Positions 1 to 64,000 of a stretch of DNA of 64,000 nt are shown piece after piece (within the stretch, counting starts at the first letter, position 1; every line of letters starts with the position of its first letter). This DNA comes from Cephalotus follicularis. Its lineage: Eukaryota; Streptophyta; Magnoliopsida; Oxalidales; Cephalotaceae. Both the position numbers and the translations under genes were made by a program. The DNA is taken from the NCBI GenBank assembly GCA_001972305.1, contig BDDD01000902.1, forward strand, positions 62,001-126,000, read 5' to 3'. Under the pieces are notes generated by a model. The model was not told the origin of the DNA and did not search any database. It saw only the letters and a list, made by a program, of their open reading frames with translations.

Positions 1-1366
1 AAGAATCTGCTATGTGTATGGCAAGTCCGACTCTTTTCCCAGTAATTTCAGACACCTCAAATCCCCTTGTATACTCTGGTTTATGCCAGCAGCTTAGCGC
101 ACGATGTTGCACGCACCAGTGCATGCACAAGACACATCCCCCACATCGCATCTTCTAAGGAAACCACTTCCTATATGGCCGACGTGCTTCCCACATGTTT
201 TCTGATAAGAGAGATTCGCTGAGAGTGGGAGTGAGATCGTGCGCACGTTGCCTGCCCACTTAGGGCACCAACATTAACACAATAAGCGTCGTCGCTTTTC
301 CAAAAGCGCTAACGCTTAGTCGGGCTAAGCGTTGACGCCTTTACAAAAAAAAGGTGTTGACGCTTAGATGGGGTTAAGCATTGACGCTTTTCCAAAAAGC
401 GTCGACGCTTAAATAGGCTGGTCAAAGATTTGAGTCCAACTCTTACTTAAATGAGTCATACACATTTTAGTGATGCCACATATCCCTTCGAATATTAATT
501 AAGTAAAATCAAACAAATGTGTGACCACAAATTGTAAGATCCACCTAACCAATATTTGATTTTATAATTTTTACCAAGACTTAAATATGTCCAACATATT
601 TATGAAGAAATCATTATCGGGCAGGGACCCTTTAAAATCCCTGTTAGTATCGGTGGTGTTCGTAAATTACCAAAATACCCTTAGGGTTCGGTTAAGCCAT
701 CTTAAATAGTCCAAGACCTATTTAAAATGCTCCCGAAATAATATCCAATATTATCCAGATGAAAAATTAATCAATTAATTTTTTCATAATTTATTACACA
801 CCGCCGTAACGCGAGACTTTCTAAGTTATCGGTTCACGTGTACTATAATCCTTTGTCATACTTTGCCCCGATTGAGGTCTAGGGTAAGGATATGTGTCAA
901 CCCTAGATAATACCTCAATGCCTAAAATTTCTGATCATTACTAGGACCTTTGGTAGACTCTCTAGAAATCTAATTTCCAATCCACCTCAACCTTAGCCAA
1001 GGATTTCATAAGTCCAAAGTACAATCAGATCATAATAGGGCCGATCACCTTCGTTCAGGTGTGACAATCCCATATTGCGCAGTCACTTATATTCGTATAG
1101 ATTCGATCATACCCAAAGATCACCTAATTTCCAGCTCTGTGCAAGAACTAGGTAAGGTGGAGATCAAAGCATAACCATCTCCATAAAATATAGAGCAGTC
1201 GCTCAGGTCTAAGGATCATACGAGTTCGAAAACTCGCTAAGTGACTAACACTTATACACAACCGCAACAAGTAGGAATCAGTACTGACACGAGAATAGCG
1301 ACTATCCAAATAGTGTCTACTACGCGGGTCATATTTAGTGTACACGCTCCCAGCGTGCACCCCATA
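1..1366 (-). repeat. Probable copia 3' LTR, outer part
   Basis: No credible gene lies here. Removing the solo LTR at 1367-4121 joins this stretch to 4127-4508. The joined sequence lies directly downstream of the minus-strand copia polyprotein, where a 3' LTR is expected. The left end of the LTR is not in view or not recognisable. At 285-420 there are several near-palindromic AAGCGTCGACGCTT motifs, also found in the solo LTRs at 8910-15634, so a fragment of that family may be nested here. Confidence 0.45.
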
Positions 1367-4121
1367 TGTCATGCCCCGAACCGTGGAATGGGCCCCAAGA
1401 TTCGACACATGGCAATCCGTACAATAATCATCATTATTAATCATAAAAATTTAAAACTTAATTAATTCATAAACATAATCCTTAATTTAATGTGTGGATA
1501 TACAAACCCAGTTCGATACATCATAAATGCACTGCTATAAACCAACAGAAAATAAAATAAAATAAAATAAATTCATAATTTATTCTTCGAGAATCCAACC
1601 ATAAAGCGTACTACCGAGGAAGAGGAACTTACTGCACTCTTTATCCTTGTCGCTGTTGCAGTGTGTCACCACTACCTGTTCTTGTACCTGGCCCATTCAA
1701 AGGAATGGGTTAGCAATCCTGAGGGTTGTGTAGGTTACCACATATACGGGCACATACCAAAGGAACAAACAATACAAGCAGAGGAGAAAATAAATATGCA
1801 TGTCTACATGAATGCAGATCACAATCCATGTCATAGCCATTATCATCTTTTGTCCTCGGACTGCTATACTCAAATCATACATATCAATCATATTACAGAG
1901 GAGTGTAGTCCGGTCATCCTATGGTCTGGTCAATATATAAGGTTCACCTTTAGGCTCACCAGCCCGCGGAATTCTCCTCCAGGTTCACCTGCTGAGCGGA
2001 ATTCGCCCTTTGCTCACCTGCTCTGCGGTTCACCCTTTGGATCACTAGCTCTGGCGGAATTCACCTTTACGTTCACCATTGGCGGATTCGCCCGAGGATC
2101 ACCTGCCTCGCGGAGTTCACCCCGTAGGTTCACCTGCTCGGCGGACTTCTCCCCAGTTGGGCTCACCTGCCTGGAACCATCTATCTAAGTCTTTTCCCTT
2201 TACATTCCCTTTCCTAATCCCATTTCCTTCCCTGGAATATTTCCCTTTTTAATTCCTTTAGCATTCTTAATTCATTTCTTAAGCCAAACCAGGGCTCACC
2301 ATTGTGCATGGCACTTCCCATGCACATGGTTCACCTCAAAACGTGCATGGCGCATGCCGGCCATTATTTACTATTAAAACACTTGCCCGGGTATGCAGGC
2401 AGAGGACGTCCTCGTCATGCAATGCATGCATGCTTAATTTATCTTCTCTTATCAGGCGCATGTAGGGAACAGTGCCATGCATTGTACACTTGGCACCACT
2501 GGGACGTTTCTCATGCCAGGGACGTGAGCATTCACACATTCAAAGGCCTTCTTCTTCTTAGAATATATGCTGGGGATATAAGGCAGGGGACGACACCATC
2601 ATGCATAACTTACACATTCGGTTCTTGACAGGGAAAGTGCACCTCGATGGGTGCAGGGCAGGGAAGGCTATTGGGTATGCATGGCAAGGGAGGCCGAGGT
2701 CGACGCCTCTGGCAGTGACATCCTAGCGCGTAGCTTCCTAGGGCTATCACCTCTGCACCTGTCTCCCCTGGCGAGTTGCTCCTCTAGCATTATCATCTCA
2801 GCTTCGACATCTATAGCATCTGGCTCTTCCGGCACAGCTCCTCGATGTCATCTCCTCGGGTTCATGGCTCTTCGGCATTGGCAGAGGAGCTCAGCTCGGC
2901 ATGATGGGCACCTCACCCCAGCACCTCTAACGCCATGGCAGCTCGGCATGGCATGGAGCTCGGGCATGGTGCTCGGGCATGGACACCATGGCAGCTCGGG
3001 CATGGAACCCGGTAAGAAGGTGGAGCTCGGTCTGGCTACTCGGGCATGGCAGAGTTCAGCTCCTCAGCCTAGCTCGTCTGGTGTTTCTTCCCCGGTACCT
3101 CTGGCACATCTACCCCGCACTTGTCACCTTTCCATCACATGGCTCCTTGGCGCTGGCAGAGGAGCTCTACCCAGGCCTGGCATGGACGTGCATGCGTTAT
3201 CCAGCACGCTTGGAACCATGCATAGAGTGCGCCGTTGGTGGGGGACAGCTCGGCGCTTGCCGGCGAGCAGCTCGACATGTAGCCAGGGTTGGACACACGG
3301 CTAAGGAGGCTTCGAGCTTTACCGCAGCGTCTCTGCAAATCACGCTTGCGTATATGGGTGCCATTCATATGACAGAGACGCATAGGGAGGACGCCACGTG
3401 ATGCCTATGTGCATTTATATATAAATATACTCTACTAACACACACACACACACATATAGCAAGGCACACATGCACAAACATGCTGGTAGGCACTCGGATA
3501 TGGAGCAACCTACCTGGGGTAAGGTTGAAAATGGAGATTGCTTCTTTCTTCTTGAATTCTGGATTTCCTCCAAAGCTGGGCCTGCTACACATTCAGATTG
3601 TCTCTTTCTTTCACTCTTGCTCCCTCTCCCTTGCTTCCATAAGGTGGGTATTTAAAGATGTTAGTTCTTTGAAAAGCAGGGGACTTTCCTCTTGTCTTCT
3701 TTCCCCCCTTTTTGCCAACAGTCGGTCCTATCTTCCACTTCCTCACTTCTCTCGATTTTTTCTGGAACCAGAGTATGTGGAAAATGCCAAAAGCATATCT
3801 CATGACCACCTTTCACCTTATATACCCATCAAACGAAGCCTCCAGAATTTTCAAGAGATATCAAACGGATGCAGGCTGTTCTTCTGGGCTTGGGCCGACT
3901 TCCATAATTGGTCTTCTCTTTTTTATTTTTAAGCCCAATCGTCTTATACCATATTAACTTCGGCCCAAAGAAAAAATAAAACAATTCTTAAGTCCAAGGT
4001 CATAATCTATATCTCATTAAGGCCCAAATAAATACATTATAAAATTTGGGCTCAGCCCAAAAAGTGGAAAAATAATTACAAAGCCCAATAATAATATTTT
4101 ATAATATTTAGGGCTCTTACA
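1367..4121 (-). mobile_element. Solo LTR, family A copy 1 (2.75 kb)
   Basis: Read on the plus strand, the element starts TGTCATGCCCCG and ends GGGCTCTTACA. A perfect 5-bp target duplication, CCATA, flanks it at 1362-1366 and 4122-4126. Both ends match, inverted, the element at 55311-57891. A TATA-like motif at about 3818-3825 reads on the minus strand, which sets the orientation. No polyprotein is present, so I call it a solo LTR. A non-autonomous element with an unrecognised interior is the alternative. The middle (about 2640-3400) is GC-rich, holds loose GCTCGGGCATGG repeats and is not clearly shared with copy 2. Confidence 0.85.
1955..2185. repeat. Imperfect TTCACCTGCTCxGCGG repeats
   Basis: About ten diverged units of roughly 22-30 bp, each around TTCACC or CTCACCTG followed by GCGGA, lie inside the solo LTR. 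The equivalent block is present inverted in copy 2 at about 57085-57320, so the repeats are part of the LTR family. The plus-strand open frame across them is a by-product of the repeat. Confidence 0.7.
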
Positions 4122-4126
4122 CCATA

Positions 4127-4508
4127 TTTTTTCTAGTGTCACAACACAGATGGTAGTGAGAGAATCCATCCTCCAATTTCAAAAGCAGACAACATATGTG
4201 CAAATCTATCCAGTTCACTAATACCCACAAAGTAAACCTATGACTTGGAACTAATTCGACATAAGAAATAAGGTAGCCAATCTCACTGCCTCCATGCTTG
4301 GCATCCAACCTTATGTCAGGGCATCACAAGCGTAAGTTGATTTATATTAACTACTTCGATTATATGATAAAACACAAGTGATATTGTCGTATTAAATTAT
4401 AAACAAAATAGCACATGTCATATATTTGGAACAAGACTGTTTGTATATATACAGATATGTTTGATACAAAAGCCCATCCAATGGCTTATCGGGTCACCCT
4501 ATCTAACA
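4127..4508 (-). repeat. Probable copia 3' LTR, inner part
   Basis: The inner edge is placed at 4508. On the minus strand the sequence there reads GTCAAGTTGGAGAT then TGTTAGATAGGG. The first part resembles the polypurine tract that precedes the 3' LTR in many plant copia elements, and TGTTAG would be the LTR start. The left part continues beyond the solo LTR into 1-1366. I did not find the matching 5' LTR. Confidence 0.5.
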
Positions 4509-4559
4509 ATCTCCAACTTGACCCTCAAGCCATGAACTCCTATAGCCTAGACCCATCGT

Positions 4560-6385
4560 CCCACAATGATGCTCCAAAGCCTTGGTGCTCATTGCCTTGG
4601 TTAGTGGATCTGCTATGTTCTCCTATGAGGAGACCCTCTCAAGCTGAATATCTCCCCTACCAATAATCTCTCAGATCAAATGATAGTGCAACTCGATGTA
4701 TTTGGATCGCTGGTGAGACCGTGGTTCCTTGGCTTGTGCTACAGCCCTATTATTGTCACAGTATATTACAACCAGTCTGCTAATTGTAGGAACAACTCTG
4801 AGTTCAGTGATAAACTTGCATATTCATACACCCTCCTTGGCGGCATTTGAGACTGCTATGTACTCGGCTTCTGTCGTAGAATCCGCTATAGTCCCTTGCA
4901 TCTAATTGCGCCAGCTCACAGCTCCTCCATTAAGTACAAAAATGTATCCAGAGATAGATTTGTGATCATCAGGTTCACTATCAAAACTGGAGTCTATATA
5001 GCCCTCCAATTTTAACTCACTATCATTTTCATAGATCAAGAAGATATCCTGAGTCCTTTTAAGGTACTTCAGGATTCCCTTGACCACTTTCCAGTGCTTC
5101 TCACCGGGATCAGACTGAAATCGGCTTGCCATTCCCAAGGCATGCGCGACATTAGGCCTAGTACATAACATGGCATATATGATCGACCCTACTGTCGAAG
5201 CATAAGGTATCCGACTCATACTTGCTCTCTCTTCAGAAGTCTGTAGAGACATCTTTCGAGAAAGATGAATTCCTTCACTTATTGATAATAGGCCTCTCTT
5301 GGAATTCTCCATGCTAAACATTTTCAACACATTGCTGATGTACTGGTTTTGGGAAAGCCCTAGTAACCTATTGGATTTATCCCTATAGATCCTAATACCC
5401 AGTATATAGGTGGTTTCTCCCAAATCTTTCATGGAAAAGTTCTTAGTCAGCCATATCTTTGCAGACTGCAACATCCCTACATCGTTCCTAATGAGTAGGA
5501 TGTCATCTACATATAGCACTAAGAAAATGATACTAGGTCCCTCTTGCTTTCGATAAACACATGGCTCATATACATTTTTAATGAAGTTAAAAGCTTTGAC
5601 TGCTTCATCAAAACCTAGATTCCAGCTACGCGATGCTTGCTTTAGTCCATAAATGGACCGTTCAAGCTTGCACACCATGTGCCGATGCTCGGTGGATGTA
5701 AACCCCTCGGGTTGGGACATATAGATGTCCTCTTCAAGACGCCCATTTAAGAATGTCGTCTTAACATCAATTTGCCATATCTCATAATCGTAATGAGCGG
5801 CAATCACAAGCAAAATCCGAATGGATTTGAGCATGGCGGCAAGTGAGAATGTCTCAGTATAGTCGATACCATGTCGCTGTCTATACCCTTTCGCCACTAG
5901 TCGAGCTTTATATGTCTCAATCTTTCCATCTACATTCATCTTCTTCTTGATGATCCATTTGCAGCCAATAGGCACTATGCCTTCGGGTGCCTCAACCAAA
6001 TTCCAAACCTGGTGGGAGTACATAGAATTAATTTCAGATTTTATGGCTCCTAGTCACGCCTCGGATTCAATGTCCTGCACTGCCTCCTGATAGCTGGTAG
6101 GCTGTCTTTAACGACGTTGACCTCATCAGTACCATCAATGAGGAAACCATACCTCTCAGGTGCTAATGGGATCCAGCCTGATCTCCTCAAAGGAGCTTTG
6201 CCTAACTGAGATCCATTCTCAGCTTGAGATCCATTCTCAACTTGAGATCCAATCTCAACTGTGTCTGTTGAAGGTCCAACCCATAACTCATCCATTTCCT
6301 GTGTGGTTTCTACTTGTGGAAACTCCTTGAGTTCCACCTGACTCCCACTGTTTCCTTCAAGAAGGTATTTCTTCTTTAGGAACAC
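4560..6385 (-). pseudogene. Ty1/copia reverse transcriptase and RNase H (decayed)
   Basis: The longest open part (4902-6023, 373 residues) is a copia-type reverse transcriptase (RVT_2). It has the KARLVAKGYRQ block, IDVKTTFLNG, IYGLKQASRSW, the catalytic YVDDILL box, and the PYASTVGSIIYAMLCTRP and GYIDSSFDS blocks that lead into RNase H. RNase H continues below 4901 after a stop codon; STTEAEY and CDNN motifs can be read there, with two more stops before the end. The upstream segment 6050-6385 is the low-complexity linker between integrase and reverse transcriptase, with repeated GSQVENGSQAEN-like units. The stops mean the element cannot make its own polyprotein. A TAR- or Tork-like lineage is possible from the RT blocks, but I am not certain. 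Confidence 0.93.
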
Positions 6386-6487
6386 AGCATTTTTTGAAAC
6401 AAATATCCTTTGTTCGCTATGATGGTAGAAATAGTATCCTTTAGTTTATTTTGGACACCCCACAAACCTGGAACTTTCCGATCGCTC

Positions 6488-7340
6488 TTACAGCTTATCT
6501 GCGTCAAGCCTCTTGACATAAGATGAACAGCCCCAAACCTTTAAATGGCTTAGGCTGGGTTTCCTCCCTGACCATACCTGGTATGGAGTCGAAGGTACAG
6601 ATTTTGAAGGAATCTGATTCAAGATATATGCAGCTGTTTCTAGGGCATATCCCCAGAGATAGGTGGGAATGTTAGTAAAAGACATCATAGATCGGACCAT
6701 GTCCAACAAGGTCTGGTTCATCCTTTCGAACACACCATTATGTTGTGGTGTTATAGGAGGTGTCCACTGAGATAGAATTCTGTTATCTCTAAGATAACCT
6801 AGGAATTCAGCTGACAGGTATTCACCACCTCGGTCTGACCGACGTATTTTAATTGGTTTACTAGTTTGCTTTTCTACTTCAAGTCTGAACTCCTTAAATT
6901 TCTCAAATGATTCTGACTTGTGTCTCATCAGATACACATAACCAAATCTAGATAAATCATCGATAAAGGTTATGAAGTAGACATAACCTCCTCGTACACT
7001 GACCGACATAGGACCACATACATCGGTATGGACTAACCCCAATAATTCCATTGTTCTTTCTCCTTACCCGGAGAAGGGAGATTTGGTCATCTTTCCCAAC
7101 AAGCAGGATTCATATGTTGGATAGGACTCCAAGTTTTGGATATCAAGAAGATCATCCTTAACCAATTATTAAAGTCTAGCATCACTAAGATATCTAAGTC
7201 TACAATGCTAAGTATAGGCTTTATTTAACTCAGTTTCTCTTAGTCTTTTCTTATTACTTTGCTCTATTGATAAGATTTTTTATTGTACAGTATTTAAAAC
7301 AAATAATCCATTGTCGATAATACCATTACCAACACAAACA
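6488..7340 (-). pseudogene. Ty1/copia integrase (decayed)
   Basis: Residues of 6488-7051 give the integrase core. They include LVHTDVCGPM, FIDDLSRFGYVYLM, RSDRGGEYLSAEF and the PQHNGVFERMNQTL block, covering the D, D and E positions of the DDE site. The GAG-pre-integrase and zinc-binding part should lie at about 7051-7340. It is broken there by stops and frame changes. Confidence 0.9.
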
Positions 7341-7343
7341 TTG

Positions 7344-8400
7344 TTAGAATAAACAAAACATTGAATGTCTTGGAATATGAGCTCCAAGCCCCTGACTACA
7401 TAAAACAATTACAATATTTCTAATAATGTTTGGAACATAATAACATGGATTAAGCGTCAATACATAACTATTACTTAAAACAACATCACATATCCCTATA
7501 GCTTCAACGATGATTCTAGATCCATCCCCAAGCTGCAAGTCCAAGTCTCCAGCTCCAAGCTTCCTAACTTTTCTTAGTCCCTGCAATGAATTGCAAAGGT
7601 TAGTTCCACATCCAGTATCCAATACCTAAGAAGAACTACTATTCAAAGCTAGATTTAGTTCGATCATGAACATACCTGATGTACTTGCACCATGCACAGT
7701 ATCAAAAGAGACTCCAGCACCAGTAACACGGCAATCCTTCTTCCAGTGTCCAGTCTTTCCACACTGAAAACAGGCATCCTCAGCTGCCAGCTACTTTATA
7801 CGATTTTTGGCAACGCTACCACTAGCTCCAAGCTTGCCCTTCTTCTTCTTCTTCTTCTTCTTCTTACCCTTGCCTTTTGTGTTGACAGGCCCAAGCACGC
7901 CCTTCCCTTTAGAGGAAGATGAGCCACTGCCCTTTCCTTGGGCAGACCTAGAAGAAGGAAGAAGTAAGGAGTGAGTCTTTGACTTCCCAGAGTCAAAATC
8001 GACCTCATCCGTCCTCAACATAGCAATCAACTCAGGAAGAGTTACTTCTATCTTGTTCATATGAAAATTCACTAAGAATTATGAGAACGACTAAGGAAGG
8101 GATGTAAGAATAAGATCCACATAAAGATCGTGGTCCATAACAAACCCTAATTGAGTAAGCTGCTCAATCATGTTTATCATCTTCAATCCATGATCATGGA
8201 CTGAAGCTCCCTCTGGCATCTACGCCTTGAAGAGTCTGTGTGAGAGATTGAACCTCTGAGTCCTAGACTCAGCCCCATACATCTCCTGAAGATGGAGTAG
8301 TATAGCAGATAAGGTATCCATCTTCTCAAGTTGACGCTGTAGCTCCAGTGTCATTCCCATAAGGGCAAGACATCGAGCTTGCTCGTCATCTTCTATTCAT
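7344..8400 (-). pseudogene. Ty1/copia gag and protease (decayed)
   Basis: Reading in the minus direction, 8072-8400 resembles the C-terminal half of a copia gag (UBN2-like) with stops. The open frame 7791-8072 continues it and ends in a lysine-rich tract encoded by (CTT)n at 7840-7865. A CCHC zinc knuckle, CxxCxxxxHxxxxC, can be read around 7730-7775. The aspartic protease starts at about 7622 with DTGCG at its active-site position and a QLGDGS segment downstream. The reading frame breaks between these modules. Confidence 0.82.
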
Positions 8401-8909
8401 CGAGCTTGCTTGTCATCTTCTATCAATCCTTCAAATATAAATAATGTATCTCTAAAGAAATTAATAATTCACCCTTTCATAGGAATAATTGATTATTATA
8501 AAACTTAACCACTATTTATAAACAAGTCACCATTTTCATAATTTTTAATTCACTACTGAATCTTTTGTCATCAAAGAAATCATTACACAAAATTGGTAAT
8601 AATCGATCTCTATAGGCCAAAACATCATCATATCCATATTCATTCGCAAGGATAATCGATAACTAAACTCTCCATAACAATAATTCACATATATACATTC
8701 AACTATCATAGTAAGTTGGTAATTATTCGAATAACTCATATCAATTCAACATTTGGCAATAATTATATACATAGGAATATGTGTGTGTGTGCAAGATGGA
8801 ATCCACCACTCCTGGTAAAGGGAGAATATGTTCAAAGTTATTAGCTAAATTAATTCTTGGCCAGGAGAAAACCGATAAGGAGAAGTGTTTCCGTATGTCG
8901 GGCAACTAA
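8401..8909. other. AT-rich stretch, no gene recognised
   Basis: This lies upstream, in the element's sense, of the copia gag remnant and may contain the rest of that gag. I could not identify a coding block, a primer-binding site or the 5' LTR. Confidence 0.5.
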
Positions 8910-9599
8910 TGTAATGCCCTGAAATATCCCTTTATTACTTTAGTATTTATTGCATCATTTGTCATGGTATATAGATAAATTGAATATCGTATGTGCATAT
9001 GGATATTGATGGAGTTGAGTATTTTCAATACTCATATAGTTGTATTGTATGTCTATTTACCATATTGATAGTGCATGGGCGTAGAGTTGGTGAGAAACCT
9101 ATAAATAGCGGCCTAAACCTCTCATTTCTCACATTTCACTCTTTCTCATCTTCCAAACCCGTTTTGAAAACTCTCTTAGCAAAAATGATCCAAAACTCAC
9201 CCAAATTGATTGTTTGACATGGGGAAAGGTTGTATATCGATTGAGGAATTGATTGACACAAGATTGGAGCTCCACAAGCCAAGAACTTGAGTTCTTTCTA
9301 GTTTTCTAACCATAGAGACCAAGAACAAGCTTCAATCTTTGGTAGAAACCTTCTCTACCTAAATATGTTATGATATGCACATATATGCACATGTATGAAC
9401 TGTTTGTATGGATTGAAATTGATTGAATGTGATTGATATTGAATTGATAGAGATTTAGGGTTTTAAGAGGAAAATTCAGGGTTTATGACCTAGAAATTGA
9501 TAGGGATGACTACTTGAACTAGCACTGAATTGAAAATTGAAAGGAATTGAAGGAAGAAATCATTTTGCAAAGTTTTTGGTAAGAAACCATAGTTTTTGC

Positions 9600-9850
9600 C
9601 GAGCTAACCGTCGACGCCTATGCTTTAAGCGTCGCCGTTTAGCCTTCTTTCAAAAGAGAATTTTTCAAAACAATAGGCACTTAGCCTTAGTAGCAACGCT
9701 TAGCATAAGCGTCACTGCATAGTTCATAAGTGTCGCCGCTTAAACCTTTTCACAAAAAAATATTTCAACACTGTCTCAAAGCTCTGACTTTAAGCTTGAC
9801 TAACGATGCATATGCACTAAGCGTCGCCGCTTAAGGTTTAGGCATTGCTG
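9600..9850. repeat. AAGCGTCGCCGCTTA palindromic motifs
   Basis: At least four diverged copies of a near-palindromic motif (AAGCGTCGCCGCTTAA and variants) are spaced 20-90 bp apart. The same motif recurs at 12530-12755, 14130-14360 and 285-420. Confidence 0.75.
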
Positions 9851-10029
9851 CTTTGTATGTCAGTTTTTCTGTAAATGTTTTAAAGTATGTTTTTCAAGAA
9901 CTTTTCTTTCGGGACCTTCCCTAGGCCCGTGTATAGTGATTGTTCAGTTTCTTTCCAGGTTTTAAAGATAGTAAAGCATTGGAAAAAGGGTAGTGAGTGT
10001 AGTTGTGTCTAGTCAAGCTTCATGACAAA

Positions 10030-10510
10030 CTTAGAGCTGTGTACCACTTTCAAGAGGTTAGATATCATTGTCCTAGAGCTGTGTGCCACCCTTGGGGACC
10101 TGAGACCCATGTAGCTACTGTCAATGGAATGATAGACGACTGTGTTTAATCCTAGAGTTATGTGCCACCTATGAGAGGATTTAAACTTGTGTAATCTTAG
10201 AGTTGTGTGCCACATTCGGGAGGGTTCTACATAAGTGTAGTGAAGCCACGTAACTAACCTTAGAGTTGTGTGCCACCTTCGGGAGGTTAGCGTTCTTGTC
10301 CAGGAGATGTGTGCCACCTTGGGGGACTTGAGACTTACGTGAGCTACAAAAGTTATTGATTGATTGATGTGATTGATCGAGTGAATATGTAACTAGTCGA
10401 GTACATATGGGTCATATATAGGCAATTAGTTATAGTTGGACTTACCATTTATGGTAAGCAATTGGATGTTTTGGACCTTGAGCTGAGTGCCACTTGAAAT
10501 GGGGTTTAGA
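10030..10510. repeat. GTGTGCCACCTTCGGGAGG-type dispersed units
   Basis: Seven imperfect copies of AGAGTTGTGTGCCACCTTCG are spaced about 40-170 bp apart within the solo LTR. They are usually preceded by CCTTAG and followed by a GGAGGTTAG-like tail. The same series recurs in the related LTR to the right (12940-13250 and 14540-14800, with outlying units near 13400 and 14950). Confidence 0.75.
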
Positions 10511-11194
10511 CTTACGGATATTGATTGTTGGTTAACTATTTATATATACTATTATGGGATAGTGTATATCCTAGTTAATTACTCAATTGTCTGATAGATG
10601 GATGAATAGGAGTGTATGATTAGGTTAATAGTCTATATGTATGCTGGTATAGGACGGTTATATATATGGATTCGTTAACCACAATTTTACATGCGTATTG
10701 CCACGACATGAATTAATTAAACGTGATATATGCTTATATTATTAGTATAGGGGTTGAGTTTCTGTGAGGCTTTTGGGCTGACCTATCCTTCAGGATGAGA
10801 CATCTATATGTATTCAGGCACAGATGGATCGGGGGCTAATGGCAGTGGTCATAAGCATGAGGATCAGTGAGAGCATAGAGGGATTGACTATGGATTCAAG
10901 GATGTTGCTGATGGTTTTTATGGTTTTATTATAAGTGTTGAACTGTTTGAATTGTAAGGTTTTGAAATTGATGATATGGATTATTATGGATTTGTAATAA
11001 ACAGTAAAGATTGTATGCCTGTTATTTGATTGGTTTAATGTTGAAGATGTTTTGAATGGATTACGCACATATCATTAAAGTTTTAAAATTATATGGTTTT
11101 CTGTTATACTGAATAAACTAACTAGTACCCAACTTAAGTGACTGAATGAGTTTGGATGATGTCTTGAGACTCCTTACAAGTTCGGGGTGTCATA

Positions 11195-11799
11195 ACTAAT
11201 TGCTTAAGATCTTATTTATAATTAAATTGTTGGGGTTCAATTTTATCCGTGTCTTAGATTTAATTGAGCATTATGCGATGGAAGGATTATACGTGAACGT
11301 AGCTGCAATTCAAGTTCAAGGTATTAGTCAAATTACTTGGGGGTCATTATGCATTTCTAGATATCGATGACAATTAGTAGGATGTCCGAGACTGACTGAT
11401 TATTAGTCTTGATTATAAATAAATTGAATGAGTTGTTCAATTCTGGTTTGCGATTAGAAGGCTATAATGTGATTAGAATGGACTAATCGAAAAATCATAA
11501 GTGTTATGAATCAATCCCACGACCAACGTAATTTTGATCATAAAGAGTCACAACAATACAAGCAGGAGACTTGAAAATCGGAGAGAATATTAATTAGGGA
11601 TTATTCCTAATTAAATTGTTAATGAGATTAGTAGATATCCTTGATGAGATTAAGGATAACATAAGACATGCTATTCCTAGTATGTTTAAGTCTTTAACCT
11701 AAGTGGCAATAGTGGTATGTTAATGACCAAACAAAACATTGGAAAGTTTTTGTATAAATATGGGGAATTAGCGTTCCTTACAGTAATTCAACTTATAAT
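11195..11799 (+). repeat. Probable older LTR fragment, left part
   Basis: The sequence from about 11228 (TGTTGGGGTTCAATTTT) has the look of a plant LTR in plus orientation, with a TATA box at 11753-11760 (TATAAATA). It is interrupted at 11799 by the next solo LTR and seems to resume at about 15640. I found no pairing LTR or target duplication, so the call is tentative. Confidence 0.4.
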
Positions 11800-14700
11800 T
11801 GTAACGTCTCAAAACATAGCATTTATTACATCATATTGATATAGAGTATGAATAAAATGATAAATGATTATACATATGAATATTGATAGAGTGGGGTATT
11901 TTCAATACCTATATGGATTGATTCTGTGTTTGTTTACAGTATTGACAGTGCATAGGGGTAGATATTAGTTGAAAAACTATATAAAGAACTGAAACTCACT
12001 TAAACATTTCATTTTTCACTTCCCTCCTCTCTCTTCCCGTTTCTCTCCCTTCTCTCTACCAAAAATGCCTCAAATAATTATCAAACCAACTGTTTGAACA
12101 AGAAATCAAAGGGGTTTTTAGTATAATTGATCAAGGACTTGATTGAAACAAGATTGAAGCTTCATTGACCAAGAACTTGAGTCTTTCTCCGATTTCTCAA
12201 CCTAGAGGCCAAGAACAAGCTTCAATTTTTGGTAGAAACATTATCTACCTAAATATGCTATTGATTAAACATATATGCACATGTATAAACTATTTTTATG
12301 GATTTAAATTGATTGAATTGAATGTTAGAGAGTTAGGTATAAAATGGGGGTTTTAGACCTAGATTGATAAAGAATGGTTTTAAATGATTGAAACTGGTTT
12401 AAAAAACATAGAAATGGTTAATAAGACTTGTATTGAATTAAAAATCGAAATGATTTGAAGAAAGGTTGAAATTGCAAAGTTTCGGAACTTAGAACCCTAA
12501 GTTCTACCGTGCTAAGCAACGATGCCCAGATCGTAAGCGTCACCGCTTAGGCTTTGTTTTAAAATGGAAATTGTTTACAAATTGTCAGCGTTGCCTTTCT
12601 TTGGCAACGCTTGACTAAGCGACGATGTTTAACTTTTAAGCGTCATTGCTTAGCCCAATTTCAGAGTGAAAGTTTCTGTTTGCTCTAGCCGACGACGCCG
12701 AGCTTGATCAACGATGCTTAGCACAAAGCGTCATCGCCTAAGCTCAGAGTGCCGCTGCTTAATGGCTGCAGTTTTTATAAAATGTTTTCAAAACATGTTT
12801 TTGAAATGGTTTTCTCAAGGGTCCTTTTCTAGGCTCGTGAAAAGTTATAACTGAGTTTCTTCCAAGGTTTTAAAGATGTATAGCAGGGGTAAAAGGAGAG
12901 TCTATAGTAAGTGTTTAGTCAAATTTTGTGACTAACCTTAGAGATGTTTGCCACCTTTGGGAGGTTAGTTGTCTCTTCCTAGAGCTGAGTACCATCCTGA
13001 AAAGGTGGGTTTTTAGACTCACTTTAGCAACTATCAATGAAATGACAGATGACTGTTTGTCTGATCCTTGAGTTATGTGCCACATTCGAGGGAATTTGGA
13101 CTTTAGTATAACCCTAGAGCTATGTGCCACCTTTGGGAGGGTTTATACTTATGCGTATAGAGAAACTCTGTAACTAACCTTAGAGTTGTGTGCCACAATC
13201 AGGAGGTTATATGTCCTTGTCCTAAAGCTGTGTGCCACCTTTGGAGGACTTGAGACTTACGTCGAGCTACTGAATGTTATTGATTAATATGACTTAACTT
13301 GTATGGATCTGTAACTAGTTGAGCACCCATAGGTCTACCCATTGGATACTAGTTCTAGTTGGATCTATCATCTATGATAGGCAACTGGATGTTCTGAACC
13401 TAGACCTGCATGCCATCCTCGAAATGTGGGTTTGGACTTATTGATTGTTGGTTAACCACTTATGTATGCTACTATAGGACAGTGTATATAACTGGCTAAC
13501 AACCCAACTATCTGATAGATGTATGGAAGAGATTGTATGATTAGATTAACGATCTATATATATGCTGGTATGGGATGGTTATATATATGAATTCGTTAAC
13601 CACAATTGTTCACACATACTGTCATGATATGCATTGGTACCTACGATATCTGTTCATATCATTAGCATGGGGATGTGTTTCTGCGAGGCCTTTGGGCTAA
13701 CCTTCAAGCACAGATGGATCAGGGGCTAGTGGCAGTAATCATGGACAGGAAGATCCGTGATAGCATAGATGTACAGAGCATGGATGCAATGATATTGTTG
13801 ACTCATGGGTTTTATGTTTTATTGTATAAGTATTGAGCTGTAAGAAATTGTAAAAAATGATGTGGATTTTGTATGGACTGTAAGGTATGGCATTAATGTT
13901 TGAGAATGTTTAATGGATATACGCACATGTAGTAAAGTTTTAAAGTATTTAAGGTTTTTCACTGGGATTTAGACCTAGATTGATAAAAAAAAAATGGTTT
14001 TAAATGACATAGAAATGGTTAACAGGACTTTTATTGAACTGAAAATTGAAAGAATTTAAAGAAAGATTAAAATTTCAAAGTTTTGGAACTTAGAACCCTA
14101 ATTTCTACCATGCTAAGAGACGATGCCCAGCCCGTGAGCGTTGTCGCTTAGGCTTTGTTTTAAAATGGAAATCGTTTACAAACTGTCAGCGCTTTGCCTT
14201 TCTTTGACAGCGCCTTACTAAGTGACGACTCTTAGCTTTTAAGCATCGTCGCTTAGCCCAATTTCAGAGTATTCAAAAGTTTCTGTCTGCTCTGGCCGAC
14301 GACAACTAGCTTGACCGACGACGCTTAGCGTAAAGCGTCGCCGCCTAAGCTCAGGCCATTGCCGCTTAAAGGGTGCAGTTTTTATAAAATGTTTTCAAAG
14401 CGTGTTTTCGAATGGGTTTTTTCACGGGTCATTTTCTAAGCTTGTGTAAAGTTATAGCTGAGTTTCTTCCCAGGTTTTAAAGAAGGTATAGCAAGGGTAA
14501 AGGGAGAATCTATAGTAAGTGTTTGATCGACCTTCGTGACTAACCTTAGAGCTGTGTGCCACCTTCAGGAGGTTAGTTGTCTCTTCCTAGAGTTGAGTGT
14601 TATCCTAAAAATGTGGGATTTGAGATTCACATCAGCTACTATTAATGAAACGATAGACGATTGTTTGTCTAATTCTTGAGTTGTGTGTCACCTTCGTGGG

Positions 14701-15634
14701 GATTTAAGCTTTAGTATAACCCTAGAGCTATGTGCCACCTTTGGGAGATTAGATGTCTTCGTCCTACAGCTATGTGCCACCTTTGGGGACTTGAAACTTA
14801 CGTCGAGCTACTGAGTGTTGTTGAATGATATGACTTGAATTGTATGGATTTGTAACTAGTTGAGTACCCATAGGTCTACCTATTGGCAGTTAGTTCTAGT
14901 TTGACCTATCATCTATAGTAGGCAACTAGATGTTCTGAACCTAGAGTTATGTGCCATCCTGAAAAGGTGGGTTTGGACTTACGGATATTGATTGTTCGGT
15001 TAACGATTTATATATGTTGGTATGGGACAATGTATTTATCTGGCTAACCACCCGACTGTCTGATAGATGTATGGATAAGAGTGTATGATTAAGTTAACGG
15101 TCTATATATATGCTGGTATGCAACGATTATATATATGGATTCGTTAACCACAATTGTTCACGCATACTGCAATGACGTGCATTGATACCCACAATATATG
15201 TTCATATCATTAATATAGGGTTGTGTTTCTACGAGGCCTTTGGCTGACCCATCATTCGGGATAGGGCACCGTTTATGTATTCAGGCACAGATGGATCAGG
15301 GGCTAATGGCAGTAGTCATGGACAGGAAGATTATTGATAGCATAGATGTACGGAGCATGAATGCAAGGATATTGTTGACTCATGGGTTTTATGTTTTATT
15401 GTATAAGTATTGAACTGTAAGGAATTGTGAGAGATGATATGGATTTGTATGGACTATAATGTATAGCATTAATGTTTAAGAATATTGAATGGATGTACGC
15501 ACATGTAATAAAGTTTTAAAGTATTAACGGTTTTTCGCTTCATAGAGTAGGCTTTAACTAGTACCCAACTTATAGATTAAGTGATTGATCAGATGTTAAT
15601 GATGTCTCGAAACCCCCCACGGATTTGGGCTGTT
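11800..15634 (+). mobile_element. Solo LTR, family B copy 2, internally duplicated (3.8 kb)
   Basis: It starts TGTAACGTCTC and ends near ATTTGGGCTGTT. ATAAT is present at 11795-11799 and again at 15635-15639, consistent with a target duplication, although the last bases of the LTR are eroded. A TATA box lies at about 11979-11986. It is longer than copy 1 because a segment of about 1.6 kb is repeated in tandem: 12345-13965 and 13966-15540 align along their length. Each copy holds the GCGTC palindromes and the GTGCCACC repeats. Two overlapping insertions could give the same picture. Confidence 0.75.
12345..15540. repeat. Tandem duplication of about 1.6 kb
   Basis: The segment beginning GGTTTTAGACCTAGATTGAT at about 12348 recurs, diverged, at about 13970 (GGATTTAGACCTAGATTGAT). 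Both run through the same order of landmarks: GCGTC palindromes, GTGCCACC units, the GTTAACCA region and a CACAGATGGATCAGGGGCTA motif (about 13710 and 15290). Confidence 0.8.
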
Positions 15635-15639
15635 ATAAT

Positions 15640-16257
15640 GATCTCCCAAGGTTTAAGAGAGATAGATAAGAAACATTATCTTCTTCTTAATAGTTAAGAG
15701 AAAAAGCTATCATATAAGGGGACTAGCATCTTTCAAGGTGTTGGTCGAATCTATCTCCCTTTACCTTTCCTTGGATCTTCAAGCTCTTCACTTGGTGTGT
15801 GCTTGTTAGAGACAGCATATACTTTACTGCGATTGATCCTTAAAGTTGATAGGTAAAAATTGGTAGAGTCATTTTCATAGCTTGCCATTTGTAAGTTTTC
15901 TTGGCACTTGGCTTGTTTAAAGCTTTGATAACCTGCTTCCCCATTTAATGAACAAATGAGATCTTAGACTTGGGATTGGCTTTATTGTTTGTTTGTTTAT
16001 TCCATATTTTACAAGCTTTAATGGTTATTTAGGAGTTAAATGCCATGCTAGGTCAATCTCAACAACTTTCTCATGATGCCCTTCGAATGGTTGTCAATGA
16101 CCTCATCAACATACATAAGGAGAGAGACCAGATTTTTTGAGGTTGAGAGAAAGAATAAAGATGTATTTTGTGGAGTTGTTTTGATAACCCGTTCATTGGG
16201 ATCTTTAACAAGGAGTGACCAATTTGTTTTTAACAAGGATCTACTTCATTTGTAGGG

Positions 16258-16299
<42 letters not shown>

Positions 16300-17667
16300 T
16301 TTTGTGAAATGAGGGTAAGGATGTAAGTTTGGGTATTTATATAAGATTATTTTGGGTAAGTTAAAACTTGTAACAAACTATCTCACGGTATTAGCGTCCA
16401 GGGAGTTATTTTTGTAACATTTGAAAATAGATGAGCTAAAGTATTAACGTGTTTAAACATCGGGAGAGTTTTTGCAATATACTTGAAAGATGGTTGGTTT
16501 GTATATTTTTTGTTGACAGGTTTGCCCCTACTCCACTGTTTATGATAGAGCTATAGTGAAAAGTAAATGAGTAAAGTAGCATAATTTGATTTGATAATTT
16601 AGAGGTAATAAAGACTTCATGAATAGCTCGATCCATCATCCATCCGGATCATTTTCTAGTCAAATCAGGAAACATAAAACCTAAACCCACCCATCACGGG
16701 TTTGTATTCATCTAGAAATCACTTCATTAAAATGTATTTTTTTTCTAATTCGTATATAAAATTAATGTAATCACTAAATTTAAACATTAAAACAATGTAA
16801 TTTAAAAAAACATTAAACATCGAAATTATAATAAAAATAAAACGTTAAACTAAAATCATTTAACATTCAACTAATAAGTTCTAATATTTTATCATTCAAT
16901 AAATATTGCATACTATAAATTAAAGTAGATATATTCCAAATGAGTACTAAATCCCACTAATCATCGATATGGTATAAAAAGTGAATATATAATGCGATTA
17001 GTGATTTCTTTTCAACAAAATAAAAAACAAACAAATAAACAAAAATCTTTGAAGCATATTGAATATTGATAAACTAGATCGCTCACACCAAATAATAATG
17101 AATTAATGATATAACTAAGGAAGACAAAAAAAAATCGGATAAAACAATGAGAAATATTCATATATGACATGAAGTTTGGTTTCAATACTGATTTTTTTTT
17201 TCAAAATCTTGTGTAAGTTAACTTGTCTTTGTATTAGATCAAAATTTCCAAAAAAAAAATATCATTGAGAGTTCAAGAATGTAAAAAAAGTTGAGAGATA
17301 TGTATTAAACATAAGTGTATTGTAGTAGACAATAAAACCCTTTCTTTATTTGTGTGAATTTGCGTTAAAATCCTCCCTAATTCTATTTAATGGATTAATC
17401 CATTTTTCTTCCTTAGGCGATTTATTTTTTAAAAGATGACCCACATGTTAAACCGACCTAAAATTTTTGAATCATTAATTTTAGGTCAGGTCGTCAAAAT
17501 CCTTCATTATGACATTATTAAGCTGGATTTGGATCAAGTCGACGAGTCATGCTCAAATTTGCCATTTCTATTTGGAAAAACTTCTAGCACTCATAATGAT
17601 AGGTACCTCTACATATATATTTTTTGATATATCAACTATTTTTTCTTATCTCATGAAAAAAAACATA
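15640..17667. other. Non-coding, AT-rich; LTR tail and a GA microsatellite
   Basis: The first about 200 bases may be the right part of the LTR-like sequence interrupted at 11799. A perfect (GA)n tract lies at about 16261-16294. The short open frames on either strand around 16050-16255 have no feature I recognise. The rest, to 17667, is AT-rich with no visible gene. Confidence 0.6.
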
Positions 17668-17672
17668 ATTGG

Positions 17673-18097
17673 TGTTGATACAGAAAATTATTACTCAATA
17701 GTCCTCCGGCATGCGGAGGGTTTATTTGTTGGGAAGAGACGGTGATATTCCGAAGAGTGTTCGAAGTCCCAGAAGGTTTACTCCCGGGGACCCTCCGATG
17801 CTAAAGTCAGTGTTTGACAGAGAAGAAGAGTGTATATCTGAGAGAGAAACTGACCAACCCTAGTATATTCTGTGTAGAGAGTATTTATAGTTTTCTTGAT
17901 CGTAACTGCTTGCATCATGGTAGAGTTATTGGTCTCTAGAAAACTGTCCGATTTACAGGGCCGTTTCATTATCTCTTCTTTTTCCTTATCTCATTATCTT
18001 TGTCATTATGACTATGATCTCCGCAAATGAAAGAGTTCGGTTAAGTGGTTCGACACGTGTCAGTGCGTCAGTAATATAATAATTTTTTTCTATATCA
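17673..18097 (-). mobile_element. Solo LTR related to the Tat element
   Basis: It starts TGTTGATACAG and ends CTATATCA on the plus strand. It is flanked by ATTGG (17668-17672) and ACTGG (18098-18102), a 5-bp target duplication with one mismatch. The block CCCGGGGACCCTCCGATGCT followed by AAGTCAGTG matches the LTRs at 44787 and 58679. A TATA-like TATTTATAG lies at about 17881-17889; by comparison with the pol orientation of the large element, the sense strand is minus. Confidence 0.72.
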
Positions 18098-18102
18098 ACT
18101 GG

Positions 18103-19016
18103 CATCTTTGATTAATGAACGTGATAAAAAATATATGAAAAATGTACTATATCATTCTATACTACGATAATATTATACTTTTTTTTTATTATTGATATAG
18201 ATTCTGATAATGCATATATTCGTGTCACTTTATATGACCATTTTGTGAAAACGATGCCCATGTGATGTTTGATTGCATAGAAGATTTTTTTTTTTTTTTT
18301 TTGTTTTAACTTCAAATGAAAGGGCTTTCTTTGTCAATAACGCTTGTTTTATTTATTTATTTTTTAAAGACAACTATTTTTTTTAATGGAAGTAAACACA
18401 TAATTGATCAAAGCCTTTGATAATCTTATAATATAATCTGACGTGGTATTCTATTTTTCTTTCTTGGATGGTAAAATTTTGTTAAAAATGTCTTGAGATA
18501 GCACTAGAAGCTTCACAAGTGAAATTTTGCTCAGCTTTAGCCAAGAGACCTCGTTCGAGTACTTCAATGTTATTCCTATTTTGTCTAGAAAGTAATGAAG
18601 ACTTTGGTCTGTAACTTGAACTCACGTCAATTTGAGTAAACTCTATTGGCCTTAAACATGTTGTAAACTTAGAAATGTCAACGTGGAGTCTCGTTCTTAT
18701 TATTAATATTGCATAAGTGTTGATGATAAATGATGCTCACAAGAAGATTTGATTCATTTAATCATAGCTAAGTTAGTTATACTCTTCAAAAAAACAAACT
18801 ATGATTATAGAAAAAGAAAAAGTAACTTGGCAAGACCAAAATTACCCCTATGCACATGCTTCACATGACAAATCTTAAAACTTTGGACTAAACTTTTGAT
18901 TTGCTTCACCACATGTGTCTGCTGTGACTCCCTCAAAGTAGGAGAGATTCCAATTGAGCAGCATCTATTGCTGTTTTCAATATATTTTGACACTTTTTAA
19001 TTACTGAAATTCAAAT
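18103..19016. other. AT-rich intergenic DNA
   Basis: No gene or repeat boundary was recognised. Several T-runs and short open frames are present. None has a coding signature. Confidence 0.6.
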
Positions 19017-19021
19017 AAACT

Positions 19022-19613
19022 TGATTGGAGAAAATTCTTTTTTTAAGCATAATGACACGTGCCTCAAGGAAAGGACGACTGGTGTCATTCCAGGGCCTGA
19101 GCACAAGGTCTGCCACCATATCAAAAGAGGGAAAAAGCCACCTAATCAGACTGGCACGCCACCACAACCACCTAATCAGACTGACACGCCACCACAGCCA
19201 TCTAACCCACAGACTGGCACACCATCACATCAAAGAGGGAAAAAGCCACCCAATCCAGCAGAGATCAGGGGAGATGCCAGAACTCCTGACTCATTTCCCT
19301 TATGGGCAACCACCAACTCTTGATTAGACGCTCAACAGTCACCTTGGAGGTCTATAAATACCAGTTTTACAGTCAATACAAAGGTCAGCCACTTTAGTAC
19401 CCAAAAGAACACAATACTCTCTGTGCAATCACTAACTTGAGCGTCAGAGTGTCCCCGGGAGAACAACCTCCTAGACCTTCTACCCTTGTCTTTTACTTGT
19501 GCAGGGATCATCCATAACCAAACACTCTTTCTCGGACTGATTTCAGCGTTTCTCAAAACAAATCAAGCCCTTACTCATGAGGTACTATTGAAGAAAGGAT
19601 TTATGCATCAGCA
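19022..19613 (+). repeat. 5' LTR of the small element
   Basis: Pairs with 22406-22995 at high similarity. Starts TGATTGGAG and ends GCATCAGCA. TATA box TATAAATA at 19353-19360. Confidence 0.9.
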
Positions 19614-19871
19614 GATTGAAAGCAACTGGGATCTACGGTCCAGATTCGTTCCCAGGGTCTTTAAATATCCCTTCTCCCTTTGGGGGTCCTCTTTACGATT
19701 TCACAAACCCTAACAGCACTAGATTTCTTGAATCCCTTGCTCTTCCAACCTTCAAACTTCGTCTCCTTCTTCGCTCAAGAACACAGGTGAACTCAGTTTT
19801 CATTTACCATTTACTTGTCAAAGTTTCCCATGTCCACTTCGTCTTCCTCTCTCTCTGAAAACACCATGGCC

Positions 19872-22057
19872 AGGACCAAGCAGACCAAGAGACTTGTCAG
19901 GCGCCCTGAAGTGGTCACCCGGGCGTCCACGGGGGTCACTGTAGCTGCTCGTCCCCTCAACATGGAGGTGGAAATAGAGGCTTCCACCACTGGGAACCCC
20001 AACGTTGAGGCTACGGGGGCCGGAGTTCAAGTTTTCTGGTCTATTTCGACGAGACTACCATGCGCCCACATAAACTGGCTCAATTGGTCAAGGAGTTCTC
20101 TATTCCCGGTGGCCTGGACTTGGAGATCCCTGCTAACCCCAGGTCAGTCACTGTGAACCAACCCGGGCACTTTGTGGTGTTCCAAGATGCTTTGGAGCAT
20201 GGGTTGAGACTTCCGCTACCGTCGTTCGCCTTTACCGTCCTCGGGCATTACTGGGTTCATCCGTCGATGCTGCAAGCTCAATCCTGAGGGTTCATCTTTG
20301 GATTCCTCGTACACTGTCTTGAAGCGGACGCAGTGCCCACACCTGGGCTGTTCAAGGAATTCCACACAATGGTTCCCTCCCCAAAGAAACGTGGCTTTCA
20401 CTTTAAGTCACGCGTGGGTCGCCCCAAGTTGCTGGCGGAGAACACCAAGACAGTCAAGCGCTGGAGGGAAAAATATTTCCTGGTCAAGAACCTTCCCGAC
20501 TTCATCCCATGTCCTTGGACAGATACACTGGATACCGGGCTTCTGAACCAGAGGTCGTTTCTGACCAGGAAAGAGACCGCCGACTTGAGAAGGCTTTCGG
20601 CCCTTGCACCCGAGGATGTGCTCAAGGTGGTGTCCGAGGACCGCCTGCGGCGACATGGGCTCAGCATGTCCCTAGGCCATAGAGCCAGGCTAGAGCTAGA
20701 GTGGGAGGAGGTGCCTATGGGGATCTGGAGAGAGAGGGACCATGGTGGACATGGTGGAGCTGCTTCCTCGGCGACCACACAAGGGGAGAGCCGTACTAAG
20801 CTTTCTCTGGGACAACTTTTCTCTTTAAGTTTGTATATAACTTTTTGGTGTTTCACTAACTGCTTCTTCTCTTGTCTGTGCAGAGATGACATGCCAAGAT
20901 TCAGCCATGGACCTGATCAGGGCTGGCCGTGAACAGGCCTGTGCTGCCGACCCAGGGGTGCATATGAGAGATGACGAGAAGAGGCAGAGGGCCTTGGAGA
21001 AGTTCCGGAGGGCCGCAGAGAGGAGGGCATCCAGACAGGCTGATGCTAGGGCCAGGCTTGATGAGCTGCCCCGAGTACTATCCGAGAAGGCCAAGGAGGC
21101 CAGGGCTGCAGAGGCCAGGGTTGAGGAGGCCAGGGCTGCAGAGGCCCGGGAGGCCAGGGCTGCGGAGGCCAGGGAAGCCAGGGTTGGAGAGGCCCGAGAG
21201 GCCAGGGCTGCGGAGGCCAGGGCTGCAGAGGCCCGGGCTGCCGAAGAGGCCCGTGCTGCTGAAGAGGCCCGAGCTGCTGAAGAGGCCCGAGCTGCTGAAG
21301 CCAGGGAAACCATGACTGACGCTGAGCTCGCCCGTCCGTCAAAAAGGCAATGGAAGGAGAAAGGGAAGGCTCCCCAGAACGAATCCATCGAGGGGCACCT
21401 CTGTGACCCCAACCATCCTTACCCTGCTGCGGAGCTCGCACAAGTGAGGAATATCCTAAGAGAGTTTGGTCGAGCTGGCGTTTGTCTGAAGACGCCCGGG
21501 GTCGCCATGGAGCTGGGCAGAGTAGGCACGTTCCCCTATGAACTGGGGCTAAGGGAGGAGTGGTCGACAGGGCAGCTCTGGACCAACCTCTTCCAGTGCT
21601 GCCAGTGGGTAAGCACACTTACATTGACTTTCTTTTTTTGAACTTTTTCTAGTTCTAAACCGTCATTGTTGTTTTCTTTTTTTCTCAGGCCATGGTCAAT
21701 GCACATCTTCTGATGGACAGGACTGACCGAGAGACCAACTTGAACGAGCAGCTTGGGACTGAGAATGCTGAGCTGAACAGGTCTCTGGCCGTGGCCCGCG
21801 CTCAGCTGGATGAAGTTTTGGGTGCCCAGGAGGGCTTGGCGACCGAGAAGGACAAAGCGGTGGAGGAGGCCAGGAGGGAGATGGGGCTCAAGATTGTTGC
21901 CATGGAGCGGATAGTTGAGCTTGAGGGCAGGCTGGAGGCTCTATACAACCAGTTAACCAGGTCCCAAGAGCTTGGGGATGCCAGGGTCAAAGCCGTTGTA
22001 GAGAGGGCAGTCATGGATTTCAAGGCGTCAACTGAGTTCCGAGATGCCATGGATTAG
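19872..22057 (+). pseudogene. Element-borne gag-like accessory protein (gypsy-type transposon family), three exons
   Basis: A plant retroelement accessory protein of the 'putative gypsy type transposon' kind (similar to Pfam Transposase_28), followed by a coiled coil. Its role is unknown. Exon 1 (from about 19872, or an ATG at 19830) starts MARTKQTKRLV and reads through FVVFQDALEHGLRLPLPSF to a WREKYFLVKNL region. It is broken by a frameshift near 20035 and by a TGA at 20285-20287, where the paralogue at 46203 has TGG. An intron with GT..CAG ends lies at about 20825-20882. Exon 2 (about 20883-21608) encodes the alanine/glutamate/arginine coiled coil. A second intron (GTAAGC...TTTCTCAG, 21609-21689) leads to exon 3, which ends at 22057 after a further coiled-coil segment. 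The intron positions match the paralogue at 45782-48186. Confidence 0.75.
21080..21310 (+). repeat. GAGGCCAGGGCTGCG minisatellite encoding an EARAAEARA coiled coil
   Basis: About 15 diverged copies of a 12-15 bp unit encode alternating EARAAEA and AEEARAAEE. Long open frames on the other strand here (for example 20825-21412 minus and 21046-21618 minus) are caused by this repeat. The paralogous gene has a shorter version at about 46925-47030. Confidence 0.85.
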
Positions 22058-22405
22058 GAGCGGCAAGTGAAAGGTTATGCGCGGGCATCGAAGCGTCAGG
22101 CGTTCAAAATTCATAATTTATGGCGCAATGATGGATATTAATTAAGGGGGCACGACACAAAATGACATCTGTCACTCCCCATCTTGTCAACAACTGGCAT
22201 GGGTTATAAGGGTGGGCCCGCATAAGGCTTGGGTCAAGATCGTCTACAAAGAGTAAGGCCCCTCTTGAGGCCCCACAAGCCTGCTTCTCCTCTTCCTCTG
22301 GTCAGCCCAGGACGAGTCCTTCCTTGGAGTACTGCCCGGGTTCCTGCTCTCAACTCTGCTCCTCCTCCTCTGCCAAGGCCAGAGGAGAAGGACCAGGGGG
22401 GCATA

Positions 22406-22995
22406 TGATATGGGAAAATTCCTTTTTTAAGCATAAGGACACGTGCCTCAAGGAAAGAACAACATGTGTCATTCCAGGGCCTGGGCACGTGGCCTGCCAC
22501 CACATCAAAAGAGGGAAAAAGCCACCTACTCAAACTGGCATGCCACCACAGCCACATAATCAGACTGACACGCCACCACAGCCACCTAACCCACATACTG
22601 CACACCATCACATCAAAGAGGGAAAAGGCCACCAAATCCGGCGGAGATCAGGGGAAATGCAGGACTCCTGACACATTTCCCTTAGGGGCAACCACCAACT
22701 CCTGATTAGACTCTCAACAGTCACCTTGAAGGTCTATAAATATCAGTTTTACAGTCAATACAAAGGTCAGCCACTTTAGCACCCAAAAGAACACAATACT
22801 CTCTGTGCAATCACTAACTTGAGCGTCGGAGTGTCCCCGGGAGAACAACCTCCTGGACCTTCTAGCCTTGTCTTTTACTTGTGCAGGGATCATCCATAAC
22901 CAAACACTCTTTCTCGGACTGATTCCAGCGTTTCTCAAAACAAATCAAGCCCTTATTCGTGCGGTACTGTTGAAGAAAGGATTTATGCATCAACA
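22406..22995 (+). repeat. 3' LTR of the small element
   Basis: Starts TGATATGGGAAAATTCC and ends GCATCAACA. It matches 19022-19613 along its length and follows a polypurine tract at about 22392-22405. Confidence 0.9.
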
Positions 22996-23589
22996 AAACT
23001 AATATAAAATTCATATACAAAAGTGATTTAATATAGATATTAACGTAAACTACATATTTAATGTTTAAAAGAATAGCAAAAAGTTATTGTTAACATTTAG
23101 AAATAATAGCAAGATGTATAAGAAAGTTCCTTGGAAAAAAAATAGATATAAGAAAATGAATCAAACGAAAATAGACCACCAATTTATATACGTGAAAGGA
23201 GTCATAATTAATATCTAAGATCTTTAGTAAGTGTAAGTGTAAGGCCAAGACCTTGTGATGTACACAGATTAATTTCATAAGTTATACGTAAAACTCATAA
23301 TAAATATATCGATGTATACTTTATCAAAATGCTGGATCGTTATTTATAGCTTAGATCAAAGTTTAGGTGTATGATCATATTTTATATGTTATTATTTATT
23401 GAATTTATGATTTATATATCATAAATCTAGTCATTGAATTATATATATATGTTTGAAAAAGTGAATATTTTGTTATGGTATATAAGTTATATATATTTTA
23501 TTTTAATTATCGAACATAATGATCATATTTCATCAATTCAACTATTAGATTAGATGTTCTACTTATATAAAGTATGCATGTCAATCTAA
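22996..23589. other. AT-rich intergenic DNA
   Basis: Between the target duplication of the small element and the gypsy remnant. No gene is visible. Confidence 0.6.
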
Positions 23590-24540
23590 ATAATCTCATG
23601 ATAACTATTGTTATAAGAGAACTCAATTAGGGGCAAGTAATCATCCCAACAGCATCCGAAGTCAATGGCACATACCCTAAGCATGTCTTCCAGTGCTTGT
23701 ATGGTTATTTCGGACAAACCATCTATTTTGGGGTGAAAAGCAGTGTTGAAGATCAACTACGTACCCATAGCTATTTGCAGCATCTTTCAAAAACCAGAAG
23801 TGAAACGGCTATCTCTGTCCTAAACTATGCTGACAGTGGCTCCGTGAGCCTTGATTATCTCTTTCATATACAAGCGAGACAATCTATCCATAGAATAAGT
23901 CATCCGAATAGGTATGAAGTGGGCCAACTTCGTGAGCCAATCGACCACAACCCAAATAGCGTCATGTTTGCTACGTGTCAATGGCAATCCAAAAACAAAA
24001 TCCATGGTCAAATGTTCTCACTTCCGCTCGAGAATAAATAAGGGTTGAAGACAACCTGCTGGCCTCTTGTGTTCCGCTTTAGCCTGCTGACAAGTTAGGC
24101 ATCTCGCTATGAACTCTACAATCTCTCGCTTCATACCGTTCCACCAATAGCCGAGTTTAAAGTCTTGATACATCTTTGTACTCCAAGGATGAATGGAGAA
24201 ATGAGATCTATGAGCTTGAGATAAAAGCTCTTCCTTCAACTCGTTATTGGTTGGAACGTATACTCTACCTTGGCACCTCAACAAACCATTGACAGTCCAG
24301 GTGAAATCCGGTTTCAAGTCACCATATATGGTTGTAGCTACTTTCTGCAAGTTTGCATCAGAAAACTGAGCATCTCGGATCCTGTCAAGCAATAACGGCT
24401 GTGCATGAATAAAAGAAAGTGTCATACAAGCCATCCTACGACTCAAGGCATTCGCAACTACATTCTCCTTCCTGGATGATACTCAATATCACAGTTGTAG
24501 TCGCCAAGTAGCTTAAATCGTCTTCTCTGTCTGATGTTCA
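23590..24540 (-). pseudogene. Ty3/gypsy chromovirus-type RNase H end and integrase fragment
   Basis: Read on the minus strand, about 24540-24450 gives the end of an RNase H domain with the typical EYHPGRKENVVANALSRR-like motif. The H2C2 zinc-binding part of the integrase follows (24018-24446: a WWNGMKREI segment and the CxxCQQAKAEHKRPAG motif). The catalytic core is at about 23590-24011, with DFVFGLPLTRSKHDAIWVVV and, further down, a DRDSRFTSGF block. The rest of this element, including gag, protease and reverse transcriptase, is absent. The neighbouring remnant at 24545-28800 is of a different gypsy lineage, so two elements are abutted or nested here. Confidence 0.88.
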
Positions 24541-24779
24541 ACTACGAAGACTCTTATCGTCTTCTCTTGGGTTGCCTAATCAGACCTTCAAAGACATATA
24601 ATGAGGGGCATAGCATAGGATTTCTTGTATAAAACTCAGTATATTAGGTGAAGACTTATATATTATTCTTCTTGCCTCTGCTTTATTTGATGGAAGTATG
24701 TCATCCTTAAGCTAGCTAATGATTGGATCCATCCATCTTGATTCCACGTCAATATTCATCATATCTTCAGTTTCTGACA

Positions 24780-26810
24780 TACTAGGACATTGCATGTCTT
24801 CTTTGAAAACATTCTCCATTTTTGAAATTTCCTTTGCAACAACTAATTCGGACAATACAACTGCAGACATCTGCCCTGCAGTTGTCTTCTCTAGGACTTC
24901 TTAAGAAATGACAATATTGAAAACTTGACATTAATGATCGTACCTTCGCCAAATATTTGGCCATCCCCTCATCTCGGGCTTCATACTCTCCATTAATCTG
25001 GTTGACCACAAGTTGGGAGTCACTAAAAACCCTGATCCTTTGGACTTAGAGGTGTTTAGCTAAGGTAAGACCTTTAATTACAGCTTCATACTCTACTTCG
25101 TCATTGGTTGCTTTAAATTGGAAATGCAAAGCACTCTACAACATCTATCCATTATGCCTAATAAGTACTAGTCATGCTCCACTTTCGTTGAAGGATGATG
25201 ATCCATCTTCGTATAACGCCAGAAGCTCTGCTCTGGGATGTCCTTCCTTTCGTCTTCGTATTTTATTTTGTTGGGAGTACACTCTATTACAAAATATGTC
25301 AGTATTTGAGCGTTAATAGCTGGTCTAGGCTCGTATCGGATATCGTACTCCCCTAAGTCCAAGGCCATTTAACCAACATGCCTGAGGTATATGGTTTTTG
25401 TAGAACCTACCTAAGTGGTCTGTTTTTCAGCACTCTGATAGTTTGCGCTTGAAAATATGGTCTGAGTTTCTAAGTAGAGATCACCACGGCATATGCAAAC
25501 TTTTCTATCTATGAATACCTACTCTCTACTTCAATAACAGCTTTACTTACATAATACACAGGTCTCTGAAGCCTTCCTTCTTCTCTGATCAGAACAGAAC
25601 TAACCGCACCTTTAACTATTGATAAGTATAGATAAAGAATATCTCCAGGCTGGGGTTTGGTCATCATGGGTGATGAAGTGAGATACTGCTTAAGTTGTAA
25701 GAATGCCATTTGGCATTCATCAGACCATACGAAACTCTCTGGATTCCTAAGTACTTTGAGGAATATAAGGCATTTCTCTGCCATTCTAGATACAAATCTA
25801 CTCAATGCAGCAACTCTGCCATTTAGTCTTTGAACTTCACTTACAGTTCTGGGGAGATCCATGTTTTGGATTACTGAAATCTTCTTTGGATTGACTTCGA
25901 TCCCCTTATTGGACACTATAAAGCACAAAATTTTTCTTGAGGTAACTCCGAAGGCACAATTTACGAGATTCAGTTTTAGCCCATATCATCTCGATACTTG
26001 AAGGTCTCTCCGAGGTCTTCAACATGAGATCTTTGATATCTGGTTTTGACGAGCATGTCATCTACATATACATCCATGTTTTTACCAATCTGATCTTGAA
26101 AGATCTTATTCACTAGACGTTGATAAGTAGCACTACATTTTTAGACCAAAATACATCATTTTATAATAATGCGCACATTGGTCTGTAATTATTAAGGTTT
26201 TATCCTCATCCAGAGGATGCATTATGATTTGATTATATCCTGAGTAGCCGTCCATGAAACTCAATAATCTGTGTCCCGAAGTAGCATCTACCAGCTGATC
26301 AATCTTTGTGTGAGGAAAGTGATATTTAGGGTAGGCCTTGTTTAGATCTGTGAAGTCTATGCACATTCTCCACTTGTCATTGGGCTTTCACACCATAACC
26401 ACATTCACTAGCCATGTCGAGTAGTGTTCTTCTCTAATAAAATCGGCCTTAAGGAGTTTTTCAACCTCCTCTGCTATATCAACCTGCCTTTCAGGAGAAA
26501 AGTTCCCCTTCTTCTGCTTGACTAGAAGGTAGTTTGGGTCTATACTTAGCCTGTGAACAATAAAATCTGCGGTGACCCCAGAACCTCCTCTGACGAGGAG
26601 AACACATCCTTTATTACTTTTCAAAAATTGGATAACCACTTGTTTCTTTGGGTCTTGTAACTTCGACCCAATGCGAAAGACCCTAGTCTTATATGTTTCG
26701 TCAACTATCACCTGGACAAGATCATCCATAGGTTCTGGTCTCTCTGGATCGATTTCATCTCTAGAATTTATATTCCCTATGGACAGAGCTTTCTCTATAC
26801 CTTTCAACTT
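24780..26810 (-). pseudogene. Tat reverse transcriptase and RNase H remnant
   Basis: 26133-26366 carries CIDFTDLNKAYPKYHFPHTKID and SFMDGYSGYNQIIMHP, the first RT blocks of the Tat lineage. 25509-25928 continues with EVNPKKISVIQ and LNGRVAALSRFVSRMAEKC. 25168-25368 and 24782-25009 hold RNase H pieces (LGEYDIRYEPRPAI; NGEYEARDEGMAKYLAKV). 26388-26807 is the linker between protease and RT with FSPERQVDIAEEVEKLLKA. At least four interruptions separate these blocks. Confidence 0.88.
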
Positions 26811-26822
26811 TATGGCGATAAC

Positions 26823-27180
26823 CTAGCACTCCCGTGCTGCTGTTTGATCTCTTCTTATTTGACCTACACAATTCTTAGTAGGAAATTTAACCATCAGGTG
26901 TTTGGTTGAGACTGTTGCACTAAACAGATTCATACTTGGTCGATCAAAAATTGCATTATAAGGGCTAGGCGTATTAATCACGATAAATGTCACGTCCCTG
27001 AAAACGTGTCTCAAGGGTTCCCCTATAATGACTAGAAGAGTCACTGACCCCATTGGGTACACCACTTCTCCCGAAAAACCAATCAGAGGAGTCTTAACAG
27101 GCTTCAAGTTTTCCTATGAGATTTTCAACTAATCAAGGGTATGCTTATAAAGAATATCAGCTGAACTACCTCCATCAATC
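26823..27180 (-). pseudogene. Tat aspartic protease remnant
   Basis: 26823-27107 reads VKTPLIGFSGEVV through YNAIFDRPSMNL, the conserved retropepsin-like segment of Tat elements. The active-site region (ILIDGGSSADILYKH-like) lies just upstream at about 27115-27180 and is separated by a stop. The paralogous segment at 53583-54065 is intact across this point. Confidence 0.8.
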
Positions 27181-27690
27181 AAGATTCTCCTTACTATAAA
27201 TAGATCTACACTGAGTTCTACCACCACTAGATCTGCATGGAGTAGTAATACGCCATCAAGGTCTGCATCACTGAAGTTGATCAAATCTTCAAAGATGCCA
27301 CTTTATGTTTATTAGGTTGTTGTACCGCCATAGTTCTTTAGGCATACGCCTTTTGAGAAGAATTTGCATCTCCAGTAAATGAGGGTCCTCCCGAGATAGT
27401 ATTAATAATACCTCGAGGTTCCCTTACAATCCTGTTTTGTGGTTGCTCACCTCGTAGCTCAGTCCTTTGTTCTCTATTAGGATTGCCCTTAAATAGCCCC
27501 AAATAACTCTCTTAGATTAATCTATCGATCTCATTCTTCAGATGTCCACATTCATTTGTATCGTGACCATTATCATGATGAAACTCACAATATTTATTTT
27601 GGTTTCTCGTCTCTAGAGGACCTTTCATTCTCTCTAGGTACTTTATCGACGCGTTTTTGATTTCTTGAAGTATATTCGCATATGATTCCG

Positions 27691-28790
27691 TTAACGATGT
27701 GCACTTTTTGAAACCTCTGAACTGAGTTTTTTTATTTTCGGATCTATTATTCTTTTTATTACGAGCATCATTTCCTTCCTTTTTTCACCACTACCTTGTC
27801 CAGGCCTACTGGACTCGCCTCTTTTGGTATCTTTATCTGCTCTGACATCTATTGCGTTCATCTCTTCCTCTACATTGATGTACTTCTTTACTGTTTTCAG
27901 AAGTTCTTCCATATTTGCTGGATGCATTTTCATCAGAGAAAATTTGAATGAAGTCTTTTTCAGACCACTCAATAGTGTCGCAACTGCAAAAGATAACACA
28001 AGATCTTTGACCTGCAGAGATTCTTTATTGAATCGTGCCAGGTATTGTCTCGGACCTCCATTATCTTTCTGCACTATAGTCATCATGTATGTAAAGGTCT
28101 TTTTTTTTGCAACCTACTATTAACGAACTTGGACATGAATAACTCACTGAGTTGGAAAAAAGAGCAGATAGATTGTGGTGCTAACATACCTTACCTAATC
28201 GGAGCAACTCCCGTGAAAGTAGCAGGAAATGCTCAGCAGAGGATAGCATCTGTAACTGGGTGGATAAGCGTACTCTTACGATAGAAACATACATGATTGA
28301 GTGGATCCTTAGTCCCATCATATTTCTCTATGGTTAGAGGCTTAAACTACGTGGGAAAAGGTTCTTCCATGATCGCAAAGATGAAAAGGTTGTTACTCAT
28401 ATCCTTAAACTCTAGTTGGTAACCCCCTTTGTGATCGGCATCTCTGGTTCCACCAAGCCTTCTCTCCATATCAACCATCCATCTCTGCAGCTCTGTTCTC
28501 TGAATAGGTTGTGCCCTAGTCCTGCTAGTGGCATGAGATTGTCCCCTCCTGGGAGACCTTTGTTAAACAGGTTCTTACCCTAACCTGTCATGAACTTGTG
28601 CTCTATCGAGTCCGTCAAAAACTTAATTGTTGGGTTGCCTGTCTACAGACTTGTTGTGATATGGCCTTTGTTCTCAAAAGTTATCTCTAATAGCATCATT
28701 TGTAGAGCAGGCTTCTTCTGGCCCATGGACGACGTTCCTTGCATCAGAAGATGCTCTTCGAGTAGACCTACTCATTCATGAACCTCTATA
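27691..28790 (-). pseudogene. Tat gag remnant
   Basis: The open frame 27691-28086 carries a retrotransposon gag block (QYLARFNKESLQVKDL, then LLSGLKKTSFKFSLMK and a VKKYINVEEEM segment). Upstream, to about 28790, further gag sequence can be read with stops, including a YDGTKDPLNHV motif. It is homologous to the gag at 54735-55310. Confidence 0.82.
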
Positions 28791-28800
28791 TTGATTTACA

Positions 28801-30635
28801 GGGAATGGATCCTTAGTCCTGTCATATTTGATTTTATGACTTCTCCATCTTTTATTGATGACATACCCTTGTTAGGGTTTGAACTTTGGTATTGCCAATA
28901 ATAATCAATGCATGTGTCATTAGGATATGCCTTTGAGGATGACTTCTCCATTTTTTTTCAATCAACTTTAAACTAGGTAATCAAAACCTGATTAATGTAT
29001 ATTTGAAACATATATTATCCGAAACATACAAGTTTAGTTTCATCTTTATATTTCATGTCAACATAAGACGAGAATGCACGATCGGTCCGATTCAATTACA
29101 GCTATAAAAATTAGCTACAAAATGACAAACAATTCAGTTTTTCATTGTATATATAAAGTTTTGTTTTTTGAAAGTGACATTTGAAGGTGATATTGTGCTT
29201 ATCTTGAATTGGAATAGACCCCTATCTTTTGTCCACCAAAGATGGTTTAAAAACCCATGACCTACAATACACCAACCATGCTCTTCTTAACAATGTCCAC
29301 ATCATTATTCCATCTTTTCAACTGTCTTACCCATCCTAAATCGAGCAAGCACTCTTAAGATATGGGTAAGGAGAAAATCAGGATATATTCCGCTTAATAA
29401 TTATTTTAAATTTATTCATTACAGTTTGACAAAAATCACCATTAAGGAAAATATTAAATACAGACTATCAAATGGGAGACAAAAAATTAGGAAATTGATG
29501 AGAAGAAACCTCCCATACCCATTTCGTGGTATCATTATTTTTAAATTAGATATTTGATAGCCGTACTTGTTCAAAAATTTACTAGCAAAAACAGTGCTTG
29601 TATAAATAAAAATACTTTAACCTATGTAAGTTGCTAATATAGATAACTCAAATACATAATCACTTTAAGTAGTACTTATGGTTATTATTTTTAAATTTAA
29701 CTGTCAGTTTTGTATTTCAATTTAATTACCAGTTTTGTCTTTTATCAATATAAATTTTTAAATCAATCAAATATTAAAGATATTTTAAACTAATCTTTAA
29801 TTATATATAAATAAATTTCATATATACAAATAAAATATTTAATTCTCATGACCCACAAAAGGAAATATGATTCTAGCAATCCAACCTTTATATATAAAAA
29901 AAAAAGGAAAAAAATTACCAAACCCTCTAATCAAAATAAATATAAAATTCATATAAACGACTATTGTTTACTGCACCTGAATCTGTCGTGTCCACTTTAG
30001 TCGATGTGACATTATTTCTTCAACCGCGTATCAAACTTGAATTTAAAGGGAATTTTATGCCTATTTGTTGAAAAATCTACAAGTTTTGATAGTTGTCTAA
30101 AAACTACTTTCTCTATGCTGAAGCTTTACAACAATGCACTCTACAAATTCCAACTCTTACCTGTCTAGAAGTTTGACAGCATCAGAACCAAAATGGAAGA
30201 GATACGTTATTGATCAAATTTAATTTGGTATCAACTTTTGAACCAAATCCAGTATTTTCAATCTCACAAGTTCAAGCTCAAAGAAAAGTATCGATGTTTA
30301 ATGCCTTCCACAGATCTTTCAAGTATGCGACATAAGCATCAAATATGTAAGTTCAACGGAAACAGAGATGCATACGCCTTCAAAAATTCCATTAGCCCAT
30401 AACAAATTATGTATATCAATTGTGTGTAACCATCTAATTTTCTATAGCGGCCAACAAACTTCCAACAGAACCATTCAACATTTGAACAGGTGTTTGAAGT
30501 GAACAAGCCAAAGCTGTAACACCACCTCCATAAACTTAGGTTCAAAAGAGAGCACTAGCAATATAGCTTGCGATTTGCCGATATCACACATGCAAAAGGC
30601 ATATGCTTAAAAAAAGGCAATGTAGACCAATGAAA
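28801..30635. other. AT-rich non-coding DNA with an unassigned coding-like patch
   Basis: No retroelement end was found near 28800. On the minus strand, about 30430-30540 can be read for some 30 residues without a stop (GGGVTALACSLQTPVQML and onwards), and about 30290-30350 gives a second short stretch (FDAYVAYLKDLWKALNID). I do not recognise either. They lie downstream, in the sense of the TRXO/RPS3 locus, and could be relics of a host gene. Confidence 0.4.
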
Positions 30636-30695
30636 AATATCAGCACCAATTATTTCATCCACCACCTCTTTATTTTGAATAAAATGAAGCCTCTG
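30636..30695 (-). pseudogene. Relic of the thioredoxin-o last coding exon
   Basis: Minus-strand sequence after a TTTTTTTTGCTGCAG acceptor-like motif translates as (QR)LHFIQNKEVVDEIIGADI. This matches the C-terminal strand and helix region of mitochondrial thioredoxin-o (compare TLHFF...EIVGADV in the family). The conserved AVPT before it, with the cis-proline, is not present, and the last about 12 residues after GAD are not continuous. It is in the right order and strand relative to the TRXO second exon at 34589-34660. I regard it as a relic. Confidence 0.55.
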
Positions 30696-33600
30696 CTGCA
30701 GCAAAAAAAAACATCAGCAACTATTTTTTTTTTATTCTTCTGTCTGTGCTTGTGTGTGCACAATCCATGTTGTACAGGCGGGACAGCTAAAGATAATTAC
30801 TCAGGACTGTTCTGTTACATATTAGCGACCATTTGCTTCAAGTGCGTGCACTTATATGGTTAAAATGTCAATAGTCAGTTCGGTTAACTAATTAAAGGGC
30901 AGATGAGTAACTTATAAGCAATGACATTCAAAACCTAGTGAAATTAGAGGAAAAAAATCCGATTAGATAAAACGTACAATAAATTTAATCAACATATAAG
31001 AACTAAAGAAATCGTTAGCAAGGCCCAGACCTCAATATAACTATGTTAATTCCGTTGATCCTCTTTTAGATCATAAACACGCAACAGTATCCTGAACTGT
31101 AAGTTATTAAAAATTATTTCATTTAACATTACATTACACTTCAGATAAGAATACAGTTTATTTTATTTTATTTGCTCCTGAGTACTTATCCATTACATGT
31201 CTTCATTTAGGAAGCAATACTTTCGCAACACTTTCTTTTCATTAAAAACAAACTTCCTGAAGATAGCATATCTTCCCTTACTACCTTGAAAAGCACTCTA
31301 ATAATTTGCTACTTTGTTAACATTAATGAGAAGGATGAATACTGTCGAATGTGACCTCGTTTATTTTAAAAATTGGTCAAAGAAACTGAAAAACAGAAAA
31401 TTGTACGAGGAAGATAGAAAGTTATGTAAACAAAAGGTATATATAGACACAAATAAGCCCTTTGCTTCCAATAGCTATTTATGAACAACAATATTTAAAC
31501 AATTCCAGAAAGGGGGACCAAGTTATCTTACCACGGAGGTAACTTCTAGCTTCCTCCATATGTTTTTAAAGCCTTCCTGCAGATAGATTAAAAAAAAATA
31601 GTTCTAGCAGATTTCTGATGCAAAATTAGTAACTCTACCACAATAAAGAATAGGTAAAATTAAGATATAGAGGAGACAACAATGGATTGAGCTGAGCCAT
31701 CAAGCAGAAAATGAGCTTTATGGGTGCTCATTATCAGACAAATCATCATTCCAAACACGAGCACAAGTTAAATGACTTTGATAGGATGACACCTAGCAGT
31801 ATGCCTACACTTGTTTGTTTTAATCTATCTATATTTTCTTTCGTAACACCTCAACCACTACTTAAGAAACCTTTAACATGTCTTCAGACAATGATGTACC
31901 CAACAGACTAGAGTTACTCAAATTAAGAAACTGAACAGTAGTAAGAAGTATAAGGGGAAGGAGCAGAAGTCTATGAGAGAAAAGATACAAAGAGGAAGGG
32001 AAGAGAAAAACAAATCCTACACAGAGTCTTAGAAAGAAAAAGAAAGAGAGGGATAAAAATTGTGCCAACAGGAATTCGAATATATTTTCCTATCATCGAT
32101 ATTCGTGACACTTCATACAGTTGTAAAACGAAGCATATATATAGGCTTGTTTTCTGGATTCACTAGGAGACCTACGATTTTCGCTGATTGACCATTGTAA
32201 TCAGACTATCAACCCTTTTCGCTCAGAGGGTAGGAATCAGGAATCTTCCCTTTTGCATTTCTTATATAAAAGAAAAAACCATTAACCCTATAAGCATTTA
32301 AAATTAAGGCACTAAATCAAGAAAATTACCTAAAATAGCTCAGACTAGAGCTAAATTAAGAAGATAATTCATGCTCAGGGTAAAAGCAAAACTTCAGTCA
32401 TCATCAGCATCATAAATTGTTTAACTTTTAAATCATATTTGCTAATTACATACATTATAAAGGTGCGATCTGTCTTTCCCACCCTAAATTCTTCCATTCC
32501 ATTCAATTCAGTCACTTCTCCCTAACCCTGAACCAATTAAGATTTGGTATAAAATGTCTAAATACAAACCAACAAATTACATGCATCAATAGCATGCCTC
32601 ATAACAGTCACACTGATTAGAAAAAGACATAGAGTGCGTACATTTAAGTTAGTGAAGCATTTTGCAAGTTCTATGGACAGAGCTAGACCTCCCTCAAGGT
32701 ATTTTTCTCGTTCTATCATATTCCCCTCCTATTTTTGGGGTATCTCTCTCCTGACACCCGATTTACATCATGAACATTGTTTACTTGATTGCAATAACAT
32801 AACAAGAAGGCTTAGAGAACATGAATTACTCATTCAAAGAGGACACCAACAAAATTAAAGTAAAACCAAATAAAGTAAAACATCATAAAGCAAACACTGA
32901 TCAATATTCAGGCCAAAAAAATTGAAAGAAAAATTAAGAAACAATCTCACAAAAATAGAGGGAAGAAATTCTTCTGAGAAGTTCAAATTTGTGCAGGAAG
33001 AACAAAATCTTGATGGACAAAAACAAAAGCAGAAGGCGAAAGAGAGGTGTTTAAAAATTCAAAAACCTTAGTGCTGTCCCACAATTTTCAGTATAGACAA
33101 CCTGTGTTTGTCCTTTGTAAACTTTAGATAATTAAATAAGGCCTTCTAACTCCAGCTAACAAGGACATCATTTGTTAGCAGTCTAGTTTCTTACTCTCAA
33201 TTTATTAAAAGTTTGATAGTATTTTGTATTGGGCTTGGGGATCCAAATAAGTCTGACACTATTCAGCAGGTCCTTAGTCAAGAAGGGTTAAGATTGTCGT
33301 TTTGATGAATCTTTCCACGATACAAAGAACCAAAAACACCTTCCACGAAGAAAAGGGAACAAAATAAGGGTGAAAAATACTAAGAAAAGATATGAAGTGA
33401 AGCAAATACAGGAGTATCGGTCAAGCAAAAGAAAGCTAGGACAACAAATTCCTAAGTTAAACCCCATGATTATTAAAAAGACAGCATTTTCAAAGCGAGC
33501 CATCTCAGTTATTAATATTATAGTACTAGAAATTCTTCCCACTACAATAGTTATATCCAATCTCACACACACATTACACGTTGGTAGAACGCTGATTTCT

Positions 33601-34588
33601 TCAATATATCAGCCACCTCTTTCTCACATCATGCATTGGTCGGTACCTCAGTGGTAGCTGATTTTTCTTATATATATCAGAATAATATGATATTTCAGCT
33701 TTTAGCACCATATGAATAACACAGCTCCTAATCTATGATTGTCTTAAATAGTGTAGATGGTGTGCTTAACACGTATAAGAACATAATTAATTCAACATTA
33801 CCTTACTTGATTCCAATAAAAACCTTGTAATGGATTTAACACAGATATAATTTCATTATGAAAGGTGTCTAAGTGCGTGCATGCATAGAAAAATAAAGGT
33901 AGGACGGAATGTCAACCATTAATTGATGAAATTGATACAACAAAATGCCAAGGAGAATACTCACAAAGTGGATCAAACCCATATCCATCGAAAATGTTAA
34001 TTTTTAGGGAATGAAGATGTATAATTTCGAACCTAAGAAAACTAATCGATCTATAATCAGGGAATGGAGATAAATAACAAACTAAAACAGCTTGATTTAG
34101 TTGAGTTGAGTTTAATAATCAGTAGAACCTCCCTCCCTCTATGTCTTGTCCTATGGGAACAGGTACTTGAAGGAAAAACCAAAAAGCCATGGGGAAAATT
34201 TCTAACTAATCTATCTCAGTCTCTCATTCCAATGCAAACTATGAGATATGGTTAATGAAAGGAGGAAAAAAACTGCCTGCACAAGATGCATGTACCCTAT
34301 TTAGAACAACGATCTTTAAATCATTGGAAGACAAATCACTGAAAGACATACAAAGGACAGAGATCTCCAAAAGCAAAGTGCATTCACTAGGAAATTAATT
34401 CATTTCTAATTAGATTGGGAACTTACAAGGGGCACACCATGGCAGCAATAAAATAGAACATTGCGAGCACACATTACCCTGTACAATTATTTGAACATGA
34501 GAGTAATCAACAATGAGTTTTCTACAAGCTATTTACCAAGACTTTCCCCCTCCCAAACAAAAAGAAAGAAAGAAAGAAAGCAAAACAC
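30696..34588. other. Probable TRXO intron or decayed region; no catalytic exon seen
   Basis: AT-rich with scattered short open frames. I searched by eye on the minus strand for an exon encoding the thioredoxin WCGPC motif and did not find one. A short acceptor-to-donor segment at about 31520-31565 is mentioned under rejected items. The A-tract (AAAGAAAG)n at 34561-34580 is a microsatellite next to the exon donor. Confidence 0.5.
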
Positions 34589-34660
34589 CTTGAATTTTGC
34601 TAAGTGAGCTATTGAACTCTTCTTCTGGCTTGACAAGGACAATGTTGGTTGGATCTGAAA
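34589..34660 (-). CDS. Thioredoxin-o second exon (72 bp)
   Basis: The exon is bounded by TTTCAG at 34661-34666 and a CAAG/GTGTTT donor at 34588. It enters and leaves in phase 1 and encodes VSDPTNIVLVKPEEEF followed by NSSLSKIQ. This is the strand-helix start of mitochondrial thioredoxin-o, which in Arabidopsis TRXO1 reads GVVLVKSEEEFINAMSKAQ. A second TTTCAG six bases further in would give an alternative acceptor in the same frame. It can be joined in frame to either presequence exon copy (donors at 37760/37759 and 35760/35759). Without the downstream catalytic exon a functional thioredoxin is doubtful. Confidence 0.8.
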
Positions 34661-35655
34661 CTGAAACATTGAACTAGCATAAAACCAAATTTTTTGCAAG
34701 GAAATTTCATTTCAAAAAATATAGAGTTCATTGCACCTGAGAACAATAAAAAAAATTCTAATTATGCTAGTAATAAACATATATTTGCATGATCAGTAAC
34801 AGATCAAAACAAAACTGAGAATACTAGCCATATTATTTAAGATGTAACTAGGCTTTAAATAAGCATACAAGCTCACAAGTAGAGTTGTTCTAGAGTCTCG
34901 AGCTCACATATAGAGTTGTTCTTGACTCTATAAGCTAAAACAATAAACAAGCCTAAAATATAATACGTTGTCTGAATGAGCCACAAGGTCCATAAAAACA
35001 AAAATCCACAATTTTGTAGTACAGACTGAGCTTGAGTTCATGATTGTCATGTTTGACCAACAAAACCTGAGCTCGTTAAAAAGTGGCTGATTGAATATTG
35101 AACATTGGAAAGTTCAGCTTGAATCAGCTCATTTTCAACCATAGATTGCACAACAAGATAACGTCCGAAATGCCCAAAAGATAATCTCAGAAATAAAAGT
35201 GTTAGTAATGTGCTTCCCAAAATTGCTATATCTTTGCTAGTAATGTGCATAGCCAAATTATCCTCAATTATCAGTAAATATTACCTTTTCTACTTTTTGT
35301 TTAAGAGAGACATCAAAAAAAAGTAGCTTCCTCATTGTTTTCATTAAATTTTCCATTTTCATCAAAGTTTTGACTACCCCAAGAATCTAACCACTCTAAA
35401 TCCCACCTTGCACACTCTAACAAAGCTAAACCAGTATAAATCAAATCGATACTGTACATAAAGCAAATTCCATAGAAAACGCAAATAAAGTTGTAATAAT
35501 ACAATTGAATAAACTTTTAAGACTAATAGTAGCTTTAATTTCTTAAAGAAATTCAACATATTCAACTTATACTGTTTCCAAACACACACACACACAATGC
35601 TAATAATAGTAAAAAGTAATATAAAATTCATAAAACAACGACAACAAAAAGAGTT

Positions 35656-37964
35656 TCATACGATGAATAGAAAAAACGTATTACTTATGGGATCCTCATT
35701 ATTCAAGACAAAGAAGAAATCAAAATGAAAGAATGAGAAGGGTGTATTTGAAACTTTACCTTTTCCTTCTTCAGACTCCGAGGGTGAGCAGGTGGAGAGG
35801 GTCCTGCGGGATTGTTGAAAAGGGTTTGAAAGGTGATTTTTGTGGGAGAACGGTATTTTGTGAATTGATGAGTGCAATGAGGGTGTCTTTGGCTTTGATT
35901 CCTTTTTCTGACTAAAAGAAACCCAGACTTTAACACCTACGGTTCCATAACTAGTAGGTACTTCGGCATGAGCATAATCGATTTTCTGGTTAAATGAAGT
36001 ACGGGATATTTTTCCGAACTTTCCACATTCAGTTCTAGCTATTTCTGCACCTTGCAATCGACCTGAACAACATATACGAATGCCCTCAACTCCCTTACTC
36101 TTTCCTAATGGAAGATTTCTCACTAGCTGATTAAAAATGGAACGAAATGATCTTTTTTTGTTTCTCAGTTGAAGAGAGATGTCTTGAGCAATCAGAGAAG
36201 CACTTGAATAAACAGATCGGATCTTGACCGACTCAATTACGGTATTAGTACTTGTTCTTTTAGACACCAAAGATTGCATTTTGTTGACTTCATTCAGATA
36301 GGAGTTATACCCGTGTGGAATTCTTCTGTTACTCATTATGATCGCTAACATCAGGCCTGTTCCCTTTATAACTTGTTCCATCCCACTCCCACTAACACTC
36401 TCACCCTTGTTGTCACTGTTGTCGTTGTATATTAATTTGTCTATCAATTCCATAACCCTGTTATCTTTACCCATGAGGTTCCAACATTTGATCCTTAATT
36501 GAGAGAGGAGTTTTTCCCGTGCCTCCTCGGCAAAAGAGACGTTGTTATAAACCCCAAGCCCATCCCTTCCCCTCATAAAGACAGAGGTAGCACCAAAGAA
36601 AGGGAAGAGGGAGACGGTGCTTTTTGTTATTCCTATGGATGAGGAGGGAAGATGATTTGCTAACCTAATGGAGTGACTCAACCTCTTTTTCTCACTGGTG
36701 GAGCTCAAGCTTTCAACTAAAAAAGCAATGCAAGATCGTATTTTCTTATCATCTAAGCTTCTTCCCGGTGGACTGGTTCCACCAGACAGGGACAGGAAAT
36801 GATTGAGAACTAGAACAGGATCAAAATGCATTTCCTTCTTTGTACTCAATAAGTATTGCATGACAAAATAAGTCAAGGAGGGGCACACTCGCTCTTGCCC
36901 TTCAGAGAGGGAGACGGTCCTTTTAAGCATATGATCAGATCCAAAAGACTTGTTTTGGAAAAGAAAGTTGAGTAACTTGGTTTTTCTCAAGGAGTTCACA
37001 TCATTTTCTATTTGGAACTCTTTCGGAAGCTTGAAGATCCTAACTAGTTTAGATAGATTCTTCTCGCTTGACAACGGTGATCGGTCATAGCCAGCCTTCG
37101 TTTCTGTCCGAACCCGGATTCCCTTTCCCATGTCTTGCCCTTCCTTTCCTTCTTGTTTTTCTCCAAGACACCTAATTGGTCGCACTTTCCCAAATGTCCA
37201 CCAACGGCCCATATCCTTCCGGGGCTTGCTTCTTTCCCATCCTTTTGGTTGTCGGGTTCGACGGGGAACAAATAAATGAATGAATGTTCTTTTTGGAAAA
37301 TGTAGAATGGTAGACTTACCCAGACGAAAGCCAGTGGTCTGTCTCGTTGGTGGACGTATTGAACCCAAATAAGATCGAAGAACCACATCCTGATACACTA
37401 ATTCCCCATGAAAATTTAAAGAAAAAATTAGTCAAAGTCATGTCACACACACACACAAAAATCTCTGCAACATATTAATACAGTTATAGTAGTATAATCT
37501 CATGAAAGTTCAACATTAATACTAGCTTAAATTTGTTTCATAAAGATTCAACACATATTAAATAATACATCTGTTATTTAAACTTAAAAAAAGCTAATGG
37601 TAATAATTGTTAAAAACAAAGAATATTAGACAACAACAACAAAAAAATAGTTTCATAACATGTACAGAAAATCAGAAATGATGTGCCAATTCTAAGTTCC
37701 ACATTATTATAAAACCCAAAAAAAAGAGAGGAATGACAAGCGTATTTTTGGAAGTTGACCTTGAGACTCAGAGGGTGAGCAGAGTGTTCGGCGGCAGTGT
37801 TGAAAAGGGTTTATAAACTGACATCTGTCAATTGAAGATGGCGATGACATCATCATATTTGGCTTTGAAGTTAGGGTTTCTACGAAACGTGACGAAGAGT
37901 AAATCCTACCATGATAACAAGATCGCCCAAGAAGAAATGGACGCCAAATCGAATTCCCTCTCAT
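35656..37964 (-). CDS. RPS3: Nuclear-encoded mitochondrial ribosomal protein S3 with TRXO-derived presequence
   Basis: Predicted CDS: exon 1 is 37760-37964 and exon 2 is 37397 down to 35656 (648 residues), if the donor at 35759 is not used. Exon 2 is unmistakably plant mitochondrial S3, a small-subunit protein of the mitochondrial ribosome. It starts [20 protein letters not shown] and includes [48 protein letters not shown] and the C-terminal S3 domain with [20 protein letters not shown] and [11 protein letters not shown]. Mitochondrial S3 exon 1 (MARKGNP...) and its group II intron are absent; a presequence exon replaces them. The acceptor ATTAG/TG is formed from the old leucine-valine codons of S3, preceded by TTTTTTCTTT and a TTTGACTAA branch-like site (37428-37436). 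The native C-terminal end after SQKK is replaced by TRXO presequence-like codons. Alternative: a pseudogene, but 546 codons are open. Confidence 0.85.
35760..35905 (-). other. Exon 1B: truncated TRXO presequence copy fused in frame to RPS3
   Basis: From about 35905 the RPS3 reading frame passes into [16 protein letters not shown], then [22 protein letters not shown], and reaches a strong donor (AAAAG/GTAAAG). This aligns with exon 1A from its SKPN segment to its SESQ end, including [16 protein letters not shown]. The copy lacks the start methionine and first about 35 codons of 1A. Its donor is phase 1 and would splice in frame into the TRXO exon at 34660. The sequence downstream of both donors is also similar, which indicates a segmental duplication. 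Confidence 0.8.
37398..37759 (-). other. Predicted intron between presequence and RPS3 exon (362 bp)
   Basis: Runs from GTCAAC to GAATTAG on the minus strand. Its first about 300 bases are the copied TRXO intron 1 start. Its last about 20 bases still resemble mitochondrial S3 coding sequence (HGEL before VYQD). This shows that the present acceptor was created inside the transferred gene. Confidence 0.65.
37760..37964 (-). CDS. Exon 1A: mitochondrial targeting presequence (TRXO type)
   Basis: The exon starts [15 protein letters not shown] and ends [11 protein letters not shown] plus the first base of the next codon, then AAG/GTCAAC. It is rich in R and S, nearly free of acidic residues until its end, and has a typical import presequence composition. 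The MRGN start and the RRTLCS end match Arabidopsis TRXO1 (MKGN... and ...RRSLCS). I chose ATG 37964 over the in-frame ATG at 38006 for that reason; the upstream 14 codons come from a (GA)n tract. The phase-1 donor fits both the RPS3 exon acceptor at 37397 and the TRXO exon at 34660. The donor (GTCAAC) is weaker than that of copy 1B (GTAAAG). Confidence 0.75.
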
Positions 37965-38006
37965 TCTCTCTCTCTCTCTCTGTGGTGTGGAAGAGTGATG
38001 CAACAA

Positions 38007-39422
38007 ATGTTTTAGAGAATCAAAATAATCGGCTTAACTCAATTCTGGTTGCTTCAGGCCCAATAGGCGCAGGAGACCTCTTGTAGAAGTACTCTCTTGG
38101 CCCAAGGATGACTTGGACTTTGGGCCACTTTCCAACTTTCATCTGACAAATTGGGCCTTTTGTGATATTATCAAAAACTAATCTGCAATGAATCCGTCTA
38201 ATATCTAAAATATGAGAAATGCACTTTTGACCTTCAACTCAAATTTTGTGTCACAAATTAAAATAATATCTTCATCACTCCTCAGTCTACTATCACTGTA
38301 ACAATTATTGTTACCAGAATGTGGCTTTATCTTCTTAACTCTATCGTCACTAACTACTTAACCGTACAAATCCACCACCAGTCACCAAAAGCACCATTAA
38401 TTATCAACACCACCACGTATCAAACAAGTATCATCATCATCACAACAAGACCACTTCCCCCCACCCAATTGTGAGTGGTGTCCAAACGTGAAATTTGAGA
38501 TCAAGACCACTTCACCGATTTTATTACAAGCACTTACGGAATGCTAACTTGCTCTTGTTATTGTTTCTGCGCCATTTTTACTTAATGGTGCAAATGTTAA
38601 AATTTTTGAATGCATTCAGTATATAGTTTACGTAGTACACTAAACTAATAATATAACGTTATGTAAATATAATTAATTATATTTGTTATTAATTTATCTA
38701 ATAATTATCATTAATTATATTTATATGTTTAAACATTATTAGCGAAATAGATAATTACATAATGCACTGAATAGATGTAAAATTTTCTCATCCAAATGTT
38801 GAGCTAACTGGTATTGAAGGTTGTGCCAAATGCAGGAAGACTCAAAACTATGTAAGTGTATGACTTGTATCTTGCTAAGAAAAGAAATACTTCCTCTTGC
38901 TTCTAAACTATACCTACTTCATTCTATTCCTTAAGATTACGGCATATGTAGTTGTTAATAATATATTGTTTAAAATATTATATCAAGTTTATCTAATTTA
39001 GAATGCTAAGTATGCTATTTTTTAGAATATATCATAATATATTATGGTTTATTAGTTACTGAATTTTCGTAGATTCAATACACCAGTTTACTATTCATAC
39101 AATCTTATATTAAAATATACAATTTAGATTATAATTAAATACCCAACAACAGTTTCTTTACTGATATTAACTGGTTGAAAGCAAAAGTTCAATAGCATGG
39201 CTTGCATTTAATTAGTCCTGAATTTATGTTGGTGTTCAATTGCCTCCCACATGAACTTGACATTAATATAAACCAAATGATAAAAAGAGCATTTGCTCAC
39301 TTTGCAAAGCTCAGTTGACAGAGTAGTCACCGAGTTTTCCTTTCCCCACAGCAAAAATCCTAATTAAAGTTTTTCATAATCACCACAGCATCCATTAATT
39401 TATAGACAGAGTCGTGAAGTCA
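38007..39422. other. Intergenic region between BAM3 3' end and RPS3/TRXO 5' end
   Basis: It must hold the 5' region of the RPS3/TRXO transcript and the 3' region of BAM3, both minus strand. A CT/GA microsatellite at about 37966-37981 lies just upstream of the chosen start codon. No further gene is visible. Confidence 0.6.
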
Positions 39423-42400
39423 TTATTGCATGTGAAATGTACTAGGATGTTTAGCTTGTGCAAGCATTTGAACAACTTCTCTCATGGTTGGTCGCTCTAC
39501 ACTTTGCTCTTGAACACATAGCATTGCTACAAAGAAGACCTGCATTGCTTCATCAAGTGGAATGTTACTTAGCCTCTGATCCAGGATCTGTACCACTGCT
39601 TCTTTGTTGCAGTTGGTCTTCATCTTGGTCCATTGAACAATGTCTAGCCCTTCTTCTCCGAAATCACCAACTGGCCTTCGGCCTGTTATTAGCTCTAAAA
39701 TTACCACTCCGAAGCTGTACACATCACTCTTCTCGTCAACTTTTAATGTGTACGCGTACTCTGTAACAAGAATTGCTAAAAATGACTTCTTCTTCTTTCA
39801 AAGCTTACTACCTTAAACAAACTACTGGAAACCCATAAAGAAAGAACACTTGATTCTATCTTATCATTTCTTTAAGGAAGCGCAAATGTGTGTCTTATTT
39901 GTTATTTCTATGATCTATATATACGTATATGGATGTAGGCATTAGTCTTTAACAAGGGATATGAAAAGAATCAACACATCTCCCAAGTAAAGTAACAACT
40001 TATAAGTGCAAGGATAAGATATTTGTCTCCCACATGGCAAGCGAAAAAGTCAAAGAGGAGAATTTTCCTGTCTGTTAATGGAGCCTTTACTCTTCTTGGA
40101 CTCCACATGACTGCTTTCTACTTTGGTTCATAGTAAAGTATATTCTCCATATGATGAAGATAAGATTTTTTGTTTCCCAACCACAAAAATTTTACGTTGG
40201 TTCAAATCAAACGATTTAACTGATTACTCAAATGAGTGAGGACAAAAGTCTAATGCAATAGGTTTTATGTCCAATGCTACTATGACAATTTTTTTTTTTT
40301 TTTTTGCCAGCTATATGTTATGCTAGTATCTAGTAAAAGGTGTATATACCTGGAGCAATATAGCCGTAAGATCCAGCAATTGCAGACATGCACTCTGATG
40401 TTCCAGTATCTTGCAAAATCTTGGCAAGCCCGAAATCTGCTACATGAGCCTCAAACTCAGAGTTAAGTAAAATGTTATTTGACTTGACATCTCGATGGAT
40501 TATGAGAGGTGAACAGTCATGGTGCAAGTAGCATAGGCCTTTTGCAGCTTCTATCGCTATTTTCAACCTTGTTTCCCACTTGAGAAATCCACCTCTCTTT
40601 CCATGCAAAACCTCACCTAGGCTTCCATTAGGCATGTACTCGTATACAAGCAAATTGGTCTCTTTATTAGAGCAAAATGCCAGCAATCGAACGATGTTTC
40701 TGTGCCTTATCCTCCCCAATGTCTGAATTTCTGCAGAGAGACCACTGTCATGAGAAGAGCCTTTATTTATGCCCAACTTCTTCACTGCTACCTCTTCTCC
40801 ATTAGGCATCACACCTTGGTAGACAATTCCAGCTCCACCTCTACCTATTACATTGTTTTCCTTTACACACTCCAAGACGTCTTCACTTCCGAATTCCAAT
40901 TTTTGGAATGCACTGAGCTTCCAGGAATTTGAATTTTTTCGCACCTTCCGAGTTTTGATGATTGCCAATACAGCAAAAACCAAGGAACATGCTAATAGTC
41001 CCAAAGCAACAAGAAGCTTGAATTTTCCCGGGACGTGAGACCTGTTGCCATTTTGGTTGTGTAGCTGTAATGGTGAGGTTGATGAGGAGTAGTTGCATAG
41101 GTTCAAATTAGATCCACATAGCTGAGGGTTACCATCAAAGGATGTGGAGTTGAAGAAAGAATATTGTCCAAATTCAGGTATTGAACCAGACAAGTTGTTG
41201 TGAGAGAAATCTGCAGAGGTTAGGCTTCTAATGGAACCAATTTCTTTAGGGAGATTCTGGGTCAAATGGTTCCAAGAGATGTTGAGGTAATTGAGTATGT
41301 GAATTTGAGCAATTTGAACTGGTATTGGACCTGAGAGTTGGTTTTGGCTCAAGTCCAAATAAGTCAGTGAGAGACAATTACCCAACTCAGGAGGAATTAT
41401 GCCAGAGAAGTTGTTTCTACTCATATCCAACTTGAGAACACTTTTTAACTGACCTATTTCAGATGGAATTCTCCCTGTGAATTGGTTTCCATTTAGTAGC
41501 AATATCTGCAAGCTAGAAAAATATCCAATAGACGTAGGAAGTGATCCAGACAAGCGATTGTTCGAAAGATTCAGCTGACTGAGTTTTGAGATTGAGGGTA
41601 CCTTTCTTGGTTCTGGTGGAAGAAGTTTACTCAGATAATTGTTCTGCAGCTCCATGAGTATCAACTCTGGCAAGTGTAGAAACCCTTTTGGAATAGATCC
41701 ACTTAAATAATTCTGCCCCATCCGGACTCTTTGCAGTGTGTCACATTGACCAAGATCGTCAGGTAAGTCCCCAAACAAGAAATTCTTAAACATAATCAAT
41801 ATCTTGAGCCGTCTTCCAAAGCAGAGAGATTTAGGGACCACTCCAGTCAGCTTATTGGATGACAGATCAAGTTCAGTCAATCTACCTTTTTCTCCAAGCT
41901 TCCATGGAATTGATCCTGTGAAATTATTTTGCCAAAGTTTCAGGGTCTCCAATTCGGGTAGCTCTGCGATGAACTCTGGAATCTCCCCATGAAACTTGTT
42001 AATGAATAGGCTCAAGAGTTTGAGCTCACGTAGCGCCGATAACTCAAGTGGAATATCTCCTGTTAGCCCATTGTTTGAAAGATCTAGAGACCTCAAGCGA
42101 GTTAGATTTCCAAGCTGGGGAGGAATTGAGCCACTGAGCTCATTTGTTTGCAAAAAGAGAGTATCAATTTTGTTTAAATTTCCCAACTCTGGTGGAATTG
42201 AGCCCTTCAAGCTACAATTTGCAATGTCTAGATGAACCAGATTGACGAGCTTACCAAACTCAGGTGGGATTCCACCATTGTAATCATTGTAGTAACCAAG
42301 GAAAAGCTTCTCAAGTTTAGAAAGGTTACCGAGTTGAGCTGGTATGAAACCACCAAGATCATTTCCGGCAAGTGACAGATACTTGAGCTGCTCAAGACCT

Positions 42401-42981
42401 CCATAGATACTTGGAATCTCTCCAGTAAAGAAATTCCCGCCAAAGTTCAAGTACTTCAGCTTTGGAAGTTGAGTTACGCCAAATGGAAGTGTACCATTGA
42501 ACTCATTGTCATAAGAATCTAGCTCTTGAAGCTCTCTCAACTGAGAGAATTCCCAGTTCAATTGTCCACTGAAGAAATTCGAGGATAGGTTGAGGAACTG
42601 AAGCCTTGTTAGCTTGTGAATTTCTTGGGGAAACTCACCGCGGAAGTTGTTTCCAGAAACTGAAAGATTGACAATGCTGGCTAATTGGGTGATGACAGGT
42701 GAGAGAGAGCCAGAGATGTTAGAATTGGATATATCAAGATGAAGTACCGATCTGTTTAGGCTATCGCATCGGATGCCTGTCCAAGAACAGAGGAACCTGT
42801 AGTTTGATACATTCCAGCTATCGAGAGAGGGATCATGGGATTCAAATGATTGTTTGAGGGATACAAGGATTGAAGCTTGCCTTCTGAGAGAGAGAGTATG
42901 TAAAGAAAGTACTGAATGAAAAGTTGCGAGGAACACAAGTAGAGTAGAAAGGAGGACAACCCTCAAAGCGGAAGCAGCCAT
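39423..42981 (-). CDS. BAM3: CLAVATA1/BAM-class LRR receptor kinase, BAM3-like
   Basis: Two exons: 42981-40350 and 39760-39423, with a 589-bp intron (CCAG/GTATAT ... TTACAG). Together they encode 989 residues, close to the family's usual ~1,000. Order: signal peptide (1-26); N-cap with a CSWTGIRC cysteine pair; about 20 LRRs of the GxIPxxLGxLxxL type; transmembrane helix at about 654-675 ([20 protein letters not shown]); cytoplasmic kinase. Kinase motifs are intact: GRGGAG loop (~713), VAVKK lysine (~734), [14 protein letters not shown] and [12 protein letters not shown]. The intron splits the GAG of APE, and this conserved position confirms the junction. The HRD arginine marks it as an RD kinase. 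BAM3 in Arabidopsis perceives CLE45 in protophloem; the same role here is inferred from similarity. No disabling change is visible. Confidence 0.95.
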
Positions 42982-44774
42982 TGTTTTGGTATTGCTTGGA
43001 GTAGAGAAGGGGGGTTCTAGTTAGAGAAATAGAACCCAATTTATCTTCTTCTGTTTTTTATCATTTTGAAGAAAAAGCGGTGACCATTTCATTGAGTTCA
43101 ACAGCTTCAACGGAGTTAGTTTGCACAAGAATATACAGTAAAAGAGAGGATCTTTAGTATTGAATCTAAAGGCAAAACTCCACGTTAACAGCATCCAAGG
43201 TCATTTTTTTCTTTGGTTCAGTATGTTTTGGCTTCCTCCTTGCTTTACAAAAAGAAAAAGCAAAAGCAGCGATTCACTTAAAGATGTGTAGCCACAGACC
43301 GTTTGATAAACCAAAATTTATAATTCAGTTACTTTTCAAGCCAAGTTACTTATTTGCCCCCTTGCTCTTTTTGTTCCCCTCTTTTCTTCTATTAACAAAA
43401 AAAATTTGAATCTTCAATACCTACGTAACCAAATAAAAAATTTTAAAAATGGTTACAAAAAAAAAACATCAGCTGCATGTATATATCATGCCTAGAGATG
43501 CAGTGATAAAAAAAAGATTCAGTAAGCTGCCTATAAAACCGAAAAAAATGGGTTATTAACATAGTTCAAGCTTAGTAATAGTTCACAACCTACAGAATGA
43601 TCCTAGGTCTTGATACTTCTTTGTCACTTATCATTAAATTAGCATAATTAAGTTGAACTTTTTAAAATGAGTCTTATAAAGTCTTTTATAATTATCCCCA
43701 AAAGACCCTAAATTACATTATTACGTAAAATATCTTGGTGGGATTGGGATAATATGTTGTTATAGTGCCTCGTAGAAAAAGGTCTTTGACATAATTATTT
43801 ATAGATAAATGTTACTAAAAATTTTAACCTTATATTTTCCGTTCATGATCGTTCACGTCAAATGCTAGAAAAGTTATTTCACCGTGATTTTTTTTTGTGC
43901 ATTTTTCTCCTATTTGTTGATATGCATGAATAGTTAGAATGAGTAACATTCTGTTGCATCACAATTAATTGACATTATATTAATATAATAAAAAAGAAAA
44001 GCTTAATGTGAGTGTATATATCTGCCCTAAATGGGCAACCAATTAAGACGTCTTTGATGAAAATGACTTGGGAGAAAGTGTTAGGCTTTTGAGGATGAAA
44101 CGTAGAATGGTCTCTTAGGGGCATGCAGTTACTCTGTAAATCTTTCTTTTTAGGTGAATGACCTAGGTATTGGGGACCATCCCATCTTTTCTCTGTTAAT
44201 ATCTAGCAAAGCAATGCACAAGTATTGGAGGAGCCATCCACTTTAACTTTAGATCGCAAGGTGAAAAAGCAAAAGCAAGTTGGTGGGATCTTGGTGTATG
44301 CAGGGATTAATCACTTTATAATCTCTTTCACACTCCTTGCCTTCCTTTCTGTGATCTTGTTTCTATTTATTTTAATTGGGTCAATGTGCTAAAGATCATG
44401 GTTGGGGGATGGTAGCCCCGATCAAGAGGCCTCTTCTTTCAATTTGCGCCTGAAATCAAGGATGTAGACATAGCAAGATTGTGAAAAGTGCTTTAAGCAA
44501 TGAGAGATCAAATAATTGAATTTGTTTTGCTATGTTTTTTTAAGATGGCTGTCATAATAATTAGTGCAGGTCCTTGCTATGGAGCCCCTTAATTTGAAGC
44601 ATAAAAGGGAAGAAATGATTTGCAAAACGCTTGCGTAGGGAACATCATCAACTGAGTTTGAAACAGACACCTACATGTGCTCATTCATTTCTCCCGATAA
44701 GTTACTTTTTCAATCCCATCTACGGCTGCTTGTTTCCATACTCATATACATATTGATGGCGCGCGTGCGTGTGT
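42982..44774. other. BAM3 upstream region
   Basis: No coding sequence was recognised. This is the promoter and 5' UTR side of BAM3. A (GT)/(GC) rich tract lies at 44760-44774 directly before the retroelement. Confidence 0.6.
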
Positions 44775-44786
44775 ATATCTTTTACG

Positions 44787-45251
44787 TGTAAGGGTATGAT
44801 TTGTTGAGGAAACGTTCTATATGCTCTGAAAAACGGTATTTAGATGGTGTTTGATTGTTCTCCCAGCACAAAGAAAGCAAACTATCCGAAGGTGTAGGAG
44901 GTTTCACTCTCGGGGACTCTCCGATACTTAAGTCAGTGAAGGTAAAAAACAACAATAAGGTTCTTTGAGTATATGATATGAAAATGACGGACCTGTGTAA
45001 AATATTTGATTGCTCTATTTATACTGGAGTGTGAATGTAACTGTATTGCTTGACTTGTGGAGATAATTATTGTACCTCTAAAGAAATGCCGAATATCTCG
45101 TCATTTCACTGATTTTACGCCGGAGCGTTATTGTGCGTTATCTCTTCAGATTGTAAACGCCCGACCACATATTTGTAACTTTGGAGGACATTTGTCTTGC
45201 TCTCCCGAGGACACGTGGCAGTATCTATCGGGTAGAAATTATCCCATATCA
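44787..45251 (-). repeat. 3' LTR of the Tat element
   Basis: Plus-strand start TGTAAGGGTATG and end CCCATATCA. Matches 58679-59129 along its length, apart from small indels. On the minus strand a TATAAATAG box lies at about 45017-45026. Confidence 0.9.
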
Positions 45252-45781
45252 TATGCCCCCTGGTCTTCATTTTCTGGGCCGAACAGAGGATGAAGACCAT
45301 TTGCGGCTTGGCTTTGAGCAGGGCTTGTTATCCGTGCATAATGTGGACCATTTCGCCTATTGGGCCTTGCTAATCGGCCCAGGTCTGACATTTATTGTGA
45401 TGCGGCAAAGCAAAGGTCACTTTCGTTTCCTGTCTTTTCGGTTACCGCGCACAACATCTTCGTATCCCGCACTTGATTTGATGTGTTGATCTCAACCGTT
45501 CATCATTGCAGAGATCCAAAGGTCTGAAAGCGATATAGGGTTCTTTAAATTTCCTCTTTTTCTGGAGAAAGCTTATTTACCCTTCCTTATCTTCCAAAGC
45601 TCGTGTCCTCTAAGATTCTTCAACTTTCCCGACTTTCAAATACCTTTTTCTTCGGATTTATCTCGCAAAACTCTCAGGTGAACTGTCTTATCTTGTTCAT
45701 CTTGCAAATCTGTCCAGGTTTCCCAAGGTTTTTCTTGGCTCCTAAATTTCCATCCCTCTCTTTCTCTACACAAAGGTCGAG

Positions 45782-48186
45782 ATGGCCAGAACCAAGCAAA
45801 TCAAAAGATATATTAGGACCCCTAAGGAGGTGGACTGTGCCGTATGAGGGGTCACTGTCGCTGAGCGTCCTCTCGGCATCGAGGAGGACATGGATGCAAC
45901 TGTTGCTGGTACCCCAGATGCTACTGCCACTAAGGTTGGAACCCAGGTTTTCAGAGCCTCCTTTGACAAAAGTGTGCTTCGTCCTGGAAAAATGGAGGAA
46001 CTGGCGAAGAAGTACTGCTTCCCGAGGAGCCTAGAATACTCACTTCCTCGGGATCCCAATGAGGTCACAGAGAACAAACCTGGCCTCTTTGTGGTGTTCT
46101 TGGATGCTTTAGAGCATGGTCTGAGGCTTCCCTCACCTTCATTCACCATAGCAATTTTGAGGCACTACCAAATCCACCCTTTGATACTTCAAGCTCAATC
46201 CTGGGGCTTCATCATCGGTTCCCTGGTGAGGTGCTTGGAGATGGGGGTGACCGCAACGGTTAGACTACTCAGAGAGTTCCACTCCGTCAATGCTTCCCAG
46301 GCAAGCGCGATTTTTACTTCAAGTCACGCGTTAGCCAGGCCAAGAAGCTATTGGTGGAACCTACCAAATCCGTCAAGGGTTGGAGGGGGAGGTATTTCAT
46401 CGTTAGGAACCTCCTCGGCTTCACTCCCTGCCCGTGGTGCGATACATTGGACACACAACGCCTCAATCAGAGGACAACTTTGTCCGAGGCTGAGACAGCC
46501 GATCTGGTGAAACTTTCAGCACTGGCTCCAAAGGAGGTGAACTCCATTGTATGGGAGGATCGCTTGCGCCAGGTCGGGCTGAGCATGTCCTCTGGTCGGT
46601 GGGATCGCTTGGACGAGTAAGAGCAGGAGGTCCATGAGCGGACAGAGAGAGAGAGGGTTCAAGATGCCCGAGATGAACCTGGGTCCGCGACTGTTAACGA
46701 GGGGGAGAGCTATATTAAGCCTTCCTCTGGATATAATTCCTTCGTTTCTTTTTTATTTAAAATTTTGAATCTTGACATATTTCTAACTTCTTCTTTGTGA
46801 TTTCGTGCAGCGATGAACTATTGATGTCATAAGGGCTGTTCGGGAGCAAGCAAGGGTCACTTCTGAGGAGGAGAGACGAAAGGCTCTTCAAAAAGCTGAT
46901 GTTGCTAAGGAGAAGAGAGCAGCGAATGAGGCCGCTGCTAAGGCCGCCGAGGCTGAGGCTAGGGCTGCTGTTGAGGCCAAGGCTGCGGAGGCCAAGGCCA
47001 GGGTTGTCGCTGAGGCCACCAGGGTTGAGATTGCTCGGGGAAAAAAGAAAGCCCAAGATCCTCCACCCCGTCCCTCCAAAAAACAGAGGATGACAGACAA
47101 AGGAAGTGCTTCTCGGGAAGGTGCTCCCGAGGTGAGCCCTCAAGAACCTACCTGCCCTGATGCACCCGAGGAGCTCAGCATGGTGAGATTAATTCTTGAA
47201 GAGCTCGGCAACACCGGTGTCAGCTTAAGAACGCCGGGGGTTACAATCAAGCTTGGTAGGTCGGGCCTTTTTCCTCCCGAGATAGAAGCGAGGCAGAACT
47301 GGACTGTCGACCAGATGTGGATCCATCTCTTCCAGAGCACCTTCAGGGTTTGTAATCTTCCTTTAAATTTTCCACTTAAGCAAATTCTTTGCTCCTCCTT
47401 TGATCTTGGATTTTTCTTCTCCAGGCTATGGGCGACGCCTACCTTTTGCTTCAGAGTGCTAAAGAGGACTATGCACTGTTGGGGCAGCTTCAAGCAAAAA
47501 ATGTGGAGCTGAGGAAGTCATCATACGAGGCTCGTGCCCGGTTGAAGGAGGTGCTCGGGGCCCAGGAGTCTATCCTGGGGGAGAAAAGGCAGGGTGTTAA
47601 AGCTCTAGCAAAGGAGACATGGGATAAGGACCTGTCCGTTCGCTATAACATAAAGCTCCAGGATCATTTGAAGGTCATGGAAGAGAGGCTCTCAAAGTTG
47701 TAGGAGATAGAGGTTGCTCGTACTTGCGAGGCAGTGGATAAGGCTCTTGTAGAATTCAAAGTTTCGGCTGAATTCCAAGGTGCCCTATCCAAAGCCATGG
47801 ATGACTTTAGGGCTTCCGAAGGTTTTACTAAAGAAGTCCTCAAGGAATCTGCGGCACTTTATCGCCAGAGATTTTACACTTGCCGTAACTTGGTCGGCTG
47901 TCATCCCGAGCTTCCCCTAGACTCTATTATTTGTGTCCCAGTAGTAATTGAGTTCGACTTCTTTCCTGATGAGGTTGATAAATCAGAAGAAAAAGCTCTT
48001 CAAGCCTACGAGGAAGAACAACGTTATGCTCAGGGATCCGAGGAACCTCCTGTGGTAGATCTTCCAGGCGATATGGTCCCTTACACTGACCCTGCTGAGG
48101 ATCCCAATTTTGTGCCTTTGGCTGAGGACCCTCCAATTCCCCCTTCTCCAATTGTACATAACATCCCTTCAGGGGATGAATCTTAG
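45782..48186 (+). pseudogene. Antisense accessory gag-like gene of the Tat element
   Basis: Homologue of the gene at 19872-22057. It starts MARTKQIKRYIRTP at 45782 and has an in-frame TGA at about 45847. It then reads FVVFLDALEHGLRLPSPSFT and QAQSWGFIIGSLVRCLEM. A frameshift near 46300 separates this from 46351-46620 (GWRGRYFIVRNLLGFTPCPW). After a presumed intron (about 46735-46810) comes the coiled-coil exon (about 46811-47348) and a second intron (GTTTGTAATC...CTCCAG, about 47349-47424). The last exon (to 48186) has one stop at 47701 and an acidic, proline-rich C-terminus. Some grass Tat elements such as Grande also carry an antisense gene between pol and the 3' LTR. Confidence 0.78.
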
Positions 48187-49310
48187 AGTAGATTTTTTCT
48201 TCGCCTTGTACTTTTTCTTTTGTAATGTAATCTTTCTTCAATCAATAAAATACAAGGCTTTGGCATCTCTGTACTTTTATATTTCAGAGCTTTTGGTATC
48301 ATTGTGTCTCTTTATTCCCTTAGGAACTTAATTTTATTTGTTTTGCATACTTTTGTAGCTTCATCCGAGCTTTAGTAATTTCCTTAGGAAAAACTTGTTG
48401 TAAACAATAGAATTTGACTTATGCTTCATTTGAGCATTGCAATTCCCCTTAGGACTTTTCACTTAGCCTATTTTATATACTTCTTGTATTGTGGTTTTAC
48501 ATTTTTCAGACCAACTTACCCAAGCTTTCTAGTCCCCTTAGGACACTTTGTATCAAAAGTGTTTAGGCAAAGATACTTGATCATTGCGAGTTCTTACGTG
48601 TTCGTTGATCAAGTTATGTTTCTGGTCGGACAATTTCTTATGGGTTTGCCGACCAGGACCTCGTCTGGTCTGATATTTTTCAAACCAGGTCGACCGAGCT
48701 TTCTAGCCCTCATGAGAGCACTTGTATCAAAGTGTTCGGCCAACGAACTTGATCGTTACGAGTTCTTATGGATTCACCTCTTAAGACACGATATTGGTTT
48801 GGTCGGACAAATTCTTATGGGGTTGCCGACCAGCGTTTGCTCTCTTGGGAGTCTTATTGCTTCCCTAGAAGTCTTTCAATATTGTTGTATTTTTGCATTG
48901 CTCCCTTAGGAGTCTTTTATTAATAAACTTTGAGTGCTCCTTGGATATGAGTCTTTGGTGCTCCTTGAATGGGAGTTTTTGGTGCACCTCGGATGGGAGT
49001 CTTTGGTCTGTATTTGTTTACTCCCTTAGGACTTTTAAGTCCTCATGAGATTTGGAGAGCTTCGGTCCTGTTTCAAGGCCTGCTCTAATTGCTCCCTTTG
49101 GAGCATGGTCGGACAAGGTTGTATTAAAGCTTCTTGGCTGAAGGAACTAGTCGGCGGCTGTTCAGAAGTTTAAGGACTTGAACATTGGGTCTCCAGTCCC
49201 TTGGAAACTTGGAACTATAATCTTGAACATGCTTTTGAGTCAAAAATTGAACTTTTATTGACATTGTTGAATTTTTGAACATACGTACATACTTGCACTA
49301 GTCACTGATA
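48187..49310. repeat. Spacer between accessory gene and integrase, with degenerate repeats
   Basis: No gene. Diverged repeats include GAGTCTTTGGTGCTCCTTGG-like units in tandem at about 48925-49010, and two copies of a GGTCGGACAATTTCTTATGGG-type segment at about 48625 and 48810. Such repeated spacers are common in Tat elements. Confidence 0.6.
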
Positions 49311-49314
49311 GTAC

Positions 49315-50330
49315 TTACTTAGATGCTTGGCATTTCAAACCCTTAGGAATCTCCCTGTCCCCTAGAGTTTCAAGTTTGAATGCTCCTTGTCGGAGCACTC
49401 TTTTCACCTTCCAGGGCCTTTCCCAATTTGGAACTAGCTTTCGTGGTCGGGGATTTACCCTTTTGTTGTAATAACGGCTCACCCTCCGTTGGTAAGCTGC
49501 TACTTTGATGACTGCCTTATCTTTGAGATCTTCCACTAAGTCAATGAGGTTTTTCAATCATTCTTCAATATTTTCCTCACTAAAATGCACAACTCTAGGC
49601 AAATGCATTCCAATTTCCACCGGTATCATAGCTTCTGAACCGAAACAAAGGCTGAATCCTGTTGTGATCCGAGGAGTGCTTCTAAATGCCCATAGTACAC
49701 TTGGTAACTCCTCTGTCCATCTTCCTTTGCTATCTTCGAGGCACTTTTTTAACCCTGAGATGATTTCTCTGTTAATAACCTCTGCTTGGCCATTGCTCTA
49801 GGGGTAGGCTACTGAGGCAAGCCTATGTTCAATTCTCCATTCTCTACAAAAATCTTGAAAAGTTTGGCAATCAAACTGATTCTTATTGTCAGAGATTATT
49901 ACTCTCGGGACTCCGAATCTACAGATGATTGATTTTCAGACAAATCTTTTCGTATTCTTCTCTGTTATTTTAGCTAGGGGCCCGGCTTCAACCCATTTGG
50001 TGAAGTAATCCACTGCCACAATGAAATACTTTCTCTGCTCTGTTGCTATTGGTAATGGCCCGACGAAGTCCATTCCCCATTGTGCAAAGGGCCAAGGGGC
50101 AGTGATAGACGTTTGAGGCTCTGATGGTCTTCTGCTTATATTAACATTCCTCTAACACTTATCACATTTTCTTACGAAGTTGATGGCATCTTGGTACATG
50201 GTCGGCAAGAAATAGCCTTGTCTTAACAATTTATTGGACAAGGTCTTACCCCCCGTGTGATTCTCACATACACCTTCGTTAACTTCCCTTAGAGTATAAT
50301 CGGCCTCTGAGAGAGTCAAGCATCTCAGCC
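49315..50330 (-). pseudogene. Tat integrase (decayed)
   Basis: Minus strand: about 50150-50330 carries the zinc-binding end (HTGGKTLSNKLLRQGYFLPTM and CxxC). About 49560-50100 gives the DDE core, with NGQAEVINREI at the glutamate block, broken by stops. 49315-49557 is the C-terminal domain (RRVSRYYNKRVNPR and LVPNWERPWKV). Confidence 0.85.
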
Positions 50331-50540
50331 AAGAAAAAGAAAAAGACCTTTTGTAGAGGGTCCCTTCTTGGAATTGGTATATGTTCGATCTTTACACCAA
50401 CCTTCTTGCTTCCTCTGGGTTCTCTGAAAAAATTCCATCCCTTAGCCAACTAATGAACGGGGTTATCCAGTTTGGCTCTTGAGGTACGTCAATGTCCATC
50501 ACATCCACTTCTGAAATGGTGGGCATGTCCAAGTAGTCTA

Positions 50541-51277
50541 CTAGCACTGTTCGATTTTTTTTTCTAATTCCTCCGCTGTTGCTAGTTTTGACAATTGGTC
50601 TACTCGGGTGTTCTCTGCTCTGGGCACTTTTAAAACTTTGAATACTCGGAAAGCCGACTTCAAACTCTGAACATGTGCTAAGTATTTAGCCATTGAGTCT
50701 TCTCTAGCTTCATATTCTTCACTTACCAGACCAACCACCAGCTGAGAATCATTAGAGGTTTCTATTTTTTGAACATCTAAGTGCTTTGCAATTGTCAGGT
50801 CGACGATCAAAGCTTCCCATTCTGCTTCATTATTTGTTGCTTTGAACCCAAATCTTAGAGCATACTCCAAGATCCACCCATCTGGACTAGTTAACACCAA
50901 ACCTGCTCCATTCCCGGAGATGCAGGATGAGCCATCAACAGACAACTTCCATAATCCCCTCTCTTCTTCTAGGGAGTCTTCTTCCATACACTCCGTAAGT
51001 GTATTGTCTCCAACAAAATCGGCCAAGACCTGTGATTTTATTGTTGGTCTGGCCTTAAATTTCACATCATATTCGTCCAACTCGACAAATCACTTGACTA
51101 GTCTTCCTGACGTGTCTGACTTCGCTAGCACCTGCCTAAGTGCCTTGTCGGTCAAAACCTTGATTGTGTGGGCTTGAAAATACGGCATCAACTTCCTCGC
51201 CGCAATAATCAGAGTATATGCATACTTCTCTACCTCTGGATACCTCTCATCAGCGTCATTCAAAGCATTGCTTACAT
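50541..51277 (-). pseudogene. Tat RNase H (decayed)
   Basis: 50541-51080 reads YDVKFKARPTIKSQVLADF, then LSVDGSSCISGNGAGLVL with the first catalytic aspartate, then TNNEAEWEALIVDL with the glutamate, and the SDSQ-equivalent NDSQLVVG. It is split from the connecting domain (51090-51277, SNALNDADERYPEVEKYAY) by a stop at about 51081. The solo LTR at 51278 interrupts the protein directly after the VSNAL codons. Confidence 0.88.
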
Positions 51278-52412
51278 TGTCACACCCGTTCCCGACAACA
51301 ACCGATATCGTACCGAGATCGGATATGACATTCCACATGACAACTTCCTTTCAGAAGTCACCACATAGTTTTTATAAAACTCACTTTAAACTTGAAAATC
51401 AAGAAGTTAAACGTTTCTAAAACTTTAAAAAAATTCAAACTCTTAAATTTTTACGAAAATCGGGCATGTAGTATCCATTTATCTGACTATGCCCCCTGTA
51501 AAGAAAAACACAATTTATATCCACACTCTCGAATGAGGAATTAACAGTTTATAAAGTGGGCTCAGCCCTCAGCAAACCCAAAACTGCTGATCAACACACA
51601 ATTGTTAGAGAACTGCCATGACTCGATGCAGAATCGCCCGGTCACGGCCAACGGTGAGTTCGACTCACTGAGTTGACTCACCGGTCATAGACAAATTCTG
51701 GCCACTTCACAAACAGGTGTCCACAAGGCTCGCTCTACATGTCTCCACCCAAGACTCGGTCAGAATCGGTGGTTGTCGCCTCGCAGGAGCTCTGGCCAAG
51801 TCATCATTGCTCCGGTCAAGCCACCACTAGCCTCCACAAACTCTGGTCTACTCATTGGTGAGCGAGACTCGTCGGAACTCGGCCTAAAACACAGTGTCCC
51901 AGGCAACAACGAGTCAAAAAGTTGAGTTGACTCAAATGGCAAAAATCAGGCCGATTCCGGCCGAATAACGCCTCAGCCACTATCAAAATGGGAAGAGTTG
52001 GTCTTCATGATGAAAACCAGCCCCACCTACGACGGTATCGGCGGTGGGGAAGCAACAGCAGTGGCCGTTCGACGCAGAATAGAAGAAAAGATAAGGGAGA
52101 AGAAAGAGGAAAAAGAAAAGGAAATGTTACCTGGCAGAGGAAGTCACCGTTTCTCTCTTTCTCTGGTCTCCGTTCATCGGCGTCTCTCTCTTTCTCCGGA
52201 GACATCTCTCTATCTGGCGCTCTCTGGTTCCTTCATTCACACGGGCGCTTAGCACCTGTGTCTCCCTTATTTTAATTTGAAATGCCTGGCGCTTTCTAGA
52301 AACCATCGGGTACTCCACTTAATTTTTTTTATTTAATAATAATTAACAATGACTAATATAAAACACTCACGTCTTGCACGTCATCCATGAAAAAGTGACA
52401 CGGGGTGTCACA
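51278..52412 (-). mobile_element. Solo LTR nested in the Tat RT/RNase H junction (1.1 kb)
   Basis: Plus-strand ends are TGTCACACCCG and CGGGGTGTCACA. Flanks TACAT (51273-51277) and TATAT (52413-52417) form a target duplication with one mismatch. Removing the insertion with one flank copy restores an open PVYYVSNAL-type junction, the expected Tat sequence, which confirms the boundaries. No coding sequence of its own is evident; the open frames at 51988-52318 are purine-rich low complexity. Confidence 0.85.
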
Positions 52413-52417
52413 TATAT

Positions 52418-53580
52418 AATATACTGGCCTTTAAACTTTATCATTTTCCCTGACAAGCACTACACTCACTGCACCTGATGTTACCATAAGGTACAAATAC
52501 AAGTCTTCCCCATCTCTCGGTTTTGATATAAGAGGAGGGGAACCTAGGCATTCCTTCAATTTCTCGAAAGCTGCTTGACATTCTTCCGACCAGGAAAACC
52601 CCTTGAGATCTTTTAACACTTTGAAGAAAGGAAGGCATTTTTCAGCTGACTTGGAAACAAATCTGCTTAGGGCTGCAATTCTACCATTCAATCTCTGTAT
52701 GTCCCTGATAGTTTGTGGAGGCCTCATGCTCTGAATTGCTAAAATCTTCTTTGGGTTGGCTTCTATCCCTCTGCTTGAAACCATAAACCTAAGAAACTTA
52801 CCAAAGGTGACCCTAAAAGTGCACTTGGAGGGATTGAGATGCATTTTCTATTCCCTCCAGTACTTCAAAAGTCTCATCCAAGTCCTTAATATGAGGACTC
52901 CTTGCTGCACCTTTACGAGCATATCGTCAATATACACCTATATATTTCTCTAAATCTGAGGTGCAAAAATTTTATTGACCAACCTTTGGTAGGTCGCACC
53001 CGCATTCTTTAATCCAAAGGGCATGACTTAGTAGCAATACATGCCCCTGTCAGTGATGAAAGCTGTCTTGTTCTCGTCTGACTCATACATAGGGATTTGA
53101 TTATATCCCGAGTATGCATCCAAGAAGCTTAACATTCTGTATCCTGAAGTTACATCCACCAATTGATCAATCTTCGGGAGGGGGAAGTGATCCTTTGGGC
53201 AAGCTTTGCTGAGGTTTGTAAAATCAATGCATATCCTCCACTTGCCATTAGCTTTCTTGACCAGGACTGGGTTCGCCAGTCAGTCAGAATAATGCACTTC
53301 CCTTATAAACCCCGTCTGCAACAGCTTATTGACTTCATCTGCTATCACCTGCTGTCACTCAGGCACAAAGTTTCTCTTCTTTTGCTTGGTCGGAGGCCTC
53401 ATTGGATCTACACTCAGTTTATGTACCATCACCTCTGGGCTGATCCTAGGGACCTCCTCTGCCGACCAAGCAAACACATCTCTGTTGTTCTTGAGAAACG
53501 TTATTAGTTCCTCTTTCTCCACATCTCCAAGTTGGGAACCAACCTAGAACACTTTCTCTGCATTGCCTTCCTTTAAAGGC
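52418..53580 (-). pseudogene. Tat reverse transcriptase (decayed)
   Basis: 52431-52844 holds LNPSKCTFRVTFGKFLRFMV, IEANPKKI, NGRIAALSRFVSKSAEKC and the thumb region. A YIDDMLV catalytic box is readable at about 52905-52925 and VMPFGLKNAGATYQRLV at about 52960-53020, in other frames. The upstream part to 53580 contains the LNKA and DAYSGYNQI-equivalent blocks with stops. Confidence 0.85.
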
Positions 53581-53582
53581 AC

Positions 53583-54065
53583 TTACACAACGTCCTCCAC
53601 GGGCTGTGGGCGCTCGGGCTCCACTTCTCCTCTGAGCTCCATATTTATAATTGGAAGGGCTTTTTCCTTCTCCTTATCCATTATAGCAGTCCTGTAGCAC
53701 TGCCTAGCTACCTGCTGGTCACCTCGAACCTCGCCCACACCAAACCTTATTGGGAACTTCATCACTAAGTGCCTTATTAACACTATTTCCTCCATCACAT
53801 TTAGACCTGGTCGCCCAACTATTGCATTATATGGGATTAGTGTATCAACCACCAGGAATGTCATTTGCACTTCGGTCTGGCATGGGGCCGTGCCTGTTAC
53901 CACTGATAAGTAGATGGATCCTAGAGAATGTACCATCTCTCCTGCGAAGCCCACCAGAGGTGTTTTCACGGGTCTCAACTTGTCAGCCGGTATCCTCAAC
54001 TGATCAAAGGCATGCTTGTATAGGATATCCGTTAAGCTCCCGCTGTCAATCAAGATTCTCTTCAT
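53583..54065 (-). pseudogene. Tat aspartic protease domain
   Basis: Open for 160 codons. Starts KRILIDSGSLTDILYKHAF with the DSG active-site triad, then VKTPLVGFAGEMV and YNAIVGRPGLNV. This is the best preserved module of the element, but it is cut off on both sides by stop codons. Confidence 0.87.
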
Positions 54066-54080
54066 AGTGAATAGTTTGAC

Positions 54081-55310
54081 TTAAATAGTCACCACAACTA
54101 GATCATCGTGAGGGAGACATACTCCCTCATAGTTTGCCTCAGAGAAGGATATTATCTCATCATCTCCACATGACTTCAACCTTTTGCTATGCGAGTATTG
54201 TTGCACAGCAAAGGTCTGTCTAGCATAGGCTTTTCGAGCCCTGCTATGGTCGCCACCATATGCGACCCCTCCAGAGATGGTATGGATCACACCCTTGGGC
54301 TGCTACTCCTCTTCTTGTTGCGGAGCTTGTTCTTTGCGCTCCCTTCTTTCTTGGGAGCATCCCTGTCAACATAATTACGTAGATGACCTTTGCGAATCAG
54401 GTCATCAATTTGATTCTTTAAATGCATGCATTCTTCTGTATCATGTCCGTGATACTATGGTACCGGCAGTATTTATCTGTATTCCTCTTCTCAGCTGATG
54501 ACCTCAATGGTGCTGGCCATTGGATAGGGATCTTGTCCTTTTTCACAGTCAATATTCTGGTACGCGTCTCCAAGAGAGGGGCAAAATTGTTGTAAGTGGG
54601 GATTGGTGCCCCCCTTTTTGGGGATTTCTCATTCATGGAAAGCTTATGCCTAGGTCATCTTTGGGCAGATCTGACCTATCTTTTCTCTTTTCTTTCTTCC
54701 CTGGGGCACTTCGTGAGTGCTTCCCTTTTTTTGCCTAATGGCTCGACCAAGAAGTTTTTTGCTTCCTAGCGGCCATCGCTTCCTCGACATTGGCGTACTT
54801 CTCTGCTCTTCTCAGCAGGTCCGCCATGTCCAGAACTGGCTTCTTCATGAGAGAGAAAGTGAATAGTGAATTGTCCTTCAATCCACAGTTCAGAACTGCC
54901 AGAGTGAAGGACGGTTCCAAATCTTTCACTGTCAGAGACTCCTTGTTAAATCTGGTGAGATAGTCTCTTAAGGACTCATCCTTCCCTTGCACCATGTTGA
55001 TCAAATAACTTGAATTCCTTCTCTATTTGGTGCTGTTGAAGAATTTGGTAACAAACAGTTTCGTAAACTTTTCGAAATTCGCCATCAAATCCATTGGCAG
55101 AGTTGAATACCATGACTGGGCTGCTCCAGTCAATGTTGCCGGGAATCCTCTGCAAAGGACCGCATTCAAGGCTTGGTGCACTAGCATGACTTGTGTGTAG
55201 TAGCGCACGTGCTGGATTGGGTCTGTGGACCTGTCCTACTCATTGAGACTCGAGAACCGGAATCCCTTTGGGATACGCTCCCTCATTATCTCGGGTGTGA
55301 AAGGAGTGGT
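54081..55310 (-). pseudogene. Tat gag, C-terminal part (decayed)
   Basis: 54735-55004 reads DYLTRFNKESLTVKDLEPSF and LFTFSLMKKPV; 55023-55208 continues upstream with AVLCRGFPATLTGAAQSWYS. 54418-54636 includes a KYCRYH segment. The gag is interrupted at 55310 by a solo LTR and resumes at 57892. Confidence 0.85.
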
Positions 55311-56269
55311 TGTAAGAGCCCTAAATATTATAAAATATTATTATTGGGCCTTGTAATTATTTTCCCACATTTTGGACTGGACCCGAATTTATGACGTAAT
55401 TATTTGGGCCTTAATGGGATATAAATTAAATTATGGGCTTAAGAATCGTTTTATTTTATTTGGGCCAAGATTAATGTAGGAATTTTATAATTGGACTTAA
55501 AGGTTAAAAGGAAAGGATTTATTGAAGCAGCCCAAGCCCAAAGCCCAAATTACATAGCCTGTATTCGTCAAAAATATCATGAGAAGTCTAGAATTTTCTA
55601 TTGTGAGTATATAAGGAGAGTTTGGGACATAATTCATGGTTTTGGCATTTACCCACACCCACTGGTGCTGGAAGAATCGGGAGAGTGAAGAAAGAGTAAG
55701 AGTGGGGACCTGCTGTTGGGAAAAGGAGGAAGAAGCCAAGAAGAAGGGTCCCTGCCCACATATATATATTTGTTGGAGTGTGCCATTCCCGGAGGAGTAA
55801 GGAAAGTAGAGCCAGTGTGAAGGATAGAGAGACCACTGGAGGTGTGGAGATCCTTGGCAAGGAGCAGGAAGACGATCTCCGTTTCCAACCATCTCCAGGT
55901 AGGTTGCTCTGTGCCGAGTGCCTACCAGCATATTTATATATATATATTGTTTTAGTGTGTTTTATTGCTTGTCTGCTGTGTGTGTGTCCCCTGTTCATTA
56001 TGCTTGTTTATAGGCAAATGGTATAAATGCTAAGTAATGGGTTGCTCGACGTGATAACAGTACACATATATAGGCGTCACTGTGTGTGTCGGGGTGGCCT
56101 GTGGTATGCCGAGATGCCACTACTATGTGTATGGAGTACAATCGTCGTGCACCAGAGGTGCCGACGTGCCACTGCCATGGTGCAAGGAGCCATTGGCAAC
56201 GTCCGAGGAACCCACCCTGGCCTCCTCTACCATACACCAGAGCTCCCGAGAGGTAGAAGCTGAGGTGCC

Positions 56270-56470
56270 GTGACGCACATGCCGGGAACGCCATAAGCCA
56301 AGGTGCCATTATCGCGTGCCGAGGTGCCATTGTCATGTCCGAGATGAGGAGCCAAGCTCCCACGTCCGAGATGAGGAGCCAAGTTCCCATGTCCGAGATG
56401 AGGTGCCACTGCCATGCCCGAGGTGCCATTGCCGAGCGCCGAGGTGACCTGCCGAGGTGTCATCGGCTGA
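56270..56470. repeat. GCCGAGGTGCCA and GTCCGAGATGAGGAGCC repeats
   Basis: Short imperfect units in tandem inside the solo LTR. The unit GTCCGAGATGAGG occurs three times at about 56336-56405. The long open frames on both strands here follow from the repeat and high GC. Confidence 0.7.
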
Positions 56471-57084
56471 GCACAGGAACAGAGGACCAGAGCTGCTGAG
56501 AACACCATGCGCAGAAGACGTCCTTGTCCTCTGCCATGTGTAGCTCTCTCTGCCATGATGCCAGAGATGCGCCAGCGCCATTCCGAGGACGCTGCCAAGG
56601 AAGCATTAATACCAGGCGTCCGAGGAAGCAAGTCTATGCGTCCCACGCATGGAACAGCGCCCGAGCCTCCCCCGAAGGCGCCTTGCACCTTCCTCTGCTC
56701 TGTCCGAGAACGCACCATTGCAGGGCGCTATGGTCGACCTGCACCCACGAAGTTGGTCCACTGTAATATCGCCAAACGTCCGAGGACCAAGTGCCGAGGT
56801 CGTCCCCGTCCACTGTCGCACGTCTTAAGCACGCTGTGTTAAGCGCCAGGGCCTAGGATGGAGGAAGACGAAGATGAATTGGCGCCAAGGTTTAAACGCT
56901 ACAGTCTGCATGCAACCAAAGAGAAGAAGGGATTTAAGATAGAAGGCCCGAACGGTGCGTATTAGCGCCAGACTCATGCAGTGCGTTTTACTCATGTCCC
57001 AATGGCGTTTTACTAGGCTTTAAAGAATGAGTTTAAATGTTAAAAGAATGGAAGGAATTTGTAAAGGTAATTGGAGGATAATGT

Positions 57085-57320
57085 CTTGCTGGTGAGCCCG
57101 ACTGGGGAGAATTCCGCCGAGCAGGTGAACCTACGGGGTGAACTCCGCGAGGCAGGTGATCCTCGGGCGAACCGCCGATGGTGAACCTAAGGGTGAATTC
57201 CGCCAAGACTGGTGATCCAAGGGGTGAACCGCGAGCAGGTGAGCGAAGGGCGAACCGCTCAGCAGGTGAACCGGAGGAGAATTCCACGGGCTGGTGATCC
57301 CAAAGGTGAACCATGTATAT
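57085..57320. repeat. GCAGGTGAACC repeats, counterpart of 1955-2185
   Basis: Inverted counterpart of the repeat block in family A copy 1, with units around GGTGAACCG(C) and GAATTC(C)GC. Confidence 0.7.
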
Positions 57321-57891
57321 TGACCATGACCATAGGATGACCGGACTAGACTCCTCTGCGATATAATTTTTATGTATGATTCGAGTAGAGTAGTCCGAGG
57401 ATAAAGGCATGATGATGTTTATGCTATGGACTGTGATTTATATGCATGCACACTTATGTTTATATTATTTTCTCATCTGCTTGTATTTGTTTGTTTCTCT
57501 GGTATGTGCCCGTGTATGGGGTGACCTACACAACCCTCAGGGTTGCTGACCCATTCTCTTGAATGGGCCAGGTACAGGTACAGGTAGCGAAGGCACATCG
57601 CAGCAGCGGCAAGGATAAAAAGTACCGTAAGTTCTCCTCCTCGACCGTACGCCCCCAAGGACGCAATTGCAAAAATAAATTATGTATTTATTTTATTTTA
57701 TTTTATTTTATTCTGGTTCACGATGATGTAATTTATATGATTTGAACTGGGTCTGTAATCCACACATTAAATAAGGATTTTTGATATTTAATTTGATTAT
57801 GATTTATATTAAGTTTTAATTTTTTTATGATGATTGTACGGATTGCCACGTGTCGAATCGTGGGGCCCATCCCACGATTCGGGGCGTGACA

Positions 57892-58580
57892 GTGGTGTTG
57901 ATATTTTGTACCTCGGATAGGTACCCCTTCGACTGCTCGGTTCCTCGGAGCCTTTTTTCCATCTTGGCAAGCCTTCTATTCATAGCTTGCTCTACATCCT
58001 CAATGTTCATAATCTTGCTAGAAACTTGTGAGTGCCCAGCGAGTCTAACTGAATGGTCCAACCTACTCCTTGGTAGGGTCTCAGTCCTTCAGGATGTCGA
58101 GGAGCATGCTCGAGTGTTATCCACCTACACAGAGTAATTATCGCCCATTGGGTCCTGCTCGGGCAGGTCTTCTTAGGGATTGTAGCTACGATCCCTAGCA
58201 CTTGAGGACTCTGCCCTTAGAGATGTATTAATCTCTGTTCTCATCCTCAGGGATGTATCAATCCCTGACCGCCTCGGTAGATGCATGGCTCTCCTCGGCG
58301 GGTTTCGCCTTGTCGCTCGGGGCTTTTGAGCTTTAGTGGTTGGCCTGCTCGGACCCGCTTGATCCTGGATGGCTAGTCTGCTCGGACCAGCCTGGTTCTG
58401 GTTAGCTAGATTGCTCGCCAGCAAGGTCGTGAGATGCCCTATTTCCTAGAGCAGTTGAGTAAATTGCTCTCCAGTGATGGGAGCTTACTCTGCAGCTGCG
58501 ACTTGACTGGCAGCAGGAGGTTAGTTCTCAGGTGCTTGGCTGCTGGTGGCTGTAGAGTTGTTATTTCTTCTCGGAGGCAT
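57892..58580 (-). pseudogene. Tat gag, N-terminal part (decayed)
   Basis: The gag start is at 58580 (MPPRRNNNSTATSSQAP), followed by stops. Further pieces are 58173-58424 (proline, arginine and serine rich) and 57825-58061 (MNRRLAKMEKRL coiled region). It continues at 55310 after the nested solo LTR. Confidence 0.75.
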
Positions 58581-58678
58581 GATTGCAATAGAGTTTTTTG
58601 TAGAAAACTTTTTGTAGCGTTTCCTACAGACATCGACAACTATTGATGTAAAAATCAACTACACAACATTTCCTTACA

Positions 58679-59129
58679 TGTAAGGGTATGATTTGTTGAG
58701 GAAACGCCCTGTATGCTCCGAGAAACGGTGTTTGATCGTTCTCCCTGCACAAAGAAAGCAAATTATACGAAGGTCCAGAAGGTTTCACTCCCCGGGACTT
58801 TCCGATGCTTAAGTCAGTGAAGGTAGAGAAAACAACAATAAGGTTCTTTGAGTATATGAAAATGACGGACCTGTGTAAAATGTTTGATTTCTGTATTTAT
58901 AGCGGGGCTTGAATGTAACTGCCTTGCTTGACTTGCGAAGATGATTATTGTACCCATAAAGAAATGTCAAGTATCTCGTCATTTCCATGATTTTACGTCG
59001 GAGCGTTATTGTGCGTTATCTCTTCATATTGTAAACGCCCGACCACATGTCTGTAGCTCTGGATGACATTTGTCTTGCTCTCCCGAGGACACGTGGCGGT
59101 ATCTATTGGGTAGAAATTTTCTCATATCA
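58679..59129 (-). repeat. 5' LTR of the Tat element
   Basis: Starts TGTAAGGGTATG and ends CTCATATCA on the plus strand. It would promote transcription leftwards into gag. The TATA-like box (TATAAATAC on minus) lies at about 58891-58899. Confidence 0.9.
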
Positions 59130-59152
59130 ATATCTTTTATACTATACTAAAT

Positions 59153-59481
59153 TTAGGTACGTCACTCTAATTATTGTACTTATGAATAATGTTTTTTAAA
59201 TCCAATCGTTTGATTTGATATTCTATTAATATATATCACTCATGTAAATTTTTTAGTCAATCAGATATCTGTAAATATTTTATTAAATAGGATAATATTT
59301 TAATATTTATGAGTAAATTATAGAACGATTAAACCTTTCATCTGAAAATGAAATAGTTAGAGATATTCAATTGATTAAAAAATTTGTATACATGATCTAG
59401 ACAAATAAATTATCAAATATATTTGTTGAATTTGAAAAATACTATTAACAAGTACAGTAATTAGAGTGATACTGTTCCTAA
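59153..59481. mobile_element. Hairpin MITE (about 330 bp)
   Basis: Terminal inverted repeats: left TTAGGTACGTCACTCTAATT and right, inverted, TTAGGAACAGTATCACTCTA. Inner arms also pair, for example GTAAATTTTTTAGTCAATCA with its diverged complement near 59368-59390, so nearly the whole element can fold on itself. No coding capacity. It lies 23 bp outside the Tat 5' LTR. A further copy of the right-end motif AACAAGTACAGTAATTA occurs at about 59580-59596. Confidence 0.72.
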
Positions 59482-59635
59482 GTTGGATGTAGTAACATCC
59501 CATAATATATATAAAAGTATAGGCATGATATATTACCCTATGATGGTAAACTTTTTAGTTTGTCACTTTATCTTATATTAACAAGTACAGTAATTATGAA
59601 GACTGTGACAAAGAAAGGAAATCGGAATGGTAACT

Positions 59636-59684
59636 ATCCGATACTTAAGTCATAGGATATCCGATACTTAAGTCATAGGATAGA
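59636..59684. repeat. 23-bp tandem duplication
   Basis: TATCCGATACTTAAGTCATA followed by GGA is present twice in direct tandem. The core CCGATACTTAAGTCA also occurs in the Tat LTR (44926-44940), so this may be an LTR scrap. Confidence 0.7.
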
Positions 59685-59689
59685 AGCTA

Positions 59690-62200
59690 TAACCGAAGAG
59701 TTAGATTTAAATAATAGATAAAATAGATTAAACAATTTTAATTTTAATTTTGTAGCGTTGACAGAGCATTCATACAAACAGTGCTCCCTAATTATATAAA
59801 TGTAAAAAATAAAATAAAATTAAAATTGAAGTTGCTATAAAACTTTTGTACCCGTTACCCACCCCCTAATTCATATACATCTCATTTTCAAACCATTACT
59901 CCATTAAACAACAAACCCACACATACCCAACCCTAGCACAATTTCCAGCCACCATATTGACTACAAATCAGCCGGAAAATTCGCCGAAAATAGCCAAATT
60001 CCGGCCAAGAAAAAACCTCACCCATAAATCCCCACTTTCACAGAAATTTTAGATTTTCTCCGTTTTCTTTTGTTCCCTTCCATTTTCAACACTTAAAAAT
60101 CTTCCTTGGGGTCTCGTGAAAGCTTTCAATTGGTAAGCAACTAATTAAAATGCTTTGATGCAAATTCTTTAAATATTATCATATTGCGCGTAATTCTTGA
60201 TTTAATGACATTGTATTGTTTCATCTAATTTTTATGCTATAAATTACATCATTGTGATGTTGTCATTATGAAAATACTATTGATTTGATTAGGAATGAAA
60301 TGGATTGAAATTGAGTGGATTTTAGGGATTTATTGATAATGACTCTAAAATGTTGCTCATGTTAATGGTAGATGGTTATATGAGTTGATATAGTGGTATA
60401 AAGAATTATATTGTTGGGTTGATGATGTTAAGTATGCATGATGTGAATGAAAATAAATAAAAAGTTACTAGTTACCGAGTTTAAAGTATTGAATGAAGGT
60501 ATTTGAGTAACTGAGTAAATTATATTTTCATCATTACCCAATATAATTAGAAATAGCTATGAAGATGAGATTAATAAATTGAACAAACGAATATTGTTAG
60601 AAATGGAAGGAAGTTATATATATATAAACGTGGTAGCATTATACATATAACACATTCGCATTCTCGTTCCGTACATAAAAGGAGTCGTTCATGTGCAACA
60701 CTAAAGTATAATTATTTTACTGTATATTTTCATCAAATCATATATAGGTGCCGATGAGGCTGCTTTGGCTGACTTTTGATGAGGGGGACTGGCTAGTATC
60801 CCTAATTTTTTAGGTGACTTGTATATTCTGTGAAGACAAAACCGTGAAGTAAAATATTGAACATTTATTTAATAAACTGAATTTGAAACCTTTTGTTTAT
60901 GGAAATACTGGTTTTGCTTACTAAATTTGCCTTCCGCTTCTTACTACGAATATATGTTTTATGCGAAATGTCGGTAATCTGATTTGGAAATGAAATGGAT
61001 ATTGGATCGTGAAATGTTTTATGGGATTGTATCTTCTGTTTTACCTAATGCTAGCCACAGATTCACGAACCAAGGGGATATAATACTTGGCGCATATGAC
61101 CCTTGACCCGAGGGAATATAAAATGGGTATCCGGTACCAGGGGGATCATAATACTAGGCGTGACATGGCCCTTACCATCGAGGATATAATTAGATGGCCG
61201 CTGCTTGTGTTATGTAATATATGATAAGAGATTTGAGTTGATTATGGGTATTAGCGGGGTCATGGTTTTGTCTTAACTCAGTCGTGAGGTAAAGTGACCC
61301 TATGGCTAGCTAGATTGGGGAGATGAGCTTGGATATGACTTAAGTTAACCTATGGTTTTGACTGTGATTATTGTTTTGAGTTTCATTGGAAGTGATTTGC
61401 TTTTCAAATCTTATTTATTTACTTTTTTGAATTTGATTTGTTGTTACAATTGAACGTTTGAGTCAACGAATGTTGTAAAGAAAGCTTTGGTTGATATAAT
61501 TTTATTAAATCGTAAGCTTGGCCCTTAAATTGTTTACTTTGTTGTCTTGACGGAATATACAAACTCACTGAGGACTTTACTCATCTTTTTAGCATTAACA
61601 TTTTTAGATCTCTAGGCCCAGCTATGTGGTTACTTTTTCTGCACAGTTCATAGAGGTAGGAATAAAGATGTCGTTTGAGGCTTTCTTTTGGACCAGAATT
61701 AGTGGAAAAGTTTCTTTACCAATTTATATATGAAAGTGTATTTTTGGAAGGCCTGTTAATTTTATTAGTAATGGAATGAATATATGCTGATAGGATTGCA
61801 TGGTGTAACTAATGGGAGTTTGGATGAGAGCTTTACTATGATCATCTTATATTTTGGAAAATGTGGGAATTATTGGTATGTATTTTTACTAAATAAATCA
61901 TTGTGTTTTACTTTATGACACTTTAACACCTGAAGATTGAAAACCATATAGTTTCAAAAATTGACAAGAATCACCCTACTGTTAGTTCACTGTGAATCCG
62001 TTAGTCAAACACAGAGTCACTCAAAAAAAAAAAAATTAATACCTAAACTACCCCTCACCTATATCCTTCTGTTACTCCTTCCCAATATCAGAAATGGTTT
62101 TGCTATGCTTGTTTTTCTGGTTGATTATTAAACTGAACCACTTAGAAAATATTGATATTAATGATATCATCGAGATTGTGGAAGTAAACAACCAATGAAA
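59690..62200. other. Non-coding, LTR-like stretch
   Basis: No coding sequence was found. The region has a pyrimidine-rich leader-like part at 59870-60130. At 61080-61240 is a pair of related segments (AGGGGGATCATAATACTAGGCG and AAGGGGATATAATACTTGGCG) of the kind seen in plant gypsy LTRs. I could not fix ends or a target duplication. Confidence 0.35.
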
Positions 62201-62620
62201 AATTTAGGGCACTTGTTAACAAAACCCTAACTCGAGCATTTTCTCAATCAATTGTTGACCACATTTTATCCCAGCCAAGAAAACTAAGCGCAGCATCAAA
62301 ATTACTACTACTCTATCGCAGCGCAGCATCAAAATTACTATTTCTCTATTTCTTAAGTTAGAGAAGGAAATAATCAAAGCAACAAGGAAATTATTTAAGT
62401 ACAAGAGTCAAGAAACAGATAGAAATCATGTGTTGTGGAGAAGGTAATTGTACCTCTCTTTTTTATCTCTCACAACTAACGCTGCTGGCGATTGCTCCGA
62501 TGATGCGCGCATGCGTCGCCAGTGAAACACCAACACAGACAGATCGGTGACGCACACCGCCTCTGGTGTCTTTCTCCGGTCATGCCGCTGGTGAAGCACC
62601 ACCACAGCCAGGCCGGTATA

Positions 62621-62621
<1 letters not shown>

Positions 62622-62661
<40 letters not shown>
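62622..62661. repeat. (CT)n microsatellite
   Basis: About 20 CT units, perhaps in the 5' untranslated region of the gene starting at 62807. Confidence 0.9.
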
Positions 62662-62664
<3 letters not shown>

Positions 62665-62806
62665 CATGTTTATTGGCATTATTTAGATTATTATCAAGTG
62701 TTTTAGGTTCGTGTTTCATTCACAAATTTAAGTAGAAAATATTGTTGCATGTAATGATTGTCAAAATGGAATAAATCTTGACCAGAAAAGAAAAGCAGAG
62801 AGAAGA

Positions 62807-63117
62807 ATGAAGCAATCAAAGGATCCTTTCGAAGCGGCGTGTGAGGAATCACCAACAGATTCCCCAATTGCTACTGATGACATCAAGATTCCTGTAGGGC
62901 ATGACACTGTTACTGGACTAGAAGATGATAACCTTGGCACCAGTATCAATCCCTTCAACCCATCAACATCATCCACCCCTTTGTCTGTTTCCACTGGGAC
63001 CATTGTACACACTGCCAAAAGGAAAAGATACGATGAGGACGAGGAAGAGGAGAATGTGGAAGTTGAGCTTAGCAAGTTCCCAACTAGTGCTGATCCTGTT
63101 AAAACAGCCAAGATGCA
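62807..63117 (+). CDS. First coding exon of an unrecognised acidic nuclear-type protein
   Basis: ATG at 62807 opens 103 codons, ending at a good donor (ATGCA/GTGAGT at 63118). It starts MKQSKDPFEAACEESPTDSP. It has a Ser/Pro/Thr-rich middle (STSSTPLSV), a KRKRYDEDEEEE segment that resembles a basic nuclear localisation signal followed by an acidic run, and then VELSKFPTSADPVKTAKMQ. The codon use and the donor support a real exon. The protein continues beyond the window or in a later exon that I could not identify. I do not recognise the family. Confidence 0.6.
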
Positions 63118-64000
63118 GTGAGTCATACTTCCTCTTTTTCGATTTTGTTGCCATAATGCATTTTGCTAATGAATTAACTGATAGTGATGATGGAACCAAC
63201 TATTGGCATTTTTTCTTTTCAAAATAAAATGTTACATTGATTTTCTGATTCAATCTTTCACGTATTTCGTGGGTGTCATGAAGTCCAAATAACATCTATA
63301 GTATTGATTAGCACTTAATTGATGGTCTATATGCTTTTGTGGCCTTTTCTGTGATATACAGTAATGCAAGTCAACTTTGGGACATCTGTTGATCTTATGA
63401 TTTTTTTTAACGTCTTTTTCGTTGTTTTAAGAGTTCTTTTGTTGAGGAGGGTAGTATTGCCTGGAAAATGAGATGTTTATGACCAATCAGTGCATGTTTG
63501 TCATGGCTTCCAAGTAAGAAGCGGGCTCATAATTATAAAACATGTCACTTTCCACGCCTTCCTAAAAAAGTCTAGGGGAAAGTGCCTCAAGGGAGGCATT
63601 CGAGACTCTGCAGTTTGCGCTGGGAGCAACTCTCAAGAACTTCTAACCGTTCTTCCCCTTATTACTATTATTCTCGTCTTAGGCGCCAAAGAAAATCCTT
63701 TAGCCAGTGCAGGTGTTTCCTACATAAAAATAGAATTTTCAATTTATATGATGCATAATTTGATAGGAGGAAAGAAACAATGTGGTCAATTTGATATAAT
63801 GATTTATTGAGACATGGCAAATAAGATTGTTATACAAATAACACTTCTTTTTTTGAAATCTAAGTTTCTCTGTATAGTTGGTTATAAATTGAAAGAGTCA
63901 TTCAACGTAAGAGAATTCAGCCCAAGGTGAATAGTATTATTGTGATCAGATTGTAAGACAATTTTTGTTTAAGGGGGTGGTCTTCACCAGGGGAGGTCAT
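63118..64000 (+). other. Probable first intron of the same gene
   Basis: T-rich, with no second exon that I can support. The open frame at 63490-63810 shows no coding signature. Confidence 0.45.

Follow-up and report, generated by a model that had tools for sequence, protein, structure and literature searches.

Introduction

The nearest architecture known to us is that of rps14 in grasses, which lies within an intron of sdh2 (SDHB) and, according to the accessible text of the report, is expressed by splicing to the presequence exon of its host, with both proteins produced through alternative splicing (PMC1543663). Borrowed presequences are also described, in the excerpts available of two further reports, for sdh3 of Rhazya, which carries part of hsp22, and for rps genes and sdh3 of gymnosperms, where the transferred genes have T at most editing sites (PMC4045975, PMC8317393). 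As for rps3 itself, the nucleus of Gossypium arboreum contains a 544-bp part of exon 2 together with 755 bp of flanking mtDNA, approximately 97% identical (PMC4603758, accessible portion), and the mitochondrial rps3 of Silene conica, as far as the available text goes, has apparently lost exon 1 and bears large indels, with peptides detected (PMC13308715). Adams et al. detected only a small number of rps3 losses from the mtDNA of angiosperms (cited in an excerpt of PMC5435185); mitochondrial rps3 is lost in Zostera, in a source whose accessible part does not name a nuclear rps3. Our literature search, which covered few subscription journals and several reports in part, yielded no angiosperm with a functional nuclear rps3, but only an apparently inactive insertion and the mtDNA losses.

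We describe here a nuclear locus of Cephalotus follicularis in which an rps3 coding frame is embedded in a gene for thioredoxin-o (TRXO), and we consider whether it represents a functional gene transfer.

Structure of the locus

The window, by which we mean the whole 64-kb stretch of DNA analyzed, has a nuclear setting: a contig of 311,769 bp with a gene for an LRR receptor kinase and retroelement domains, and GT-AG introns at the locus. The retroelement fragments in the window (RVT_2 reverse transcriptase, integrase, gypsy-type) are at 4902-7063, 24018-24482 and 50541-51089 on the minus strand, and at 45848-46510 on the plus strand. The receptor kinase gene is located upstream of the RPS3 locus on the same strand; the original prediction had placed here an ordinary nuclear gene, BAM3, and the kind of gene is borne out, while the name BAM3 comes from no search in this study. 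Rfam at gathering thresholds gave 0 matches in the window, and a scan for viral contigs matched 13 stretches with 0 relatives.

Spliced on the minus strand as 37964-37760, 37397-35760, 34660-34589 and 31576 onward, the locus encodes a product that is letter-for-letter the 641-aa NCBI protein of Cephalotus follicularis; with the S3 frame as protein query, a 641-residue protein of this species is recovered with 100% identity over 98% of the query. The junction 37760/37397, between the TRXO presequence exon and the RPS3 exon, is GT-AG with matching phases and is used by the NCBI model; spliceosomal signals at the S3 exon had been noted in the original prediction. The donor of the intron at this junction (at 37759) is GTCAAC, departing from the usual GTAAGT consensus. 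The middle exon does consist of 546 open codons between TRXO flanks, as predicted, with the correction that only about 499 of these are RPS3 and the 47 at its end derive from TRXO exon 1. The features of the locus, all on the minus strand, are as follows.

37760-37964, minus: exon 1A, the TRXO presequence exon, which has the start codon and comprises 68 codons and one further base; first exon of the NCBI 641-aa protein; alignable with precursors of TRXO (beginning MRGN..., ending RRTLCS).
37398-37759, minus: intron 1A (GTCAAC...AATTAG), its 5' part TRXO-derived and alignable with intron 1B, its terminal AG within captured rps3 sequence; rps3 homology from 37415.
35902-37397, minus: coding part of RPS3 (uS3m), from mitochondrial exon 2, lacking the native N-terminus and approximately the last ten residues; identified by domain, uS3m and mtDNA comparisons.
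35760-35901, minus: exon 1B, a partial second copy of TRXO exon 1, forming an in-frame tail behind RPS3; it starts at 35898 and is homologous to the part of exon 1A that begins at 37868.
34661-35759, minus: intron 1B of TRXO, its 5' part homologous to intron 1A.
34589-34660, minus: TRXO exon 2 (VSDPTNIVLVKPEEEFNSSLSKIQ), intact; score 54 versus a null maximum of 33; part of the NCBI 641-aa protein.
34425-34478, minus: remnant of TRXO exon 3, whose second codon is TAA and in which a single extra base precedes WCAPC; from the frameshift-tolerant search with 4 TRXO probes and the spliced reading.
31532-31576, minus: TRXO exon 5-like remnant, scoring higher than every shuffle with 3 of 4 probes (29 versus 31 in the first test); the NCBI model reads into it in a different frame and terminates there (GRL*).
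30636-30695, minus: TRXO exon 6-like remnant (LHFIQNKEVVDEIIGADI), scoring higher than every shuffle with 4 of 4 probes.

Identity and constraint of the RPS3 frame

The open frame at 35656-37431 (minus) matches Ribosomal_S3_C (E = 1.4e-19) and the uS3m chains of plant mitoribosomes (best E = 5.1e-138), the match running along plant uS3m. For comparison at the DNA level we used two plant-type mtDNA rps3 loci, L001 and L002, both from Frankia genome records, which, judging by the names of the strains, we take to be mtDNA of the host plants Coriaria and Datisca. These two Frankia assemblies hold plant-type mitochondrial rps3-rpl16 DNA, apparently as host contamination, and in the protein tree L001 and L002 cluster together, next to Carya.

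Over 479 aligned codons the nuclear RPS3 is 63% and 64% identical to L001 and L002; differences from L001 at codon positions 1, 2 and 3 number 105, 90 and 129, and the protein alignment contains 18 runs of gaps with L001 and 17 with L002, one of them terminal. Both NG86 and YN00 give dN of 0.23-0.24 and dS of 0.39-0.42 between the nuclear and mitochondrial sequences, and over three methods dN/dS is 0.54-0.62, only moderately below 1; between L001 and L002, on very few changes, it is near 1.1. When the same 324 substitutions were placed at random in 2000 neutral simulations, not one run retained an open frame (mean 11.6 stops, minimum 1), and the observed amino-acid identity (0.626) was above the maximum of the simulations (0.622). 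The open RPS3 frame is more than chance. Taken together with dN/dS, the absence of open frames among the simulations indicates that selection, at moderate constraint, kept the frame open for a large part of its time in the nucleus.

The divergence is also evident in a tree of 37 rows (34 of the 119 other homologues listed, the two mtDNA loci and the nuclear copy), in which the nuclear branch has a length of 0.97 versus a median of 0.055 for end branches; this tree gave no placement for the long branch. An AlphaFold2 model of the 641-aa protein, for which 23 of the 119 further homologues listed served as input, contained no confident fold (mean pLDDT 34.5).

Limits of the captured piece and its template

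When the window was searched by BLAST with the two mtDNA loci, both of which include rps3 exon 2, intron and rpl16, and L001 also exon 1, homology was confined to rps3 exon 2, from 37415 on (position 3008 of L001). This position is the start of exon 2, the boundary being placed from the protein reading. There was no homology in the window to rps3 exon 1, to the group II intron or to rpl16, as the original prediction had it when it noted the lack of rpl16, of a group II intron and of other mitochondrial sequence; with no flanking mtDNA at RPS3, a simple insertion of mtDNA is judged unlikely. An end-anchored test directly upstream of exon 2, which does not separate a spliced from an unspliced template, detected remnants of neither exon 1 nor the group II intron. 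The N-terminal segment MARKGNPIxVRL, encoded by exon 1, is missing from the nuclear RPS3, and at the other limit the protein ends approximately ten residues short of the native end and reads in frame into TRXO exon 1 at 35901.

Candidate editing sites were derived not from editing data but from positions at which the amino acid varies among the 119 further homologues listed, and were kept if both mtDNAs have C and none of the three sequences has a gap; this removed, among others, a site at which L002 alone has C. When the alternative state had to be present in 10% or more of the proteins, the nuclear copy has T at 7 of 10 candidates versus 11 of 156 other sites; at a threshold of 2% the figures are 8 of 21 versus 10 of 145. 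The signal resides in the second codon position (7/7 candidates versus 4/83 other second-position sites), while all three first-position candidates (T at 0/3) keep C, one of them an R-to-C site. This pattern favors an edited RNA template or selection toward edited residues after transfer as DNA; because the three first-position sites keep C, an edited template is unproven. The comparison of editing sites suggested by the original prediction, carried out here on inferred sites, gives T at the second-position candidates and C at the first-position ones.

Other rps3 and rpl16 sequences in the assembly

The genome searched is an assembly of 1.58 Gb in 9746 contigs. The RPS3 protein recovered from it the RPS3 locus and one other, a fragment (L004:1498-1815, C263) that presumably reads as plastid-type rps3. 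With the DNA of rps3 exon 2 and rpl16 as queries we found the RPS3 locus, a diverged RPL16 gene elsewhere, and three short rps3 pieces (L009:1339-1376 and 1501-1547, on C180; L008:1501-1574, on C152). On C180, two overlapping rps3 pieces are in inverted orientation about 125 bases apart. The RPL16 gene (L006:1508-2092; C1518:213373-213738) is nuclear and has an N-terminal extension (MSLRRLLLPSLQ...); compared with the mtDNA of L002 over 125 codons it has dN of about 0.18-0.19 and dS of 1.1-1.3, and is a constrained gene whose relocation is apparently older than that of RPS3.

No mitochondrial rps3 was found in the assembly; the COX1 family, used as a control, is likewise represented only by three fragments (L011, L012 and L013, covering 84, 37 and 34 model positions). 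Since COX1 occurs only as fragments, the assembly is apparently without mtDNA, and the absence of mitochondrial rps3 from it is uninformative. Among the papers listed in our literature search there was none on a mitogenome of Cephalotus or of other Oxalidales.

The apparent lack of mtDNA in the assembly leaves room for a state in which the nuclear gene is expressed while an intact mitochondrial rps3 is still the main or a second source of uS3m, and the grass rps14 exemplifies how long expressed mitochondrial remnants can outlast a transfer (PMC1543663, accessible text). A dS near 0.4 with an open frame would, however, imply long retention beside a gene that makes the nuclear copy redundant, and we regard such a dual state as unlikely. 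A still smaller probability is assigned to an ageing NUMT, open by chance or deprived of its function only recently: the moderate dN/dS, the missing N-terminus and the further short rps3 pieces in the genome are what such an insertion might display, but the neutral simulations never left the frame open, the splice to the presequence is phase-matched, and mtDNA flanks are absent.

The TRXO host

Exon 1A aligns with the TRXO precursors of other eudicots, and D and E are absent from the first 28 residues that it encodes; it is a putative mitochondrial targeting presequence. From 37868 on, exon 1A and intron 1A align with exon 1B and intron 1B with a score of 316, versus a maximum of 240 in 100 shuffles, the distance between the two copies being 0.27 for the exon (106 columns) and 0.48 for the intron (291 columns). 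Most simply, exon 1 and intron 1 of TRXO would have undergone a partial tandem duplication, and rps3 would have been captured where the copies join. From one joint event, the expected distance between the introns is twice the dS of RPS3 (dS being about 0.4); because the observed 0.48 is below this expectation, a later duplication, or gene conversion, may have occurred.

Downstream of the intact exon 2, TRXO exon 3 reads CAA GGG TAA TGT GTG CTC GCA ATG TTC TAT TTT ATT GCT GCC, with an extra base before the WC.PC motif; the active-site motif, WCAPC (compare WCGPC), is out of frame and behind the stop. The remnants were located with four real TRXO proteins as probes, allowing one frameshift, with 15 shuffles each. 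The exon 3 remnant is the best place for all four probes and exceeds the shuffle maximum for three; exon 4 was not detected with any of the four in this frameshift-tolerant search. In an earlier, weaker test the scores had been 36 for exon 3 (null maximum 38), 29 for exon 5 (31) and 42 for exon 6 (35), the last to be read against a stop-bearing chance match of 43. Splice forms with and without RPS3 both stop just after exon 2, the RPS3-skipping product having 93 residues and no thioredoxin domain. The lesions of exon 3 and the early stops therefore leave no thioredoxin to be made from the recognized exons, and RPS3 carries a TRXO-derived tail. On its sequence, the TRXO of this locus is a pseudogene.

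A TRXO paralogue was sought with pieces of the window in a protein search, which returned 11 candidates, none significant, and with a composite query that matched 267 proteins; no Cephalotus name appears among the 120 matches listed, which is no proof of absence.

A shared gene that yields both TRXO and RPS3 through alternative splicing, as in rps14/sdh2, is conceivable inasmuch as exons 1A, RPS3/1B and 2 are phase-compatible and skipping is possible; it is very improbable given the stop and frameshift in exon 3 and the end of the skipping product at 93 residues. An assembly chimera of mitochondrial and nuclear DNA, which a draft assembly might contain, can practically be dismissed, because misjoined mtDNA is expected to be near-identical while the RPS3 part reaches no more than 74-80% identity with mtDNA, and it continues in frame into TRXO.

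Proposed relocation of rps3

The best explanation, to which we assign a probability of roughly 0.7, is a functional relocation of rps3 to the nucleus that consumed a copy of TRXO. According to this model, exon 1 and intron 1 of a TRXO gene would have been partly duplicated in tandem, and mitochondrial rps3 sequence from exon 2 on would have been captured where the copies join. Expression would be driven by the TRXO promoter together with exon 1A, the latter being spliced to RPS3 by means of an AG inside the captured sequence, and the TRXO presequence would import the precursor and then be cleaved. The resulting RPS3 would lack its native N-terminus and bear a tail from TRXO that ends just after exon 2; the body of TRXO is now a pseudogene. 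While the fused structure, the open constrained frame and the damage to TRXO are read from the DNA itself, we infer transcription, import, cleavage, assembly into the mitoribosome and the loss of mitochondrial rps3.

Relocation is supported by the RPL16 of the same genome, which is also nuclear, diverged and extended at its N-terminus, and by the mitochondrial Rps3 of Silene conica, which, in the available text, still yields peptides without exon 1 (PMC13308715). The missing exon-1 N-terminal segment, the moderate dN/dS, the GTCAAC donor and the distance of 0.48 between the A and B introns count against it. The original prediction of a nuclear copy of mitochondrial rps3, with a frame kept open by selection and workable splicing behind the TRXO presequence exon, is upheld; its account of a gene transfer behind a TRXO presequence holds in part, having overlooked that exon 1 and intron 1 of TRXO are partly duplicated.

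We suggest only tentatively, at somewhat less than even odds, that the relocation of rps3 is complete, so that the mitoribosome uses a uS3m without the conserved N-terminus and with a thioredoxin-derived tail, and that a single repair event copied part of the exon and of the intron of the host, at the cost of TRXO. If the gene works, a large and fast-evolving RPS3 would be importable, and a nuclear rps3 would be a test of which uS3m regions can be dispensed with. Host presequence flanks the guest at either end, an arrangement that suggests capture by DNA-end repair with partial tandem duplication, and the dead TRXO would exemplify a possible cost of such capture.

Comparison with known systems

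Neither this gene, nor this donor, nor this architecture was found described, while the general kind is known; a combination of RPS3 with TRXO, of which the original prediction knew no description, did not turn up in the literature search either. Like the Gossypium arboreum insertion, the locus places mitochondrial rps3 DNA in a plant nucleus, but for that insertion no presequence or function is described in the accessible part of the report (PMC4603758). With Silene conica it shares an RPS3 without exon 1, in a gene that there is still mitochondrially encoded (PMC13308715, available text). The transfers of Rhazya and the gymnosperms resemble that of Cephalotus RPS3 in taking presequences from existing nuclear genes, but involve other genes and donors, and in the excerpts at hand rps3 is not named among the transferred genes.

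The likeness is closest to rps14/sdh2 of grasses as set out in the accessible text: a gene for a mitochondrial ribosomal protein has been inserted downstream of the presequence exon of a nuclear gene whose own product is a mitochondrial protein. The predicted resemblance to the cereal rps14/SDHB arrangement, with other partners, is thus sound as regards the capture of a presequence exon, but does not extend to a live TRXO partner, given the lesions in exon 3 and the undetectable exon 4. In the grasses the host works; in Cephalotus TRXO is broken, its exon 1 is partly duplicated, and the second copy has become the tail of the ribosomal protein.
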